Of a DNA stretch of 64,000 nucleotides, positions 1 through 64,000 are shown in pieces. Location: NCBI RefSeq assembly GCF_041435115.1, contig NZ_CP108046.1, positions 7,006,001 through 7,070,000 on the forward strand, given 5' to 3'. This DNA is from Streptomyces sp. NBC_00289. Lineage in GTDB: Bacteria; Actinomycetota; Actinomycetes; Streptomycetales; Streptomycetaceae. The notes below the pieces were generated by a model. That model searched no databases, was not told the origin of the DNA, and was given only the letters and a program-made list of their open reading frames with translations. Both the position numbers and the translations under genes were made by a program. Positions within the stretch are counted from its first letter, which is position 1, and each line of letters starts with the position of its first letter.

Positions 1-96
1 GGCCACCCACCGAAGCGGCGCACAGCCGCCGCCCTACGCCCCGGCCGCCGAGCGGCCTCCATACACGGTCAGCAGCCGGCCGTAGGCCGGGCGCCG

Positions 97-1836
97 TTAT
101 CCCGCCTGGCCCATCCCGGCCGCGTTCGGCCAGCTCTGGGCGTTGGGCCAGCCGGTTGCCGGGGCCGGGGCCAGGTTGCCCGGGCCTCCGGGCGGGCCGG
201 TGGTTCCCCGTACCTGGGCGGCCGTGAGGCCGCCGCGTGCCGGGACGCCGGGCGGGGTCGGGCCGGTCATCGCGGCCGCGGCCGGGATCGGTGCGGCGGC
301 GGGAACCGGGGCCGGCATCTGCATGGGCTGCGGAGTCGGCATCTGGGTCGGCATCGGCGCGGGCGCCGGCATGGGGGCGGGCGCCGGGTAGCCGACGGGC
401 TGCGGGGCCTCCTGGATCACGGCCGGCGCCGGCATCGGCATGCCCGCCCCGCCCGTCTGGCCCGGCTGCGGCAGCTGACCCGACTGGTTCATCTGGGCCA
501 TCTGAGCCATCATCGCCAGCTGCGACATCTGGGCCGCCGCCGGCAGCGGCATCCCGCCGCCGGCGGCCGGGGCTGCCGCGGGGCCGGGAATGCCGGCTCC
601 GACGGCCTGAGCGGCCAGATTGTGCATCCCGGCCCCGTTGGTGGCGCTGACCAACCGGTCCACGGCCGCCGTACCCGAGCTGTAGCTGGTCCCTGTAGCC
701 AGCTCGGGCACGGCGGCTCCCCTCCTGGTCCCGTAGAGCACCTGTTCCAGGCCGGACACCAGGCGACGGACGTCCACCTGGGGACGCACCACGAGTCTCA
801 GGAAGCGACTGGACGAGCCGATCTTGTTGCCGCACTCACGGACCAGGATGCGGTGCTCGGTGAGCAGCCGGTCCCGGACCACGGTGCCCTCCGCGCCCAC
901 GGGGAGGCGGACGAAGAGGAAGTTGCCCTGCGACGGGTAGACCGTCAGACCGGGCAGCGAGGAGAGCTGGCTCGCCATGTCCAGGCGGTCGCGACGCACC
1001 TGGTGCAGGCTCTGCGCGTACTCGGCGCCGTGCTCCTTGAGCATGAAGACGACGTACTCGGCGAAGGAGTTGAGGTTCCACTTCGGGAGCATGGAGCGGA
1101 CCCGGCCCGCGAGGGAGGGGTTGGCCACCAGGTAGCCGAAACGGATGCCGTGCAGGCCGAAGTTCTTGCCGAGGCTGCGCAGCACGATGACGTTGGGCCG
1201 CAGCATGGCCTCCTGGACGACGCTCGGTTCGGCCTCGGCGTCCGCGAACTCGAGGAACGACTCGTCGATGATCACCAGGTCCAGGTCGGCCATCGCGTCC
1301 ATGAACTGCACGAGCGCGTGCTTGTGCAGGAAGCCGCCGTCGGGGTTGTTGGGGTTGCAGATGACGGCGACGCGGGTGCCCCGGGCGCGGATGAACTCGG
1401 CGTACTGGGCGAGGTCGAGGGCGAACCCGCTGGACTCCTGGAGCGGGAACATGTCGACCCGCTTGCCGGTCTCCATCGGCTGGTCGGTCCAGCGGCCGAA
1501 GGTGGGGACCGGGATGGCGAGCGACTCGCGCACCAGCAGGTGGTCGATCCAGGTGATCAGCTCCGTGGAGCCGTTGCCCATCGCCACGCACTGCGGGGGG
1601 AGCTGGAGCAGGTTGCACAGCTCGGACGTGATCGTGTCGGCGCCGCTCGGGTAGTACGTGATGATGTCCCGCAGCCGGGCCGACATCTCGTCGAACATGG
1701 CCGGGGTGGGGAAGTACGGGTTGCACGGGATGCAGAAGTCCACCGGGCCGGAGCCGTCGCCTTCACGCGTCAGCGCCGCCATCGACGGGCTGTGCGCCGC
1801 TGTGCTGCGAAACAGCGAGGTGACGTTGTCAGCCAA
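97..1836 (-). CDS. PLP-dependent class I/II aminotransferase with Pro/Ala/Met-rich C-terminal tail
   Basis: Fold-type I PLP enzyme resembling histidinol-phosphate aminotransferase and CobD-like decarboxylases. Visible motifs are NPNNPDGG, IIDESFLEF, and SLGKNFGLHGIRFGY, which carries the PLP lysine. The catalytic region covers roughly the first 370 residues. The last ~200 are low complexity, with MPAPAPMP, QMAQMNQ and similar runs, and are probably disordered. The reading frame is open to 1911, but TTG at 1836 is the best start because GGAGG lies 6 nt upstream; this gives 579 aa. The natural substrate cannot be read from the sequence. It is separated from galM by a 258-bp gap holding a dispersed repeat, so it is probably its own transcription unit. 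The enzyme class is confident; the tail function is unknown. Confidence 0.85.
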   Translation of the reverse strand: MADNVTSLFRSTAAHSPSMAALTREGDGSGPVDFCIPCNPYFPTPAMFDEMSARLRDIITYYPSGADTITSELCNLLQLPPQCVAMGNGSTELITWIDHLLVRESLAIPVPTFGRWTDQPMETGKRVDMFPLQESSGFALDLAQYAEFIRARGTRVAVICNPNNPDGGFLHKHALVQFMDAMADLDLVIIDESFLEFADAEAEPSVVQEAMLRPNVIVLRSLGKNFGLHGIRFGYLVANPSLAGRVRSMLPKWNLNSFAEYVVFMLKEHGAEYAQSLHQVRRDRLDMASQLSSLPGLTVYPSQGNFLFVRLPVGAEGTVVRDRLLTEHRILVRECGNKIGSSSRFLRLVVRPQVDVRRLVSGLEQVLYGTRRGAAVPELATGTSYSSGTAAVDRLVSATNGAGMHNLAAQAVGAGIPGPAAAPAAGGGMPLPAAAQMSQLAMMAQMAQMNQSGQLPQPGQTGGAGMPMPAPAVIQEAPQPVGYPAPAPMPAPAPMPTQMPTPQPMQMPAPVPAAAPIPAAAAMTGPTPPGVPARGGLTAAQVRGTTGPPGGPGNLAPAPATGWPNAQSWPNAAGMGQAG

Positions 1837-2021
1837 TTGGAGCCTCCGTAGGGGGCGGGCCCGGCGGGGACGACCGGGCCCGTCGTCTGGGTGGCCCGTG
1901 CGGGGGAGCACGGGCCACTTCTAGATACGGAGGCGGATGTGGCGCTGTTCAACCTGTGTGAAAGTGGTGTGAGTTACGGAACCGAAGGTTCGGGTTACGC
2001 GTCGGGGGCGGTCCCGGCGCC

Positions 2022-2075
2022 CGGAAGGGGCGCGGGGAACTGCGTGACCGGCCACAACGGACCCGCAGCTCCCCA
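2022..2075 (-). repeat. Dispersed Streptomyces intergenic element, copy A
   Basis: Reading the minus strand gives a GCTGCGGGT...GTTGTGGCCGGTCACGCAGTTCCCCGCGCCCCTT pattern (shown in pieces). It closely matches the duplicated element at 63273-63334 and 63392-63453, and a shorter relative at 23757-23790. It lies in the non-coding gap between the aminotransferase and galM. I recognise this kind of sequence as common between Streptomyces genes. No function is implied. Confidence 0.6.
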
Positions 2076-2094
2076 CGGCAGACCCTGCGGAACG

Positions 2095-3243
2095 CTACGA
2101 GCCGAAGGTGTGAACCGTCGTCGTCCGGTACGTGTGACCGGGCCGCAGAACGGTCGAGGGGAACTTCGGCTGGTTCGGTGAGTCCGGGAAGTGCTGCGTC
2201 TCCAGGCAGAGCGCGTCGCCCTGGCGGTAGATGTGGCCGCCGGTGCCGACGAGGGTGCCGTCGAGGAAGTTGCCCGAGTAGAACTGCAGACCGGGCTCGG
2301 TGGTCGCGATCTTCAGGGTGCGGCCGGAGGACGGGTCCCGCAGGGTCGCGACGTGCTCGGGCTTGCCGGTGATGCCCTTGTCGAGGACCCAGTTGTGGTC
2401 GATGCCCTTGCCGTACAGCAGCTGCTGGTCGGCGACCCGGATGTCCTCGCCGACGGACTTGGTGTGCCGGAAGTCGAACGGCGTGCCCGCGACCTTCGCC
2501 AACTCACCGGTGGGGATCAGCCCCGAGTCGACGGGCGTGTAACGGGCGGCGGCGATCTTCAGCTCGTGGTCGTAGATCGAGCCGCTGCCCTCGCCGGCCA
2601 GGTTCCAGTAGACGTGGCTGGTGAGGTTGACCACCGTGGCCTTGTCGGTGGTGGCCGCGTAGTCGATGCGCCAGTCGCCGTGCTTGGTGAGGGTGTACGT
2701 CACCTTCACCTTGAGCGTGCCCGGGTAGCCCATCTCCCCGTCGACGCTCGTGTAGTAGAGGTGCAGGCCGACGTCGGAGCCCTTGGCGAACGGCTCGACG
2801 TCCCACACGTGCTTGTCGAAGCCCTTGACGCCGCCGTGCAGGCTGTTGACGCCGTCGTTGACGGAGAGCTGGTAGTTCTTGCCGTCGAGGCTGAACTGGC
2901 CCTTGGCGATGCGGTTGCCGTAGCGGCCGATCAGCGCGCCGAAGTACGGGGTCTTCGCGACGTAGTCCTCGATGTTGTCGAAGCCCAGCGACACGTTCTT
3001 GTACCGGCCGTGCCGGTCGGGGATCTCCAGTGACTGGACGATGCCGCCGTAGGAGAGGACCTTCAGCTTCGTCCCGCCGTTGGCCAGCGACCAGCGGTAG
3101 ACCTTCGTGCCGTCGGCGAGCTTGCCGAAGAGCGACTTCACCGGCGTCCTGCCTCCCGTGGCGTGTGCCGTGCCGCCGAGCGTGGTCGCGGCGACTCCCG
3201 CGGCCGCGGCGCCCGCGATGACCGTACGTCTGTTCAGTTCCAT
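2095..3243 (-). CDS. galM: Secreted aldose 1-epimerase (mutarotase)
   Basis: Interconverts alpha and beta anomers of aldohexoses and related sugars. The 382-aa protein begins with a Tat-type signal: NRRTVIAG, then an Ala-rich hydrophobic stretch and a THA cleavage region. Family residues are clear: His in SLHGGVKGFDKHVW, His in HVYWNLAGEGSG, Asp in DHNWVLDKG and Glu in LETQHFPDSPNQP. It lies 183 bp downstream of the sugar ABC permease on the same strand. A hairpin in that gap could separate or attenuate its transcription. The likely role is to equilibrate extracellular sugar anomers for the importer. The second mutarotase at 21047-22024 lacks a signal peptide, so this copy is the exported one. 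Confidence 0.93.
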   Translation of the reverse strand: MELNRRTVIAGAAAAGVAATTLGGTAHATGGRTPVKSLFGKLADGTKVYRWSLANGGTKLKVLSYGGIVQSLEIPDRHGRYKNVSLGFDNIEDYVAKTPYFGALIGRYGNRIAKGQFSLDGKNYQLSVNDGVNSLHGGVKGFDKHVWDVEPFAKGSDVGLHLYYTSVDGEMGYPGTLKVKVTYTLTKHGDWRIDYAATTDKATVVNLTSHVYWNLAGEGSGSIYDHELKIAAARYTPVDSGLIPTGELAKVAGTPFDFRHTKSVGEDIRVADQQLLYGKGIDHNWVLDKGITGKPEHVATLRDPSSGRTLKIATTEPGLQFYSGNFLDGTLVGTGGHIYRQGDALCLETQHFPDSPNQPKFPSTVLRPGHTYRTTTVHTFGS

Positions 3244-3267
3244 GTGCGGCTCTCCCTTTTATCAGGG

Positions 3268-3390
3268 CTCGGTTCGCCTCCGGGACACTCCAGCCGGTGG
3301 TCGAGCGACCGACCGTGCTCAGCCCTGCGGGCCTCCGCGCGCTCGGCCTCTCGACATCGGCGTGCCCCTTCGGCTCACTCGCCCAAGTGG
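3268..3390. repeat. Single diverged copy of the repeat found tandemly before fasR
   Basis: This stretch contains CTCCAGCCGGTG, GTCGAGC, GTGCTCAGC, GCCTCCGCGCG and TCTCGACA in the same order and spacing as 28900-29030, with scattered mismatches. It sits between the ABC permease and galM. The similarity was seen by eye, and the exact boundaries are approximate. Confidence 0.6.
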
Positions 3391-3392
3391 AG

Positions 3393-3418
3393 GGGGCCCT
3401 GCCGTCCGACAGGGCCCC
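3393..3418 (-). terminator. Hairpin downstream of the ABC permease
   Basis: A 9-bp perfect stem, GGGGCCCTG / CAGGGCCCC, with an 8-nt loop lies just past the permease stop. There is no U-tract, as is usual in Streptomyces. It may end or attenuate the ABC transcript before galM. Confidence 0.6.
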
Positions 3419-3426
3419 GAGCTGAC

Positions 3427-4674
3427 TTACGAACCGGACTTGCGCTTGTTCCACACGTCGAAGCCGACCGCCGCCAACAGGGCCAGGCCCTTGATGACCT
3501 GTTGCCAGTCGGTGCCGACACTGAGGAGGTTCATGCCGTTGTTCAGCACACCGAGGACGAGACCACCGATGATCGCGCCGAGGACGGTACCCACACCGCC
3601 GCTCATGGACGCGCCACCGATGAACGACGAGGCGATGGCCTCGAGTTCGAAGTTCAGTCCCGCCTTCGGGGAGGCCGCGTTCAGGCGGGCTGCGACCACC
3701 AGACCCGCCAGGGCCGCGAGCACGCCCATGTTCAGGAAGACGAAGAAGGTGACCTTCTTGTCCTTGACGCCGGACAGCTTCGCCGCCGGCAGGTTGCCGC
3801 CGATCGCGTAGATGTGACGGCCGAAGACGGCGTTGCGCATGACGTAGCCGTAACCGACCACCAGCGCGCCGAGGATGAGCAGCACGATCGGCGCGCCCTT
3901 GTAGCTGGCGAGCAGCATCGTGACGACGAGGATCGCGGCGACGATGGCGACGAGCTTCAGCAGGAAGATGTTCTTCGGCAGCACGACCAGCGAGAACTCC
4001 TGCTGGCGCTTGCGGTCGCGGACCTCCTGAAGCACCGCGAAGACGATCAGGGCGAGGCCGAGCAGCAGCGTGATGTTGTGGTAGTTCGTGTTCGGTCCTG
4101 TCGCCGGCAGGAAGCCGTTGCCCATCTTCTGCAGTCCGTTGGGGAACGGGCCGAGGGTCTGGCCCTCCAGCAGGATCTCCGTCATACCGCGGAAGAGCAG
4201 CATGCCGGCGAGGGTGACGATGAACGACGGTATGCCGAGATACGCGATGAGGAATCCCTGCACCGACCCCGCCACCGCGCCCACCAGCAGGCTCAGGACC
4301 AGGGCGATCGGCCACGCCACATCGTGTTGCACCGTCAGCACGGCGGCGAACGCGCCGATGAACGCGGTCAGCGAGCCGACCGACAGGTCGATGTGGCCCG
4401 CGATGATCACCAGCATCATGCCGATCGCGAGGATCAGGATGTAGCTGTTCTGCAGCACCAGGTTGGAGACGTTGCGCGGCAGCAGCAGGTCGCCGTCGGT
4501 CCACACCGCGAAGAGGGCGACGATCAGGCCGAGGGCGATCAGCATGCCGTACTGGCGCATGTTGCGGCGCAGGCCGTCCAGCATCAGCTGCAGCAGGCCA
4601 CCGCCCGCGGTCGAGCCGCCGGACTTCCCGGGCGGCGCCGGGGCCGGGGTCTTGGCGGTCACATCCGTGCTCAT
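3427..4674 (-). CDS. Sugar ABC transporter permease (XylH/RbsC type)
   Basis: Inner-membrane permease of the carbohydrate uptake transporter 2 (CUT2) family, expected to pass a monosaccharide released by the lipoprotein encoded upstream. The 415-aa protein has many hydrophobic segments and the family stretch [16 protein letters not shown], plus [17 protein letters not shown] and [20 protein letters not shown] Pro/Gly-rich cytoplasmic N-terminus of ~30 residues precedes the first helix. Its ATG overlaps the ATPase stop codon (ATGA at 4671-4674), so the two are translationally coupled. XylH-like length and arrangement suggest a xylose or related sugar; the exact substrate is inference. Confidence 0.9.
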
Positions 4675-6221
4675 CGGGTTACCTCTTTGTCCTTCGTCAT
4701 CTGACGCATCAGCGATTCCTGCGAGGCCTCGGCTCGTGAGAACTCACCGGTCAGCCGCCCCGCGGCCATCGTGTAGATGCGGTCGCACATGCCGAGCAGC
4801 TCCGGCAGCTCGGAGGAGATGAAGACGACCGCCTTGCCTTCGGCGGCCAGCTTGTCGATGACCGTGTAGATCTCGAACTTGGCGCCGACGTCGATGCCAC
4901 GCGTCGGCTCGTCCAGGATCAGCACGTCCGGGCCCGCGTAGATCCACTTGCTGAGGACGACCTTCTGCTGGTTGCCGCCGGACAGCTTGCCCGCCGGCTC
5001 GAAGACGGTCGGAGCCTTGATGTTCATGGACTTGCGGAACCGCTCGGCGACCTGCCGTTCCTCGTGCTCGTCGACCACACCGCGCTTGGAGACCTTGTTC
5101 AGGGAGGTCAGTGAGATGTTGCGGTTGATGGTGTCGATGAGGTTGAGGCCGTAGTGCTTGCGGTCCTCGGTGACGTACGCGATACCGTGCCCGATCGCCT
5201 CCGGGACGGTCTTGGTACGGATCTCCTTGCCGTCCTTGAGGACCGTGCCGCCCGCGTACCGGCCGTAGGACCGTCCGAAGACGCTCATGGCGAGTTCGGT
5301 GCGGCCGGCGCCCATGAGGCCCGCGATACCGACGATCTCCCCGCGCCGCACGGAGATCGACACGTCGTCGGCCACCTTGCGCTGCTGGTCGATCGGGTGG
5401 TGCACGGTCCAGTTGCGGATCTCCAGCGCCGGGGCGGCGCCCGCCTCCGCCTCGTGCGGGGTGCGCTCGGGGAAGCGGTGGTCGAGGTCGCGGCCGACCA
5501 TGCCGCTGATGATCCGGTCCTCGGTGGTCTCCGGCGCCTTCACGTCGAGCGTCTCGATGGAGCGCCCGTCGCGCAGGATCGTCACCGAGTCGGCGACCCT
5601 GCGGATCTCGTTCAGCTTGTGGGAGATGATGATCGAGGTGATGCCCTGCTTCTTCAACTCCAGGATGAGATCCAGGAGTTTGCCGCTGTCCTCGTCGTTC
5701 AGGGCGGCCGTCGGCTCATCCAGGATGAGCAGTTTCACCTTCTTCGACAGCGCCTTGGCGATCTCCACGAGCTGCTGCTTGCCCACGCCGATGTCGGCGA
5801 CGCGGGTCTCCGGGTGGTCGTCGAGACCGACCCGGCGCAGCAGTTCGCTGGCGTGCCTGAGCGTGTCGTTCCAGTTGATGAGCCCGCGCGTGGCGTGCTC
5901 GTTGCCGAGGAAGATGTTCTCCGCGAGCGAGAGGAACGGCACCAGGGCCAGCTCCTGGTGGATGATGACGATGCCGCGTTGTTCGCTCGCCCGGATGTCC
6001 TTGAAGTGACAGGTCTCCGAGTCGAAGAGGATCTCGCCCTCGTAACTGCCGTGCGGATGGACGCCGGAGAGCACCTTCATCAAGGTGGACTTCCCGGCGC
6101 CGTTCTCGCCGCAGATGGCGTGGACCTCGCCCTGACGGACGGTCAGTGTGACGTCCGACAGCGCTTTGACGCCGGGAAAGGTCTTGACGATCGAGCGCAT
6201 TTCCAGGACGGGTCCCGCCAT
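4671..6221 (-). CDS. Sugar ABC transporter ATP-binding protein, duplicated ATPase (XylG/MmsA type)
   Basis: Energises the CUT2 sugar importer. The 516-aa protein carries two ATPase halves. The first has GENGAGKST, signature VGKQQ and [10 protein letters not shown]. The second has GLMGAGRTE, signature LSGGNQQK and [11 protein letters not shown]. The degenerate second Walker A is normal for this family. The frame opens at a TTG at 6236, but ATG at 6221 has GGAAGG ~7 nt upstream and starts the conserved [11 protein letters not shown] sequence. It lies 32 bp after the binding-protein stop and overlaps the permease start by 4 nt, so the three form one uptake operon. Confidence 0.93.
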
Positions 6222-6253
6222 GGTCGTGCCTTCCAATCCTAGGGGTTCGGCGC

Positions 6254-7360
6254 TTACTTGAGCTGGTCAGCCGTGTAGTAGCCGCCGTCCACGAGCACCT
6301 TCTGGTAGTTGGCCTTGTCGACGCTCACCGGCTGCAGCAGGTAGGCGGGGACGACCTTGGTGCCGTTGTCGTAGGACTTGGTGTCGTTCGTCTCCGGCTT
6401 CTTGCCGGTGAGGACGTCGTCGACCATGGTCGTGGCGACCTCGGCGAGCTTGCGCAGGTCCTTGTAGACGGTCTGCGTCTGCTCACCCGCGATGATCGAC
6501 TTCACCGAGGCGAGTTCGGCGTCCTGGCCGGTGAGGACCGGCAGCGGCTTGCTCTTGGAGCCGTAGTCGTCCGACTTCAGCGCCGACAGGATGCCGATCG
6601 AGATGCCGTCGTACGGCGAGAGCACCGCGTCGACCTTCTCGCTCTTGTACGACTTGGTGAGGATGTCGTCCATGCGCTTCTGCGCGGTGGCGCCGTCCCA
6701 GCGCAGGGTGGTGACCTGGGTGAGGCCGGTCTGGCCGGACTGGACGACCAGCTTCTTCTTGTCGATGTACGGCTGCAGGACGCTCATCGCGCCGTTGAAG
6801 AAGTACTTGGTGTTGTTGTCGTCGTTGGAGCCGGCGAACAGCTCGATGTTGAACGGGCCCTTGCCGCTGGCCAGTCCGAGCTTCTCGACGATGTAGTTGG
6901 CCTGGAGCTGGCCGACCTTCTCGTTGTCGAAGGACGCGTAGTAGTCGACGTTCTTCGTGCCGAGGATGAGGCGGTCGTAGGAGATGACCGGGATGTCGGC
7001 GTCGGCGGCCTGCTGGAGCACGTTGCCCAGGGACTTGTTGTCGATCGCGGCGACGATCAGCGCCTTGACGCCCTGCGTGATCAGGTTTTCGATCTGGTTG
7101 ACCTGCTGGTCGGGGTCGTCCTCGCCGAAGACGAGCTTGGTCTTGTAGCCCTTGGCCTTGAGGTCCTTCTCGACGTTGGCGCCGTCGGTGATCCAGCGCT
7201 CGGAGGACTTGGTCGGCATCGCGATGCCGATCGTGCCGCCCTTGGCGTCGCCCTTGTCCTCGTTGCTGCCGCCTTCACCGCTCTGGCCGCAGGCGGACAG
7301 GGTGAGGGCGAGGGAGGCGGCTCCGGCTATCGCGGCGAGGGCGGCTCTGCGGTTACGCAT
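6254..7360 (-). CDS. Sugar-binding lipoprotein of the CUT2 importer (XylF/ChvE-like)
   Basis: Periplasmic-binding-protein fold, anchored on the outer face of the membrane. Signal peptide [19 protein letters not shown] ends in lipobox LSAC (Cys24), followed by a charged Gly/Ser linker. Family features are [54 protein letters not shown] and [27 protein letters not shown], typical of xylose and ChvE-type binding proteins. Three ATGs lie close together (7369, 7366, 7360); AAGGA is best spaced for 7360, giving 368 aa. The open frame continues far upstream, but that part overlaps the TIM-barrel gene in another frame and is not this protein. It is the first gene of the transporter cassette, after a 140-bp gap that may hold its own promoter. 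Confidence 0.92.
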
Positions 7361-7500
7361 GATCATCATCCTTGATGTGTGTGCAGGGCTCGGTCTCGCG
7401 ATGGGCGGCCACCGTCGAGGGTGAACCTGGAAGACCGAGGAGCGGTGTGTTGGATTGTGCGCGGCTGTGTCAGCTTTTGTGAAGCGAGGTTTCCGGAACG

Positions 7501-8469
7501 TTATGACCCGGCGTCGAACCTGTTCAGTTCGCCGGGCAGCCGGGAGCCGAGCGGCGCCATGTCGGTGCCCGCGCCGTGCCGCTCGAGAAGGTCGAGGGCG
7601 AGCCGTCCGCGCCGCACCCGCTCCCTGGCCGTGGCCAGGGTGACGTCCCGCAGGTGGTGTCCGTAGGGGTAGATGGCGGGCGCCTTGGACAGGCCGAACT
7701 TCAGGTACAGCGGTGCGCCGCGCCGGATCAGCTCGGCGACCTCGTACATCCGGATGTAGCCGCCGAGGTCGTCGGGGGCCTCGATGTACATGTCCATGGG
7801 TGCGGCCGACTGCCGCCGGATCTCGGTGAGGTGATCCAGCGTCAGATCGCTGGGAACGTTGACCGAGTCGGCGCCGAGCCGCTCGTACACGGCGTACGCG
7901 GCCGGGTTGACCGGCCCGATCAGTGCGGACACCTTGAGCGTGGTGTCGGCCGGGATGATCCCGGCGAGCCGCGCCCGGTGCAGGGTCCACAGGACGCCCT
8001 CGTCGGCGACGAGCAGGCACTTGACGCCCAACTCCGTTGCTCTCACCGCGTCTTCGACACAGCCGGCGACGGCGTCGTACCCGCGGGCTCTCAGCCCCCC
8101 GCCCCGTGAGTCGGTACGGGTCGAGCCGCCGATGTCCCACGTGCCGCGCGGGCCGGTGAACAGGCAGAGTTCGATGTCGCGTTCGGCGGTGGCCTCGACC
8201 ATCTCGGTGATCTCGGCGTCGTTGAGCATCCAGACGCCGCTGCCCTGGCTGATCCGGTGGATCGGCACGTCGAGGCGCGAGGACTCCTTGAGGATCACGG
8301 CCAGCGCTTCGGGGCCCTCGCACGAGGGGATCTCGGTGCGCCAGCGGCCGCCGCCGGGAAAGGTGTGCGGCGAGGCGTCGGCGGGGTCGAGGGCGGGCGC
8401 ACCAAGGCCGAGGGCGGTGAGGGCCTGCTCACCGGGCCGGCGGGCTGCCGTGGCGGAAGCGTCGGTCAC
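7501..8469 (-). CDS. Unassigned TIM-barrel-like protein in the sugar operon
   Basis: I cannot assign this 322-aa protein firmly. The sequence alternates hydrophobic strands and helices as in a (beta/alpha)8 enzyme: [94 protein letters not shown] and APLYLKFG. Homologues may be labelled U32-peptidase-like, but the classical U32 signature is not visible. GTG at 8469, with AGAAGGA upstream, is preferred to the more upstream in-frame start. It lies between the dehydrogenase and the binding protein on the same strand, so a catabolic role, such as an aldolase, isomerase or lyase acting on the imported sugar, is a reasonable inference only. Confidence 0.6.
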
Positions 8470-8592
8470 AAGCTGTCCTTCTGGTTCGGTATTTCGGACA
8501 AAGTTCGCGGCTCGGGGTACGGAAAAGCGTGGGTGCACGCCGGTACGGGGACCGTCAGGTTGCCCCCGTACCGGCGTACGACTGGGGGCTTC

Positions 8593-9597
8593 CTACGGCC
8601 GTAGCAGCACCTTGCCGACCTTCGGATCACCGGACCCCACCAGCTCGATGGCCTGCGGGAACCCGTCCAACGGCAGTTCGTGAGTGACCAGGGGCAGGGG
8701 ATCGAGCAACCCGGCACCGAAGACCCGCACCGTGTGCGCCCAGGCATCCGGCGGCGCCCCGAAGACGGTGTGCACCTCCAGCTGCCGTACCACCAGGTCC
8801 GTCGGGTCGAGACCCTCGGCGCCCGGAGCCGGGATCCCCGTCAGGACCAGGCGCCCGCCGCGCCTGAGCAGGGAGGCGGCGGTGCGCGCGGCGGACGCGG
8901 ACCCGGCGGTCTCGATGACGACGTCGAAGTCGTCGGGGAGGTCCTGGTCCCTGGTGCGGAAGTCCGAGGCGCCGAACCGCTTCGACAGGTCGGCGCGGTC
9001 CGGACGGGTGCCGACGACGAGCAGCTCGGCCGGGGAGCCGGCCTTCAGGAACTGCACGGCGAACATGCCGAGCGTTCCGGTACCGACCACCGCGACCCGT
9101 TCACCGGGCCGGGCGTTCGCCTTGATCGCCGCCGCCGCGATACAGGCGGCGGGCTCCAGCAGGGCGGCCGCCGTCAGGTCGGCGTCGTCCGGCAGGGCGT
9201 GCAGCAGCCGGGCCGGCAGGGTGAGCGTGGCCGCCATCGCACCCGGCTGGGTGAAGCCGGTCTCCTCGTACCCCGCCGTGCACAGGGTGGTCTCGCCCGC
9301 GTGGCAGCGGTCGCACACCTGGCAGTTGCGGAAACCCTCACCGACGACCTTGCGCCCGACGAGCGAGGCGGGCACCCCGGCCCCGACGGCCGCCACGGTC
9401 CCGGACCACTCGTGGCCCGGCGTGAGCGGGTAACGGACGTACCCCTCGGGCCGGTTGCCCTGGTAGACCTCGCGGTCGCTGCCGCAGATGCCGACGGCGT
9501 GGACCCGGACGAGCGCCTCGCCCGCGGCCGGCTCACGCGGCGTGTGCGGCTCCAGCCGGTGCTCGCCGGGCGCCTCGACGACGACGGCGGTGCTCAC
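8593..9597 (-). CDS. Zinc-dependent medium-chain alcohol/sugar dehydrogenase
   Basis: NAD(P)-dependent oxidation of a secondary alcohol or polyol, cytoplasmic. Catalytic zinc residues appear in VGICGSDREV and TPGHEWSG. Structural zinc cysteines appear in CQVCDRCHAGETTLC. The Rossmann segment is VAVVGTGTLGMFAVQFLKAG. The 334-aa length is typical of sorbitol, threonine and galactitol-type dehydrogenases. GTG at 9597 overlaps the dehydratase stop (GTGA, 4 nt), indicating translational coupling, and excludes the 15-residue upstream extension. Coupling to a sugar-acid dehydratase suggests it oxidises the same sugar series. The exact substrate is not readable. Confidence 0.88.
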   Translation of the reverse strand: MSTAVVVEAPGEHRLEPHTPREPAAGEALVRVHAVGICGSDREVYQGNRPEGYVRYPLTPGHEWSGTVAAVGAGVPASLVGRKVVGEGFRNCQVCDRCHAGETTLCTAGYEETGFTQPGAMAATLTLPARLLHALPDDADLTAAALLEPAACIAAAAIKANARPGERVAVVGTGTLGMFAVQFLKAGSPAELLVVGTRPDRADLSKRFGASDFRTRDQDLPDDFDVVIETAGSASAARTAASLLRRGGRLVLTGIPAPGAEGLDPTDLVVRQLEVHTVFGAPPDAWAHTVRVFGAGLLDPLPLVTHELPLDGFPQAIELVGSGDPKVGKVLLRP

Positions 9598-10760
9598 TTC
9601 CGGGCGCCCTTCGGCTTGCGCTGCTCCCAGCCCTCGGCCCACAGGTCGAACCGGGCCTGCTGCTGCGGGAACTCGGCGGCCGCGTCGACGTCGAGCTCCA
9701 CACCGAGGCCGGGGGCGTCGGAGAGGTGGAAGCAGCCGTCCTCCGGGTTGACCTCCGGGGCGCCCTTGACGACCTTCTTGATCTCCGCGTCGGCGAAGTC
9801 GTTGAAGTGCTCGAGGATCTTGAAGTTCGGGGAGGTGAAGCCGACCTGGAGGGAGGCGGAGGTGAGGACCGGCCCGCCGACGTTGTGCGGGGCCACGAGC
9901 ACGTAGTGCGTCTCGGCGGTGGCGGCGAGCTTGCGGGTCTCCCAGATGCCGCCGATGTGGCCGACGTCGGGCTGGATGATGTCGACGGCCTGGCTCTCGA
10001 AGAGCTCCCGGAACTCGATGCGATCGTGAATCCGCTCACCGGTGGCGACCGGGATGTCGACCTTGGCGGCGACCTTCTCCAGCGCCTTCAGGTTCTCCGG
10101 CGGGCAGGGCTCCTCCAGCCAGGCCGGCTTGAACGGCGCGAGCTCGTGCGCCAGCCGGATGGCGGTGGCGGGGGAGAAGCGGCCGTGCATCTCCAGCATC
10201 AGCTCGGTGTCGGGCCCGATCGCGTCGCGCACGGCCTCGATCAGCGAGACGGCGTAGAGGGTCTGCTCGTGGTCGAGCTCGAAGTGCCCGGTGCCGAAGG
10301 GGTCGATCTTGAGCGCCCGGTAGCCGCGCTCGACGACTCCCTGGGCGGCCTTGTGGTAGGCCTCCGGGGTCCGCTCGGTGGTGTACCAGCCGTTGGCGTA
10401 CGCCTTGACCTTGTCGGTCACCTTGCCGCCGAGGAGCTGCCATACCGGCACTCCGAGGGCCTTGCCCTTGATGTCCCAGCAGGCCATCTCGATGACGGCG
10501 ATACCGGACATGACGATCTCGCCGGCCCGCCCGTAGTCGCCGTACTTCATGCGCCGGACGAGGTCCTCGACAGCGAACGGGTCGGAGCCCAGAATGTGAT
10601 TGTTCTGGGCCTCGTGCAGGTAGCCGACCAGCGCGTCGGTGTGACCCAGCATCCGGGTCTCGCCGACTCCAGTGATCCCCTCGTCGGTGTGCACCTGTAC
10701 GTAGGTCAGGTTGCGCCACGGCGTCCCGACCACGTGTGTGCTGATTCCGGTGATGCGCAC
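9594..10760 (-). CDS. Enolase-superfamily sugar-acid dehydratase (mandelate racemase/galactonate dehydratase type)
   Basis: Predicted to dehydrate an aldonic acid to a 2-keto-3-deoxy acid using Mg2+. The 388-aa protein has the enolase-superfamily capping domain, then the barrel with ALKIDPFG (Lys151), LEMHGRFSP (Glu190, His192), WLEEPCPPEN (Glu216), ATGERI (Glu242), QPDVGHIGG and APHNVGGP (His292). This layout matches galactonate dehydratases, except that the first metal ligand position is Glu rather than the usual Asp. It is the first gene of the minus-strand sugar block, with a good promoter and a LacI-type palindrome upstream, and is coupled to the downstream dehydrogenase. Specificity could be galactonate, gluconate, fuconate or another acid. 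Confidence 0.85.
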   Translation of the reverse strand: MRITGISTHVVGTPWRNLTYVQVHTDEGITGVGETRMLGHTDALVGYLHEAQNNHILGSDPFAVEDLVRRMKYGDYGRAGEIVMSGIAVIEMACWDIKGKALGVPVWQLLGGKVTDKVKAYANGWYTTERTPEAYHKAAQGVVERGYRALKIDPFGTGHFELDHEQTLYAVSLIEAVRDAIGPDTELMLEMHGRFSPATAIRLAHELAPFKPAWLEEPCPPENLKALEKVAAKVDIPVATGERIHDRIEFRELFESQAVDIIQPDVGHIGGIWETRKLAATAETHYVLVAPHNVGGPVLTSASLQVGFTSPNFKILEHFNDFADAEIKKVVKGAPEVNPEDGCFHLSDAPGLGVELDVDAAAEFPQQQARFDLWAEGWEQRKPKGARK

Positions 10761-10838
10761 GCCAGTCGCCCCTCGCTGCTTTGTTCGGCTCGGTTCTGTG
10801 TGTTCGAGATTTCGTCACACGTTCGAAATGCTGGCGTG

Positions 10839-10868
10839 ACAGTAAGGACGGTGTGAGGGGGGTGTCAA
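10839..10868 (-). promoter_or_regulatory. Sigma-70-type promoter for the dehydratase operon
   Basis: On the minus strand, TTGACA (10868-10863) is followed after 18 nt by TACTGT (10844-10839), about 80 nt before the dehydratase start. The -35 is a perfect match, while the -10 is moderate. It was inferred from sequence only. Confidence 0.6.
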
Positions 10869-10888
10869 TGGGTCGAACGGATATCGCT

Positions 10889-10931
10889 TTCGACGACGCG
10901 TTCGACGACGCCTCTTGAAAGCGCTTGCCGG
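10889..10931. promoter_or_regulatory. LacI-type palindrome and 12-bp direct repeat upstream of the sugar operon
   Basis: TTGAAAGCGCTTGCC has a perfect AAGCGCTT core (10919-10926), the kind of site bound by LacI/GalR regulators. A degenerate half-site GAAAGCGAT (minus strand) lies near 10885. Two direct copies of TTCGACGACGC(G/C) occupy 10889-10912. All lie 20-60 bp upstream of the -35 box. No LacI-family gene is in the window, so the regulator would be encoded elsewhere. Confidence 0.5.
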
Positions 10932-11105
10932 AGCGGTTTCGGCGGGCTCGGGCGGGTGGCTGCCGATAGGGGCCGGATGCCGCGGCTTGGCGGGGAATGG
11001 TGGGGGCCGACCGCCGTTCCGCCCAGCGGAACGGCTGCTTCCCTACACAACTTTCACAGGCGTGCCTAGGAACGTGACCGGTGCGGAATCTACTCTTCCC
11101 GCGTC

Positions 11106-12332
11106 ATGGACTACTGCAACCCGTGCCGACGGCACCTCAACGGCGCCCTCGCCTGCCCGGGGTGCGGCGCACCCGTCGACCACCTCCGCGCACAGACGTA
11201 CACGCCCGTGTACCCGGGCGCGGAGACGGGGGACGCGTACGGGGGCGGTGTCCACGAGACCGGGGCCCAGGCGGGCGCGTACGGGCCCGAGGGGGCCGCG
11301 CCTGTCGGGTACGAGGCCGCCGGGCACGGGTACGGGCACGGTGATGACGGTGCGGGGTACGCCCGCGCATCCGGTGGTCAGGGTGCCGGGTACGGGAGTG
11401 CGTCCGGCGGATACGGCACCGTGGCGCCGGGCCAAGGAGCCGAGTACGGGGCTGCGGCCGGGGGTCACCGTGGCGGATACGCGGGCGAGCCTGGTGACCG
11501 GACAAGCATGTACGAAAGCGAACACGGCGAGCCGACGGAGGCCGCGTACGGCGATCGCGCGGGCCAGGACGACGGCCGTGCGGACCGGGGTGACGGCCGT
11601 CCGGACGGGTACGGCGATCGGGCGGACCGGCATGACGGTGCCGCGGAGGCCGAGGCGGTCGGCGGTCGGGCGGCCGCTCGCCGGGCGCGCGGACGCGGCG
11701 GCCGAAGGCGCGACGCGGAGGGCGAGGGCCTCGTGGTCGCCGGGAACGCCATGGACGCCCACGGTGGCGAAGGTGACGAGGGCGAGGACGAGTTCGAGGA
11801 CGCCGAAGGCGTCGCGGGCGGCGGCAGTCGCCGCGACCGCAAAGCCGCGGCGCACCGGCGCCGTAGACGCCGGACCCTGCTGGTCGCCGCCGGGTTCGTG
11901 CTGGCGGCCGGCGGGCTGAGCCTGGCGGAGCTGGGCCTCGACGCGCCGGGCTCGACGCCGAATCCGGCGGCCGCGGGGGACGCGTCGGCGGACGGCGGTG
12001 CGTCGAAGGAGGCCGGTGAGACCGCGGAGCCGCTCACCGAAAGGTCCGGCGCCACGCGCACGGCGTCGGAATCGGCGTCTCCGGACGCGTCCGCGTCGCC
12101 CTCGGCCTCGAAGTCGGCGAAGGCCGAGGAGTCCGAGAAGAGCGAGACCGACACCGCGACCGGCTCCCAGTCGGCGACGACGGGTACGGGCCCGGGCGCG
12201 TCCGCCCCGGCCCCCGAACCGACGAGCCCGGCCGGGACGCCGCCCCCCACGTCCGAGCCGACGACAGCGGACCCCTCCCCGACCCCGGCGCCCTCGCAGA
12301 CGTGCGAGCGGTTCCTGTGGTGGTGCAGCTGA
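11106..12332 (+). CDS. SCO2400-like zinc-ribbon, single-pass membrane protein with low-complexity regions
   Basis: The 408-aa protein starts with a zinc ribbon (Cys4, Cys7, Cys17, Cys20 in CNPC and CPGC). About 230 residues rich in Gly, Tyr, Ala, Asp and Arg follow, many as GYG and DRGDGR repeats, then a basic patch RRRRRR and one membrane segment LLVAAGFVLAAGGLSLAEL around residue 260. The tail is Ser/Pro/Thr/Ala-rich and ends CERFLWWCS. The arrangement suggests a cytoplasmic metal ribbon and a disordered tail outside. I recognise it as the type annotated as SCO2400 family, a lineage-specific Streptomyces protein of unknown function. The hydrophilic regions are probably variable between strains. 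Confidence 0.75.
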   Translation: MDYCNPCRRHLNGALACPGCGAPVDHLRAQTYTPVYPGAETGDAYGGGVHETGAQAGAYGPEGAAPVGYEAAGHGYGHGDDGAGYARASGGQGAGYGSASGGYGTVAPGQGAEYGAAAGGHRGGYAGEPGDRTSMYESEHGEPTEAAYGDRAGQDDGRADRGDGRPDGYGDRADRHDGAAEAEAVGGRAAARRARGRGGRRRDAEGEGLVVAGNAMDAHGGEGDEGEDEFEDAEGVAGGGSRRDRKAAAHRRRRRRTLLVAAGFVLAAGGLSLAELGLDAPGSTPNPAAAGDASADGGASKEAGETAEPLTERSGATRTASESASPDASASPSASKSAKAEESEKSETDTATGSQSATTGTGPGASAPAPEPTSPAGTPPPTSEPTTADPSPTPAPSQTCERFLWWCS

Positions 12333-12344
12333 GGCCCGCCGCGG

Positions 12345-12439
12345 GTGACGCCGGCTGAGGCGTGACCCGGATGGCACCGGCTGAGGCGTGCCCCGGATGA
12401 CGCCGGCCGCGACGTGACCCGGGTGACACCGGCCGGTGC
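12345..12439. repeat. 26-bp tandem repeat, about 3.6 copies
   Basis: Units run GTGACGCCGGCTGAGGC + GTGACCCGG, then close variants with the same 26-bp period. They begin just after the SCO2400-like stop codon and end before the MarR gene stop. There is no coding assignment. Confidence 0.7.
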
Positions 12440-12455
12440 GAGGCCGCGCCCGGGT

Positions 12456-12893
12456 TCAGGGCGCCAGCATCCGCCGTAGAAGATCCCGCAGGGCCAGTCG
12501 TTCCTCGTCCGACAGGCCCGCCAGTGGCTCGCGGGCGAAGCGCAGGCCCTCCCGCAGGTCCTGGGCGATCCGTCGTCCCTCGTCCGTCGCCGCGGCCACC
12601 TTCACGCGCCGGTCGGTGGGGTCCGGCCGTCGTTCCACCAGGCCGCGGGACTCCAGCCGGTCCACGATGCCCGTGACGTTCGACGGCTCGCACTTCAGTT
12701 TCTTGGCCAGTTTCCGCATGGGCAGCGGTTCCAGGGACAGCAGACTCAGAAGCCGCGCCTGCGCGCCGGTGAGCGCGTGTTCGGCCGCCGCCTCCTCGTA
12801 GTCCTCGTAGAAGCGGGCCACGACGTCACCGATGAGCTCGACGACTTCCATGGTCAGGGCGTCGGGGCGGCGGGTCTGCCGGGGTGTGGCCAT
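12456..12893 (-). CDS. MarR-family transcriptional regulator
   Basis: A 145-aa winged-helix regulator, likely a dimeric repressor responding to a small molecule. The winged-helix core shows MRKLAKKLKCEPSNVTGIVDRLESRGLVERRPDPTDRRV in two parts: the recognition helix region, then the DRR wing motif characteristic of MarR. Flanking N- and C-terminal helices form the dimer interface. It is transcribed away from the adjacent reductase gene, and two dyad sites in the 113-bp gap are good candidates for its own binding. The pair looks like a ligand-responsive reductase with a local repressor. Confidence 0.92.
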   Translation of the reverse strand: MATPRQTRRPDALTMEVVELIGDVVARFYEDYEEAAAEHALTGAQARLLSLLSLEPLPMRKLAKKLKCEPSNVTGIVDRLESRGLVERRPDPTDRRVKVAAATDEGRRIAQDLREGLRFAREPLAGLSDEERLALRDLLRRMLAP

Positions 12894-12924
12894 GAGATCC
12901 AGGGTACCCGCTTACTTGACATCC

Positions 12925-12961
12925 TGAAATATTCAAGAGCATGGTTGTTTCAGGTACTGAA
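12925..12961. promoter_or_regulatory. Paired dyads in the MarR/reductase divergent promoter
   Basis: TGAA-N3-TTCA (12925-12935) and TTCAG-GTA-CTGAA (12949-12961) are short inverted repeats sharing the TTCA/TGAA half-site, 24 bp centre to centre. Both are unusually AT-rich for this genome. Likely operators for the divergently encoded MarR protein. Confidence 0.5.
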
Positions 12962-13006
12962 GTATTTGGCCGTGCTTCCCGAGGCCGGCCCGGAAAGGCG
13001 CTCCCC

Positions 13007-14029
13007 ATGACCGACACCCCCACGCTCCCCGCCCACAGCCGCGAATGGCACCTCGCCTCCCGCCCGGTCGGCTGGCCGAAGCCCGAGGACTTCTCCCTGG
13101 TAGAGGTGGAGATCCGGCAGCCCGGCCCCGGCGAGGTGCTCGTACGGAACAGCTACCTCTCCGTCGACCCGTACATGCGCGGCCGGATGAGCGCCGCGAA
13201 GTCGTACGTCGCCCCTTACGAGCTGGGCAAGGCCATGCAGGGTGGCGCGGTGGGCGAGGTCGTCGCCTCCGGGGCCGAGGGCATCGCCCCGGGCGACCAC
13301 GTGCTGCACTTCGGCGGCTGGCGCGCCTACGCCACGGTCGACGCCCGGCAGGCCGTCAAGGTCGACCCCGAGGCCGCACCCCTGTCGACGTACCTCGGCG
13401 TCCTCGGCATGACCGGCCTCACCGCCTACGCCGGCCTTCTGCGCACCGCCTCCTTCAAGGAGGGCGACTCCGTCTTCGTGTCCGGCGCGGCCGGCGCGGT
13501 GGGCAGCCAGGTGGGCCAGATCGCCAAGCTCAGGGGCGCCTCGCGGGTCATCGGCTCCGCCGGCTCCGACGAGAAGGTCAAGCTGCTGGTGGAGGAGTAC
13601 GGCTTCGACGCCGCCTTCAACTACAAGAACGGCCCGGTGAGCGAGCAGCTGCGCAAGGCCGCCCCGGACGGCGTCGACGTCTACTTCGACAACGTCGGCG
13701 GCGACCACCTCGAGGCCGCCATCGGCTCCCTCAACGAGAAGGGCCGGATCGCGGTCTGCGGCATGATCTCGGTCTACAACAACACCGAGGCCGCCCCGGG
13801 TCCGAGGAACCTCGCCCGGCTGATCCAGACCCGCGGCCGCATCGAGGGCCTGCTCGTCGGCGACCACTACGACCTCCAGCCGCAGTTCGTCGAGGAGGTC
13901 GGCGCCTGGGTCCGCTCGGGCGAGCTCAAGTACCGCGAGACCGTCGTCGAGGGCATCGACAACACCCTGGAGGCGTTCCTCGGCGTCCTGCGCGGCGACA
14001 ACACCGGGAAGATGATCGTCAAGCTCTGA
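13007..14029 (+). CDS. NADP-dependent oxidoreductase, leukotriene B4 dehydrogenase/PTGR type
   Basis: Zinc-independent medium-chain reductase that reduces alpha,beta-unsaturated carbonyls with NADPH. The 340-aa sequence shows NSYLSVDPYMRGRM, GMTGLTAYAGL, and the nucleotide-binding stretch VFVSGAAGAVGSQVGQIAKL followed by GSAGSDEK and YFDNVGGDHLEAAI, all characteristic of this subfamily (CurA/PTGR). ATG at 13007, preceded by GGAAAGG, excludes a 22-residue upstream extension that would run through the operator dyads. It is divergent from the MarR gene, which probably represses it. The physiological substrate is unknown; detoxification of reactive enals or enones is the usual inference. Confidence 0.9.
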   Translation: MTDTPTLPAHSREWHLASRPVGWPKPEDFSLVEVEIRQPGPGEVLVRNSYLSVDPYMRGRMSAAKSYVAPYELGKAMQGGAVGEVVASGAEGIAPGDHVLHFGGWRAYATVDARQAVKVDPEAAPLSTYLGVLGMTGLTAYAGLLRTASFKEGDSVFVSGAAGAVGSQVGQIAKLRGASRVIGSAGSDEKVKLLVEEYGFDAAFNYKNGPVSEQLRKAAPDGVDVYFDNVGGDHLEAAIGSLNEKGRIAVCGMISVYNNTEAAPGPRNLARLIQTRGRIEGLLVGDHYDLQPQFVEEVGAWVRSGELKYRETVVEGIDNTLEAFLGVLRGDNTGKMIVKL

Positions 14030-14068
14030 CGTGCACTGATCCTCGTCGTCCGACGGCGTCTCCGCGAA

Positions 14069-14110
14069 CGCCGGAGGCCGCGCCCCCGAGCTGGGGCGCG
14101 GCCTCCGGCG
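14069..14110. terminator. Strong bidirectional hairpin between convergent genes
   Basis: An 18-bp perfect GC-rich stem (14069-14086 with 14093-14110) and a 6-nt loop lie between the reductase stop and the serine-hydrolase stop. It is placed to end both transcripts. Confidence 0.85.
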
Positions 14111-14129
14111 ATCGCGGCGTGCGGGTCGG

Positions 14130-15281
14130 TCAGGCCGCCAGGGCCGCCTTGTGGACGGCGGACACCAGCCGCTCGTTCTCGGGCGCCGCTCCGCCGGGGA
14201 AGGCCATACGGCGCCGCGTGTACCCGTACGCGAGCCCGCTGCGCGGATCGGCGAACGCCTGCGAACCGCCCGCGCCGCTGTGCCCGAAGGACCCCGCGCC
14301 CAGGAACGGGTGCCAGGTGTCCGCGGTCGCCTGGAAGCCCAGCCCGTACGACTTGTGCGCCCGGGCCACCAGGTCGTAGCCGACCGAGTGGATCTGCCCG
14401 ACCTCGGCGACGGTGTCCGGCTTCAGCAGCGGCGGCCGTCCGTCCACCTCGCTGATCGCCGCCGCGTACATCCCGGCGAGCCCGCGGGCGGCGGCCACCC
14501 CGCCCGCCGACGCCGGGCCCTTGGCGCGTACGGCACGGGAGTTGGCGTAGTCCGCGATGTCGACCGGGTCCGGCACGTGCTGGTTGAACGCGATGGAGGC
14601 CAGCGTGTGCGGCCCGGTCGGCGCCAGGTCGAGCAGGGCCTGCTGGGTCGCCGTCGGGGCCATCGGCTGCACGCTGCGGAAACGGGGCTCCAGCGCGGCC
14701 GGCAACCCCAGGAAGAAGTCCAGCCCGTACGGGGCGCGCACCCGCTCCTCGTACACCTCCTGGAGCGTGTGCCCGGTCGCCCGCCGTACCACCTCTCCGG
14801 TCAACGCGCCGATGACGAGGGCGTGGTAGCCGAAGGCGGTGCCCGGGCGCCAGAACGGGCGCTGGTCCGCGAGCCGTTCGGCGACGACCCGGTCGTCGGT
14901 CAGCTCCTGCGCCGTGAACCCGCTGTCGAGGCCGACCAGGCCCGCGCGGTGGGCGACCAGGTCGCGCAGGGTCAGCGTGCCCTTGCCCTCGGCCGCGAAC
15001 TCGGGCCAGTAGTAGGTCACCTTGCGGTCCGGCTCCAGCGTGCCGTCCTGCATGAGAAGGGCGACCACGAGGTGGGCGGCGCCCTTGGTCGACGAGAACA
15101 CGCCGTACAGGGACTGGGCGTCGGCGCCGTCACCCGCCCACAGGTCGACGACCCTGCGTCCGTGTACGTACGCGCACAACTGTCCCTCGTAGTCGGGGCG
15201 TTCCGATGCCACCAGCGCGGCGAACTCCTCGCGCACCGCCTCGAAGCCGTCCGCGACGCTGCCGTGGATCTCCTGCGTCAT
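14130..15281 (-). CDS. Serine hydrolase of the beta-lactamase/class C (EstB-like) family
   Basis: A 383-aa penicillin-binding-protein-fold hydrolase, more likely an esterase than a beta-lactamase. The nucleophile motif is S63-S-T-K66 in YGVFSSTKGAAH. A tyrosine motif is in FGYHALVIG and the third motif is HSGAGGS near the C-terminus. There is no signal peptide, so it should be cytoplasmic. Start ATG at 15281 is preceded by GAGGAGAACGG. It ends against the strong hairpin shared with the reductase. The substrate is not predictable; family members hydrolyse short-chain esters or amides. Confidence 0.88.
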   Translation of the reverse strand: MTQEIHGSVADGFEAVREEFAALVASERPDYEGQLCAYVHGRRVVDLWAGDGADAQSLYGVFSSTKGAAHLVVALLMQDGTLEPDRKVTYYWPEFAAEGKGTLTLRDLVAHRAGLVGLDSGFTAQELTDDRVVAERLADQRPFWRPGTAFGYHALVIGALTGEVVRRATGHTLQEVYEERVRAPYGLDFFLGLPAALEPRFRSVQPMAPTATQQALLDLAPTGPHTLASIAFNQHVPDPVDIADYANSRAVRAKGPASAGGVAAARGLAGMYAAAISEVDGRPPLLKPDTVAEVGQIHSVGYDLVARAHKSYGLGFQATADTWHPFLGAGSFGHSGAGGSQAFADPRSGLAYGYTRRRMAFPGGAAPENERLVSAVHKAALAA

Positions 15282-15630
15282 CCGTTCTCCTCACCTGAAC
15301 CGCCTCGTGCGTGTGCCCTGTGAACCATGCCCGTCCGAGCTGGTTGAACTCCCCTTTCGCCTTCCTTCGATCGGTACGGCGAGGTGTACCGGTTCGACTC
15401 AACAGCAAGGGGGAGGAGTTCGTGTCACGGATACCTCGGATGGCGCAACCCGAACAGTCCGGACGGGGCACGCGGGGGAGCGGGCGCGGACCGACGCGAC
15501 GAGTCCGACGCGACGCGAGCCCATGGACGCGATCCCGTGACACCGTTCCGAGCGGCTGCGGGCCGGGGCGCCGGCGCCACCCCGCACCGCCGCCCGGCAG
15601 CACCTGGATGGCCCCCGATAGAGTTTCCCC
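15282..15630. other. 349-bp divergent intergenic region
   Basis: Separates the serine hydrolase (minus) from the EI24 protein (plus). Short open frames exist on both strands, but none has a good ribosome site, domain or length. I see no convincing promoter consensus, hairpin or repeat here. Confidence 0.5.
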
Positions 15631-16500
15631 ATGCGTGATCTCGGGGCGGGCTTCAACTACCTACTACAGGGCCAGCGGTGGGTGGCCAGGCACGGCAGGC
15701 AGTACGGGTTCGGGCTGCTCCCGGGACTGATCACCCTGGTTCTCTACGTGGCGGCGCTGGTCGCGCTGGCGCTGTGGGGCGAGGACTTCGTGGGCTGGGC
15801 GACACCCTTCGCCGACGACTGGTCGAGCCCCTGGCAGGGACTCTTCCGCGGCTTCCTCACCGCGGTCCTGTTCGCCCTCGCCCTCCTCCTGTCCGTCCTC
15901 ACCTTCACCGCGGTGACGCTGCTGATCGGCCAGCCCTTCTACGAGAGCCTCTCCGAGAAGGTCGACCGTGACGTGTCCCCGGACGGCACCGCGCCCGAGT
16001 CCGGCCTCCCCCTGTGGCGCGAGCTGTGGATCTCGGCCCGCGACAGCCTCCGTATCGTCGTGCGGGCCCTGCTGTGGGCCGTGCTGCTGTTCGTGCTCGG
16101 CTTCGTCCCCTTCGTCGGCCAGACGGTCGTCCCGGTGATCGGGTTCTTCGTCACCGGGTTCTTCCTCACCGAGGAACTGACCGCCGTCGCCCTCCAGCGC
16201 CGGGGCGTCGACCTGCGCGAGCGCCTGACCCTGCTCCGCTCCCGCAAGACCCTGGTGTGGGGTTTCGGCACCCCGCTCGCCCTGTCCTTCCTGGTGCCGT
16301 TCGTCGCGGTGTTCCTGATGCCGGGCGCGGTCGCGGGCGCCACCCTCATGGCCCGCGACCTGCTGGGCGAGGAGACCGGGGACGGTGACGCCACCGACAC
16401 CGGGAAGCACGGTGACTCCGCCGGCCCGCGGGGCGAGGGGTTCATCCAGCGGCCGGCCGGCTCGCCGCCACCGTCAGGATCGAACGGACCTGGGCGATGA
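15631..16500 (+). CDS. EI24/CysZ-like integral membrane protein
   Basis: A 289-aa membrane protein with about four hydrophobic segments: LLPGLITLVLYVAALVALAL, FLTAVLFALALLLSVLTFTAV, LLWAVLLFVLGFVPFVGQTVVPVIGFFVTGFFL, and LALSFLVPFVAVFLMPGAVAG. The sequence GQPFYESLSEKVD between segments and the overall pattern fit the EI24/CysZ family, some members of which transport sulfate. No cysteine genes flank it, so sulfate transport is not supported here. The C-terminal ~35 residues are hydrophilic. The last 59 bp overlap the 3' end of the convergent peptidase-like gene. Confidence 0.85.
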   Translation: MRDLGAGFNYLLQGQRWVARHGRQYGFGLLPGLITLVLYVAALVALALWGEDFVGWATPFADDWSSPWQGLFRGFLTAVLFALALLLSVLTFTAVTLLIGQPFYESLSEKVDRDVSPDGTAPESGLPLWRELWISARDSLRIVVRALLWAVLLFVLGFVPFVGQTVVPVIGFFVTGFFLTEELTAVALQRRGVDLRERLTLLRSRKTLVWGFGTPLALSFLVPFVAVFLMPGAVAGATLMARDLLGEETGDGDATDTGKHGDSAGPRGEGFIQRPAGSPPPSGSNGPGR

Positions 16501-17695
16501 TGTCCAGCCGGTTCCGCACGAACTCCGGGTCGGTCACCGTCCCGGTCGCCGGATCGGTGTTGCCGGTCCCGAACTGCAGCACGGGCGTGTGCACATGGCC
16601 GCCCGGCAGCACCTCGTGCAGGCCCAGCCGGTCCCGTAGCAGCGTCGCCCGGTAGGCGATCTCGTTGGACAGGTAGTCCCCGCCGCCGCCCGCCCGGGCG
16701 GTGGACCCCGCCGTGGGCCCGTCCGCCCGTACGACGGGGGTGGTGCCGCCCGCCGGGATCTCGGTCACGCTCGTGTTGTCGTACACGGGGAAGCGGCCGG
16801 TGTCCGCCGCCACGATCGCCTTGTACGGGAGGGTCGTCGTCGTCCACTGCGGCTGCGAGGCCGGGTCGGTGACCGGAACGGTCTCGGTCCGCCCGATGTT
16901 CTCGTTGTCCGCGAAGCCGCCCCGCCAGGCCCCGTTGGTCCGCTCGACGTCGAACCGGCCGACCCGCCCCTGGCTCACGGTCGTGAACAGGTCCACCTTC
17001 GGCAGATACGGCCGCAGCGTCCGCTCCACCGTCCCTTCCGCGAAGTCCTGCCAGCGCACCGGGAAGACGGCCGTCTCGATCCGGGCCGGACCCTCGGCCG
17101 TCCGGATCACCGTGCCGTCGAGGGCGAGCGCGGTGGCCCCGGACGGATTGGAGATCCGCACGTCCCGGTCCAGCGTGAACGGGTCGAAGCCGGTCACCAG
17201 GATCCGCTTCACGCCCTTGCCGTGCGGATACCGGATGGCGGTCTGCCCGCGCGAGGTCCGCTCCAGTTCACCGAGCAGCGCGGCCCGTTGCGCGGCGCTG
17301 AGCCCGAACTCCGGCTGCCAGGCGCGCACTTCCCGGGTCATTCCGAGTCGCGCCCAGTACAGCGGCCGGTCGTCGTCCCGGCTGAGATCCCCGCCCGCCG
17401 GTCCCCGCCCCTGTGCCCGGTCCACCGCCCGTCGCCAGAGCGCCGATCCCTCGTGGGCGACGAGGTGACGGGCGCGGGCGTAGGAGCCGGCCGAGCCGAG
17501 CGAGCGCGCGAAACCGGCCGCCACGGTGTCGAATCCGGAGCGCCGGAGGATCTCCTGGGGCGCGGCCCGGTCGAGCCTCTGCTCCTCGACGGTGGCGGAG
17601 GGTGCGGTCTCGGCGGACGCCGTCGTGGTGGGGGTGGCCAGTCCCGCCAACAGGGTCAGCCCGAGTACGCCGATCCGAAGTCGTATGGAGTGCAA
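16442..17695 (-). CDS. Secreted pyroglutamyl-peptidase-I-like protein with catalytic Cys replaced by Ser
   Basis: The N-terminus from TTG 17695 (GGAAGGA upstream) is a signal peptide ending in an ASA-type cleavage site, so the 417-aa product is exported. A helical region of ~130 residues follows, then a peptidase C15-like domain from VKRILVTGFDPF (residue ~163), with ISNPSGA and the conserved ER pair (Glu251). The usual nucleophile segment ..VCNHL.. aligns with GDYLSNEIAY, placing Ser343 where Cys is expected. The histidine motif is HVHTP (His369). The gene is therefore either an inactive relative, a serine variant or a binder. It overlaps the EI24 gene 3' end by 59 bp. Confidence 0.8.
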   Translation of the reverse strand: MHSIRLRIGVLGLTLLAGLATPTTTASAETAPSATVEEQRLDRAAPQEILRRSGFDTVAAGFARSLGSAGSYARARHLVAHEGSALWRRAVDRAQGRGPAGGDLSRDDDRPLYWARLGMTREVRAWQPEFGLSAAQRAALLGELERTSRGQTAIRYPHGKGVKRILVTGFDPFTLDRDVRISNPSGATALALDGTVIRTAEGPARIETAVFPVRWQDFAEGTVERTLRPYLPKVDLFTTVSQGRVGRFDVERTNGAWRGGFADNENIGRTETVPVTDPASQPQWTTTTLPYKAIVAADTGRFPVYDNTSVTEIPAGGTTPVVRADGPTAGSTARAGGGGDYLSNEIAYRATLLRDRLGLHEVLPGGHVHTPVLQFGTGNTDPATGTVTDPEFVRNRLDIIAQVRSILTVAASRPAAG

Positions 17696-17834
17696 GGGTT
17701 CTGGTCCTTCCGTCGCTGTGGGGAGCGTGCTGCGGACGGCCGCAGTATCGCGCGACGGAAGTGGTCCACGCCATGCCGTGTGACGTGGGGGAAACCGTGC
17801 GGGCGGCCGCACGTGGCGCGTTCGGCGCCGTGGT

Positions 17835-18392
17835 TCAGCGCTCGCCCAGCAGCGTGAGGAAGTCGCGGAACGCGCCGGGCATGTCCACCGACTCCGGGTC
17901 CAGCAGCCACTGGTACTGCAGGCCGTCCATCACCGCGATCAGGAGCGGGGCCGTGCGTTCCGGGGTGAGGCCGTTCGGCAGCGTGTCGCCGTACTCGGCG
18001 CGCAGGGCCGTCGCCATGCTCACGCGCACCCGCGTGTAGCGCTCGGTGAAGTACTCCCGCGCCGGATGCCCCTCGGTGACGCTCTCGCCGAGCAGCGCGG
18101 AGAAGGTCTGGATGATCCCGGGGCGCATCGCGTTGTACTCGACCAGTGAGGCGAGCAGGTCGACCCGCCACTGTGTGTCCGGCAGGGCGTCCCACTGGTC
18201 CCGCTCCTCGAGTACGGCGACGAGCAGCGCGTCCTTGGTGGGGAAGTGGTGCAGCAGCCCCTGCTGGGTGAGGCCGACCCGTTCCGCGACCGAGGCGAGG
18301 CTCGCGCCCCGGTAACCGCGCTCGGCGATCACCTCCAGGGCGGCCCGGACGATCTCCGCGCGCCGCTCCTCACTCCTGACCCTGGCGTTCAT
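17835..18392 (-). CDS. TetR-family transcriptional regulator
   Basis: A 185-aa regulator with the N-terminal TetR helix-turn-helix: RAEIVRAALEVIAERGYRGASLASVAERVG, then TQQGLLHHFPTKDALL. The C-terminal ligand domain carries the AmtR/BetI-like tryptophan-rich ending QYQWLLDPESVDMPGAFRDFL. ATG at 18392 is preferred, with a weak GGTGA site; the upstream in-frame ATG at 18410 is an alternative. It is transcribed away from the beta-glucosidase and probably represses it through sites in the 122-bp gap, responding to a sugar or glucoside. The regulatory target is inferred from arrangement. Confidence 0.9.
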   Translation of the reverse strand: MNARVRSEERRAEIVRAALEVIAERGYRGASLASVAERVGLTQQGLLHHFPTKDALLVAVLEERDQWDALPDTQWRVDLLASLVEYNAMRPGIIQTFSALLGESVTEGHPAREYFTERYTRVRVSMATALRAEYGDTLPNGLTPERTAPLLIAVMDGLQYQWLLDPESVDMPGAFRDFLTLLGER

Positions 18393-18443
18393 GCCGTCAC
18401 CGTACGGCATCCCCACGCACCGAAAATAACGGGGAAGTAACAA

Positions 18444-18478
18444 AACCTACCGCTCTACAGGTAACGGGTGCACGATGT
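18444..18478. promoter_or_regulatory. Candidate operator between TetR and beta-glucosidase genes
   Basis: An AT-richer stretch contains ACCT-N10-AGGT (within ACCTACCGCTCTACAGGT) and GTAAC on both sides. It is a loose dyad located in the divergent promoter. Weak evidence. Confidence 0.35.
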
Positions 18479-18514
18479 GGGGGACCGAACGGACTTCGAC
18501 GAGGAGGCGCCGCG

Positions 18515-20962
18515 ATGGCGGAAACCCTGGGACCCCGCTCCACACCGGCCGACGAGGCCCGCGAGGCGGTCGTCGCGGCGGCCCTCGGCAAGCTGGACCT
18601 CGACGCCAAGTCGCGGCTGCTGTCCGGCCAGGACATGTGGTCCCTGCCCGCCCTGCCGGAGATCGGCCTGGACTCCCTGGTCATGTCCGACGGCCCGATC
18701 GGTGTCCGGGGAGTGCGCTGGACCGCCGACGACCCGTCCGTGGCGCTGCCCTCCCCGACCGCGCTCGCCGCCACCTGGGACCCCGCCCTGGCCCGCCGCG
18801 CCGGTGTGCTCCTCGCCCAGGAGGCCCGCCGCAAGGGCGTCCACGTGCTGCTCGCGCCCACGGTCAACCTGCACCGATCCCCGCTCGGCGGCCGGCACTT
18901 CGAGGCGTACAGCGAGGACCCCTACCTGACCGGCCGGATCGGCTCCGGATACGTGAGCGGTGTGCAGGAGGGCGGGGTCGGCACCACGGTCAAGCACTTC
19001 GTCGCCAACGACGCCGAGACGGACCGCTTCACGGTGAACAACCTGGTGGGCGAACGCGCCCTGCGCGAGCTGTACCTGGCCCCCTTCGAGCTCATCGTCG
19101 AACACGCCCGCCCCTGGGGCGTCATGACCGCGTACAACACCGTCAACGGCACGACCATGACCGAGCACCGCCGCCTCGTGAACGAGGTGCTGCGCGGCGA
19201 ATGGGGCTTCGACGGCTTCAACGTCTCCGACTGGATGGCCGCCCGCTCGACGGCCGGCGCCGTCGAGGGCGGCCTGGACGTGGCGATGCCCGGCCCGCGG
19301 ACCGTCTACGGTGAGGCCCTCGCCCGGGCCGTCCGGGACGGCGAGGTCGAGGAGGCCACGGTCGACGAGGCCGTCCGCAACGTGCTGCGGCTCGCGGCCC
19401 GGGTCGGCATCCTCGAGGGCGCCGAACCGGCCGTCACCGAACTCCCCGACTCCGTCGACGGGGTGGCCCTGGCCCGCGAGATCGCCCGCCGCGCCTTCGT
19501 CCTCGTCCGCAACGAGCGTGACGCCCTCCCGCTGAAACCCGGGAAGGTCGCCCTCATCGGCGCCGCCGCCCGCGACGCCCGCGTCCTCGGCGGCGGCTCC
19601 GCCACCGTCTTCCCCGCCCGGACCGTCTCCCCGCTCGACGGCCTCACCGCCGCCCTCCCCGAGGGCACCCTCAGCTACGCCCTCGGCGCCGACCCCACCA
19701 CCGAACTCGCCGTCGCCGACAAGGGGTTCGTCCTGCGCGCCGTCTGCCGCGACGCCGAAGGGAACGTCATCGGCACCGGCTCCGCGCCGAACGGCCACCT
19801 CCAGTGGATGGGCTCGGACCTTCCCGCGGGCGTCACCCACGAGGCCCTGCACACCGTCGAACTGACCGGCACCTTCACCCCGCGCACCACCGGCCCGCAC
19901 ACCTTCGGCATCAAGGGCATCGGCGCCTTCACCCTCACCGTCGACGGCACCACGTACTTCGACGACGTCCAGCGCCCCGCGAAGGACGACCCCTTCGTGA
20001 CCTTCTTCGGCGCCCCGGAGCCCCGCGCCCGGGCCGCACTGACCGCGGGCCAGCCGGTCGACGTCTCCCTCACCCACGTCGTCGATCTGCCCGACGACCT
20101 GTCGATCAAGGTCGTCACCTTCTCCCTCGCCCACCAGGAGCCGCAGCGCGACCCCGACGAGCTGATCGCCGAGGCCGTGGCGGCGGCACGCGACGCGGAC
20201 ACGGCCGTCGTCGTGGTCGCCACCACCGACCGGGTCGAGTCCGAGGGCTTCGACCGCACCGACCTCACGCTGCCCGGCCGCCAGGACGACCTGGTCCGCG
20301 CCGTCGCCGCCGCCAACCCCAACACCGTGGTGGTCGTCAACTCCGGCTCCCCGGTGGAACTGCCGTGGCGTGCGGACGTCGCCGCCGTCCTGCTCAGCTG
20401 GTTCCCCGGCCAGGAGGGCGGCGCCGCCCTGGCGGACGTGCTGACGGGAGCGCACGAGCCCGGTGGCCGCCTGCCCACCACCTGGGGCTCCCTGGCCGCC
20501 GCCCCGGTCACCCGGGTGGTCCCCGAGAACGGTGAACTTCGCTACGACGAGGGTGTGTTCATCGGTTACAGCGCCTGGGAGAAGGAGGGCCGCGCTCCCT
20601 CGTACCCCTTCGGTCACGGTCTCGGCTACACCGACTGGACGTACGAGGCGGTCGAGACCCGGGGCACGAGCGTCCGGGTCCGCCTGCGCAACGACGGCGC
20701 CCGCGCGGGCCGCGAGGTCGTACAGGTCTACCTCGCGCCGGTCGACCGCGACCCCGGGCGTCCGGCGCGCCGGCTCGCCGGGTTCGCGACCGTCGAGGCC
20801 GGCCCCGGCGAGCGCGTCGAGGTCACCGTGGAACTCCCGCGGCGCGCCTTCGAGATCTGGGACGAGGCGAGCAACGCGTGGTCGTTTGTGAAGGGTTCGT
20901 ACGAGATCCAGGTGGGACGCTCGATCGCGGACCGTCGGGTGACGGCGACTACTAACGTCTGA
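18515..20962 (+). CDS. GH3 beta-glucosidase with inserted PA14 domain
   Basis: An 815-aa glycoside hydrolase family 3 enzyme hydrolysing beta-glucosides. The N-terminal barrel has MSDGPIGVRG, LLAPTVNLHRSPLGGRHFEAYSEDP and VKHFVAND, with the nucleophile Asp239 in GFNVSDWMA. The second domain begins near residue 320. A PA14 carbohydrate-binding insert spans about 395-545 (HLQWMGSDLP ... FTLTVDGTTYFDDV). A C-terminal fibronectin-III-like domain starts after YPFGHGLGYT. There is no signal peptide, so it acts on imported cellodextrins or glycosides. GGAGG precedes the ATG. It is divergent from the TetR gene and is followed by a strong hairpin. Confidence 0.95.
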   Translation: MAETLGPRSTPADEAREAVVAAALGKLDLDAKSRLLSGQDMWSLPALPEIGLDSLVMSDGPIGVRGVRWTADDPSVALPSPTALAATWDPALARRAGVLLAQEARRKGVHVLLAPTVNLHRSPLGGRHFEAYSEDPYLTGRIGSGYVSGVQEGGVGTTVKHFVANDAETDRFTVNNLVGERALRELYLAPFELIVEHARPWGVMTAYNTVNGTTMTEHRRLVNEVLRGEWGFDGFNVSDWMAARSTAGAVEGGLDVAMPGPRTVYGEALARAVRDGEVEEATVDEAVRNVLRLAARVGILEGAEPAVTELPDSVDGVALAREIARRAFVLVRNERDALPLKPGKVALIGAAARDARVLGGGSATVFPARTVSPLDGLTAALPEGTLSYALGADPTTELAVADKGFVLRAVCRDAEGNVIGTGSAPNGHLQWMGSDLPAGVTHEALHTVELTGTFTPRTTGPHTFGIKGIGAFTLTVDGTTYFDDVQRPAKDDPFVTFFGAPEPRARAALTAGQPVDVSLTHVVDLPDDLSIKVVTFSLAHQEPQRDPDELIAEAVAAARDADTAVVVVATTDRVESEGFDRTDLTLPGRQDDLVRAVAAANPNTVVVVNSGSPVELPWRADVAAVLLSWFPGQEGGAALADVLTGAHEPGGRLPTTWGSLAAAPVTRVVPENGELRYDEGVFIGYSAWEKEGRAPSYPFGHGLGYTDWTYEAVETRGTSVRVRLRNDGARAGREVVQVYLAPVDRDPGRPARRLAGFATVEAGPGERVEVTVELPRRAFEIWDEASNAWSFVKGSYEIQVGRSIADRRVTATTNV

Positions 20963-20986
20963 TCCGGGGCAGAACCCCTCACGAGC

Positions 20987-21022
20987 AGCCCCGGCCCGGG
21001 ACCTGACACCCGGGCCGGGGCT
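20987..21022. terminator. Hairpin after the beta-glucosidase
   Basis: A 14-bp perfect stem (20987-21000 with 21009-21022) and 8-nt loop, followed by TTGTG. It lies between the convergent GH3 and mutarotase stops, so it can serve both. Confidence 0.8.
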
Positions 21023-21046
21023 TGTGCGTTCCGGGGCCCGCGGGGA

Positions 21047-22024
21047 TCAGCGGGCCGAGAAGCCGTACACCGTCTCCGAGCGGAACGCCTCGCCCGGCCG
21101 CAGCACCGTGCTCGGGAACTCCGGCCGGTTGGGGGAGTCGGGGAAGTGCTGGGTCTCCAGCGCCACGCCGTCCCCGGGAGCGAACGGACCGTCCAGGTGG
21201 TCCGCCGTGTACAGCTGGAGCCCGGGCTCGGTGGTGGCCACCGTCAGGACCCGCCCGGACACCGGGTCGTGCAACTCGGCGACCTCGACGGGAGTGTCCG
21301 TCACGCCCTTGTCCAGCACGAAGTTGTGGTCGTACCCGGAGCCGGTCTTCCGCGCCTGCCGGAAGTCGAAGCGGGTCCCCGGCACGTCGTCCAGGGCGCC
21401 CGTCGGGATCAGGTCCGCGTCGACCGGCGTGCAGCGGGAGGCGGCCAGCCGCAGGAGGTGACCGCCCGCGTTCCCGGAGCCGGAGCCCGCGAGGTTCCAG
21501 TAGGCGTGGTTCGTCAGGTTCACCACGGTCGGCGCGTCCGTCACCGCCTCGTAGGCGATCCGCAGCGCACCGGACTCGCCGAGCGTGTACGTCGCCGAGA
21601 CCTCCAGCCGCCCCGGGAACCCCTCCTCGCCGTGCGGACTGACCCGGGAGAGGCGCAGGCCGTGTTCGAGCGGTGCCACGTCCCACACGCGCTTGTCGAA
21701 GCCACGCTCGCCGCCGTGCAGGGAGTTCGGCCCGTCGTTGCGGGCCAGCTCGTACGTCACCCCGTCCAGCGCGAACCGGCCGCCCGCGATCCGGTTCGCG
21801 TACCGCCCGACCAGGGCGCCGAGGTACGGACCCGAGTGCGCGAGGTAGCCGTCCAGATCTGCGAACCCCAGCACCACGTCCCCGGCCCGCCCGTCCCGGT
21901 CCGGGACCTCGACCGACTGCACGATCCCGCCGTACGACAGGACCCGAACCCGGACGCCGGCCCGTTCCAGGGTCCAGCGGTGGACCGGGGTGCCGTCGGG
22001 AAGTGTGCCGAAGAGTTCGTTCAT
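21047..22024 (-). CDS. galM: Cytoplasmic aldose 1-epimerase (mutarotase), second copy
   Basis: A 325-aa mutarotase, paralogous to the exported one at 2095-3243 but without a signal peptide. Conserved residues are His in SLHGGERGFDKRVW, His in HAYWNLAGSGSG, Asp in DHNFVLDKG and Glu in LETQHFPDSPNRP. ATG at 22024 begins the conserved MNELFGTLPDG sequence. The ribosome site is weak, and the seven-residue upstream extension starting at 22045 is unlikely. It is convergent with the beta-glucosidase, so a role on glucose or galactose released inside the cell is plausible. Confidence 0.93.
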   Translation of the reverse strand: MNELFGTLPDGTPVHRWTLERAGVRVRVLSYGGIVQSVEVPDRDGRAGDVVLGFADLDGYLAHSGPYLGALVGRYANRIAGGRFALDGVTYELARNDGPNSLHGGERGFDKRVWDVAPLEHGLRLSRVSPHGEEGFPGRLEVSATYTLGESGALRIAYEAVTDAPTVVNLTNHAYWNLAGSGSGNAGGHLLRLAASRCTPVDADLIPTGALDDVPGTRFDFRQARKTGSGYDHNFVLDKGVTDTPVEVAELHDPVSGRVLTVATTEPGLQLYTADHLDGPFAPGDGVALETQHFPDSPNRPEFPSTVLRPGEAFRSETVYGFSAR

Positions 22025-22061
22025 GTGCGAAACCCTAGGACACACCTGCGCGAACCCCGCG

Positions 22062-22952
22062 TCAGGCCTTCCCGGACGTCACCGCGCGGTACGCGATCTC
22101 CGCCAGCCGCGCCTGGCCGTTCACACTCGGGTGGAACCAGTCCCAGTGGCTCAACTGGTCGGTGCCGAAGCGGTAGTCGTAGACCGCGCCGCCGTCGAAG
22201 CGGCACCGCTCGTCCTTCGCGCAGACCTCCTCCAGCACCTCGTTGTACGCCTCCACCCGCTTCTGCACGGTGTCCCGGCGCAGCGTCGCCGCCGAGTCCA
22301 GGGCGTCCGCGTCGCCCAGCATCGACGGGCAGATGCCCAGCTTCCACACCTGTTTGCCCAGCGGGTTGGTGCGCCCCTCGGACCAGAGCCGCTTCAGGTT
22401 GGGCACGCTCGCCACGTACACCTGAGCCCTGGGCAGTTCCTCGCGCAGGGTGCTCATCGCGTCCTTAAACTCGGCGCGGAAGTCGGCCACCGAGGTCATC
22501 GCGGAGATGCTCGCCCGGCAGGCGTCGTTCGCCCCCGCCATCACCGTGACCAGCTCCGGCCGATGCGCCGCCGCCTGCGCCATCTGGCCGGGCAGGTCCG
22601 CCATCCGCGCCCCGGTCACCGCGTAGTTCCAACTGCGCTCGGCCGCCTTCGCCGCACCCAGCAGCCGGACGGCCAGCGAGTCGACCTCGGTGCTGGCGCC
22701 GGTCGCCCACGAGACCTCCGGGCAGTCCGTGAGGACCGCGCAGGCGTCGAAACCGCGCGTGATGGAGTCACCCACGGCCGCGACCGAAGCCGGGCTGCGG
22801 TCCCAGGCCGGCGGACTCGGCGCGCGTGTGGCCTTCCGTGCCGCGGTGGGCCCGGCGGACTCGCCGCCGGCCGCGTCACAGCCGCTGACGCCCAGGACGG
22901 CCGCGGCCAGGACGGCGAGTAGCGCCCGTGAGCGGTTGCTTGGCTTCCGCAT
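22062..22952 (-). CDS. SGNH/GDSL-family hydrolase lipoprotein
   Basis: A 296-aa secreted esterase or acyl hydrolase. Signal peptide RALLAVLAAAVLGVSGC has a lipobox with Cys25. The four SGNH blocks are visible: AVGDSITRG (Ser63), the Gly of VTGARMADLPGQ, MAGANDAC (Asn) and WFHPSVNGQ (Asp/His). The frame continues upstream, but ATG at 22952 starts the signal peptide. It lies 37 bp upstream of the mutarotase start on the same strand and may be cotranscribed with it. The substrate may be polysaccharide acetyl groups or lipids; this is not determinable. Confidence 0.9.
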   Translation of the reverse strand: MRKPSNRSRALLAVLAAAVLGVSGCDAAGGESAGPTAARKATRAPSPPAWDRSPASVAAVGDSITRGFDACAVLTDCPEVSWATGASTEVDSLAVRLLGAAKAAERSWNYAVTGARMADLPGQMAQAAAHRPELVTVMAGANDACRASISAMTSVADFRAEFKDAMSTLREELPRAQVYVASVPNLKRLWSEGRTNPLGKQVWKLGICPSMLGDADALDSAATLRRDTVQKRVEAYNEVLEEVCAKDERCRFDGGAVYDYRFGTDQLSHWDWFHPSVNGQARLAEIAYRAVTSGKA

Positions 22953-23234
22953 CCCCTGATGATCCCCTCGGTCGGCGTGCGCGGCGGTCGGTCCTCGTCC
23001 TCGGTGGTTCTTCCCCCTCCATACCAACGCGCGGGAGTTCCCGGCCGGGCCGCGGGCGACGACGCACACCCGTACAAGCGTCCTGCCGGGTGAATGGCGG
23101 GCGTTTCACGGCACCGGGACCGACGGTACGTCACACTCCTTGCGCCGCCGCACGGTAGCCTCGCCATCAACGTGGCTGCCCGGCCACTGCCGTCCGCCAG
23201 TACGCAAGATGTCCCGCTCTGCCCGGAGGTCCCG

Positions 23235-23729
23235 GTGACGACACGTGGAGTTCTGTACGTGCACTCCGCGCCGCGCGCGCTGTGCCCGCACGTCGAGTGG
23301 GCCGTCGCCGGGGTGCTCGGCACACGCGTCAACCTCGACTGGATCCGGCAGCCCGCCGCGCCCGGCACCTGGCGCTCGGAGTTCTCCTGGCAGGCCGAGG
23401 CCGGCACCGCCTCCAAACTCGCCTCCGCGCTGCGCGGCTGGCACCTGCTGCGCTTCGAGGTCACCGCCGAGCCCTGCCCGACCGCCGAGGGCGAGCGCTA
23501 CAGCTGCACCCCCGACCTCGGCATCTTCCACGCCGTCACCGGCATCCACGGCGACATCCTCATCCCCGAGGACCGCCTGCGGGCCGCCCTGCTCCGCTCC
23601 CAGCGCGGCGAGACGGACCTCGAGTCCGACCTCGCCAAGCTCCTCGGCAAACCCTGGGACGACGAACTGGAGCCCTTCCGCTACGCGGGCGAGGGCGCAC
23701 CGGTGCGCTGGCTGCACCAGGTGGTGTGA
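23235..23729 (+). CDS. DUF3145-family protein
   Basis: A 164-aa actinobacterial protein of unknown function. The compact sequence starts TTRGVLYVHSAPRALCPHVEWA and includes LDWIRQPAAPGTWRSEFSWQA, GWHLLRFEVTAEP and YSCTPDLGIFHA; this combination is characteristic of DUF3145. The GTG at 23235 has GGAGG 5 nt upstream, which rules out the 47-residue upstream extension. It has no membrane segment or signal. It sits next to the fatty-acid operon but points toward it, and a long perfect hairpin separates the two. Confidence 0.9.
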   Translation: MTTRGVLYVHSAPRALCPHVEWAVAGVLGTRVNLDWIRQPAAPGTWRSEFSWQAEAGTASKLASALRGWHLLRFEVTAEPCPTAEGERYSCTPDLGIFHAVTGIHGDILIPEDRLRAALLRSQRGETDLESDLAKLLGKPWDDELEPFRYAGEGAPVRWLHQVV

Positions 23730-23756
23730 CGAAACGCCCCGCGCGGCAACGGCCCT

Positions 23757-23790
23757 GAAGGGGCGCGGGAAACCGCGCGACCGGTCCCAC
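23757..23790 (-). repeat. Dispersed Streptomyces intergenic element, partial copy B
   Basis: AAGGGGCGCGGGAAACCGCGCGACCGGTCC is the short end of the same element seen at 2022-2075 and 63273-63453 (there on the opposite orientation). It directly follows the DUF3145 stop. Confidence 0.5.
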
Positions 23791-23808
23791 CGTCCGGCAG
23801 ACGAACAG

Positions 23809-23854
23809 AACGGCGTGTGGCCCGCCCCCGACCGGGGGCGGGCCACACGCCGTT
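23809..23854. terminator. Perfect 22-bp hairpin between DUF3145 and fabF
   Basis: Arms 23809-23830 and 23833-23854 are perfectly complementary, so the true loop opens a few pairs. It lies between convergent stops and is a strong bidirectional terminator. Confidence 0.88.
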
Positions 23855-23865
23855 CACCGCACGGT

Positions 23866-25137
23866 TCAGACCGAGCGGAACGCCAGCACCACGTTGTGCC
23901 CACCGAACCCGAACGAGTCGTTGAGCGCGGCGATCCGACCCTCGACGGGCAGCTTGCGCGCCTCGCCGCGGACGATGTCGGCATTCGCCTCGGCCTCGGG
24001 GTCGAGGTTCTCGACGTTGATGGTCGGCGGCGCGAGCCGGTTGTACAGGGCGAGGACGGTCGCGACCGACTCGACGCCACCCGCGCCACCGAGCAGATGA
24101 CCGGTCATCGACTTCGTCGCGGACACCGCGAAGTGGTCGGCGTCGTCGCCGAACACCTTCCGCAGCGCCTTCAGCTCGGCCACGTCACCGGCCGGCGTGG
24201 AGGTGGCGTGCGCGTTGACGTGCACGATCTCCGCCGGGTTCAGGTCGGTGTTGTCGAGCAGGTTCTGCAGGGCGTGCGAGATGCCGCGGCCCTCGGGCTC
24301 CGGCTGCACGATGTCGTGGCCGTCGGCGGAGATGCCCTGGCCGACCGCCTCGGCGTACACCCGGACACCGCGCTTGGCGGCGTGCTCGGCGGACTCCAGG
24401 ACGACGACGCCGGCGCCCTCGCCGAGGACGAAGCCGTCACGGCCGATGTCGTAGGGACGCGAGGCGCCCTGCGGGTCGTCGTTGTTCTTGGACATCGCCA
24501 TCATGTTGCCGAAGGCGGCGATGGGCAGCGGGTGGATCGCCGCCTCCGTGCCACCGGCGACGACGACGTCGGCGCGGCCGGTACGGATCATCTCGATCGC
24601 GTAGCCGATGGCCTCGGCGCCCGACGCGCAGGCGGAGACCGGCGTGTGCACGCCCGCACGGGCGCCCACGGCCAGACCCACGTTGGCGGAGGGGCCGTTC
24701 GGCATCAGCATGGGGACGGTGTGCGGGGAGACGCGGCGGACGCCCTTCTCCTTGAGCACGTCGTACTGGTCGAGCAGGGTCGTCACGCCGCCGATGCCGG
24801 AGGCGATGACGGCACCGAGCCGGTCGGGGTCGACGGACGCGTCCTCGCCGGCCCTGGCGGTGAAGCCGGCGTCGGCCCACGCCTCCTTGGCGGCGATCAG
24901 CGCGAACTGCGCCGAGCGGTCCAGGCGACGGGCCTGCGGCCGCGGGATGACCTCGGTCGGCTCCACGGCCACCGGGGCCGCGATACGGACGGCCTGCTCG
25001 GCCGCCCACTCCTGCTCCAGGGGCTTCACGCCGGACCGGCCGGCGATCAGGCCTTCCCAGGTCGAGGCTGCGTCGCCACCCAGCGGTGTGGTTGCGCCGA
25101 TACCGGTGACGACCACGGTGCGATTGGTCGGGCTCAC
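23866..25137 (-). CDS. fabF: 3-oxoacyl-[acyl-carrier-protein] synthase II
   Basis: Condenses malonyl-ACP with acyl-ACP in type II fatty acid elongation, cytoplasmic. The 423-aa ketosynthase shows Cys170 in VSACASG, His310 in NAHATSTPAGD, and Lys342/His347 in TKSMTGHLLGGAGG: the full Cys-His-His set. GFGGHNVV near the C-terminus is also family-typical. GTG start at 25137. It is the last gene of fabD-fabH-acpP-fabF, 100 bp after acpP with a small hairpin between, and ends at a strong terminator. Streptomyces fabF of this operon is essential for straight and branched fatty acid synthesis in well-studied species. Confidence 0.97.
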   Translation of the reverse strand: MSPTNRTVVVTGIGATTPLGGDAASTWEGLIAGRSGVKPLEQEWAAEQAVRIAAPVAVEPTEVIPRPQARRLDRSAQFALIAAKEAWADAGFTARAGEDASVDPDRLGAVIASGIGGVTTLLDQYDVLKEKGVRRVSPHTVPMLMPNGPSANVGLAVGARAGVHTPVSACASGAEAIGYAIEMIRTGRADVVVAGGTEAAIHPLPIAAFGNMMAMSKNNDDPQGASRPYDIGRDGFVLGEGAGVVVLESAEHAAKRGVRVYAEAVGQGISADGHDIVQPEPEGRGISHALQNLLDNTDLNPAEIVHVNAHATSTPAGDVAELKALRKVFGDDADHFAVSATKSMTGHLLGGAGGVESVATVLALYNRLAPPTINVENLDPEAEANADIVRGEARKLPVEGRIAALNDSFGFGGHNVVLAFRSV

Positions 25138-25173
25138 GGGAATTCATTCTCCATCGGATACGAGGGGGACAAC

Positions 25174-25189
25174 CCCCGCGTAAGCGGGG
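25174..25189 (-). terminator. Small hairpin between acpP and fabF
   Basis: CCCCGC-GTAA-GCGGGG, a 6-bp stem with a stable tetraloop in the acpP-fabF gap. It is too short for a full terminator, but could attenuate or stabilise the upstream acpP message. Confidence 0.4.
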
Positions 25190-25237
25190 ACTACGGCGCC
25201 ACCGCCGGGTGGCGGGGCATACGGACCGATCCGGGGA

Positions 25238-25486
25238 TCAGGCCTGGTTCTTGAGGATGTAGCTCGTCGCGTCGCCGACCGTCTTGAGGTTCTTGACGTC
25301 CTCGTCGGGGATCTTGACGTCGAAGCGCTCCTCGGCGGCGACGACGACCTCGACCATGGACAGCGAGTCGACGTCCAGGTCGTCGGTGAAGGACTTGTCC
25401 AGCTGGACGTCCTCAACCGGGATGCCGGCGATCTCGTTCACGATGTCGGCGAGACCGGCGACGATCTCTTCCTGAGTGGCGGCCAT
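25238..25486 (-). CDS. acpP: Acyl carrier protein
   Basis: An 82-aa acidic carrier protein that holds growing acyl chains on a phosphopantetheine arm. The attachment serine is Ser41 in DLDVDSLSMVEVV. Helix I (EEIVAGLADIVNEIAG) and helix III (EERFDVKIPDEDV) match fatty-acid-synthase ACPs rather than polyketide ACPs. The open frame is longer, but ATG 25486 with AGGAGCG upstream is the right start. It lies between fabH and fabF in the fab operon. No polyketide genes are nearby. Confidence 0.97.
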   Translation of the reverse strand: MAATQEEIVAGLADIVNEIAGIPVEDVQLDKSFTDDLDVDSLSMVEVVVAAEERFDVKIPDEDVKNLKTVGDATSYILKNQA

Positions 25487-25592
25487 GTCAGGCGCTCCTT
25501 CGTTGGTGTTTCCAGAGGGTGTGGCTCCCACCGCGTACGAGCGGTGGGTGGTGCGTGTCCCGCACCGGATCGCATGATCCGGCACGGAGTGC

Positions 25593-26588
25593 CTAGGGGA
25601 GGGTAACGACCGTGGCGGCGTACACGAGACCCGCCCCGAATCCGATGACGAGCGCGGTGTCGCCGCTCTTCGCCTCACCGGTCGCCAGAAGCCGCTCCAT
25701 CGCGAGCGGAATCGAGGCGGCCGAGGTGTTGCCGGTGGTGCGCACGTCACGGGCGACCGTGACGTGTTCCGGCAGTTTGAGAGTCTTCACCATCGAGTCG
25801 ATGATCCGCTCGTTGGCCTGGTGGGGAATGAAGACATCCAGGTCGTCCGAGGTGATTCCGGCCGCGTCCAGCGCCTGCTGGGCGACCTTCGCCATCTCGA
25901 ACACGGCCCAGCGGAAGACCGCCTGGCCCTCCTGGGTGATCGCGGGGAACTTGCCGGAGCTGTCGTACTCCGTCCACGGCACGGTCTGCTTGATGGTGTC
26001 GGACTTGTCGCCCTCCGAACCCCAGACCGTCGGGCCGATCGCGGGCTCCTGGGCGGGGCCCACGACCACCGCGCCGGCGCCGTCGCCGAACAGGAAGGCC
26101 GTGGCGCGGTCCTCCAGGTCGGTCAGATCGGAGAGCCGCTCCACGCCGATCACCAGGACGAACTCCGCCGAGCCCTCGACGACCATGCCCTTGGCGAGGG
26201 TGAGGCCGTAGCCGAAGCCCGCGCAGCCGGCCGAGATGTCGAAGGCGGCTGCCTTGTTCGTGCCGAGCTTGTCGGCGATCTCGGTCGCCACGGCCGGCGT
26301 CTGCTTGAAGTGCGAGACGGTCGAGACGATCACGCCGCCGATCTGCTCGGCGGTGATCCCGGCGTCGGCGATCGCCTTGCCGGACGCCTCGATCGACATC
26401 GCGGCGACGGTCTCCTCGTCGGAGGCCCAGTGCCGGGTCTGGATCCCCGAGCGCGAGCGGATCCACTCGTCGGACGAGTCGATCGTCTCGAGGATCACCT
26501 CGTTGGGCACGACCCGAATCGGACGGTAGCCGCCCACGCCGAGGATGCGCGCGTACGGTGCGCCCTTGCTCGGCTTGATCTTCGACAT
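25593..26588 (-). CDS. fabH: 3-oxoacyl-[acyl-carrier-protein] synthase III
   Basis: Initiates fatty acid synthesis by condensing an acyl-CoA primer with malonyl-ACP. The 331-aa thiolase-fold protein has Cys122 in SAGCAGFGYG, His256 in IPHQANERI and Asn287 in RTTGNTSAASIP, the complete catalytic triad. In Streptomyces this enzyme accepts branched primers, which sets the iso/anteiso profile. It lies 22 bp after fabD and 106 bp before acpP, all on the same strand. The start ATG at 26588 follows AAGGAGCC. Confidence 0.97.
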   Translation of the reverse strand: MSKIKPSKGAPYARILGVGGYRPIRVVPNEVILETIDSSDEWIRSRSGIQTRHWASDEETVAAMSIEASGKAIADAGITAEQIGGVIVSTVSHFKQTPAVATEIADKLGTNKAAAFDISAGCAGFGYGLTLAKGMVVEGSAEFVLVIGVERLSDLTDLEDRATAFLFGDGAGAVVVGPAQEPAIGPTVWGSEGDKSDTIKQTVPWTEYDSSGKFPAITQEGQAVFRWAVFEMAKVAQQALDAAGITSDDLDVFIPHQANERIIDSMVKTLKLPEHVTVARDVRTTGNTSAASIPLAMERLLATGEAKSGDTALVIGFGAGLVYAATVVTLP

Positions 26589-26610
26589 GATCGGTCGGCT
26601 CCTTAGGGGG

Positions 26611-27555
26611 TCAGGCGCCCGCTGCGTCAGCGGCGGAGTCGGCGGCGGCGGCGATCAGTTCGCGGGCCGCGTCGAGGTCGTCGGGGGTCTTCAGCGCGAG
26701 CGTCTTGACGCCGGGCAGCGCACGCTTGGCCAGACCGGTGAGCGTGCCGCCGGGGCACACCTCGAGGAGCGCGGTGGCGCCGAGCTCCTGGAAGGTCTCC
26801 ATGCACAGGTCCCAGCGGACCGGGTTGGCGACCTGACCGACCAGCCGCTCCAGCACCTCGGCGCCGGTGGCGACGGTCCTGCCGTCCTTGTTCGAGACGT
26901 AGGCGACCTTCGGGTCGGCGGGCGCCAGAGCCTCGGCGGCCTTCGCCAGCGCCTCGACCGCCGGAGCCATGTGGTGCGTGTGGAAGGCACCGGCCACCTT
27001 CAGCGCGACGACCCGGCGGACACCCTCGGGCGGGTCCGCCTCCAGCGCGGCGAGCTGCTCCAGGGTGCCGGCGGCCACGATCTGGCCGGCGCCGTTCACG
27101 TTCGCCGGGGTCAGGCCCAGCTTCTCCAGGTGCGCGACACTGACCTCGGGGTCACCGCCGAGCAGCGCCGACATGCCGGTCGCGGTGACCGCGGCGGCCT
27201 CGGCCATGGCCAGACCCCGCTTGCGTACGAGGGTCAGCGCGGCGGTGTCGTCGAGCACGCCCGCGAAGGTGGCCGCGGTGATCTCGCCGACGCTGTGGCC
27301 CGCGACGGCGCCGGGAACCACGTCGCCGAGTGCCGCGGCAGACAGCAGTCCGGCGGCCACGAGCAGCGGCTGAGCCACCGCGGTGTCGCGGATCGCGTCC
27401 GCGTCGGCCTGCGTGCCGTAGTGGACGAGGTCGAGTCCGATGGCGTCCGACCACGCGGCGACGCGGTCGGCGGCACCGGGCAGTTCGAGCCAGGGAGTCA
27501 GGAAGCCGGGCGTCTGAGCGCCCTGGCCGGGAGCGACGAGTACGAGCACTCTCAC
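26611..27555 (-). CDS. fabD: Malonyl-CoA:ACP transacylase
   Basis: Transfers malonyl groups to ACP for fatty acid and often polyketide synthesis. The 314-aa enzyme has VLVAPGQGAQTPGF at the N-terminus, the nucleophile Ser88 in GHSVGE, Arg in LVRKRGLAMAEAA and the FHTHHMAPA histidine motif. The Ala-rich C-terminal tail is unremarkable. It is the first gene of the fab operon, 83 bp downstream of fasR; the TTTTGT/ACAAAA dyad in that gap is a candidate activator site. A second GTG two codons downstream of the 27555 GTG is an equally possible start. Confidence 0.96.
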   Translation of the reverse strand: MRVLVLVAPGQGAQTPGFLTPWLELPGAADRVAAWSDAIGLDLVHYGTQADADAIRDTAVAQPLLVAAGLLSAAALGDVVPGAVAGHSVGEITAATFAGVLDDTAALTLVRKRGLAMAEAAAVTATGMSALLGGDPEVSVAHLEKLGLTPANVNGAGQIVAAGTLEQLAALEADPPEGVRRVVALKVAGAFHTHHMAPAVEALAKAAEALAPADPKVAYVSNKDGRTVATGAEVLERLVGQVANPVRWDLCMETFQELGATALLEVCPGGTLTGLAKRALPGVKTLALKTPDDLDAARELIAAAADSAADAAGA

Positions 27556-27615
27556 ACTCTCTCTTGTCGACGGGCACGGCCGCCCGTGGGGACAGGGACG
27601 AAGAACAGGAGGGGG

Positions 27616-27636
27616 TTTTGTGGGCCCCCGACAAAA
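27616..27636. promoter_or_regulatory. Candidate FasR operator upstream of fabD
   Basis: TTTTGT-N9-ACAAAA is a perfect 6-bp-arm inverted repeat with a GC-only spacer, immediately after the fasR stop and about 60 bp before fabD. FasR is known to bind the fabD promoter in S. coelicolor. Assigning this particular dyad is inference. Confidence 0.55.
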
Positions 27637-27638
27637 GC

Positions 27639-28844
27639 CTAGAGCTGGAGATCCCCGTCGGCCAGACGCCCCAGGATCAGCGCGATGCGCAGCGTGAACG
27701 CCGAACGTACGTCCGAGGGTGACCAGCCGGTGACGTCAGTCACACGTCGAAGCCGGTAGCGCACGGTGTTCGGGTGGACGAAGAGCATCCGGGCGGCACC
27801 CTCCAGACTGCTCGCCTGTTCCAGATAGACGGCGAGCGTCTCCAGCAACGCCGACCCGGCCTCCTCCAGCGGTCTGTAGATCTCCTCCACCAACTGTTCG
27901 CGGGCCGAGGGGTCCCCGGCCATCGCCCGCTCCGGCAGCAGATCGTCCGCCAGCACCGGCCGCGGTGCGTCCTGCCAGGCGGTTCCCGCCTTGAGCCCGG
28001 CCGCCGCGGCCTGCGCGGACCGGGTCGCGGCGAGCAGATCGGGCACCACCGGACCCGCCACCACGGACCCCGCCGCGAACGGGCCGATGAGCGACTTGGC
28101 CACGGCGAGCGGATTGTCGCTGCCGCCCGCGATGACCACGAGCCGGTCCCCGAGCACACCGGTGAGGACCTGGAGCTTGGCGTGCCGGGCGGCCCGCCGG
28201 ATGGCCTCGACCGTCAGCTCCGAGTCACCCTCGGGGGCGGTGCCCAACACCACGCACACGTGCTCGGGGGAGTTCCAGCCGAGGGCCGCGGCCCGGCTGA
28301 CGGCGCCTTCGTCGGCCTCACCGCTGAGCACCGCGTTCACGACCAGCGACTCCAGGCGGGCGTCCCACGCGCCACGCGCCTCGGCGGCCTGGGCGTACAC
28401 CTGGGCGGTGGCGAAGGCGATCTCCCGGGCGTACACGAGCAGGGCCTCGCGCAGCACGGACTCGTCGCCCGGCGCCGCCACCTCGTCGATCGCGGACTCC
28501 ATGACCTCGATGGTGGTGCGCACCATCTCCACGGTCTGCCGCAGCGTGATGGCCCGCGTCAGCTCGCGCGGAGCCGTACCGAAGACATCGGTCGAGATGG
28601 CCTGCGGGGCGTCCGGATACCGGAACCACTCGGTGAAGGCGGCGATGCCCGCCTGGGCGACCAGCCCGATCCAGGAACGGTTCTCCGGGGGCATCGCCCG
28701 GTACCACGACAGCGTTTCGTCCATGCGCGCGATGGCCTGCGCGGCGAGACTTCCGGACGACCTCTCCAGCCGCTTCAGCGTCGCGGGGTGCGGATGGACC
28801 GGAGGCGCTGTGGCTTCGGGAGGGTGGGCTTCGGGTTCGGGCAC
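27639..28844 (-). CDS. fasR: PucR-family activator of the fatty acid synthase operon
   Basis: A 401-aa DNA-binding regulator. The N-terminal two-thirds form a GGDEF-like/PucR sensory region (SLAAQAIARMDETLSWYRAM ... VVIAGGSDNPLAVAKSLIG). The C-terminal PucR helix-turn-helix is SLEGAARMLFVHPNTVRYRLRRV. Position directly upstream of fabD and length agree with FasR, the activator of fabDHPF in S. coelicolor. GTG at 28844 begins PEPEAHPPEA. The open frame runs far upstream through a tandem repeat and then antisense to pirin, which I regard as accidental. The ribosome site is weak, so the start could differ by a few codons. Confidence 0.93.
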   Translation of the reverse strand: MPEPEAHPPEATAPPVHPHPATLKRLERSSGSLAAQAIARMDETLSWYRAMPPENRSWIGLVAQAGIAAFTEWFRYPDAPQAISTDVFGTAPRELTRAITLRQTVEMVRTTIEVMESAIDEVAAPGDESVLREALLVYAREIAFATAQVYAQAAEARGAWDARLESLVVNAVLSGEADEGAVSRAAALGWNSPEHVCVVLGTAPEGDSELTVEAIRRAARHAKLQVLTGVLGDRLVVIAGGSDNPLAVAKSLIGPFAAGSVVAGPVVPDLLAATRSAQAAAAGLKAGTAWQDAPRPVLADDLLPERAMAGDPSAREQLVEEIYRPLEEAGSALLETLAVYLEQASSLEGAARMLFVHPNTVRYRLRRVTDVTGWSPSDVRSAFTLRIALILGRLADGDLQL

Positions 28845-28899
28845 GGGACAAGACTGCCTTATCCGGACGCGAGTGTGCGTTGCCGGGGCTGTGCTTGAT

Positions 28900-29361
28900 G
28901 GCTCGGTCGCCTTCGGGGGCGCTCCAGCCGGTGTCGAGCCGTCGATCGTGCTCAGCGCTTCGCGCCTCCGCGCGTTCGCCGTCTCGACACCGGCGCGCCC
29001 CCTGCGGCTCCCTCGCGGCCGGCGCGTGGGGACAGTGGAAGTTGGTGGGCCCTTGCTGTCTGCTCGGGGACGCGTGGTCCGGCTGGTTCGCGCCTTCGCG
29101 CCTGCGGGCCTCCGCGCGTGGCCGTCTCGGCACCGGCGCGCCCCCTGCGGCTCCCTCGCGGCCGGCGCGTGGGACAGTGGGGCTTGGTGGGCCCTTGCTG
29201 TCTGTGCGGGGACGCGTGGGCCGGCTGGTTCGCGTCTGCGCGCCTTCGCGCCTCCGCGCCTCGCCGTCTCGGCACCGGCGGGTCCCCTGCGGCTCCCTCG
29301 CGGGCGGCGCGTGGGGGCAGTGGGGCTTGGTGGGCCCTTGCTGTGTGTGCGGGGCTGCGTG
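28900..29361. repeat. Three tandem copies of a ~142-bp repeat between fasR and pirin
   Basis: Markers GCCGTCTCG (28978, 29121, 29263) and GTGGGCCCTTGCTGT (about 29045, 29187, 29331) recur with a period of 142-143 bp and few mismatches. Each copy contains CCCTGCGGCTCCCTCGCG and GGGGACGCGTGG. The first copy extends left into a section shared with 3268-3390. The region has no credible gene: its open frames arise from the repeat. It fills most of the 552-bp gap and must contain the divergent promoters of fasR and pirin. Confidence 0.85.
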
Positions 29362-29396
29362 GTTCGGTTGCCCGGCGGGGCTACGGTGGTGGCGTG

Positions 29397-30047
29397 ATGG
29401 ACGTACGGCGCGCTGCGGAGCGCTACCGAGGCGGTGCCGCCGAGGCCGGAATCGAGTCCTGGCACGCCTTCTCCTTCGGCCCGCACTACGACCCCGACAA
29501 CCTCCGCTTCGGCGCCGTGCTGGCCTGCAACGAGGAGCGACTCGCCCCCGGCGCCGGCTTCGACGAGCATCCGCACAGCCACACCGAGATCGTGACCTGG
29601 GTGGTCGAGGGCGAGCTGACCCACCGTGACTCGACCGGCAGGCAGAGCGTGGTGCGTCCCGGCGACGTGCAGCGCCTGAGCTCCGCGGGGGGTGTGCGGC
29701 ACGTGGAGCGCAACGACGGCCCGGCCCCGCTGGTCTTCGTCCAGATGTGGCTGACGCCCCGCACCCCGGGCGGCGACCCGTCGTACGAGACCGTCCGCGG
29801 CATCGCCGACTCCACGCCGTACGCCGTCCCGGAGGCGGGCGCGCTGCTGCACGTGCGGCGGCTGGCGGCGGGGGAGCGGACGGCGGTGCCGGACGGGCCG
29901 CATGTCTACGTCCACGTCGTACGCGGTGAAGTGCGGCTCGACGACGAGGAGTTGGCGGCGGGCGACGCGGCCCGGATCACGGACGCCGAGGACGTGGCCG
30001 CGGTGGCGGTGACCCCGGCCGAGCTGCTCGTGTGGGAGATGTCCTAG
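29397..30047 (+). CDS. Pirin-family cupin protein
   Basis: A 216-aa bicupin. Metal-binding residues are visible in the first cupin: DEHPHSHTEIVTWVVEGELTHRD in parts, with HPHSH and the downstream Glu and GGVRHVERND histidine. The second cupin is degenerate (GPHVYVHVVRGEVRLDDEEL). Pirins variously act as quercetinases or as transcription cofactors; the role here is unknown. ATG at 29397 directly follows an in-frame GTG, and the ribosome site is poor. The open frame upstream derives from the tandem repeat. Its stop overlaps the convergent serine hydrolase stop by 4 bp. Confidence 0.9.
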   Translation: MDVRRAAERYRGGAAEAGIESWHAFSFGPHYDPDNLRFGAVLACNEERLAPGAGFDEHPHSHTEIVTWVVEGELTHRDSTGRQSVVRPGDVQRLSSAGGVRHVERNDGPAPLVFVQMWLTPRTPGGDPSYETVRGIADSTPYAVPEAGALLHVRRLAAGERTAVPDGPHVYVHVVRGEVRLDDEELAAGDAARITDAEDVAAVAVTPAELLVWEMS

Positions 30048-30877
30048 AGCGGAGCGGGGCTCTGGAGCTCGGCGAGCACCGCGTCCGTGAAGGCCGGCCA
30101 GGCCTCGGCCGCCCAGGGTCCGAAGGCGCGGTCCGTGAGGGCCACGCAGGCCGCCCGCGCGGCCGGGTCGATCCACAGGAACGTACCGGACTGGCCGAAG
30201 TGGCCGAAGGTGCGCGGGGAGGACGTACTGCCCGTCCAGTGCGGGGACTTGGCGGCGCGGATCTCGAAGCCGAGGCCCCAGTCGTTGGGGTTCTGGTGGC
30301 CGTAGCCGGGCAGCACGCCCTTCGTCCCGGGGTACTGGACCGTCATCGCCGCCGCGGCGGTACGGGGGTCGAGCAGCCGGGGCGCCTGCACCTCCGCCGC
30401 GAACCGCAGCAGGTCCTCGACCGTGGACCACCCGTCCTTCGCCGGCGAGCCCTCCAGCGAGGTCGACGTCATCTCCAGCGGCTCCAGCACCGCCTGCCGC
30501 AGATACTCGGCGAACGGGATCTCGGTCGCCTTCGTGATGTGGTCCCCGAGCTGCTCGAACCCCGCGTTCGAGTACAGCCGCCGCTCACCGGGCGGCGCCG
30601 TCACCCGGTGCTCGTCGAAGGCGAGGCCCGAGGTGTGCGCGAGGAGATGGCGCACGGTCGACCCGGGCGGCCCGGCCGGCTCGTCGAGCTCGATGGCGCC
30701 CTCCTCGTAGGCGACCAGCGCCGCGTACGCCGCGAGCGGCTTGGTGACCGAGGCCAGCCGGAAGCGCTGCCCGGCCGGCCCGTGGGTCCCCAGGACCGTG
30801 CCGTCCGCCCGTACGACCCCCGCCGCAGCGGTGGGAACCGGCCAGTTCTCGATCAACGCGAGGCTTTGCAAGGACAT
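30044..30877 (-). CDS. Serine hydrolase, beta-lactamase-related
   Basis: A 277-aa PBP-fold hydrolase shorter than the one at 14130-15281. Motif 1 is S43-V-T-K46 in RLASVTKPLAA, motif 2 is Y102-S-N104 in LYSNAGFEQLG, and motif 3 is HFGQSGTFLW near residue 240. There is no signal peptide. It starts 18 bp after the acetyltransferase stop on the same strand, so the two are probably cotranscribed. The substrate is unknown; true beta-lactamase activity is unlikely without export. Confidence 0.88.
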   Translation of the reverse strand: MSLQSLALIENWPVPTAAAGVVRADGTVLGTHGPAGQRFRLASVTKPLAAYAALVAYEEGAIELDEPAGPPGSTVRHLLAHTSGLAFDEHRVTAPPGERRLYSNAGFEQLGDHITKATEIPFAEYLRQAVLEPLEMTSTSLEGSPAKDGWSTVEDLLRFAAEVQAPRLLDPRTAAAAMTVQYPGTKGVLPGYGHQNPNDWGLGFEIRAAKSPHWTGSTSSPRTFGHFGQSGTFLWIDPAARAACVALTDRAFGPWAAEAWPAFTDAVLAELQSPAPL

Positions 30878-30895
30878 GCCGCCGAGCCTAGGCGT

Positions 30896-31363
30896 TCACA
30901 GCGTCAGCCCCATCGCGGGGTCCGGCTTGCGGACGAAGCCGAGAGAGGCGTAGAGGGGCTCCGCCTCGGCGGACGCGGTGAGGAGGACCTGGCCCGCCCC
31001 CTGCGCGCGGAACCAGGTCAGGAGCTCCTCCATGCACGCGCGCGCGTAGCCCCGGCGTCGCGCGTCCGGGTCGGTGGCGACACTGAAGACATACCCGGCC
31101 CGCCCGCGCGGGTTGGCCGCCTTCCCGATGCGGTAGTCGACGGTGCCGACCGCCAGGGCCGCGAGTGCCTCCGGCCGGTCCGGGTGGTCGACGACGAAGG
31201 CCGCGAAGTCCTCGTCGTCCTCCAGCCGTTGGCACAGGCTCGGAAGTGCCTGCGCGTGCCATGCGGTGCCGGGCTCCGAGCCCGCCATCGAATCGATCAT
31301 CACCTGGCGCAGGCGCAGCACTTCCACGGCGTCCTCGGGGGTGGCACGGCGTACGAGACTCAT
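30896..31363 (-). CDS. GNAT-family N-acetyltransferase
   Basis: A 155-aa acetyl-CoA-dependent acetyltransferase. It begins SLVRRATPEDAVEVLRLRQVM, and the acetyl-CoA loop is VFSVATDPDARRRGYARACMEELLTWF, matching the R/Q-x-x-G-x-G/A signature as RRRGYA. It ends with GFVRKPDPAMGL, typical of the last strands. ATG at 31363 is chosen because an upstream extension would run into the divergent MerR promoter. The acceptor is not predictable. It is likely in an operon with the serine hydrolase downstream. Confidence 0.88.
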   Translation of the reverse strand: MSLVRRATPEDAVEVLRLRQVMIDSMAGSEPGTAWHAQALPSLCQRLEDDEDFAAFVVDHPDRPEALAALAVGTVDYRIGKAANPRGRAGYVFSVATDPDARRRGYARACMEELLTWFRAQGAGQVLLTASAEAEPLYASLGFVRKPDPAMGLTL

Positions 31364-31466
31364 GCACCGCACGGTAATCACCGGGCCGGTGGCGCGTCCT
31401 GCGGATTTCTTACCCGTCCCGCTTGCTTCGAGTGCGCTCCAAGCCTCTAGCGTGGAGGCCATGACG

Positions 31467-31925
31467 GTGATGGAGACCACGGGTACCAGGACCGACAGCT
31501 GCGCGGCTCCGCCGCACCCCCACCGGCGCCCGGCGGGCCAGGACAGCTACACGATCAGCGAGGTCGTCGCCTTCACCGGCCTGACGGCCCACACCCTGCG
31601 CTGGTACGAGCGCATCGGCCTGATGCCGCACATCGACCGCTCGCACACCGGCCAGCGCCGCTACAGCAACCGCGACCTCGACTGGCTCGACCTCGTCGGC
31701 AAGCTGCGGCTCACCGGCATGCCGGTCGCCGACATGGTGCGGTACGCGGAGCTGGTGCGCGCGGGCGACCAGACGTTCACCGAGCGCTTCGAGCTGCTCG
31801 AAGAGACCCGCCGCGACGTGCTGGCCCGGATCGCCGAACTGCAGGACACCCTCGCGGTACTCGACCGGAAGATCAGCTTCTACGCGGACGCGGGGCGCGC
31901 CTACGAGAAGGAGAAAGTCGGATGA
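31467..31925 (+). CDS. MerR-family transcriptional regulator
   Basis: A 152-aa activator-type regulator. The winged HTH is YTISEVVAFTGLTAHTLRWYERIGLM followed by RRYSNRDLDWLDLVGKLR, the classical MerR layout. The dimerising coiled coil is ETRRDVLARIAELQDTLAVLDRKISFY. There are no metal-binding cysteines, so an organic signal is likelier than a metal. GGAGG at 31454-31458 is best spaced for GTG 31467; ATG 31461 and 31470 are alternatives. The stop overlaps the aldo/keto reductase start (ATGA), so regulator and enzyme are translationally coupled. Confidence 0.9.
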   Translation: MMETTGTRTDSCAAPPHPHRRPAGQDSYTISEVVAFTGLTAHTLRWYERIGLMPHIDRSHTGQRRYSNRDLDWLDLVGKLRLTGMPVADMVRYAELVRAGDQTFTERFELLEETRRDVLARIAELQDTLAVLDRKISFYADAGRAYEKEKVG

Positions 31926-32938
31926 CGGACGGCACGATCCCCACCACGCCGCTGACCGCGGGCGGACCCGAGGTCGGTGTGCAGGGTCTCGGCTGCATGG
32001 GCATGAGCTTCGCGTACGGCCCCTCGGACGCGGGCCAGTCGCGCGCCACCCTGGAGCGGGCGCTGGAACTCGGCGTGACCCTGTACGACACGGCGGACGC
32101 GTACGGCGCGGGGGAGAACGAGCGGTTCCTGTCCCCGTTCTTCAAGGCGCACCGCGACGAGGTCGTCATCGCCACGAAGTTCGCCCTGTCGATCCCGCCC
32201 GGCGAGCCGACCCGGCGGGTCATCCGCAACGATCCGCCGTACATCCGTGAGGCCGTCGAGGCGAGCCTGCGGCGCCTGGACGTCGACGTCATCGACCTCT
32301 ACTACATGCATCGCCGCGATGTGAACGTGCCGATCGAGGAGTCCGTCGGCGTGATGGCCGAGCTGGTGCGCGAAGGGAAGGTCAAGCACCTCGGGCTGAG
32401 CGAGGTCACCGCCGACGAACTGCGGGCCGCCCAGGCCGTGCACCCGATCGCCGCCGTGCAGTCGGAGTGGTCGCTGTTCAGCCGGGACATCGAGGCGTAC
32501 GTCGTCCCGGCGGCCCGCGAGCTGGGCGTGAGCCTCGTGCCGTACTCGCCGCTCGGGCGCGGGTTCCTGACGGGCTCCTTCACCGACGCCGACCAGGATC
32601 TGAGCGCGGACGACTTCCGCCGCCAGCAGCCCCGCTTCACCGGGGACAACGCGGCCGCCAACGCCGCCCTGCTGGACCCGGTCCGCACCATCGCCGAAGC
32701 CCACGGCGCCTCGGCGGGCCAGATAGCCCTGGCGTGGGTCCAGCAGCAGGCGTCGGTGCACGGCCTGCCGGTGATCCCGATCCCGGGTACCCGCAAGCCG
32801 GGCCGGGTGGAGGAGAACGCGGCGGCCACCCGCATCGTGCTGACGGAGGACGAACTGTCGCTGCTGGAGCCGATAGCGGCCAAGGTGGCGGGCGACCGCT
32901 ACGCGGACATGACGTTCACCTCCGCCGGACGCGAGTAG
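31922..32938 (+). CDS. Aldo/keto reductase
   Basis: A 338-aa NADPH-dependent (beta/alpha)8 reductase of the AKR13/YakC type. The catalytic tetrad is complete: Asp56 and Tyr61 in YDTADAYG, Lys86 in ATKF, His130 in YYMHRRD. The cofactor-binding C-terminus has VIPIPGTRKPGRVEENAAA. It is coupled to an overlapping MerR regulator gene, a common arrangement for aldehyde or xenobiotic-inducible reductases. The substrate is unknown. Confidence 0.95.
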   Translation: MTDGTIPTTPLTAGGPEVGVQGLGCMGMSFAYGPSDAGQSRATLERALELGVTLYDTADAYGAGENERFLSPFFKAHRDEVVIATKFALSIPPGEPTRRVIRNDPPYIREAVEASLRRLDVDVIDLYYMHRRDVNVPIEESVGVMAELVREGKVKHLGLSEVTADELRAAQAVHPIAAVQSEWSLFSRDIEAYVVPAARELGVSLVPYSPLGRGFLTGSFTDADQDLSADDFRRQQPRFTGDNAAANAALLDPVRTIAEAHGASAGQIALAWVQQQASVHGLPVIPIPGTRKPGRVEENAAATRIVLTEDELSLLEPIAAKVAGDRYADMTFTSAGRE

Positions 32939-32968
32939 CCGCACCCGGGGCCCGCAGCGGTGCGGGGC

Positions 32969-33814
32969 CTACAACTCCGCCAGCAACTCCGCCTTCTTCG
33001 CCGAGAACTCCTCGTCGGTCACGAGACCGGCCTCGTGCAGCTCCCCGAGGTGGCGTATCCGCTCGGCGATGTCGGCGGGATCGCGGCGCGGTGCGGCCGG
33101 CACGGCCGCCGTTCCGCGTGAGCGGACGGCGGCCAGCACCGCCGCGGCGAACGGCAGCGACTCGTGGACGGGCCCGTACCCGAGGCCGAACACCACGGCG
33201 GCAGGGTCGTGGTCGGCCTGGGCCGTCTGTCCCGGGCCCGCGTCGCGCGGCACCAGCCGCAGGTGTCCCTCGAAGACCTCGGGGGAGCGCCACTCGACAC
33301 CGCTCAGCTCGGCGACTGGGAAACTCTGGTCGCCGGCCTTCCACTTCGTCGAGGACGCGCCCGTCCAGAACCACCTGAAGTGGACGGTCTTCCCGTCGAA
33401 GGACGCCTTGCCGTCGTACGCCTTGAAGCGCAGCGGTACCTCGGGAGCCGGTACCAGGAACCGGTCGGCGGGGCCGGACTCGGTCAGCCGTGACCGCAGT
33501 TCGTCGGCGTAGTACTCGGCGAGCGTCTCCCGCTCGCCGGACAGCACCAGCCGGTAGGGGTCGCAGCCTTCCCTGAGCTGTCCCGCGGCCGCCTCCATCA
33601 ACGGGTCGGCGCCGGGCCTCGGTTCGGCGCGCAGGACGACCGTGCCGCGTTTGCCGGGGGTCAGCGTCACCCCGGCGATCGCGTCCAGGGGGATACGGCG
33701 TTCGCCGAGTGCCTGGAAGAGCTTGGGTGTTCGTATCCCCCGTTCGTAACGGATGAGGACGGAGTCGGACTCGAACTCCCAGGCGGCATGAAATCCGGCC
33801 AGTACGTCACCCAT
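32969..33814 (-). CDS. DUF4429 protein with C-terminal SHOCT domain
   Basis: A 281-aa protein with two copies of a beta-rich domain. The first is AAWEFESDSVLIRYERG with ALGERRIPLDAIAGVTL. The second is KAYDGKASFDGKTVHFRW with FPVAELSGVEW. Both copies match the DUF4429 pattern. The tail, IRHLGELHEAGLVTDEEFSAKKAELLAEL, is a SHOCT short oligomerisation motif. Function is unknown; the domain pair resembles membrane-associated PH-like folds. Starts at 33814 (MGDVLAG) and 33823 are both possible, and neither has a clear ribosome site. The open frame extends much further upstream but overlaps the hydrolase gene. Confidence 0.85.
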   Translation of the reverse strand: MGDVLAGFHAAWEFESDSVLIRYERGIRTPKLFQALGERRIPLDAIAGVTLTPGKRGTVVLRAEPRPGADPLMEAAAGQLREGCDPYRLVLSGERETLAEYYADELRSRLTESGPADRFLVPAPEVPLRFKAYDGKASFDGKTVHFRWFWTGASSTKWKAGDQSFPVAELSGVEWRSPEVFEGHLRLVPRDAGPGQTAQADHDPAAVVFGLGYGPVHESLPFAAAVLAAVRSRGTAAVPAAPRRDPADIAERIRHLGELHEAGLVTDEEFSAKKAELLAEL

Positions 33815-33879
33815 GCGGCTCATCGTATGCGGCACGCGCTCCTCCGTCCCTCTCCGCGCAGACCGCAGTATCTGCGCCT

Positions 33880-35097
33880 CTACGCGCGTCCGACCGGCGT
33901 CGTGCCGGACAAACCCTTCCAGCAACCGTTGTCCTCGTCGGCGCACACCACCGAGCGGTACGCGCCAACGCCGATCTCCGCGAAGTTCAGCAGGCTCGCG
34001 GTGCCCGGCTCGAAGTAGCCGCTGTGTCCCTTCGCGCCCTGCGCCGACAGCACCCGGGCGCCGAAGCCCGAGGACACCGGGTCGGCGCCGTGGCCCAGTC
34101 CGCCGACCTCCAGGTACGGCACGTCCCGCACCCAGTCGGTCGCGTCCCGCATCGCCCACACCCGGGCGGAGGTGTGCAGCCGCGAGGCGTTCCCGGCGCG
34201 CATGCCGGGGCTGGCGGCCACCGCTATGTCGGCCACGCGGTGCGGCAGGTGGTGTGCGGCCAGGCCGCACACCACGGAGCCGTAGCTGTGGCAGAAGAGC
34301 GAGACCGGCGAGCTGCCGGGCAGGCCCCGCAGCAGCGCGTTCAGCCGGACCGCGCCGTCCTCGGCGCGCATCGCGGTCGCCGAGTCGATGCCGAGTCCGT
34401 CGGGCGTCGTGTAGTCGGCCCAGGCGATCACGGCCGTACGCGTGTCCGGGCTCACGTCCCGCTCGGCCGCGTACAGCGACTTCGCCATGCCGACGGGCGC
34501 CGAGTACTTGCGGTTCGTGCGCTGGAAGGTGAGCAGGTCGGTGTCGACGCCGGGGACGACGACGGAGACGCGCTCGGCCTTGGACAGGTTGCCGAAGACC
34601 TCGGCGATCCGCCCGGAACCCGCCGGGTCGAAGGCGAGGATCTTGCGGTGGCCGCTCATCAGCGTCTCGAAGCGGTCCATCCGGCGGCCCGCCGCCTGCT
34701 GGCCGTCCGGCGAGAGCCGGCTGTCGTGCATGCGCCTGAGCTCCACCCGGCGGGCCTTCTCGAGCGCGAAGCGGTTGGCGCGGTAGCGCAGGGCGACCGG
34801 GGCGCCGTTCATGTTGCCGACCGCGAGCGGGTAGCGGTGCGCGAGCCGGGCGCGCTCCTGCACGGTGAGCGAGGCGAAGAACCGGGTGAGTACGTCGGGC
34901 GCCGCGTCGGGGTCCGGCAGTCGGTGCCCGTGTATGTGCCCGTGCTCCCAAGCGGTGAGCGAGGCCTGCAGCGCGGTGGTTCCCCGGTGGTGGCGCAGGG
35001 CGGTCCATCCGGTGGTCGCCAGCATCACGAACACGACGGCCAGCGCGAGCAGTGCGCGCCAGACGTTCAGTTGCGGGGAGGTGTCGAAGGAAGTCAC
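33880..35097 (-). CDS. DUF1023-type alpha/beta hydrolase with N-terminal membrane anchor
   Basis: A 405-aa protein with one N-terminal membrane helix (VWRALLALAVVFVMLATTGWTAL) that exports or anchors an alpha/beta-hydrolase domain. The nucleophile elbow is FCHSYGSVVCGL, where family members more often read GHSYGS. VVVPGVDTD marks the oxyanion strand, and GHSGYFEPG near the C-terminus supplies the histidine region. A helical N-terminal segment of ~130 residues precedes the hydrolase, as is usual in this family. The substrate is unknown; secreted esterase or lipase activity is the likeliest. The start follows an AGTGA-type weak site. Confidence 0.87.
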   Translation of the reverse strand: MTSFDTSPQLNVWRALLALAVVFVMLATTGWTALRHHRGTTALQASLTAWEHGHIHGHRLPDPDAAPDVLTRFFASLTVQERARLAHRYPLAVGNMNGAPVALRYRANRFALEKARRVELRRMHDSRLSPDGQQAAGRRMDRFETLMSGHRKILAFDPAGSGRIAEVFGNLSKAERVSVVVPGVDTDLLTFQRTNRKYSAPVGMAKSLYAAERDVSPDTRTAVIAWADYTTPDGLGIDSATAMRAEDGAVRLNALLRGLPGSSPVSLFCHSYGSVVCGLAAHHLPHRVADIAVAASPGMRAGNASRLHTSARVWAMRDATDWVRDVPYLEVGGLGHGADPVSSGFGARVLSAQGAKGHSGYFEPGTASLLNFAEIGVGAYRSVVCADEDNGCWKGLSGTTPVGRA

Positions 35098-35180
35098 TGA
35101 AAGGACACACTAGGAGAACGAGAGGGTCTCGCGTTAACCAAGTGACGTGGATCACGGTTTCACATGCGGTGACAAAGCCC

Positions 35181-35840
35181 TCATGCCGTACGCCAGTTCC
35201 CCAGCAGGGCCGGACCCACCTGATCGAGGTACGAGGCGGTCAGTTCACGCATCGCCTCGGTGCTGACGTCCTCCCCCACGGACCACTTCCGTTCGGTCAC
35301 CCGGACCACCGCGCTGAAGACCGCCACCAGGAGGCGCGGCCGGGGGTCCGTGTCGACGTCCAGCCCCTCGCGCTCGGCGATGATGCGGGCGATCCTCTCC
35401 TCCAGCTCCGCCGAGCGCCGCAGGTGTGCGGCGAGCAGCGCGGGTGTCGCCTCGATCACCCGGTAGGTGCGCAGATGCAGTTCGAGCGGCACGACCTGCT
35501 CGATCGCCTCGCCGATGGTGTGCCAGCTCTCCAGGACGGCCCGTCGCAGGGCCTCCAGCGGGGCCTCGTGCGGCGGTCGCGCGCGTACGGCCTCGGTGAA
35601 GTGCGACTCCGCGAGCTCGGGCGCGAAGAAGACCGCGTCCTCCTTGCTCGCGAAGTAGCGGAAGTAGGTGCGCTGGGAGACGTCCACGGCCTCGACGATG
35701 TCGTCGACGGTGGTCTGTTCGTACCCCCGGGTCGTGAACAGGTCGAGGGCGGCCCGCAGCAGGGCGTCGCGGGTGCGCTGCTTCTTGCGTTCCCGCAGGC
35801 CCGGCCGTGGCACCGGACGCGCGGCACCGGCTGTCTCCAC
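35181..35840 (-). CDS. TetR-family repressor next to an MFS exporter
   Basis: A 219-aa regulator. The HTH is KKQRTRDALLRAALDLFTTRGYEQTTVDDIVEAVDVSQRTYFRYFASKEDAVF (pattern spread over residues 16-70). The C-terminal domain is helical and ends with a MREL and YLDQVGPALL helix. GTG at 35840 is preceded by GGAGA. It is divergent from the drug-exporter gene, and the gap contains inverted GTGACAGT/ACTGTCAC sites overlapping the exporter promoter, so repression of the exporter is the natural reading. Confidence 0.93.
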   Translation of the reverse strand: METAGAARPVPRPGLRERKKQRTRDALLRAALDLFTTRGYEQTTVDDIVEAVDVSQRTYFRYFASKEDAVFFAPELAESHFTEAVRARPPHEAPLEALRRAVLESWHTIGEAIEQVVPLELHLRTYRVIEATPALLAAHLRRSAELEERIARIIAEREGLDVDTDPRPRLLVAVFSAVVRVTERKWSVGEDVSTEAMRELTASYLDQVGPALLGNWRTA

Positions 35841-35902
35841 GGGCTCTCCTTCGAACTGTCCGCCCGGTCCGTTCCCACGGTCCGGGCAAGGGGCGGGGTG
35901 TC

Positions 35903-35953
35903 GTGACAGTTACCGACTTGTGATGTTGTTTGTCAACTGTCAGCGACTGTCAC
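35903..35953. promoter_or_regulatory. Inverted GTGACAGT ... ACTGTCAC operator set
   Basis: GTGACAGT (35903-35910) and ACTGTCAC (35946-35953) are exact inverted copies, with a third AACTGTCAG copy at 35935-35943. They cover the -35 to -10 region of the exporter promoter. Probable TetR operators. Confidence 0.6.
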
Positions 35954-35958
35954 TAACC
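35930..35958 (+). promoter_or_regulatory. Promoter of the MFS exporter, implying a leaderless mRNA
   Basis: TTGTCA (35930-35935) is followed after 16-17 nt by ACTAAC/CTAACC (35952-35958). Transcription would then begin at or within a few bases of the ATG at 35967. No ribosome site precedes that ATG, which fits leaderless translation. Confidence 0.5.
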
Positions 35959-35966
35959 TCGAACGT

Positions 35967-37586
35967 ATGACTAGTCAGACCACCATCGGTACGGCGGGTC
36001 CGGGGGACAAGGCACCGGCAGACCCGTCCGACCGGTCCTCGGCCTCCGGGCTGCGCGGCCATCCCTGGTTCACCCTCATCACCGTCGCCGTCGGAGTCAT
36101 GATGGTGGCCCTCGACGGCACCATCGTGGCCATCGCGAACCCGGCCATCCAGAAGGACCTGAACGCCAGCTTCGCCGACGTCCAGTGGATCACCAACGGC
36201 TACTTCCTCGCCCTCGCCGTCTCCCTCATCACCGCGGGCAAGCTCGGTGACCGCTTCGGCCACCGGCAGACCTTCCTGATCGGTGTGGTCGGCTTCGCGG
36301 CCGCCTCCGGCGCCATCGGCCTGTCCGGCAGCATCGCGCTGGTCGTCACCTTCCGCGTGCTGCAGGGACTGTTCGGCGCCCTGCTGATGCCGGCCGCGCT
36401 CGGCCTGCTGCGCGCCACCTTCCCGGCCGAGAAGCTCAACATGGCCATCGGTATCTGGGGCATGGTCATCGGCGCCTCCACCGCGGGCGGCCCGATCCTC
36501 GGCGGCGTCCTGGTCGAGCACGTCAACTGGCAGTCGGTGTTCTTCATCAACGTGCCGGTCGGTGTCCTCGCGCTCGTCCTCGGCACGCTGATCCTGCTCG
36601 ACCACCGGGCGGAGAACGCCCCGCGGTCCTTCGACATCCTGGGCATCGTGCTGCTGTCCGGTGCGATGTTCTGCCTGGTGTGGGCACTGATCAAGGCTCC
36701 GGCGTGGGGCTGGGGCGACGGCAAGACGTGGATGTTCGTCGCGGTGTCCCTGGTGAGCTTCGCCCTCTTCTCCCTCTGGGAGACGAAGGTGAAGGAACCC
36801 CTGATCCCGCTGGCACTGTTCCGCTCGGTCCCGCTGTCCGCGGGCGTGATCCTGATGGTGCTGATGGCCATCGCCTTCATGGGCGGTCTCTTCTTCGTGA
36901 CGTTCTACCTCCAGAACGTGCACGGTATGAGCCCGATCGACGCGGGCCTGCACCTGCTCCCGCTCACCGGGATGATGATCGTCGGCTCCCCGCTCGCGGG
37001 CGCCATGATCACCAAACTGGGTCCGCGCATCCCGCTGGCCGGCGGCATGGTGTCCGTCGCGATCGCCATGTTCGGGATGTCCACCCTGGAGGTGGACACG
37101 GGCAGCGCCACCATGTCGCTCTGGTTCGCCCTGCTGGGCCTCGGCCTCGCCCCCGTGATGGTCGGCGCCACCGAGGTCATCGTCGGCAACGCGCCCATGG
37201 AGCTGTCCGGTGTCGCCGGCGGCCTCCAGCAGGCCGCGATGCAGGTCGGCGGCAGCCTCGGTACGGCCGTGCTCGGCGCCGTCATGGCCTCCAAGGTGGA
37301 CGGCGACCTTCCGGGCAACTGGGCGGACGCGGGCCTGCCGAAGCTCACCCCGGCCCAGCTGGACCAGGCCTCCGAAGCGGTCCAGGTCGGCGTGGCCCCG
37401 GTGGGCAAGGGCACGCCCGAGGCGATCGCCGCGAAGATCGCGGACGTCGCGCACGACACCTTCATCTCCGGCATGAGCCTGGCGTCCCTGGTCGCCGCCG
37501 GGGTCGCCGTCGTCGCGGTCGGGGTCGCGCTGCTCACCAAGCGCGGCGAGAACGCCGAGGCGGGGGCGGGCGCCGCGCACATCTGA
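35967..37586 (+). CDS. MFS drug exporter, DHA2 (EmrB/QacA) family
   Basis: A 539-aa transporter with about 14 hydrophobic segments, using the proton gradient to export small molecules. Family motifs are LDGTIVAIANPAI in helix 1, GKLGDRFGHRQTFLIGVVGF (motif A) after helix 2, and GIWGMVIGASTAGGPILGGVL (motif C, an antiporter signature). The C-terminal segment is followed by a short Ala/Gly-rich tail. It is divergent from a TetR gene, with operators overlapping its promoter. The substrate is unknown; multidrug or antibiotic self-protection is typical. Confidence 0.95.
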   Translation: MTSQTTIGTAGPGDKAPADPSDRSSASGLRGHPWFTLITVAVGVMMVALDGTIVAIANPAIQKDLNASFADVQWITNGYFLALAVSLITAGKLGDRFGHRQTFLIGVVGFAAASGAIGLSGSIALVVTFRVLQGLFGALLMPAALGLLRATFPAEKLNMAIGIWGMVIGASTAGGPILGGVLVEHVNWQSVFFINVPVGVLALVLGTLILLDHRAENAPRSFDILGIVLLSGAMFCLVWALIKAPAWGWGDGKTWMFVAVSLVSFALFSLWETKVKEPLIPLALFRSVPLSAGVILMVLMAIAFMGGLFFVTFYLQNVHGMSPIDAGLHLLPLTGMMIVGSPLAGAMITKLGPRIPLAGGMVSVAIAMFGMSTLEVDTGSATMSLWFALLGLGLAPVMVGATEVIVGNAPMELSGVAGGLQQAAMQVGGSLGTAVLGAVMASKVDGDLPGNWADAGLPKLTPAQLDQASEAVQVGVAPVGKGTPEAIAAKIADVAHDTFISGMSLASLVAAGVAVVAVGVALLTKRGENAEAGAGAAHI

Positions 37587-37965
37587 GGCGCCGCGCACAT
37601 CCGAACGGGCGGGCACCGCGCATCTCCGGCGAACATCGCGGACGATGCGCGGAGTTCGCCTATCAGGGTGACAAAGCTAAAGATTCCTCGCCGTCGGTAC
37701 GCGCCTCGGGTCACAGTGGGTCAAGCCCTCCGTACGGCATGTCCCCGAGGCAACTCCGGGTCGGACACCGCCCCTTGGAGGGCGACCGGTGCTGCGGCGC
37801 GCTGCCGGAGGGGGGTGGCGCGCCGGCAGACCGGAAGCGAGGGCGTGGACGTCCGGAGGATTAACGGCCGTACCACGGATGTCCGGAGGATTAACGGCCG
37901 CACCCGGGGTACACGCACCATTGAACCCGAAACGAACCCAAACAACCGAGGGGTTCAGGGAGTTG
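37587..37965. other. Intergenic region with paired 20-bp direct repeats
   Basis: GTCCGGAGGATTAACGGCCG occurs exactly at 37851-37870 and 37881-37900, a 30-bp period. A 115-residue open frame crosses the region but has no good start site or domain. The region lies after the exporter and before the DUF4190 gene, so the repeats may be regulator sites for the latter. Confidence 0.65.
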
Positions 37966-38277
37966 ATGATGGCGGGCTTCGGACACGGAACGCGCAGTTA
38001 CCCCCGCTCACGTAGCCGCACGAGGTCACGGAGCGGGCCGGATCGCGCGACGCTCGGAATCATCGGAGTCATCTGCGCGGTCGCCGGTTTCTTCGTGCTG
38101 GGGATCATCCTCGGCCCGGTGGCCGTTGTCTGCGGCTGGCTTGCCATGGGCCGTAGCTGGTCGGGCGGCAGCCGCTCGATCCCGGCCCTGGTCGCCCTCG
38201 TTCTGGGCGCCATCGACACGCTCCTGGCGATCATCTGGCTCGCTGGAGCGGCGACCCCGGGCAGCGGTCTGTTCTGA
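37966..38277 (+). CDS. Small DUF4190-type membrane protein
   Basis: A 103-aa protein with a basic, Arg/Ser-rich N-terminus and two hydrophobic hairpin segments: LGIIGVICAVAGFFVLGIILGPVAVVCGWLAMG and IPALVALVLGAIDTLLAIIWLAG. This double-helix pattern with a GxxxxGPxA turn is that of DUF4190. Two adjacent ATGs (37966, 37969) follow AGGGAG; the second is better spaced. Function is unknown. Paired direct repeats lie ~70-115 bp upstream, and a hairpin follows the stop. Confidence 0.75.
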   Translation: MMAGFGHGTRSYPRSRSRTRSRSGPDRATLGIIGVICAVAGFFVLGIILGPVAVVCGWLAMGRSWSGGSRSIPALVALVLGAIDTLLAIIWLAGAATPGSGLF

Positions 38278-39075
38278 CCCGGGCGTGTGAGGGAAGGGCT
38301 CCCGGCGCATGGGCCGGGAGCCCGCCCGCGCGCCGGCCAGGGTCAGCCCGGCCGGCGTCCGCAGCGCGGCCACCTCGGCCCGCAGCGCCCGCACCTCCGC
38401 CGTCAGCGCCTCGATGGCCTCCGTCTGGCGCCGCTCCGTCACGTCGTCCTTCTCGAACCGCGAGATGAACCACGCGGCGATGTTCGCGGTCACCACACCC
38501 AGCAGCGCGATCCCGGAGAGCATCAGGCCCACCGCGATCATCCGCCCCAGCCCGGTGGTCGGCGCGTGGTCGCCGTACCCCACGGTGGTCATCGTGGTGA
38601 ACGACCACCACACCGCGTCACCCAGCGTGCGGATGTTCCCGCGCGGGGAGTCCCGCTCCACCGACAGCACCGCGAGTGAGCCGAACATCAGCAGCCCGAC
38701 CACCGCGCCGGCGACATACGTGGTCAGCCGGATCTGCGAGGCCATCCGGGCCCGCCGGCCCACCAGCATCAGCGTCGAGACCAGCCGCAGCAGCCGGAGC
38801 GGCTGGAGCAGCGGCAGCACCACCGCGCACAGATCCAGCCAGTGCGTCCGCACGAACGTCCCGCGCTGCCGGGCGAGCCCCAGCCGCACCAGGTAGTCCG
38901 CCGCGAACGCTCCCCAGACCACCCACTCGGCCACCGTGCACCCGGCGGTCAGCGAACGGCCCGCCGAACTGTCCACGATCGGCACCGCGTAGGCGACGGC
39001 GAACAGCACGGCGAGTACCAGCAGGGGCCGCTGGCTCAGCTGCTCCCAACGGGCCTGTGCCGACTGTTGCTCCAT
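38026..39075 (-). CDS. Potassium-channel-like two-pore-region membrane protein with antisense-overlapping tail
   Basis: A 349-aa ion-channel-like protein. A voltage-sensor-like N-terminal part (helices around 18-36, 49-66, 82-105, 118-138) precedes the pore with selectivity filter TVGYGD at 164-169 and the final helix IAVGLMLSGIALLGVVTANIAAWF. A cytoplasmic coiled coil (EAIEALTAEVRALRAEVAALR) follows. The S4-like segment has few arginines (LRLLRL, GRRAR), so voltage gating is uncertain. Typical relatives would end near residue 265; here the frame continues for ~84 residues antisense to the DUF4190 gene. The extension looks like shadow translation, and the terminator hairpin lies within it. 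ATG 39075. Confidence 0.8.
   Translation of the reverse strand: MEQQSAQARWEQLSQRPLLVLAVLFAVAYAVPIVDSSAGRSLTAGCTVAEWVVWGAFAADYLVRLGLARQRGTFVRTHWLDLCAVVLPLLQPLRLLRLVSTLMLVGRRARMASQIRLTTYVAGAVVGLLMFGSLAVLSVERDSPRGNIRTLGDAVWWSFTTMTTVGYGDHAPTTGLGRMIAVGLMLSGIALLGVVTANIAAWFISRFEKDDVTERRQTEAIEALTAEVRALRAEVAALRTPAGLTLAGARAGSRPMRREPFPHTPGSEQTAARGRRSSEPDDRQERVDGAQNEGDQGRDRAAAARPATAHGKPAADNGHRAEDDPQHEETGDRADDSDDSERRAIRPAP
38296..38323. terminator. Hairpin after DUF4190, inside the channel gene tail
   Basis: An 11-bp stem (38296-38306 with 38313-38323) and 6-nt loop, 19 bp past the DUF4190 stop. On the other strand it sits near codon 255 of the channel gene. Confidence 0.65.
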
Positions 39076-39162
39076 GCCCGCATCGTAAAGAACCCGCAAG
39101 GGCCCGCAGCGCGAGGGCGGCGGAGCCCGCAGGCCCCGCCGCCCTCCGACACCGCACGCGTC

Positions 39163-41895
39163 CTACGCGTCGCCCCCCGCCGCACCGGGATCGGCCGCCG
39201 ACGCGTCGAGCAGTTGGTAGCGGTCGATCGCCTGCTTCAGCACCGACCGGTCCACCTTCCCCTCCTTCGCCAGCTCGGTCAGCACGCCCACCACGATCGA
39301 CTGCGCGTCGATGTGGAAGAAGCGCCGCGCCGCACCGCGCGTGTCCGCGAACCCGAAGCCGTCCGCACCGAGCGACTGGTACGTCCCCGGCACCCACCGC
39401 GCGATCTGGTCCGGCACCGACCGCATCCAGTCGGACACCGCCACGAACGGTCCCTGGGCCCCGGCGAGCTTCCGCGTCACGTACGGCACCCGCTGCTCCT
39501 CCTCGGGGTGCAGCAGGTTGTGCCGCTCCACCTCGACGGCGTCGCGCCGCAGCTCGTTCCAGGAGGTCGCCGACCAGACGTCGGCGCGCACGTTCCACTC
39601 CTCGGCGAGGATCCGCTGCGCCTCGATGGCCCACGGCACCGCCACGCCCGAGGCGATGACCTGCGCCGGGATGGACCCCGAGGTGCCCTCGCTGAAGCGG
39701 TGGATGCCCTTGACGATGCCCTCGGCGTCCACGTTCTCCGGCTCGGCCGGGTGCTGGATGGGCTCGTTGTAGACGGTGAGGTAGTAGAAGACGTCCTCGC
39801 TGTCGGGCCCGTACATCCGGCGCAGACCGTCCTGCACGATGTGCGCGATCTCGAAGCCGTACGCCGGGTCGTACGCCACACAGCCCGGGTTCGTCGAGGC
39901 CAGCAGCTGCGAGTGGCCGTCCGCGTGCTGCAGCCCCTCACCGGTCAGCGTCGTACGGCCGGCGGTCGCACCGAGAACGAAACCGCGCGCCAACTGGTCG
40001 GACATCTGCCAGAACTGGTCACCGGTGCGCTGGAAACCGAACATCGAGTAGAAGACGTACACCGGGATGAGCGGCTCGCCGTGCGTCGCGTAGGCCGAGC
40101 CCGCCGCGATCAGCGAGGCCGTGCAGCCGGCCTCCGAGATGCCGTCGTGCAGCATCTGCCCGGTCGGCGACTCCTTGTACGCGAGCAGCAGGTCCCGGTC
40201 CACCGCCTCGTACTGCTGGCCAAGCGGGTTGTAGATCTTCGCGCTCGGGAAGAACGAGTCCATGCCGAAGGTGCGGTACTCGTCCGGCGCGATCAGCACG
40301 AACCGCCTGCCGAGCTCCTTGTCCCGCATGAGGTCCTTGAGGAGCCGCACGAAGGCCATGGTCGTGGCGATCGACTGCTGACCGGAGCCCTTCTTCACAC
40401 TTGCGTACGTCTTGTCCCCGGGCAGGGCCAGTGGCTTCGCGCGCACCACCCGCGTCGGGACGTACCCGCCGAGCCCCTGCCGGCGGTCGTGCATGTACTG
40501 GATCTCCTCCGAGTTCCGGCCCGGGTGGTAGTACGGCGGCGCGCCGGACTCCAGCTCCTTGTCGGTGATCGGCAGGTGCAGCCGGTCGCGGAAGCCCTTG
40601 AGGTCGGCGACCGTCAGCTTCTTCATCTGGTGGGTCGCGTTGCGGCCCTCGAAGTTCGGGCCCAGCGTCCAGCCCTTGACCGTCTTGGCGAGGATCACCG
40701 TCGGCTGGCCCTTGTGCGCCTTGGCCGCCGCGAACGCCGCGAAGATCTTCTTGTGGTCGTGACCGCCGCGGCCCAGGTGCAGGATCTGGTCGTCGGTCAT
40801 GTTCTCGACCATCGCGCGCAGTCGCTGGTCGTCGCCGAAGAAGTGCTCGCGGATGTAGGAGCCGGTCTCGGTGGCGTAGGTCTGGAACTGGCCGTCCGGC
40901 GTGGTGTTCATCCGGTTGACCAGGACACCGTCCCGGTCCTGGGCCAGCAGCGGGTCCCAGGAGCGGTCCCAGATCAGCTTGATCACGTTCCAGCCGGCGC
41001 CCCGGAAGATCGACTCCAGCTCCTGGATGACCTTGCCGTTGCCGCGCACCGGGCCGTCCAGCCGCTGCAGGTTGCAGTTGACGACGAAGGTCAGGTTGTC
41101 CAGGCCCTCGCGGGCGGCGATGGACAGCTGCCCGAGCGACTCCGGCTCGTCCATCTCGCCGTCGCCGAGGAAGGCCCACACGTGCGACTTGGAGGTGTCC
41201 GCGATCTCGCGCGCCTGCATGTAGCGGTTCATCCGCGCCTGGTAGATCGCGCCGATCGGGCCCAGGCCCATCGACACGGTCGGGAACTCCCAGAAGTCCG
41301 GCATCAGCCGCGGGTGCGGGTAGCTGGAGAGGCCGTAGGGAGCCTTCGACTTCTCCTGCCGGAACGCGTCCAGGTTCTGCTCACTCAGGCGGTCCAGCAG
41401 GAACGCGCGCGCGTAGATGCCGGGGGAGGCGTGGCCCTGGAAGAAGACCTGGTCGCCGCCGTCGCCCTCGTCCTTGCCCCGGAAGAAGTGGTTGAAGCCG
41501 ACGTCGTAGAGCGAGGCGGAGGAGGCGAAGGTGGCGATGTGGCCGCCGACCCCGATGCCCGGCCGCTGGGCGCGCGAGACCATGACCGCGGCGTTCCAGC
41601 GGGTCGCGTTCAGGACCTTCCGCTCGATCTCCTCGTTGCCGGGAAAGAACGGCTCGCTCTTGGTGGGGATGGTGTTGACGTAGTCCGTGCTGCGCATCTC
41701 CGGCACGGCCACGCGCTTCTCGCGGGCCCGCTCGATCAGCCGCAGCATCAGATAGCGGGCTCGCTCCCGGCCGCGCTCGTCGACGGCGGCGTCGAGGGAG
41801 TCGAGCCACTCCTGGGTTTCCTCGGGGTCGAAGTCAGGAACCTGACTCGGAAGGCCGCCAATGATGATCGGGTTGCGATCGGATCCGGAAGCCAC
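39163..41895 (-). CDS. aceE: Pyruvate dehydrogenase E1 component, homodimeric type
   Basis: Thiamine-diphosphate-dependent decarboxylase of the pyruvate dehydrogenase complex, linking glycolysis to acetyl-CoA. The 910-aa single-chain E1 shows the ThDP motif [10 protein letters not shown] ... [11 protein letters not shown], the early conserved [22 protein letters not shown] and [22 protein letters not shown] in the central domain. Length and sequence match actinobacterial AceE. It is monocistronic here: the preceding gap is 352 bp and E2/E3 genes are absent from the window, as is usual in Streptomyces. ATG start at 41895 follows a GTAAGGAACAGC site. Confidence 0.97.
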
Positions 41896-42247
41896 GCTGT
41901 TCCTTACCTGTCAGAGGGCTGCTTTTCGCTGGGATTACGGCGTTCCTGCGCCGTTCCCCATCGTGTACCTCGGGGCGTCAAACGTCATCTCTACTCCGGG
42001 GTAACAGGATCTGCCGCAGCATCCCTGGTTCCCAAACGCACAAACGGGGCAGAAAGGTGTGGTGTGCGTCACCTGCCATCAGGGCGCCGTGCCTGGAGTT
42101 GCGGCGACACGGCCCGGATCGTCACCGTTTCGGCGGTCTCGGCGGCCGGGTACTTGCGCGATCCGCCCCGCCCGTGTGGACTACGGCCAATGCTTCGCGC
42201 ACGCGCGTGGCTGAGACATTCACCGAAACAAGATCAGGAGGCAACCC
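41896..42247. other. 352-bp divergent intergenic region between aceE and DUF3052
   Basis: Must contain promoters for both genes. I found no open frame with coding character, no repeat and no strong inverted repeat. No promoter consensus was convincing enough to place. Confidence 0.5.
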
Positions 42248-42685
42248 GTGAGCGCGACCGCGGACCACGCGGAGGAACGGACTAGCCCTGCCGTCAGGCT
42301 GGGGTTCCAGCCCGAGCAGGTGGTCCAGGAGATCGGCTACGACGACGACGTAGACCAGGAACTCCGCGAGGCCATTGAGGAAGTCATCGGCAGTGATCTC
42401 GTGGACGAGGAATACGACGACGTCGCCGACGCCGTTGTCCTGTGGTTCCGCGACGACGACGGCGACCTGACCGACGTACTGGTGGATGCCATCACGTACA
42501 TCGAAGAAGGCGGCTCGATCCTGTTGCTGACGCCGAAGACCGGCCGGGACGGCTACGTGGAGCCGAGCGACATCTCCGAAGCCGCGACGACGGCGGGGCT
42601 GTCCGCGTCGAAGAGCGTCAGTGTGGGCAAGGACTGGAGCGGCAGCAGGCTCGTGACGCCGAAGGCGGCCAAGTCCAAGAGGTAA
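42248..42685 (+). CDS. DUF3052-family acidic protein
   Basis: A 145-aa actinobacterial protein of unknown function. It is highly acidic (DDDVDQELREAIEE, DEEYDDVADAVVLWFRDDDGDL) with a conserved LGFQPEQVVQEIGYDDDVD start and a hydrophobic strand SILLLTPKTGRDGYVEPSDI. The C-terminus is Lys/Ser-rich. GTG at 42248 has AGGAGG 6 nt upstream. It is monocistronic, followed by a 12-bp hairpin. I know of no assigned biochemical role. Confidence 0.9.
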   Translation: MSATADHAEERTSPAVRLGFQPEQVVQEIGYDDDVDQELREAIEEVIGSDLVDEEYDDVADAVVLWFRDDDGDLTDVLVDAITYIEEGGSILLLTPKTGRDGYVEPSDISEAATTAGLSASKSVSVGKDWSGSRLVTPKAAKSKR

Positions 42686-42700
42686 TCCTCCGTGAACGCC

Positions 42701-42728
42701 GGACGGGCCGACTCCGGTCGGCCCGTCC
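42701..42728. terminator. Hairpin after DUF3052
   Basis: GGACGGGCCGAC-TCCG-GTCGGCCCGTCC, a 12-bp perfect stem 15 bp past the stop codon. Confidence 0.85.
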
Positions 42729-42800
42729 GTACGCCCCGGTGACCGCTGCGTAGGGTGTTCGCATCACCCGAACAGCCCCACCGAAGGGACATTCAAGGCG

Positions 42801-43259
42801 ATGGCGATCCAGGTCGGCGACAAGGCCCCCGACTTCGAGCTCAAGGACAACCACGGCCGGACCGTTCGGCTGTCCGACTTCCGCGGCCACCAGAACGTGG
42901 TGCTGCTCTTCTACCCCTTCGCCTTCACCGGCGTGTGCACCGGCGAGCTGTGCGAGCTGCGTGACAACCTGCCGCAGTTCGCCGACCGCGACACGCAACT
43001 GCTCGCCGTGTCCAACGACTCCATCCACACCCTGCGCGTCTTCGCCGAGCAGGAGGGCCTGGAGTACCCGCTGCTGTCCGACTTCTGGCCGCACGGTGAG
43101 ACCTCGCGCGCCTACGAGGTCTTCGACGAGGACAAGGGCTGCGCGGTGCGCGGGACCTTCGTCATCGACAAGGAGGGCGTGGTGCGCTGGACCGTCGTCA
43201 ACGGTCTGCCGGACGCCCGTGACCTGAACGAGTACGTCAAGGCGCTCGACACCCTGTGA
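42801..43259 (+). CDS. Peroxiredoxin, AhpE-like
   Basis: Reduces hydrogen peroxide and organic peroxides. The 152-aa thioredoxin-fold protein has the active site [18 protein letters not shown], with peroxidatic Cys46, Thr43 and an Arg later in the fold. A second cysteine at 51 and one at ~120 ([14 protein letters not shown]) could act in resolution. It resembles mycobacterial AhpE (one-Cys type). AAGG precedes the ATG. It is placed just upstream of the tellurite-resistance-type genes, so it may take part in the same stress response, though it has its own flanking sequences. Confidence 0.94.
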
Positions 43260-43288
43260 TTCTTCGGTTCCAAGGCCTGCGTGAGGCG

Positions 43289-43315
43289 GGAACCCGTCAC
43301 TAGGATCGAATCGTT
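43289..43315 (+). promoter_or_regulatory. Possible SigR-type promoter before the first terD
   Basis: GGAAC-N19-GTT, close to the Streptomyces thiol-stress sigma factor (SigR) consensus GGAAT-N18/19-GTT, ends 58 bp before the start codon. Short motifs of this kind can occur by chance. Confidence 0.3.
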
Positions 43316-43372
43316 GATCCGATATCCGACGCACGGCGGGGCTCCCCGCCCCTGGACATCATTGGAGGACTC

Positions 43373-43948
43373 GTGGGAGTCAGCCTCAGCAAGGGCGGCA
43401 ATGTCTCACTGACCAAGGAGGCCCCGGGCCTGACCGCGGTCATCGTCGGTCTGGGGTGGGACGTCCGCACCACCACCGGCACCGACTTCGACCTCGACGC
43501 CAGCGCCATCCTGACGAACGCCGAGGGCAAGGTCAGCAGCGACGCGAACTTCGTGTTCTTCAACAACCTGAAGAGCCCGGACGGCTCGGTCGAGCACACC
43601 GGCGACAACATCACCGGTGAGGGCGAGGGCGACGACGAGCAGATCAAGATCAACCTCGCCGGCGTCCCGGCCGACGTGGAGAAGATCGTCTTCCCGGTCT
43701 CGATCTACGACGCCGAGAACCGCCAGCAGTCGTTCGGCCAGGTCCGCAACGCGTTCATCCGCGTCGTGAACCAGGCCGGCGAGGCGGAGCTCGCCCGCTA
43801 CGACCTCTCCGAGGACGCCTCGACGGAGACCGCCATGGTCTTCGGCGAGCTGTACCGGCACGGCGCGGAGTGGAAGTTCCGTGCCATCGGCCAGGGCTAC
43901 GCCTCGGGCCTGCGCGGCATCGCGCAGGACTTCGGCGTCAACGTCTGA
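43373..43948 (+). CDS. terD: TerD-family tellurium/stress resistance protein, copy 1
   Basis: A 191-aa calcium-binding stress protein. The domain shows [93 protein letters not shown] and [34 protein letters not shown], read in sections. The acidic D-x-D and GEGEGDDE stretches form the calcium sites. GTG start follows GGAGGACTC. TerD proteins are linked to tellurite resistance, phage and colicin resistance and, in Streptomyces, to development. It is followed by a hairpin and a close paralogue. Confidence 0.95.
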
Positions 43949-43964
43949 GCCCCCAGGCCGCATC

Positions 43965-43999
43965 GTCCGGCGCCGCACTGCTCGCGTGCGGCGCCGGAC
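43965..43999. terminator. Hairpin between the two terD genes
   Basis: A 14-bp perfect stem (43965-43978 with 43986-43999) with a 7-nt loop. It could separate expression of the two paralogues. Confidence 0.8.
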
Positions 44000-44046
44000 G
44001 CGCAGGACAACCCAGGTAGGTACCGTCTCGGGGAGGGACCAGCAGC

Positions 44047-44622
44047 ATGGGCGTCACGCTTGCCAAGGGAGGCAATGTCTCCCTGTCCAAGGCCGCTCCG
44101 AACCTCACACAGGTGTTGGTCGGGCTCGGCTGGGACGCGCGCTCCACCACCGGAGCCGCTTTCGACCTCGACGCCAGCGCACTGCTGTGCAACGGCGGGC
44201 GGGTGCTGGGGGACGAGTGGTTCGTCTTCTACAACCAGCTCAAGAGCCCGGACGGCTCGGTGGAGCACACCGGCGACAACCTCACCGGCGAGGGCGAGGG
44301 CGACGACGAATCGCTCCTGGTCGACCTCGTCAAGGTGCCGGCCCACTGCGACAAGATCGTCTTCCCCGTCTCCATTCACGACGCGGACGCGCGGGGTCAG
44401 ACGTTCGGCCAGGTCAGCAACGCCTTCATCCGGGTCGTCAACCAGGCCGACGGCCAGGAACTCGCGCGCTACGACCTGAGCGAGGACGCCTCCACCGAAA
44501 CCGCCATGATCTTCGGCGAGCTCTACCGCTATCAGGGCGAGTGGAAGTTCCGGGCCGTAGGGCAGGGGTACGCGTCAGGGCTGCGAGGCATCGCTCTAGA
44601 CTTCGGAGTCAACGTTTCGTAA
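44047..44622 (+). CDS. terD: TerD-family tellurium/stress resistance protein, copy 2
   Basis: A 191-aa paralogue of the preceding gene with identical architecture: [56 protein letters not shown] in parts, [17 protein letters not shown], and [23 protein letters not shown]. Conservation is highest in the acidic calcium-binding loops. The start region replaces several residues, and the loop LLCNGGRVL carries a cysteine absent from copy 1. It is separated from copy 1 by a hairpin and from the TerC-like gene by 49 bp, so it may be expressed with that membrane protein. Confidence 0.95.
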
Positions 44623-44671
44623 AGCCGAGTACGGCGCGGGGGAGACCCGTACCTACACGATTGGGTAGCCA

Positions 44672-45814
44672 GTGCTTCTGAAAACCTTCGGCTGGTCGTT
44701 CGCGGTCACCGCGCTCGGCCTGGTCGCAGCGGTCTTCTACGGGGGGTGGGAGGCATTCGGCATCGTGGCGATCCTCTCCGTCCTGGAGATCTCGCTGTCG
44801 TTCGACAACGCGGTGGTCAACGCCGGAATCCTGAAGAAGATGAGTGCCTTCTGGCAGAAGATCTTCCTCACGGTCGGCGTGCTCATCGCCGTCTTCGGCA
44901 TGCGACTGGTCTTTCCCGTCGTCATCGTCGCCATCAGCGCCAAGATCGGTCCGATCGACGCGGTCGATCTCGCGCTCAATGACAAGGACCAGTACCAGCA
45001 GCTCGTCACCGACGCCCACCCGTCGATCGCGGCCTTCGGTGGCATGTTCCTGCTGATGATCTTCCTGGACTTCATCTTCGAGGACCGGGACATCAAGTGG
45101 CTGGCCTGGCTGGAGCGGCCGCTGGCCAAGCTCGGCAAGGTCGACATGCTATCGGTCTGCATCGCCCTGATCGTCCTGCTGATCACCTCCTTCACCTTCG
45201 CCACCCACGCCCACCAGCACGGCGGCGCGCACGCCGACAAGGCGCAGACCGTCCTGATCTCCGGTATCGCCGGCCTGATCACGTACATGGTCGTCGGCGG
45301 TCTCTCCGGCTACTTCGAGGACAAACTTGAAGAGGAGGAGGAACGCGAGCACGAGGAGGAGGAAGAGGCCGCGCGCACGGGCAAGCAGCGCTCGGCGGTC
45401 ACGCTGGCCGGCAAGGCCGCGTTCTTCATGTTCCTCTACCTCGAGGTCCTGGACGCGTCGTTCTCCTTCGACGGTGTGATCGGCGCCTTCGCCATCACCA
45501 ACGACATCGTCCTGATGGCCCTGGGCCTCGGCATCGGCGCCATGTACGTCCGGTCGCTCACCGTCTACCTGGTCCGCCAGGGCACCCTCGACGACTACGT
45601 CTACCTGGAGCACGGCGCGCACTACGCGATCGGCGCGCTGGCCGTGATCCTCATGGTCACGATCCAGTACCAGATCAACGAGGTGATCACCGGCCTCGTC
45701 GGCGTCGTCCTGATCGCCTGGTCCTTCTGGTCCTCCGTGCGCCGCAACCAGGCTCTGGCAGCGGCCGAGGGAAAAGCGGCGGGCTCGGACGAGAAGACTG
45801 AGGTCTCGGTCTAG
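44672..45814 (+). CDS. TerC-like integral membrane protein (DUF475) with His-rich and Glu-rich loops
   Basis: A 380-aa membrane protein of the TerC superfamily, thought to handle metal ions together with TerD proteins. The two family motifs are EISLSFDNAVVNAG (Asp45/Asn46) and LDASFSFDGVIGAFAITND in the second half. Between them are a His cluster (His179, 181, 183, 187) and a highly acidic stretch around residues 216-232, both plausible metal-binding loops. Seven or more hydrophobic helices are visible. GTG start at 44672 is 49 bp after terD copy 2. It matches the longer DUF475 form found in actinobacteria. Confidence 0.92.
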   Translation: MLLKTFGWSFAVTALGLVAAVFYGGWEAFGIVAILSVLEISLSFDNAVVNAGILKKMSAFWQKIFLTVGVLIAVFGMRLVFPVVIVAISAKIGPIDAVDLALNDKDQYQQLVTDAHPSIAAFGGMFLLMIFLDFIFEDRDIKWLAWLERPLAKLGKVDMLSVCIALIVLLITSFTFATHAHQHGGAHADKAQTVLISGIAGLITYMVVGGLSGYFEDKLEEEEEREHEEEEEAARTGKQRSAVTLAGKAAFFMFLYLEVLDASFSFDGVIGAFAITNDIVLMALGLGIGAMYVRSLTVYLVRQGTLDDYVYLEHGAHYAIGALAVILMVTIQYQINEVITGLVGVVLIAWSFWSSVRRNQALAAAEGKAAGSDEKTEVSV

Positions 45815-45861
45815 GAGCCCGCTTCCCGGTGTGAACCGGGCTTCAGTGCGGAACGCTCTGT

Positions 45862-45903
45862 GCGGGGCGGCCGGTGAGGACGAGTCCTCCGCCGGCCGCC
45901 CCG
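45862..45903. terminator. Extended hairpin after the TerC-like gene
   Basis: An imperfect long stem: GGGCGGCCGG pairs with CCGGCCGCCC, with a nested GAGGAC/GTCCTC inner stem. It lies about 50 bp past the stop. Confidence 0.6.
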
Positions 45904-45933
45904 CCGGGTTTACGAGTGGACGTGGGGGCGGGC

Positions 45934-46671
45934 ATGGGTTTTCTGGACGGGCTCTGGCGTGGCCGTGAGGCCGACTTCGACACGGGCAGCGCGGCGAGCA
46001 ACGCCATCGAGCTGACCAAGCGGCACCATCAGGTCTCCCTCACCAAGCAGGGTGCGGCCACCGGGCATCTGCGCGTCAACCTGAACTGGCGGATGCGGAC
46101 GTCCGACATCGGCGGCTCCCCGCGGGAGAGCCTGCTGCGGCACCCCTTCAAGGCACTCAAGCCCCCGGAGGTCATCGGGCACAGCCAGAGCATGGTCAAC
46201 GTCGACCTCGACCTGGGCTGCCTGTACGAGCTGGCGGACGGCACCAAGGGCGTCGTCCAGCCGCTCGGCGGCTATCTCGGCGAGATCAACGCGCCGCCGT
46301 TCGTCAAGCTCAGCGGCGACGACCGGTTCGGTTCGGCGTCAGGCGAGACGATGTACGTCAATCTCGACCACCGCGAGCAGATCAAGCGGCTGCTGGTCTT
46401 CGTCTACATCTACGACCAGACCCCCGCCTTCGACCGGACCCACGCCATCGTCACGCTCTACCCCAGCAACGGCCCCCGGATCGAGATAGGCCTCGACGAA
46501 CGCCATCCCCAGGCCCGGTCCTGCGCGGTCGTCATGATCGAGAACGTGAAGGGGGAGCTGGTCGTGCGGCGCGAGGTGAAGTTCGTGTACGGCTTCCAGG
46601 CGGAGCTGGACCGGCTGTACGGATGGGGGCTGCAGTGGGGCCGCGGATACAAGGCAAAGGCAGACCGCTGA
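45934..46671 (+). CDS. TerD-superfamily protein (TerA-like)
   Basis: A 245-aa protein with one TerD-type beta-sandwich, more diverged than the two short TerD genes. Diagnostic sections are NAIELTKRHHQVSLTKQG, HLRVNLNWRMRT, MVNVDLDLGCLYELADGTKGVVQPLGG, LSGDDRFGSASGETMYVNLD and IYDQTPAFDRTHAIVTLYPSNGP. The order resembles TerA-like members that partner TerD. An N-terminal ~20-residue leader (MGFLDGLWRGREADFDTGSA) looks like a peripheral membrane or complex tag. An in-frame GTG nine codons upstream is an alternative start. The 3' flank is a modular repeat array. Confidence 0.88.
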   Translation: MGFLDGLWRGREADFDTGSAASNAIELTKRHHQVSLTKQGAATGHLRVNLNWRMRTSDIGGSPRESLLRHPFKALKPPEVIGHSQSMVNVDLDLGCLYELADGTKGVVQPLGGYLGEINAPPFVKLSGDDRFGSASGETMYVNLDHREQIKRLLVFVYIYDQTPAFDRTHAIVTLYPSNGPRIEIGLDERHPQARSCAVVMIENVKGELVVRREVKFVYGFQAELDRLYGWGLQWGRGYKAKADR

Positions 46672-46738
46672 CGCCGAGCCCGGCCCGGTGCCACGCATGA
46701 CGCCGGGTCCTGCGCCGCTGGGCCACGCGGTGCCGGAC

Positions 46739-47056
46739 CCCGCCCTGCGGGCTTCCGCGCTGTCGGTCCCCGCCCTGCGGGCTTTCGCGTCGTCGGGTTG
46801 TCCGCTGCCGGATTCCGTCCTGCGGGCTAGCCCGCTGTCGATCCCCGCCCTGCGGGCTTTCGCGCCGCCGGGTTGTCCGATGCCGGATCCCGCCCTGCGG
46901 GCTTTCGCGCCGCCGGGTTGTCCGATGCCGGATCCCGCCCTGCGGGCTTTCGCGCCGCCGGGTTGTCCGATGCCGGATCCCGCCCTGCGGGCTTTCGCGC
47001 CGCCGGGTTGTCCGATGCCGGATCCCGCCCTGCGGGCTGGCTCGCTGTCGGTCCCC
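46739..47056. repeat. Modular 30/45-bp tandem repeat array
   Basis: The word CGCCCTGCGGGCT recurs at 46741, 46771, 46816 (one mismatch), 46846, 46891, 46936, 46981 and 47026. Spacing is 30, 45, 30, 45, 45, 45 and 45 bp. The four central 45-bp units are essentially identical. All periods are multiples of 15, so frames stay open on both strands, but I treat these as incidental. It lies between convergent TerD-type genes. Confidence 0.85.
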
Positions 47057-47086
47057 GCCCCGCCGAGCTCCGGCGGGGTCCTCTCG

Positions 47087-47908
47087 TCAGCGGCCGATGA
47101 ACTGGGGGCCCTGCGGCGGCAGCCGGAAGTCCGGGTTCGCCACCGTCGTCACCGGCTGCGGATAGCCGTAGCCCGACTGCGGGGCCGCGGTCACCGGCAC
47201 CGGAGCCGCCGTCTGGGGATAGCCGTAGGTGGACTGCCCCTGCTGCGGATAGCCGTAGGCAGGCTGGGTCGGCACCCCCGTCGGCTGCTCGGGGGGCAGC
47301 GGGCGCGCGGTCTCCGGGGCCGCCCACTGGGGCGGCTGGACCTCGCCGGGCTCGTCCAGGGCCTCCGACTCGTCGACGGAGATGCCGAAGTCGGTGGCCA
47401 GGCCCTTCAGGCCGTTGGAGTAGCCCTCACCCAGGGCCCGGAACTTCCAGCCCTCCCCGCGGCGGTACAGCTCGCCGCAGATCAAGGCGGTCTCCTCGCC
47501 CGTCTCCGGCTTGATGTCGAAGTGGGCCAGCGGCTCACCGTCGGCGACGGCGGCGTCGTACAGCAGGATGCGCAGGTCCCGCACCCGGTCGAAGGTGACG
47601 CCGTCCGCCGAAGCGACCAGCAGGATCTGGCCGACTCCCGACTCGACACCGGCCAGATCCGTCTGGATCGTGTCGGTCAGGCCCTCGGCGACGCGTTTCT
47701 TGCCGAGCCGCCACACCTTGCCGGCGGGATGCCGGGGCTGGTTGTAGAAGACGAAGTCCTCGTCGGAGCGCACGCGACCCTCGGGGCCGAGGAGCAGCGC
47801 CGAGGCGTCCACATCCGGAACCCCCTGTCCCGGTGTCCAGCGCAGCACGGCGCGCACCGTGGTGGCTTCGAGCGGGACGTTCGACCCCTTCAGCATCGCG
47901 TGCGTCAT
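47087..47908 (-). CDS. TerD-domain protein with Tyr/Pro/Gln-rich tail
   Basis: A 273-aa protein. Residues ~1-180 form a TerD domain: [52 protein letters not shown] in parts, and [39 protein letters not shown]. The C-terminal ~90 residues are disordered and repetitive, with YGYPQ units ([24 protein letters not shown]). This bipartite form is a known long TerD type; the tail may mediate assembly. It is divergent from the aldolase gene across a 174-bp gap and convergent with the TerA-like gene across the repeat array. Confidence 0.93.
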
Positions 47909-48082
47909 GCGGTCATCCTGCCCTCTCGGTCCTGATCACGACAATGCGGGGTACTCGCATCGTCATAGCCGGGTTACCTGAAATTCATGCCCGGCGGGAA
48001 CTGCTGACATGGATCCCTACGTACTATTACCGGCCACCTGTGGACAGTCCACAGGGATCGCTCGATCACCACGGGGAGTTCA

Positions 48083-49249
48083 ATGCGTCATTTCGGGCAC
48101 ATCGCCCCGGAGGTGCGGCAGCGCCTGTTCCACCGGGAGCCCTGCGAGTTCACGGCGGACTCCTCGGCCCGGCTGCTGGCCGTGGCCCTGGGCGCCACGC
48201 TGTACAGTCCGGCCACGCGGCCGCGGCTCGCCGACGACATCGTCAAGCAGACCGGACACGGTGTGGTCTCGATGGTGCTGTGCCTGGAGGACTCGATCGG
48301 GGACGAGGACGTCGCGGACGGCGAGGAGAACCTCGTACGGCAGCTCACGGAACTCGCCGCCCGCCCCGGAACCGACCTCCCGCTGCTGTTCATCCGGGTC
48401 CGGGTGCCCGAGCAGATCCCCGACCTCGTACGGCGGCTCGGTCCCGCCGTCCGCCTGCTGTCCGGGTTCGTGATGCCGAAGTTCACCGAGGAGCGTGGCA
48501 TCCCGTTCCTGGAGGCCATGGCGAGCGCCGAGGCCGAGAGCGGCCGGCGCCTGTTCGGGATGCCGGTGCTCGAGTCGCCCGAGCTGCTGTACCGGGAGTC
48601 GCGGGTGGAGACCCTGGAGGGCATCTCCCGCGCCGTCGACAAGTACCGCGACCGGGTGCTCGCGCTGCGCCTGGGCGTCACCGACTTCTGCTCCTCCTAC
48701 GGCCTGCGCCGGGCCCCCGACATGACGGCCTACGACGTCCAGGTCGTCGCCTCCGTGATCGCCGACGTGGTGAACATGCTGGGGCGGGCCGACGGCACCG
48801 GCTTCACGGTGACCGGGCCGGTGTGGGAGTACTTCCGCGTGCAGGAGCGCATGTTCAAGCCACAGCTGCGCCGCAGCCCCTTCCTGGACGGGAAGGCCGA
48901 GGAACTGCGCGAGGCGCTGCTGGAGCACGCCATGGACGGACTGCTGCGCGAGATCTCCCTCGACCGGGCCAACGGCCTGCTCGGCAAGACCTGCATCCAC
49001 CCCACCCACGTACTCCCCGTGCACGCACTGTCCGTGGTCAGTCACGAGGAGTTCAGCGACGCCCAGGACATCCTGCGGCCGGAACGCGGCGGTGGGGGTG
49101 TACTGAGGTCGGCGTACACGAACAAGATGAACGAGGTGAAGCCGCACCGGGCCTGGGCCGAGCGCACCGTGCTCCGTGCCGAGGTCTTCGGGGTGGCCAA
49201 CGAGGACATCGGCTTCGTGGAGCTCCTCGCCGCCGGAATTCCCGGCTGA
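48083..49249 (+). CDS. HpcH/HpaI aldolase / citrate-lyase-beta-like enzyme of the Ter biosynthetic module
   Basis: A 388-aa TIM-barrel C-C lyase of the CitE-like superfamily. Features are YSPATRPRLADDI, MVLCLEDSIGDEDVADGEENL (acidic metal residues), LLFIRVRVPEQI, GFVMPKFTEERG, PVLESPELLYRE and TCIHPTHVLPVHALSVVSHEEF, matching the malyl/citramalyl-lyase-like proteins seen in ter loci. GGGGAG lies 5 nt before the ATG. It is followed after 25 bp by the PRTase fusion and then a HAD phosphatase, so these three form an operon. Published genome analysis of Ter systems (Anantharaman, Iyer and Aravind) proposed that such sets make a nucleoside-like metabolite; the reaction here is inference. Confidence 0.85.
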   Translation: MRHFGHIAPEVRQRLFHREPCEFTADSSARLLAVALGATLYSPATRPRLADDIVKQTGHGVVSMVLCLEDSIGDEDVADGEENLVRQLTELAARPGTDLPLLFIRVRVPEQIPDLVRRLGPAVRLLSGFVMPKFTEERGIPFLEAMASAEAESGRRLFGMPVLESPELLYRESRVETLEGISRAVDKYRDRVLALRLGVTDFCSSYGLRRAPDMTAYDVQVVASVIADVVNMLGRADGTGFTVTGPVWEYFRVQERMFKPQLRRSPFLDGKAEELREALLEHAMDGLLREISLDRANGLLGKTCIHPTHVLPVHALSVVSHEEFSDAQDILRPERGGGGVLRSAYTNKMNEVKPHRAWAERTVLRAEVFGVANEDIGFVELLAAGIPG

Positions 49250-49274
49250 AGAACCGCTGAACACCAAGGGACGC

Positions 49275-51722
49275 ATGAACAACGCAGGAAACAACGGGGT
49301 GTGGTCGGGCAGCTGGGTCGCCGAGCGGCTCGGAGTCGAGCTCGCGGGCGACGACGAGCTGGCCTGCCTGCTGGGGATGGCGCTGCGCCGCAACCCCAAG
49401 CGGGCGCATCTGCTCGTGTCGAACGTGCTCGGCAAACACGTACCGCAGTCACCGTCCGTGGTCTACGGCCACGGGTTCGCGCTCGGCCGCCGGGTGCGCG
49501 AGCTGCTCGGCGCCGAGCAGGCCCGCAAGGCGGTCGTCCTCGGGTACGCGGAGACCGCCACCGGTCTCGGCCACTCGGTCGCCGACGGGGTGGGCCTCGC
49601 CCCCTACCTGCACTCCACCCGCCGCCCGGTCCCGGGCGTCGCCACGGCGGGCGGCTTCGAGGAGTCCCACTCGCACGCCACCTCGCACCTGCTGCTGCCG
49701 GAGGACCCGGCGCTGCTGGTGGGCGACGGCCCGCTGGTGCTGGTCGACGACGAGTTCTCCACCGGCAACACCGTCCTGAACACGATCCGGGACCTGCACG
49801 AGCGCTACCCGCGCGGGCGCTACGTCGTGGTCGCCCTCGTCGACATGCGCTCGGCGGCCGACATGGACCGGCTCGCAGACTTCGCGCGGGAGATCGGCGC
49901 CCGGGTCGACCTGGTGGCGGCCGCCTCGGGCCACGTACGGCTGCCGGAGGGCGTGCTGGAGAAGGGGCAGGAGCTGGTCGCGCGGTACGAGCCGGCGACG
50001 GCGCCCGCCGAACCGCCCTACGGCCGGGTCGCGCGCGTCGACCTGTGCTGGCCGCGCGGCCTGCCCGACGGCGGCCGGCACGGGTTCACGCCCGCGCACC
50101 GCGCCCGCCTGGAGGGCGCCCTGCCCGCCATGGCCGCGCGGCTCGCCGAGGCGCTGCCCGCCGACGCCTCGCGGGTGCTCGTGCTCGGCTTCGAGGAGCT
50201 GATGTACGCGCCGCTCAGGCTGGCCCGTGAGCTGGAGCAGGTCGCGCACGCCGAGGTGCGCTACTCCACCACGACCCGCTCACCCGTCCTCGCGGTCGAC
50301 GACCCCGGCTACGCGATACGCAGCCGCATCGTCTTCCCCGCCCACGACGACCCCGCCGACGGCCCCGGCGAGCGCTACGCCTACAACGTGGCGGGCGCCG
50401 GCTTCGACGCCGTGGTCGCCGTCGTCGACTCGGTCGCCGACACCCCCGCACTGCACGCGCCGGACGGCCTGCTGTCCCGGCTCGCCGCGCACGCCCCGCA
50501 CGTCCTGCTCGCGGTCGTGCCCTCGTACGCGCCCGAGCCCCTGCACGTACCCGAAAGGCCCTCCATGCTGCCCGAGCCCCTTCGCGGCCCCGCCTTCTCC
50601 TCGTATCCGCCCGAGGAGGTCGGCTGGCTGCTGCGCGACCTCTCGGACGTGACGCTGGAGGCGCCGACCGAGGAGCGCGAGGAGGCCATCCAGAGCGGGG
50701 GCGCGCACTACGCGGAGTCGCTGCCGGTGGAGTACCAGCCCAGCGAGCAGTACCAGGAGCTCTTCCACACGGCGCTGGAGGCGTCCGCGGCGCGGATCGC
50801 GCAGGCGGTGGGCGCGGTCACCGAGCTCGTGCTCGCCGAGCGTTCCCCCCGGCCGGTCCTGGTGTCGCTGGCCCGCGCGGGAACCCCTGTCGGCGTCCTG
50901 ATGCGCCGCTGGGCCCAGTTCCGGCACGGCCTCGACCTGCCGCACTACGCCGTCTCGATCGTGCGCGGCCGCGGTATCGACGCCAACGCGCTGCGCTGGC
51001 TGGCCGCCCACCACGACCCGGGAGACGTCGTCTTCGTCGACGGCTGGACCGGCAAGGGCGCCATCACCCGCGAACTCGCCGAAGCGGTCAAGGAGTTCGA
51101 GGCGTCCGACGGCATCACCGGCTTCGACCCGGAGATCGCGGTACTCGCCGACCCGGGCTCGTGCGTGCGGACGTACGGCACCCGCGAGGACTTCCTCATC
51201 CCCTCCGCCTGTCTCAACTCCACGGTGTCCGGCCTGATCTCGCGGACCGTGCTGCGCGCGGACCTGGTCGGCCCGCACGACTTCCACGGCGCGAAGTTCT
51301 ACCGCGAACTCGCCGGCGCCGACGTGTCGGTGGACTTCCTGGACGCCGTGGCCGCCCGGTTCCCGGAGGTCGCGGAGGCCGTCGACGCACAGGCCAAGGA
51401 ACTGCTGTCGGCCGACCGCGCCCCGACCTGGGAGGGCTGGGCGGCCGTCGAGCGCATCAGCGAGGACCACGGCATCCACGACGTGAACCTCGTCAAGCCC
51501 GGCGTCGGCGAGACCACCCGGGTGCTGCTGCGCCGGGTGCCGTGGAAGATCCTGGCGCGGGCCGGAGCGGGCGCAGACCTGGACCACGTACGGCTGCTGG
51601 CCGATCAGCGGGGCGTACCGGTGGAAGAGGTCGACGGACTGCCGTACACCTGCGTGGGGTTGATCCACCCCAGGTACACGCGCGGCGCCACCGGTGCCGA
51701 CGGCAGGGCGGTGACGGTCTGA
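49275..51722 (+). CDS. PRTase-TRSP protein fused to StiP/PELOTA-type half (Ter-associated)
   Basis: An 815-aa fusion. The first half is a phosphoribosyltransferase with the PRPP loop LVLVDDEFSTGNT (Asp158/Asp159), preceded by VYGHGFALGRRVRELLG, and then a TRSP-like domain (VLVLGFEELMYAPLRLA ... TRSPVLAVDDPGYAI). The second half (from ~residue 500) begins GAHYAESLPVEYQPSEQYQELF and contains VLVSLARAGTPVGVLMRR and VVFVDGWTGKGAITREL, a second PRPP-like loop. It ends in a ~100-residue PELOTA-like RNA-binding region. The second half corresponds to the family once named PRTase_1 and now StiP cysteine protease. In other ter loci these are usually separate genes. ATG 49275 with AAGGGA is clear. Confidence 0.8.
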   Translation: MNNAGNNGVWSGSWVAERLGVELAGDDELACLLGMALRRNPKRAHLLVSNVLGKHVPQSPSVVYGHGFALGRRVRELLGAEQARKAVVLGYAETATGLGHSVADGVGLAPYLHSTRRPVPGVATAGGFEESHSHATSHLLLPEDPALLVGDGPLVLVDDEFSTGNTVLNTIRDLHERYPRGRYVVVALVDMRSAADMDRLADFAREIGARVDLVAAASGHVRLPEGVLEKGQELVARYEPATAPAEPPYGRVARVDLCWPRGLPDGGRHGFTPAHRARLEGALPAMAARLAEALPADASRVLVLGFEELMYAPLRLARELEQVAHAEVRYSTTTRSPVLAVDDPGYAIRSRIVFPAHDDPADGPGERYAYNVAGAGFDAVVAVVDSVADTPALHAPDGLLSRLAAHAPHVLLAVVPSYAPEPLHVPERPSMLPEPLRGPAFSSYPPEEVGWLLRDLSDVTLEAPTEEREEAIQSGGAHYAESLPVEYQPSEQYQELFHTALEASAARIAQAVGAVTELVLAERSPRPVLVSLARAGTPVGVLMRRWAQFRHGLDLPHYAVSIVRGRGIDANALRWLAAHHDPGDVVFVDGWTGKGAITRELAEAVKEFEASDGITGFDPEIAVLADPGSCVRTYGTREDFLIPSACLNSTVSGLISRTVLRADLVGPHDFHGAKFYRELAGADVSVDFLDAVAARFPEVAEAVDAQAKELLSADRAPTWEGWAAVERISEDHGIHDVNLVKPGVGETTRVLLRRVPWKILARAGAGADLDHVRLLADQRGVPVEEVDGLPYTCVGLIHPRYTRGATGADGRAVTV

Positions 51723-52567
51723 TGCCGGTGCTGGTGGCGAGTGACCTCGACCGTACGCTCATCTACTCCGCGGCGGCCCTGGCGCTGACCATGCCGGACC
51801 CGCGGGCACCCCGGCTGCTGTGCGTGGAGGTGCACGAGAGCAGACCCCTGTCGTACATGACGGAGACCTCGGCGGGCCTGCTCACCGAGCTCGGCGACGC
51901 GGCCGTGTTCGTGCCGACGACGACCCGCACCCGCAAGCAGTACCAGCGCATCAACCTGCCCGGCCCCGCGCCGACCTATGTGATCTGCGCCAACGGCGGG
52001 CACCTCCTGGTGAACGGCGTGTCCGACCCGGACTGGCACGCCCGGGTCACCGCCCGGCTGGCCGAGGAGTGCGCGCCCCTGGACGAGGTGCGGGAGCACC
52101 TGGCGGCGACGGCCGACCCGGTCTGGGTGCGCAAGCACCGGATCGCCGAGGACCTCTTCGTCTACCTCGTCGTCGAGCGCGAACTGCTGCCGGAGGAGTG
52201 GGTCAAGGAGCTCGCCGTGTGGGCGGACGACCGCGGCTGGACGGTGTCGCTCCAGGGCCGCAAGATCTACGCCGTGCCGAAGCCCCTCACCAAGAGCGCG
52301 GCCATGCGCGAGGTCGCCCGCCGCACCGGTGCCCGGCTCACCCTCGCCGCCGGTGACTCCCTGCTCGACGCCGACCTGCTGCTCGCGGCGGACCGGGGCT
52401 GGCGGCCCGGCCACGGCGAGCTGGCCGAGAGCGGCTGGACGGCACCGGCGGTCAGCGCCCTGCCCGAGCGGGGCGTGCTGGCCGGCGAGCGGATCCTGCG
52501 GGAGTTCCTGCGGGTGACGCGGGGCGAGGACAGTGCGGACCGCGGAGGTCCTGCCGACCGGCTCTGA
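51722..52567 (+). CDS. HAD-superfamily phosphatase of the Ter biosynthetic module
   Basis: A 281-aa haloacid-dehalogenase-fold hydrolase of the Cof/sucrose-phosphatase-like subgroup. The catalytic Asp8 and Asp10 lie in VASDLDRTLIYS, the Thr motif in FVPTTTRTRKQY, the Lys in KPLTKSAAM and the final acidic pair in LAAGDSLLDADLLLAAD. The C2-type cap sits between. Its ATG overlaps the fusion gene stop by one base (TGATG), so the two are translationally coupled. It is probably the last step of the pathway, removing phosphate from a ribosyl product. A 12-bp hairpin follows. Confidence 0.88.
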   Translation: MPVLVASDLDRTLIYSAAALALTMPDPRAPRLLCVEVHESRPLSYMTETSAGLLTELGDAAVFVPTTTRTRKQYQRINLPGPAPTYVICANGGHLLVNGVSDPDWHARVTARLAEECAPLDEVREHLAATADPVWVRKHRIAEDLFVYLVVERELLPEEWVKELAVWADDRGWTVSLQGRKIYAVPKPLTKSAAMREVARRTGARLTLAAGDSLLDADLLLAADRGWRPGHGELAESGWTAPAVSALPERGVLAGERILREFLRVTRGEDSADRGGPADRL

Positions 52568-52577
52568 GCGGGCGGAC

Positions 52578-52610
52578 GGTTCGTCCGGCCGGGCCCGAGC
52601 CGGACGAACC
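52578..52610. terminator. Hairpin ending the aldolase-PRTase-HAD operon
   Basis: A 12-bp perfect stem, GGTTCGTCCGGC / GCCGGACGAACC, with a 9-nt loop, 11 bp past the HAD stop. Confidence 0.8.
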
Positions 52611-52687
52611 GACCAGAGCGGACCAAGGCCGGGCGTCGGGGAACGAAAGCTGAAAATTCGCTGAATTAATCGCGGGCCCGCGGCCGG

Positions 52688-52909
52688 TCAGCCGCAGCAG
52701 CCGCCGCCGCAGCATCCGCCCCCGCCGCCGCCCGCGCGGGGCGCCGGTGCCGCGGACGCGGACGAGCCGCCCACCGCCACCGTGGACAGCAGCTTTACCG
52801 TGTCACCGTGCCCGGAAGGGCAGGTCGCGGGGTCGGCGGACGCCGCCATCGGGCGGCTCAGTTCGAAGGTGTCACCGCAGGTCCGGCACCGAAACTCGTA
52901 GCGAGGCAT
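52688..52909 (-). CDS. FmdB-family zinc ribbon protein with Gly/Cys tail
   Basis: A 73-aa protein. The N-terminal ribbon, MPRYEFRCRTCGDTFEL, has CxxC; a second pair (CPSGHGD) is incomplete, with only one cysteine. This is the FmdB/zinc_ribbon_8 type, regulators or scaffold proteins of unknown function. The last 20 residues are Gly/Cys-rich, ending GGCCGGGCCG with four cysteines, which may bind metal. ATG 52909. It stands alone between the Ter operon and the PBP gene, convergent with the HAD gene. Confidence 0.88.
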   Translation of the reverse strand: MPRYEFRCRTCGDTFELSRPMAASADPATCPSGHGDTVKLLSTVAVGGSSASAAPAPRAGGGGGGCCGGGCCG

Positions 52910-53128
52910 GCGCTCAGGTTAGCGGGAACGACCGCCCTGGAGAGTTGCGTGCCTCACAGCCTCTGCTTCTGACCGCACTCCGATCGAACTATTCGAAAAA
53001 ATCGCTGGTAATTTGTGGATGCCGCGAGGAGGCCGCAAGGCCGGGGGAAAACAGGGGGTTCGCAGCCGAGACGTCGGCCGCTGCATCTACCCGCGCGAGC
53101 AGCAAAAGTGCGGAGGGAGACAGCAGTC

Positions 53129-56100
53129 GTGACCGAGGCAGGGCAGGGGGAGGGCGCCGAGGGGAACCGTGGGTCGCAGGGCCACGGGCCGGCACCCAGG
53201 TGGTCCCGGCGTCGACCCATGGAGGACGACGCCCCGGCCGAGGCCCCCACGGAGCCGGACGCACCGCCGCCGGCGGACGCGACCATGCAGCTCAACGTGG
53301 ACGCGCTGCGGGCGAATCCGGCGCTGCGGATGGAGTCCTCCGAGCCGGCCGACCCGCCCAAGAAGGCCGCCCGGCCTGGGGATGCCGGACTGTCGAGGGA
53401 AGCGGCCCGGGCGAGGGATGCCGGACTGTCGAGGGAAGCGGCCCGGGCGAGGGAAGCCGGACTGTCGAAGGAAGCTGCCCGGGCGAGGGAAGCCCGTCCG
53501 TCGAGGGAAGCAGCCCAGCCCAGGAAAGCCGCCCCGCCGAGGGAAGCCGACCCGTCGCCGCAGGCCGATCCGCCGCCGCCGGCGGACGCGACCATGCAGC
53601 TCAACGTCGATGCGCTGCGGGCGAATCCGGCGCTGCGGATGGAGTCCTCAGAGCCGGCCGACCCGCCGAAGAAGGCCGCCCGGCCAGGGGAAGCCGGTCC
53701 GTCGAGGGAAGGCGGTCTGTCGAGGGAAGCCGGTCCGTCGAGGGAAGGCGGCCTGTCGAGGGAAGCCGCCCAGCCCCGGAAAGCCGCCCAGCCCAGGCAA
53801 GCCGTCCCGCCGAGGGAAGCCCAGCCTCGGAAGGCAGCCCAGCCAAGGAAAGCCGTCCCGCCGAGGAAGGCTGCCCCGTCGCCGCAGGCCGACCCGCCGC
53901 CGGCCGCGGACGCGACCATGCAGCTCAACGTCGACGCACTGCGGGCGAACCCGGCGCTGCGGATGGAGTCCTCCGAGCCGGCCGACCCGCCGCGTAAGGC
54001 CGCCCGGCCCGGGGAAGCGGTCCCGCCGAGGAAGGCCGCCCCGCCCAGGAAAGCCGACCCGTCGCCGCAGGCCGACCCACCGCCGGCCGCGGACGCCACC
54101 ATGCAGCTCAAGGTCGATGCGCTGCGGGCACTCCATCCCGAACCCCCGCAACCCGGCGGCCGGCCCACCCGGCACAAGACGCCGGCGCCCTCCCTGCGCG
54201 CTCGCGTCACCGCGGCCGTCGGGCCGCGGCTGGACCCGCTGATCACCGGCCTGACGCCGCTCGTGCACCTCGCGGCGCCGTACGCCCGCAAGCTGCGGCC
54301 GCTGTACCCGCGGCCCGGCCGCGTCGGCTGGCGCCGCTGGCTGCCGTCCTGGCGGCAGTCGCTGGGGGCCGTTCTGACGTCCGTCGGGCTGAGCAGCCTG
54401 CTGCTGGTCGTCGCGTACGCCGCCACGGACATACCGGACAACCTGAACACGTATGCCACCCAGCAGGACAACGTCTTCTTCTGGTCCGACGGCACCCCGA
54501 TGGCCCGTACCGGCTGGGTGCAGCGACAGGCGATGCCGCTCAAGGACATACCGGAGGACGTCCGCTGGGCGGTACTGGCCGCGGAGAACGCGAGCTTCTA
54601 CTCGGACCCGGGCATATCCGTCAGCGGCATCGGCCGCGCCCTGTGGCGCACCGTGGGCGAGGGCGACACCCAGGGTGGTTCCACCATCACGCAGCAGTAC
54701 GTGAAGAACGTCTATCTGAACCAGAACCGGTCGGTGGGCCGCAAGTTCACCGAGGCGATGATCTCCCTCAAGCTCGACAACAAGTTGAGCAAGGACAAGA
54801 TCCTCGAGGGCTACCTCAACACCAGCTGGTTCGGCCGCGGTACCTATGGCATGCAGCGCGCCGCCCAGGCCTACTACGGCAAGGACGTGAGCGAGCTCAA
54901 CGTGAGCGAGGCCGCCTTCCTCGCCTCCCTGCTCAAGGGCGCGGGCCTCTACGACCCCGTCCTCAGCAAGGCCAACCACGACCGGGCCGTCGAGCGTTGG
55001 TCGTGGATCCTCGACCGCATGGTGGACCTCGGCAAGCTGTCGCCCACCGAACGCGCCAAGTACAGGACGTTCCCCGAGCCGCTCAAGCAGTCGCGGACCT
55101 ACGACACCGGCAAGCAGAGCGACTACCTGGTCGAACTCGCCACCCAGTACGCCAAGAAGACCGCGCACATCTCCGACAAGGACTTCGACCTGGGCGGCTA
55201 CCAGATCTACACCACCTTCGACCGCAAGCGGGAGGCCGAGCTCACCGACGCCGTGGCCAAGGCCCGCAAGGACGTCAGGAAGAGCGACCCGGACAGGGCC
55301 AAGAGCACTCACTACGGGGCCACCTCGGTCTCCGCCGACGGACGGATCCTCGCCGTCTACGGCGGCCCGGACCACCGTACGCAGGGCTACAACGAGTCCA
55401 ACGCGACCACCGTCTCGGCGGGCTCCGCCTTCCTGCCCTTCGTCTACGCCGCCGCCCTGGAACACGGGGTCACCAAGACCCGCGACGGGACCACCACACC
55501 GGTCACCCCGGAGTCGGTCTACAACGGTGACGACAACGTCCCGGTCACCACACCCGAGGGGCCGTACTGGGACCGCTCCGGCAAGGTGGTCGCCGCCCGC
55601 AACGACGGCAAGAAGTCGTGGGGCCGGATCAGTCTGCGCACGGCGCTGGCCCAGTCGGTGAACACGCCGTTCATGCAGCTCGGAATGGACACCGGCCTGG
55701 CCAACGTGCGCAAGACCGCCGAGGCGGCCGGCCTCCTGCCCTCCAGTTTCGGGCGGCAGGTGCCCGAACTGTCCATGGGCAGCGCCACCCCCAGCGCGCT
55801 GCGGATGGCGAGCGGTTACGCCACCTTCGCCGCCGGCGGCCGGCACACCGAGCCGTACTCGGTCAGCCGGATCACCCGCAACGGCTCCGGCATCGCACTG
55901 GTCCGGCCGAAGCCGACCAGGGCGGTGAGGGCCGAGACGGCCGGCTCGGTCACCGAGGGGCTCCGGGACGCCTTCCGTAGTGCCCACCCCGGCGACGCGC
56001 CCGCCGCCGCGGACGTGGCGGGCAAGACCGGCACCACGCAGGACGACACCGCCGCCTGGTACGTCGGCACGAACAAATCCGTGTCGACCGCCGTCGTCGT

Positions 56101-56254
56101 CTACCGGATCAATCTGAGCAAGAGCCTGCAACCCCTGCCGCTGAAGGGCGTGGCCGGAACACCGGCCCTCCCGGCCGGCCCGTCCGGAGGGGAGGAAACC
56201 TCGCCTGACGTCCCCTACGGAATCTGGTCGAGCGCCATGAGCCCACTTGGCTGA
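53129..56254 (+). CDS. Class A penicillin-binding protein with repeat-built cytoplasmic tail and SxxL transpeptidase motif
   Basis: A 1041-aa bifunctional-type cell-wall synthase. Residues 1-407 are cytoplasmic and repetitive: four DATMQLxVDALR modules start at residues 50, 153, 261 and 322, separated by 12-residue SREAARAR-type repeats. A membrane helix spans ~412-434. The GT51 glycosyltransferase follows, with Glu486 in AAENASFY, GGSTITQQYVKN and LNTSWFGRGTYGMQRAAQAYYGK. The transpeptidase domain has Ser766 in GSAFLPF, where the SxxK lysine is Leu769, S843-V-N, and K966-T-G. The GT half looks active; the TP half probably is not. GTG 53129 has GGAGGGAG upstream. Confidence 0.92.
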   Translation: MTEAGQGEGAEGNRGSQGHGPAPRWSRRRPMEDDAPAEAPTEPDAPPPADATMQLNVDALRANPALRMESSEPADPPKKAARPGDAGLSREAARARDAGLSREAARAREAGLSKEAARAREARPSREAAQPRKAAPPREADPSPQADPPPPADATMQLNVDALRANPALRMESSEPADPPKKAARPGEAGPSREGGLSREAGPSREGGLSREAAQPRKAAQPRQAVPPREAQPRKAAQPRKAVPPRKAAPSPQADPPPAADATMQLNVDALRANPALRMESSEPADPPRKAARPGEAVPPRKAAPPRKADPSPQADPPPAADATMQLKVDALRALHPEPPQPGGRPTRHKTPAPSLRARVTAAVGPRLDPLITGLTPLVHLAAPYARKLRPLYPRPGRVGWRRWLPSWRQSLGAVLTSVGLSSLLLVVAYAATDIPDNLNTYATQQDNVFFWSDGTPMARTGWVQRQAMPLKDIPEDVRWAVLAAENASFYSDPGISVSGIGRALWRTVGEGDTQGGSTITQQYVKNVYLNQNRSVGRKFTEAMISLKLDNKLSKDKILEGYLNTSWFGRGTYGMQRAAQAYYGKDVSELNVSEAAFLASLLKGAGLYDPVLSKANHDRAVERWSWILDRMVDLGKLSPTERAKYRTFPEPLKQSRTYDTGKQSDYLVELATQYAKKTAHISDKDFDLGGYQIYTTFDRKREAELTDAVAKARKDVRKSDPDRAKSTHYGATSVSADGRILAVYGGPDHRTQGYNESNATTVSAGSAFLPFVYAAALEHGVTKTRDGTTTPVTPESVYNGDDNVPVTTPEGPYWDRSGKVVAARNDGKKSWGRISLRTALAQSVNTPFMQLGMDTGLANVRKTAEAAGLLPSSFGRQVPELSMGSATPSALRMASGYATFAAGGRHTEPYSVSRITRNGSGIALVRPKPTRAVRAETAGSVTEGLRDAFRSAHPGDAPAAADVAGKTGTTQDDTAAWYVGTNKSVSTAVVVYRINLSKSLQPLPLKGVAGTPALPAGPSGGEETSPDVPYGIWSSAMSPLG
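53270..54130. repeat. In-frame repeats inside the PBP gene
   Basis: Four copies of a ~90-bp module encoding DATMQLNVDALRANPALRM begin at 53276, 53585, 53909 and 54092, the fourth truncated. Copies 1-3 are nearly identical at nucleotide level over ~100 bp. Shorter 36-bp degenerate units lie between copies 1 and 2. Recombination between copies could change tail length. Confidence 0.9.
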
Positions 56255-56296
56255 CCGACCGCCAGCGCACCCGCACCCTCGCAGAATGAGCCGCAC

Positions 56297-57583
56297 ATGA
56301 AGCCTCGTACGAAGGCGCCATCCGGCCGGCGCCGGAGAGCCCGCGCACCCCGCCGCACCCCCCGGCCGGGGTTCATAACCCTGGCCGCTCTCCTCGTCGT
56401 GGCCTCCCTGGTCGCGGGCTACCTGGCGCTGAACCGCTCGGACAGCACCACGCCCACCGCGTCCTCCGGGGGCAAGGGCGCCTCGGACAAGGCGAGCAAA
56501 GAGCCCGTGTGGGACGGCAGAACGAAGGTGCTGGGGGACGGCTCCACGTCGTACACCGGCCCGCAGAGCGGCGAGCTGAAGGCCGTACCGCTCAAGCCGG
56601 GTGAGAAGCCTCCCCAGTTCGTCGTGTTCTCCTGGGACGGCGCGCTGCAGGGCGACGACGAACTCTTCTCGCACTACCGGGAGCTGGCGAAGGAGTACAA
56701 CGCCCACATGACCTTCTTCCTCACCGGCATCTACCTGCTGCCGAAGAGCAAGAGGGACCTCTACTCCCCACCGATGCACTCCAAGGGCTCCTCGGCGATC
56801 AGCTTCCCGACCGACGAGCACATCCGCACCACGCTGGAGCAGCTCGGCGAGGCGTGGAAGGAGGGCAACGAGATCGGCACCCACTTCAACGGCCACTTCT
56901 GCGGCGCCAAGGGCGGCGGCGACTGGAGCGTCCAGGAGTGGAAGAGCGAGATCGACCAGTTCTACTCCTTCGTGGAGAACTGGAAGACCAACACCGGCTA
57001 CAAGGACATCGACCCGCTGCCCTTCGACTTCAAGAAGGAGGTCACCGGCGGCCGCGCGCCCTGCCTGGAGGGCCAGGCGAACCTGCTGAAGGCCGCCAAG
57101 AGCTACGGCTGGCGCTACGACGCCAGTTCCACCGGTGACTTCCAGATATGGCCCAAGAAGAAGAACGGCCTGTGGGACTTCCCGCTCCAGCTGCTCCCCT
57201 ACGACGGCGGCAAGTACCAGGGCCTGTCCATGGACTTCAACTTCCTCTACAACCAGTCCGAGGGCGAGACCCAGGGCGACGCGGTCAAGTTCCCGCAGTG
57301 GGAACAGGAGACCGTCGACTCCTACATGGCCGGCTTCAACCGCGTCTACTACGGCAGCCGGGCCCCGCTGTTCATCGGAAACCACTTCGAGGACTGGAAC
57401 GGCGGCATCTACATGAAGTCCATCGACCAGGTCATCAAGAGCGTGTGCTCCAAGAAGGGCGTCAAGTGCGTGTCCTTCAGGGAACTGGCCGACTGGATGG
57501 ACGTACAGAAACCGGAGACCCTGGAACGGCTGCGCAGCCTCGACCCGGCGCAGTCTCCCGCCTGGTCGACGGTCGTGGAGTAA
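56297..57583 (+). CDS. NodB-like polysaccharide deacetylase, membrane-anchored
   Basis: A 428-aa protein. A basic N-terminus (RRRRARAPRRTPRPG) precedes a single membrane helix, FITLAALLVVASLVAGYLAL. The catalytic domain begins near residue 100. The metal Asp (Asp114 in FSWDGAL) and the H-x3-H pair (His196, His200 in GTHFNGHF) match NodB motifs 1 and 2, though motif 1 shows one Asp instead of the usual pair. LFIGNHFEDWNGGIYM contributes the C-terminal His. Likely substrates are acetylated glycans such as peptidoglycan or teichoic material. It follows the PBP gene by 42 bp and is probably cotranscribed. Confidence 0.8.
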   Translation: MKPRTKAPSGRRRRARAPRRTPRPGFITLAALLVVASLVAGYLALNRSDSTTPTASSGGKGASDKASKEPVWDGRTKVLGDGSTSYTGPQSGELKAVPLKPGEKPPQFVVFSWDGALQGDDELFSHYRELAKEYNAHMTFFLTGIYLLPKSKRDLYSPPMHSKGSSAISFPTDEHIRTTLEQLGEAWKEGNEIGTHFNGHFCGAKGGGDWSVQEWKSEIDQFYSFVENWKTNTGYKDIDPLPFDFKKEVTGGRAPCLEGQANLLKAAKSYGWRYDASSTGDFQIWPKKKNGLWDFPLQLLPYDGGKYQGLSMDFNFLYNQSEGETQGDAVKFPQWEQETVDSYMAGFNRVYYGSRAPLFIGNHFEDWNGGIYMKSIDQVIKSVCSKKGVKCVSFRELADWMDVQKPETLERLRSLDPAQSPAWSTVVE

Positions 57584-57681
57584 CCAAACCTCAACCGTTA
57601 ACCCTCTTCACAACGTGCGCACAGAGCATGCGAAGATGCGCTTCCCGGCGTCCCCAGTGCCGGTGAAGAGGGGAATCTTCA

Positions 57682-58851
57682 GTGAAGTCAAGGAAATTGA
57701 GCCGTACGCGGCGTCGCGCGACCATACTCGGGGCGGCCGCTGCCTCCGTCGTCGCCGGAGTGGCGCTGCTGCCCAACTGGAGCGCCGGTGCGGCCGTCGT
57801 CGACGACCCCACGGTCGACGCGCAGACCAAGGCCACCTTCCAGCGGCTGGCCGACGCGGTCTTCACCGACCGCACGGACGCCCTGGTCGAGGGCAACCAG
57901 GGGGGCCGCGGCAAGCAGCTGACGGACGGCTTCTCCGGTGACGTCAAGGTGTCCTCGGGCACCGCCCGGACCGAGGACGCGGCCCTGTCCACGCTGGGCC
58001 GGCGCAAGGACACCCTGGCCAAGGCCGGCGAGAAGTACAGCAAGGCCACCACCACCGTCACCCTGAACGCCACGCGCGTGACGGGCCGTACGGCCAAGGC
58101 CGCGGTCACCGAGACCACGACCCTGACCTACGCGCAGGCCCGCGGCGGCGCGCCGAAGTCCACCGGCTTCCAGGCCCAGCACGAGCTGACCTTCAAGGCC
58201 GACGAGCGGGGCACCTGGCAGCTCACCGACGTCGAGGACACCGACCAGGGTGGTCTCGCGGTGAACACGCTCTCCAAGCCGGTGTCCGTCAAGGCGACCA
58301 CGGCGGACGACACCATGCCGAACGCCCCGCGCGCGGCGACCACCCGGAACCCGGTCGCGGTTCCGAAGGCCGGTACCGCCTACGACTACAAGGCGATGGC
58401 GACCTACGCCGAGAAGTACTGGAACGTCTACAACACGGCCTACCCGAACTACAACGGCCACGCGGACGGCGGCGACTGCACCAACTTCGTCAGCCAGTCC
58501 CTGAAGGCGGGCGGCTGGAAGCACGTCCCCGGCTACGTGTACGACTACACCAAGTGGTTCGGCAACGCCGACATCCAGTCGGACTCGTTCGTCGGCGTCA
58601 ACGAGTGGTCCTGGTTCGCCCAGAACTCCAAGCGGACCACCAGCCTCGCCAACGTCTTCCAGCTCGAGGTCGGCGACGTCCTCCAGATGGACTTCGACAA
58701 GGACGGGTCCAAGGACCACACGATGATCGTCACGTACAAGAGCGGCGGCGTGCCCTACGTGACCTACCACTCCAACAACACCTACCGCAGGTCGGTGGCG
58801 AGCCTCGTCGCCTCCTACCCGAACGCGGCGTTCTACGCGTACCGCACCTGA
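57682..58851 (+). CDS. Secreted amidase-domain (Amidase_6) protein
   Basis: A 389-aa exported protein with a Tat/Sec-type N-terminus (RRRATILGAAAASVVAGVALL ... SAGA). Residues ~45-210 form a beta-rich region of unknown role. The C-terminal ~155 residues are a putative NlpC/P60-like amidase: Cys266 in GGDCTNFVSQSLKAGGW and His346 in KDHTMIVTYK. YNTAYPNYNGHADGGDC and YHSNNTYRR are family-typical. It may hydrolyse cell-wall peptide or amide bonds. GTG 57682 follows GAGGGG. It is near the PBP and deacetylase genes on the same strand, suggesting envelope remodelling. Confidence 0.88.
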   Translation: MKSRKLSRTRRRATILGAAAASVVAGVALLPNWSAGAAVVDDPTVDAQTKATFQRLADAVFTDRTDALVEGNQGGRGKQLTDGFSGDVKVSSGTARTEDAALSTLGRRKDTLAKAGEKYSKATTTVTLNATRVTGRTAKAAVTETTTLTYAQARGGAPKSTGFQAQHELTFKADERGTWQLTDVEDTDQGGLAVNTLSKPVSVKATTADDTMPNAPRAATTRNPVAVPKAGTAYDYKAMATYAEKYWNVYNTAYPNYNGHADGGDCTNFVSQSLKAGGWKHVPGYVYDYTKWFGNADIQSDSFVGVNEWSWFAQNSKRTTSLANVFQLEVGDVLQMDFDKDGSKDHTMIVTYKSGGVPYVTYHSNNTYRRSVASLVASYPNAAFYAYRT

Positions 58852-58868
58852 CCGGTGCTTTCCGGGGC

Positions 58869-58895
58869 GGGAGCCGGACTCAGTGGCCGGCTCCC
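58869..58895. terminator. Hairpin after the amidase gene
   Basis: GGGAGCCGG / CCGGCTCCC, a 9-bp stem with a 9-nt loop. It overlaps the last codons of the convergent coiled-coil gene. Confidence 0.6.
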
Positions 58896-60265
58896 CGCTC
58901 CTCCCGGATCTGCGAGACCACCCGCGTCACGGACTGCCGTACGGTCTCCGTCTCCGTCAGGAAGTGCCAGTAGTCCGGGTGGCGGCCCTCCAGCGTGCCG
59001 ATCGCCCGGTCCAGCCGGGCGACCGCGTCGTCCAGCGGGCGCGCGTGCCGCGGGTCGGGCGTGTTGCGGCCGGCCATGGCCAGCCGCTGCGCGTCCCGGA
59101 TCGCGAACCGCGTCCGCTCGATCTCCTGCTGCGGGTCCTTCTGCACGGCGTTCAGCCGCCGCAGCCGGTCCCCGGCCGCGGACACCGACTCGTCGGTGGT
59201 GTTCAGCAGTGCCCGCACCGTCGACAGCAGTGCGGTGGCGTCCGGCCAGCGCTGCGCGTCCCGCGCGGCCTGCGCCTCCTTCAGCTTCAGCTCCGCCTGC
59301 CGGACGTTGTCCCCGGCCAGCTCGGGCACATGCTGCAGGTCCTGCCAGCACTCCGCCGTGAACCGCCGCCGCAGCTCGCTCAGCACCGGCTCCACCTGTC
59401 CCGCGCGTGTGGTCAGCGCCTGGGCGCGGGTCCGCAGCGAGACGAGCCGGTGGTCGGTCTCCGCGGCCCGCTCCGGCAGCCGCTCGGCCTCCACGCGCAC
59501 CGCCTCGGCCTCCCGGGCCACCCGCTCGGCCCGCTCCAGCGTCCCCGGCACGCCGTGCTGCCCGGCGCCCTGGTTCAGCTTGGTCAGCTCGGGGGCGAGG
59601 GCGGCCAGCCGGGCGGCCAGGTCGTCCGCGGTCAGTCCCGAGGCGCGGACCGCGTCCAGGGCGTTCGAGGCGGCCAGCAGTCCCTGCCGGGCCCGCTCCA
59701 CCGCGGGCGCCAGCCGGGCGAGCTGCGTCTCCGCCTTACCGAGCAGCGGCCCGAGCCCGTCGGTGAAGCGGTCCAGCTCCTGCTTGACGCGGCCGAGCTC
59801 GTCCTTCGCGGCGGTCAGCCGGGTGCGCGCCTGGGAGGCGGCGTGCGCCTCCAGGTCGTCGCGGTCGAGGTCGTGCGCGTCCACCGCGTCGATGTACTGG
59901 CTGCTGGCCTCGTCGACCCGCCTGCCGATCGCCTCGAAGTCGGCGACCGCGCGTCGGGCGGCGGGCGAGTCGTCGACGGCGGTGATCGTCTCGATGGAGA
60001 TCCGCAGATCGCGCTGGGCGGTGTCCAGCTCGTAGAACGCGGCCGCGGCGGCGTCCTTCGCGGCCTGCGCCTCGGCCCGCTGGCTCTCGGCCCGGCCGCC
60101 GAACCAGCGCCGGGTGCCGCCGCCGGCGAACGCGGCGGGCAGCGTGAGGGCCAGCGCGACGGGCAGGGCGATCAGGGCGAGGGCGTCGCCCAGCGCCCGA
60201 CGTGCGGCACGGTGGTGTGCGCGCGGCACCGACGGCGAGTACGGCTGCGAAGGTGTCGCCGTCAC
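58880..60265 (-). CDS. Coiled-coil membrane-anchored protein of unknown function
   Basis: A 461-aa protein. After a ~20-residue cytoplasmic start comes one membrane helix, ALGDALALIALPVALALTLPAAFAGG, then ~400 residues of nearly continuous Ala/Glu/Arg/Leu-rich coiled coil (AESQRAEAQAAKDAAAAAFYELDTA, RLAPAVERARQGLLAASNALDAVRAS and similar). No catalytic motif is seen. Such proteins can act as membrane-tethered scaffolds. GTG 60265 is close to a GGAGAGGG site. It is convergent with the amidase and lies 80 bp downstream of the DUF4097 lipoprotein gene on the same strand. Confidence 0.7.
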   Translation of the reverse strand: MTATPSQPYSPSVPRAHHRAARRALGDALALIALPVALALTLPAAFAGGGTRRWFGGRAESQRAEAQAAKDAAAAAFYELDTAQRDLRISIETITAVDDSPAARRAVADFEAIGRRVDEASSQYIDAVDAHDLDRDDLEAHAASQARTRLTAAKDELGRVKQELDRFTDGLGPLLGKAETQLARLAPAVERARQGLLAASNALDAVRASGLTADDLAARLAALAPELTKLNQGAGQHGVPGTLERAERVAREAEAVRVEAERLPERAAETDHRLVSLRTRAQALTTRAGQVEPVLSELRRRFTAECWQDLQHVPELAGDNVRQAELKLKEAQAARDAQRWPDATALLSTVRALLNTTDESVSAAGDRLRRLNAVQKDPQQEIERTRFAIRDAQRLAMAGRNTPDPRHARPLDDAVARLDRAIGTLEGRHPDYWHFLTETETVRQSVTRVVSQIREERGAGH

Positions 60266-60345
60266 ATCCCTCTCCCGTGCTTCGTTCGTCCTGGCCGGTG
60301 CCTGGTGTCATTCTCCCACCGGTTAAGGACGAACACACGGGGCTG

Positions 60346-61116
60346 TTAGTTCGCGGTCCGCACCGTGACTTTGCCGTCGCCGGTACGGGCGGACACGACG
60401 TGCGAACTGGAGTCGTCCCGGGGCACGGACACATCCACCCCTCCGTCACCGGTCTCGGTGCTGACCCGGTACGTGGACCGGGGCAGCGCGATGGTGACCG
60501 AGCCGTCCCCGCTGTGCGACTCCACCAGGTCCGGTACGGCGCCGAGTTCGAGGTGCACCGAGCCGTCCCCGGTGACGGTGCTGACCCGCCGCGAGGAGAC
60601 GTCGGCCCGCACGGACCCGTCGCCGGTGCGCAGTTCCAGCGGCCCGGTGGAGTCGGTGACCTGCACGGACCCGTCCCCGGTACGGATGCTCAGCGCATCC
60701 TCGAACCCGCGGGCCCGCACGCTCCCGTCCCCGTCCTCGACCTTCACGGCGACCCCGGCCGGCACCTCGATCCGGTGCCTGGCCGAGCAGTCGGCGACCA
60801 CGCCGGTGCACTTCAGGCGCAGCACGAGCCGGTCGTCCTTCATGGACCAGGTCACCCTGGGCTCCTTGCCGAGAGCGACGCTGCCCTGCCACCACCGGGT
60901 GACCGCCACCGTCCCCGCCGTGTTCGAGTCGGCGGCGACGATCTCCAGCGCCGAGTCGTCGGAGTCGACGGTGAGGGTCCTGCCGTGCAGGGGGAAGGCC
61001 CTGTGGTCGGGGTGCTTGTCGTCTCCCGCGGAGGCGCCGCAGGCGGTGGCGCCGGCGAGGAGCACCCCGACGGCCCCGGCGACGGCGGCGACGCGAACAG
61101 GAACGGTACGGGCCAT
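60346..61116 (-). CDS. DUF4097-type beta-helix lipoprotein
   Basis: A 256-aa extracytoplasmic lipoprotein. Signal peptide VAGAVGVLLAGATAC has Cys26 in the lipobox. The mature part is built from repeating strands with the phrase (T/S)GDGSV/GDGGV in DGDGSVRARG, RTGDGSVQVTD, RTGDGSVRADV, VTGDGSVHLEL, HSGDGSVTIAL and ETGDGGVDVSV, the hallmark of the DUF4097 adhesin-like beta-solenoid. Function is unknown; it is possibly an envelope-stress sensor or binding scaffold. ATG 61116 begins the signal peptide; the open frame upstream is spurious. Confidence 0.9.
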   Translation of the reverse strand: MARTVPVRVAAVAGAVGVLLAGATACGASAGDDKHPDHRAFPLHGRTLTVDSDDSALEIVAADSNTAGTVAVTRWWQGSVALGKEPRVTWSMKDDRLVLRLKCTGVVADCSARHRIEVPAGVAVKVEDGDGSVRARGFEDALSIRTGDGSVQVTDSTGPLELRTGDGSVRADVSSRRVSTVTGDGSVHLELGAVPDLVESHSGDGSVTIALPRSTYRVSTETGDGGVDVSVPRDDSSSHVVSARTGDGKVTVRTAN

Positions 61117-61340
61117 GAGGATCCCCCTGAGATCGGCGCGCCTCCGGTCTCCCCTTGAGCCGGACCGCGAAGCCTCTACGACCGTACGGATCCGGGGCCC
61201 GGCGAAGGATCCGGCGGCCTCCCGGATCCGGGGTGGGGAAAACCCCCGCACGCGGGCGCCGCCGCCCGGCCGCGCAGGTCGGACCGCGATACGGGTTTGC
61301 GGGACCGGGGGCCGGGCAATGTAGGCTGTCGACTCGTCTC

Positions 61341-61412
<72 letters not shown>

Positions 61413-61420
61413 CACGGGAG

Positions 61421-61450
61421 AAGACCCCGGCCGATCACGGCCGGGGTCTT
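61421..61450. terminator. Terminator after tRNA-Val
   Basis: AAGACCCCGGCCG-ATCA-CGGCCGGGGTCTT, a 13-bp perfect stem, 8 bp past the tRNA and 6 bp before the convergent hypothetical gene stop. Confidence 0.9.
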
Positions 61451-61456
61451 CCGCGT

Positions 61457-61783
61457 TCACGTGCCCTGTGCGTGCTTCAGCTCGGTGCGGGCGTCGACCC
61501 GCTCGGCCGTCGCGACTTCCGCCCAGAAGCGGTGGCAGCTCACGAAGACCGCGAGTTCGTGCTCGCGCTGCCGCAGCTTCTCCACCTCGGCCTGCTCGTC
61601 GGCCGTCCAGCCGGGGGAGGCGGGGCGTTCCACCTTGCGCCAGCCGTTGTCGTCACTGAAGCCGTCCAGGGCCTCGACCGACCAGGGAAGCCGCTTCAGC
61701 AGGGCCGACAGCTCGGCCCGGACCTGATGCAGCTCCTCCTGACCGGCGAGGAGGTCACTCGGAAAGTCATAGGTCGTAGCCAC
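61457..61783 (-). CDS. Small hypothetical helical protein
   Basis: A 108-aa, mostly helical, acidic protein with no signal or membrane segment. It starts MATTYDFPSDLLAGQEELHQVRAELSALLKRLPW, and the middle reads GWTADEQAEVEKLRQREHELAVFVSCHRFWAEV. A short coiled coil is likely in the second half. No domain is recognised. A clear ATG lies at 61783 and the gene ends beside the tRNA terminator. The composition is typical of a conserved Streptomyces hypothetical. Function unknown. Confidence 0.75.
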   Translation of the reverse strand: MATTYDFPSDLLAGQEELHQVRAELSALLKRLPWSVEALDGFSDDNGWRKVERPASPGWTADEQAEVEKLRQREHELAVFVSCHRFWAEVATAERVDARTELKHAQGT

Positions 61784-61860
61784 GCGGCAATGGTACGCCT
61801 GTTCGATTTTGGGTGGCGAGTTCCTTCCCGTGGTTCATGCGAACGGGTGTACCTCTCGGC

Positions 61861-62847
61861 TCAGCCCGCCAAGGAGCCCAGCCAGTCGGTGAGATGACGG
61901 CTCACCTCCTCCGGTCGTTCCTGCTGGATCCAGTGGCCGCAGCCCTCCAGAAGGTGCGAGGAGCGCAGTCCGGGGAGGGTGGTGGGGAAGGCGTCGATCG
62001 CGTCGGCCAGCCAGGTCGTCGAGGCGTCCAGGGAGCCCCCGAGGAACAGCGACGGCTGGATGAGAGGAGCGCCCGCGAAGCCGGCGAGGTCCTTCCAGTC
62101 GCGGTCCATGGCGCGGTAGCGGTTCAGCGCGCCGGTCAGGCCGGTTCGCTCGAACTCCCCGGCGTACACGTCGAGATCCCGCTCCGTGAGCCAGGAGGGC
62201 AGGCGGGACGAGGGGAAGCGGTCCCGCAGGGTTCCGCCGGGCGACCGGAAGTGCGGGTCGGGGGCGCCGGGCGCCGGCATCGTGTCGGCGGAGAGGGCGG
62301 CGTACAACCCGGCGAGCCAGCCGCGCACGTCCGGTTCGATCTCCCGCTCGGCGCGACCCGGCTCCTGGAAGTACGAGACGTAGAACTCCTCCTCGCCGCC
62401 CAGCCGCGCGAAGACCTCACCGGGCCGGGGGCCGCCGGGCGGGGTGTACGGGACGCTCAGCATCCCCACCGCGGTGAAGACGTCCGGGCGGAGCAGGGCG
62501 GAGTGCGCGGCGACGGTCGCGCCCCAGTCGTGGCCGACCACGACCGCGGACCGCTCGCCGAGGGCCTCCACCACGGCGACGTTGTCCTCGACCAGGTCGA
62601 GCATCCGGTAGTCGTCCACCGCCGGTGGCTTCGAGGAGCGACCGTAGCCGCGCACGTCGACGGCGACCGCCCGGTGGCCGGCCGCGGCCAGCGCCGGCAG
62701 CTGGTGCCGCCACGCGTACCAGGACTCCGGGAAGCCGTGCAGCAGCAGGACCAGCGGCCCGTCTCCCTGCTCGACCAGATGGGTCCGGCCCGCCGGTGTG
62801 GCGACCAGACGGTGGGTGACGTCCGTGGGGTGGGTCGGGTACGGCAT
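61861..62847 (-). CDS. Epoxide-hydrolase-like alpha/beta hydrolase
   Basis: A 328-aa alpha/beta hydrolase of the epoxide hydrolase/haloalkane dehalogenase group. The oxyanion motif is HGFPES (His37) and the nucleophile Asp107 is in GHDWGA, the form typical of epoxide hydrolases. The catalytic His lies in EGCGHWIQQERP. Ring-opening tyrosines probably sit in the cap, around FYVSYFQEPG and the ALNRYRAMDRDW segment. ATG 62847 is preferred, behind GCGAGGAC; the longer frame upstream overlaps the DUF2277 gene antisense. The substrate is unknown. Confidence 0.9.
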   Translation of the reverse strand: MPYPTHPTDVTHRLVATPAGRTHLVEQGDGPLVLLLHGFPESWYAWRHQLPALAAAGHRAVAVDVRGYGRSSKPPAVDDYRMLDLVEDNVAVVEALGERSAVVVGHDWGATVAAHSALLRPDVFTAVGMLSVPYTPPGGPRPGEVFARLGGEEEFYVSYFQEPGRAEREIEPDVRGWLAGLYAALSADTMPAPGAPDPHFRSPGGTLRDRFPSSRLPSWLTERDLDVYAGEFERTGLTGALNRYRAMDRDWKDLAGFAGAPLIQPSLFLGGSLDASTTWLADAIDAFPTTLPGLRSSHLLEGCGHWIQQERPEEVSRHLTDWLGSLAG

Positions 62848-62953
62848 GTGTCCTCGCCTTCTTGTCGTACGGCGATCCTGGGACCGGCGGGGAGGGCATC
62901 GCGAGGCGGTTTGCCGGTTCGGCAAATCAGCCGTCCGGGGTGAGACTGGGGGC

Positions 62954-63184
62954 ATGTGCCGGAGCATCAAGACACTTCGTCCGCCCGTGTTGCCCGAGGA
63001 GGCGACGGAGGCCGATATTCGGGCCGCCGCGCTGCAGTACGTACGGAAGGTCTCCGGGTTTCGGGCGCCCGCCGCACACAACCAGGAGGTGTTCGACCGT
63101 GCCGTGGACGTGATCGCGGAGGCCACCGCGGAGCTGTTGGCGGGGCTGGAGGTTCGGGGGCAGGCGGGGCGGCGGGCCGGGTAG
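62954..63184 (+). CDS. DUF2277-family protein
   Basis: A 76-aa helical protein starting MCRSIKTLRPPVLPEEATEADIRAAALQYVRKVSGF, continuing PAAHNQEVFDRAVDVIAEATAELLAGL. This matches DUF2277, a small actinobacterial family of unknown function. ATG 62954 has a GGGGG stretch rather than a clear ribosome site. It is divergent from the epoxide hydrolase gene, with 106 bp between them. The C-terminal residues are Arg/Gly-rich. Confidence 0.85.
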   Translation: MCRSIKTLRPPVLPEEATEADIRAAALQYVRKVSGFRAPAAHNQEVFDRAVDVIAEATAELLAGLEVRGQAGRRAG

Positions 63185-63230
63185 GGGCGCCGGCCCGGGT
63201 GCGTCCGTGTGCCCACGGCGGGGGCCCGCT

Positions 63231-63480
63231 CCCTGGAGCGGCTCGGGTCGGCTCGGGTCGGCTCGCGCGGGTGGGTGCGGTTGTGTGTCGGCTGCGGGTG
63301 GGTTGTGGCTGGTCGCGCAGTTCCCCGCGCCCCTTTGGGGCGTTGTCGGGCTGTCCGCTGTCAGGTGCCCGCTGTTTCGGCTCGCACGGGCGGGTGCGGT
63401 TGTGTGTCGGCTGCGGGTGGGTTGTGGCTGGTCGCGCAGTTCCCCGCGCCCCTGTGGGGCGGTGCCGTGTGGGGGGCTTG
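63231..63480. repeat. Duplicated dispersed Streptomyces element
   Basis: Exact 62-bp direct copies occupy 63273-63334 and 63392-63453 (GGGTGCGGTTGTGTGTCGGC ... GTTCCCCGCGCCCCT, abbreviated), offset by 119 bp. Both are preceded by GGCTCGC(G/A)CGGG. The left flank also carries GGCTCGGGTC in tandem. They match the reverse complement of the 2022-2075 element. The 301-bp region has no credible gene. Confidence 0.9.
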
Positions 63481-63485
63481 TGGGG

Positions 63486-64000
63486 TCAGGCCGGTTGGCG
63501 GCGCATGACGTAGGCCGCTGCTGCGCCTGCTCCGAAGAGGGCGAGTAGGGATACGGCCGTGGCCAGCCAGGTCGCGCCCAGCCATTGGGCGCCCAGGTAG
63601 CCGAGGGCGACGCTGTAGGCGGCCCAGGCGATGCCGGCGAGGACCGACCAGGGGAGGAAGTCGCGGACGCGGCGGTGGGCGGCGCCCGCGACCAGGGAGA
63701 CGACCGAGCGGCCGGCCGGGGCGAAGCGGGCGAGGACGACCAGCGCGCCGCCGCCACCGGAGAGGGCCCCGCCGAGACGTTCCTGCGCGGTGGTCAGCCG
63801 GCGGGAGCGGGCGATCGCCCGGTCGAGGCGCTCGCCGCCCCGCCAGGCCAGCCGGTAGGCCACCAGGTCGCCCAGGACGGAGGCGGTGGCGGCGCAGAGG
63901 GTCAGGGCCAGGATGTCGGGGACCCGGTGCGGGACCTGGCCGGTCGCCGCGCCGGAGCCCGCGGCCGCTGCCGTGGCGGCGGTGATGACGAGCACCCCGC
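63486..64000 (-). CDS. DedA/VTT-family membrane protein, cut at the window edge
   Basis: At least 169 residues of a polytopic membrane protein. The VTT (SNARE-associated/DedA) motif region shows SVLGDLVAYRLAWRGGERL, GGALVVLARFAPAGRSVVSLVAGAAHRRVRDFLPWSVLAGIAWAAYSVALGYLGAQWLG, read in parts: the F-APAGR-V and G-W-Y/GY patterns are typical of DedA proteins, thought to be undecaprenyl-phosphate or lipid flippases. Two C-terminal helices follow and the gene ends YVMRRQPA. The true start is beyond the window; GTG at 63995 is only the first codon seen. Partial. Confidence 0.85.
   Translation of the reverse strand, partial: GVLVITAATAAAAGSGAATGQVPHRVPDILALTLCAATASVLGDLVAYRLAWRGGERLDRAIARSRRLTTAQERLGGALSGGGGALVVLARFAPAGRSVVSLVAGAAHRRVRDFLPWSVLAGIAWAAYSVALGYLGAQWLGATWLATAVSLLALFGAGAAAAYVMRRQPA

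Follow-up and report, generated by a model that had tools for sequence, protein, structure and literature searches.

We found that a class A penicillin-binding protein (PBP) of Streptomyces sp. NBC_00289 belongs to a clade in which the SxxK lysine of the transpeptidase (TP) domain is absent from every member examined, and we consider it fairly likely that this class A PBP acts only as a glycosyltransferase, its pseudo-transpeptidase serving as a binding domain, and that it works with a CE4-like partner encoded by the neighbouring gene. Besides the missing lysine, we observed conservation of the glycosyltransferase (GT) half, faster evolution of the TP half, a predicted TP fold with a clade-specific loop, and near-perfect pairing with the partner gene. 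From these observations we infer that the GT half is active and the TP half inactive, that the two proteins are coupled physically or functionally, and that deacetylation may be involved. The genes lie in the window, the whole stretch of 64,000 nucleotides that was analysed, and have the following features.

53129..56254, + strand: class A PBP-like protein with a pseudo-transpeptidase domain, 1041 aa (translation and Pfam)
53129..54313, + strand: long Ala/Pro-rich N-terminal tail, presumably cytoplasmic (translation)
54350..54424, + strand: predicted membrane helix, residues 408-432 (helix 9-33 of the structure model, and hydrophobic sequence; putative placement in the membrane)
54491..55021, + strand: GT51 glycosyltransferase domain with Glu486 and GGSTITQQ (Pfam PF00912, 195 bits)
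55331..56098, + strand: pseudo-transpeptidase domain, residues 735-990 (predicted fold and partial PF00905 match)
55421..55441, + strand: GSAFLPF at the SxxK site, with Leu769 in the lysine place (55433-55435; codons read)
55550..55576, + strand: clade-specific loop TPEGPYWDR, residues 808-816 (best-conserved stretch of nine residues in the domain across the clade)
55655..55663, + strand: SxN motif, Ser843-Val-Asn (translation)
56024..56032, + strand: KTG motif, Lys966-Thr-Gly, changed in most orthologues (translation and orthologue comparison)
56297..57583, + strand: partner gene, CE4-like protein of 428 aa with an N-terminal helix resembling a membrane anchor (pairing and fold model)
57682..58851, + strand: Amidase_6 (PF12671) protein, a frequent third neighbour (Pfam)

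The PBP frame (53129-56254) starts with a GTG at 53129, 5' of which lies GGAGGGAGA, and has a third-position GC of 0.89. An anchor, a GT51 domain and a C-terminal transpeptidase fold follow one another as in the class A architecture, the same domain order as in the Streptomyces class A PBPs described in the portions of Ogawara 2016 (PMC6273383) available to us. The transglycosylase profile PF00912 scores 195.3 bits (cut-off 27) over profile positions 2-177 of 178, while the transpeptidase profile PF00905 scores 65.8 bits, with a match that begins only at profile position 69. Against the PBP1A family TIGR02074 the protein reaches 380.5 bits, under the curated cut-off of 508.75. Monofunctional glycosyltransferases (TIGR02070) are likewise predicted to polymerise without cross-linking, and the GT part matches their model at 112.9 bits; unlike them, the window PBP stays under the cut-off of 182.65 and carries a full transpeptidase fold. 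The N-terminal tail contains four copies of ADATMQL[N/K]VDALRA, three of which run on into NPALRMESSEP, and a DxT[MV]xL motif occurs in the tail of 81 of the 120 nearest database proteins. These repeats could be a putative docking motif of the phosphothreonine type.

The SxxK lysine activates the catalytic serine. A sequence-only reading had placed GSAFLPF at this site, and the codons GGC TCC GCC TTC CTG CCC TTC bear this out, giving Ser766 and Leu769 (CTG, 55433-55435). No lysine was found at the position in the 120 nearest database proteins (among which the window PBP itself, P0001, is counted), in 55 Streptomyces loci retrieved together with their flanks out of 113 clade copies, in 20 loci retrieved from among 55 matches in four other genera, or in 5 named clade loci (two titled Kitasatospora) from the best 80 of 592 relatives in named genomes; the sets overlap in part, and L099 and L248 are apparently one gene. 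Leu769 is therefore not a chance event, and the claim stands after comparison with near relatives. A base error at these three positions or a strain-specific mutation was ruled out, since the change runs through the whole clade.

The residue that takes the place of the lysine differs between the sets. Leu (64) and Glu (35) prevail among the 120 nearest proteins, followed by Thr (8), Gln (7), Met (5) and Val (1). In the 55 Streptomyces loci Thr is the commonest (26), ahead of Leu (10), Ala (8), Gln (7), Glu (2), Met (1) and Gly (1). The 20 loci of the four other genera have Thr (11) or Ala (9), and all 5 named loci from the best 80 of 592 relatives have Thr. Since the more distant members mostly have Thr or Ala, the residue distribution suggests that Leu769 is probably a later replacement inside a clade that had already lost its lysine. 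Among the close relatives of the window PBP, P0054 has S. avermitilis as a named source.

The host genome has five class A PBP genes, and the four others (L001, L003-L005) keep SxxK, SxN and KTG; orthologues of the canonical paralogue L004 in 31 clade-bearing genomes keep the lysine and all three motifs (31/31). In the named-genome control, which comprised the best 80 of 592 relatives, 74 of the 75 non-clade proteins have Lys at the site, the exception (L156) having Arg and an eroded domain. A tree of 65 proteins places all 56 lysine-less ones in a single clade (support 100/100). Its sister group is L071-L073, joined at 98/88, followed by the canonical L005, L074 and L075; the deeper branching order is uncertain because several long branches (L001, L003, L004 and others) were flagged. 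L071-L073 form a separate clade that has kept SxxK and lost SxN and KTG, and L105, grouped with them by motifs only, shows the same pattern. This opposite decay may mark a further pseudo-transpeptidase lineage, or it may be a side branch of one and the same event.

The two halves of the protein have evolved differently. Across 465 genome pairs, TP distances are 1.90 times the GT distances in the clade and 1.16 times in the canonical paralogue L004, a ratio of ratios of 1.64 (bootstrap 1.46-1.82) that rests on this one paralogue. By NG86 on 208 close pairs, dN/dS in the clade is 0.23 for GT and 0.41 for TP, compared with 0.43 and 0.46 in the canonical paralogue, so that the TP value is no higher than that of its canonical counterpart; as dS differs between clade and paralogue, the weight was placed on the within-protein distance ratio. 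Of the columns that at least 90% of 74 canonical proteins share, 31 of 32 survive in the clade's GT half and 21 of 40 in its TP half. Together with the faster evolution of the TP half, this indicates that the domain is relaxed at its catalytic residues, although its decay is uneven.

The model of the TP domain nevertheless shows an intact fold (pLDDT 89.9), and the GT51 and transpeptidase folds of E. coli PBP1b and M. tuberculosis PonA1 superpose on the model of the window PBP; unlike these two proteins, the clade lacks the SxxK lysine and does not conserve the serine and KTG. The most conserved part of the clade's TP domain is the loop TPEGPYWDR, which ranks first of 248 nine-residue windows. 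TPEGPYW is present in 55/55, 120/120, 25/25 and 19/20 clade sequences (overlapping sets; the exception, L256, is from another genus) and in none of 108 loci outside the clade (3 sister, 30 canonical, and 75 named non-clade loci from the best 80 of 592 relatives). In the control of L004 orthologues the loop columns are of low entropy too (rank 10 of 248), and the canonical set has mostly gaps there. At the 808-816 site, the nearest canonical relatives carry a loop of similar length and variable sequence, so TPEGPYWDR is not an insertion relative to them. Since the fold is intact and the most conserved stretch is a clade-specific loop, the pseudo-transpeptidase domain looks repurposed; clade-specific columns outside the loop may reflect only shared ancestry.

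The partner gene starts 42 nt 3' of the PBP gene. We sampled 295 Streptomyces genomes, including that of the window, and assigned proteins to the PBP clade at 691 bits or more (next group 522) and to the partner group at 590 bits or more (next 503), scoring four PBP and six partner candidates per genome, so that extra copies may be uncounted. The PBP clade is present in 112 of the 295 genomes (113 copies), and the partner group in exactly those 112. The two genes are adjacent in 110 of the 112 genomes (80 co-directional, 29 convergent and 1 divergent), with gaps of 41-992 nt between the matches; in the two others (G099 and G220) they are on different contigs, and three of the four matches lie less than 200 bases from a contig start. 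The partner is beside the PBP in 54 of 55 flanked Streptomyces loci, L042 being the exception, and at 20 of 20 loci in the four other genera. Among the best 80 of 592 named relatives, the pair occurs at 5/5 clade members and 0/75 others, and no partner was found beside other class A PBPs in the five Streptomyces control loci L071-L075. As the sampled genomes share ancestry, these counts are not independent. Genome G210 has two pseudo-transpeptidase PBP copies, L041, which is paired with a CE4-like gene, and L042, which is unpaired.

The pairing could be inherited synteny with no functional meaning. One arrangement is common to 80 of the 110 pairs, and close relatives share a wider synteny with a StiP gene (13/55 loci), as such a reading would expect. 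However, the pair persists in three orientations, which on our reading of the tree took three or more changes, while the outer neighbours vary. Co-occurrence is complete, yet 182 of the 183 genomes that lack the pair have related partner paralogues (about 51-57% identical among the matches listed), and in the host genome such paralogues are located elsewhere. We therefore regard mere synteny as rather unlikely. The host's two CE4-like paralogues (L179:8637-9905 and L180:7761-9092) lie near genes that we take, from their sequences, to be cytochrome-c-biogenesis-like and acetyl-CoA-synthetase-like. The family of the CE4-like protein has a member in 294 of the 295 Streptomyces genomes.

Whether the polymerase half has also been retired was weighed on the conservation of its active site. 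The earlier claim of a complete GT51 half agrees with the PF00912 match and with the motifs: Glu486 and GGSTITQQ (54674-54697 in the window) are found in every clade sequence that covers them (120/120, 55/55 and 20/20), one named locus being cut by a contig end. Between residues 458 and 634 the clade has five invariant changes of its own (at 567, 577, 605, 626 and 630; Trp567 replaces Tyr, for instance, and Arg577 replaces Ala), which would fit a protein that is a scaffold as a whole, with an inactive GT domain. The unchanged motifs, the retention of all but one of the canonical GT columns and the low dN/dS of this slower half argue against it, and we consider such a scaffold improbable. The combination of a glycosyltransferase with a pseudo-transpeptidase, as first proposed, is borne out by the sequence and is fixed in the orthologue group.

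The TP domain might still be active, with another general base, such as the SxN serine or the KTG lysine, replacing the SxxK lysine. The window PBP lacks this lysine and has SxN and K(T/S)G; as Ser766, SVN and KTG are all present, its motifs suggest that it may have residual reactivity. The SxN asparagine is mostly retained in the clade (120/120, 50/55, 19/20, and 5/5 named loci from the best 80 of 592), the predicted fold is intact, and the available portions of Ogawara 2016 (PMC6273383) state that such sequences 'can function as PBPs'. However, the sequence-only claim that SVN and KTG are intact holds for the window PBP and not for its orthologue group, most members of which have replaced the KTG threonine: it is retained in only 38/120, 20/55 and 5/20 sequences, and in 0/5 named loci (best 80 of 592). 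The catalytic serine has become Thr in 3/120, 26/55 (27/55 with one Gly), 12/20, and 2/5 named loci (best 80 of 592). With both drifting, the acylation machinery is not subject to selection. The lysine site itself varies freely (entropy 2.13 bits), so no substitute is selected there. We thus hold an active TP to be distinctly improbable.

The same drift bears on the suggestion of the earlier reading that the domain might be a sensor of beta-lactams; a sensor of this kind would bind the drug and control the glycosyltransferase. The model keeps the pocket fold, but covalent sensing needs a nucleophile and its activator, and both drift in the clade, the serine often being Thr and the KTG threonine mostly lost; moreover, the constant neighbour is a CE4-like protein. 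Since nucleophile and KTG are not conserved, we judged a covalent beta-lactam sensor very unlikely. That the protein is a decaying relic, a redundant PBP under relaxed selection and heading to loss, would account for its accelerated TP half and its patchy presence in 112/295 genomes, but is hardly credible for a clade that is widespread in Streptomyces and four other genera, has no stop codon inside any of the clade matches listed, keeps a TP dN/dS of 0.41 and a near-invariant new loop, and co-occurs with its partner in 112/112 genomes.

CE4 enzymes have an Asp-His-His metal triad and a catalytic Asp in motif 1, where the first Asp of the pair is the catalytic base. The partner has a predicted NodB-type fold (pLDDT 61.6, moderate confidence). 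It differs from CE4/NodB polysaccharide deacetylases (3qbu HP0310 and 3rxz) in its score against Polysacc_deac_1 PF01522, 15.5 bits where the cut-off is 23.1, and in its motif 1, FSWDG, in which Trp replaces the first Asp; the same is seen in the two paralogues of the host genome. PF01522 matches 29 of 40 members of the partner group (A2) at E-values up to 10, and SWDG and HFNGH are invariant in this group (40/40). Given the score below the cut-off, the moderate model and the Trp in motif 1, the partner may not be a normal deacetylase.

In the glycosyltransferase-only reading that we favour, the GT51 domain would polymerise lipid II outside the membrane, as the conservation of its active site suggests. 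The SxxK lysine would have disappeared at the origin of the clade, most simply in a single event, after which serine and KTG drifted; the TP domain would keep its fold and, with these residues lost or drifting, be unable to acylate either peptide or penicillin. It would have been kept for another job, most likely binding, which the near-invariant TPEGPYWDR loop may mark. The most likely binding partner would be the CE4-like protein next door, which would presumably be on the same side of the membrane as the PBP and could act on the strands of the polymerase. The resulting glycan would not be cross-linked by the enzyme that makes it and would probably be modified. More tentatively, the pair could form a dedicated two-gene system of Streptomycetaceae in which either the partner or the nascent strand is bound by the retired pocket and the loop, making a type of cell-wall polymer or layer as yet undescribed in these bacteria. 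If this is true, the glycan would be modified during synthesis and left uncross-linked by its maker.

SxxK-less class A PBPs of Streptomyces as such are already in print: according to the portions of Ogawara 2016 (PMC6273383) available to us, SxxK is missing from 13 among 100 class A PBPs of 24 Streptomyces species, and these were taken as able to function as PBPs. SZN_18682 is on its list of SxxK-less proteins, and it very likely belongs to the lysine-less clade, since the nearby locus tag SZN_18687 is that of P0196, a homologue of the partner gene. These portions contain no clade-wide pseudo-transpeptidase, TPEGPYW loop or partner gene. We found no report of these three in the literature searched, which includes few subscription papers and in which Ogawara 2016 was the only paper to come up for these proteins, also for six of its locus tags.

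Class A PBPs are regarded as bifunctional, and beta-lactams as blockers of one half. This clade, found in 112/295 Streptomyces genomes and four other genera, appears to have retained the polymerase while giving up the cross-linker, on which it fixed a new surface, together with a CE4-like neighbour; it offers a testable case of the reuse of a pseudo-enzyme domain. It also calls for caution in counting all Streptomyces class A PBPs among the penicillin targets. The PBP/CE4-like pair points to an unstudied route of making or modifying the cell wall, and is a candidate pathway by which bacteria with complex walls could make a modified or uncross-linked glycan.

The idea of a sigma-E promoter was taken from a paper on the sigma-E regulon (PMC6767563), of which a part was available to us, and found no support: a strict motif occurs in 5 of 55 upstream regions, compared with a shuffled mean of 2.48 (maximum 6) and 3 of 50 control stretches. 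In the window's own upstream region there is a relaxed match only, at 52925, and no strict one. An Amidase_6 homologue is near the pair in 32 of 55 clade loci, in several arrangements, a weaker link than that of the partner. The stretch 49176-51722 is a single 848-aa frame with PRTase_2, TRSP, StiP and PELOTA domains, as in proteins of tellurite/stress clusters.
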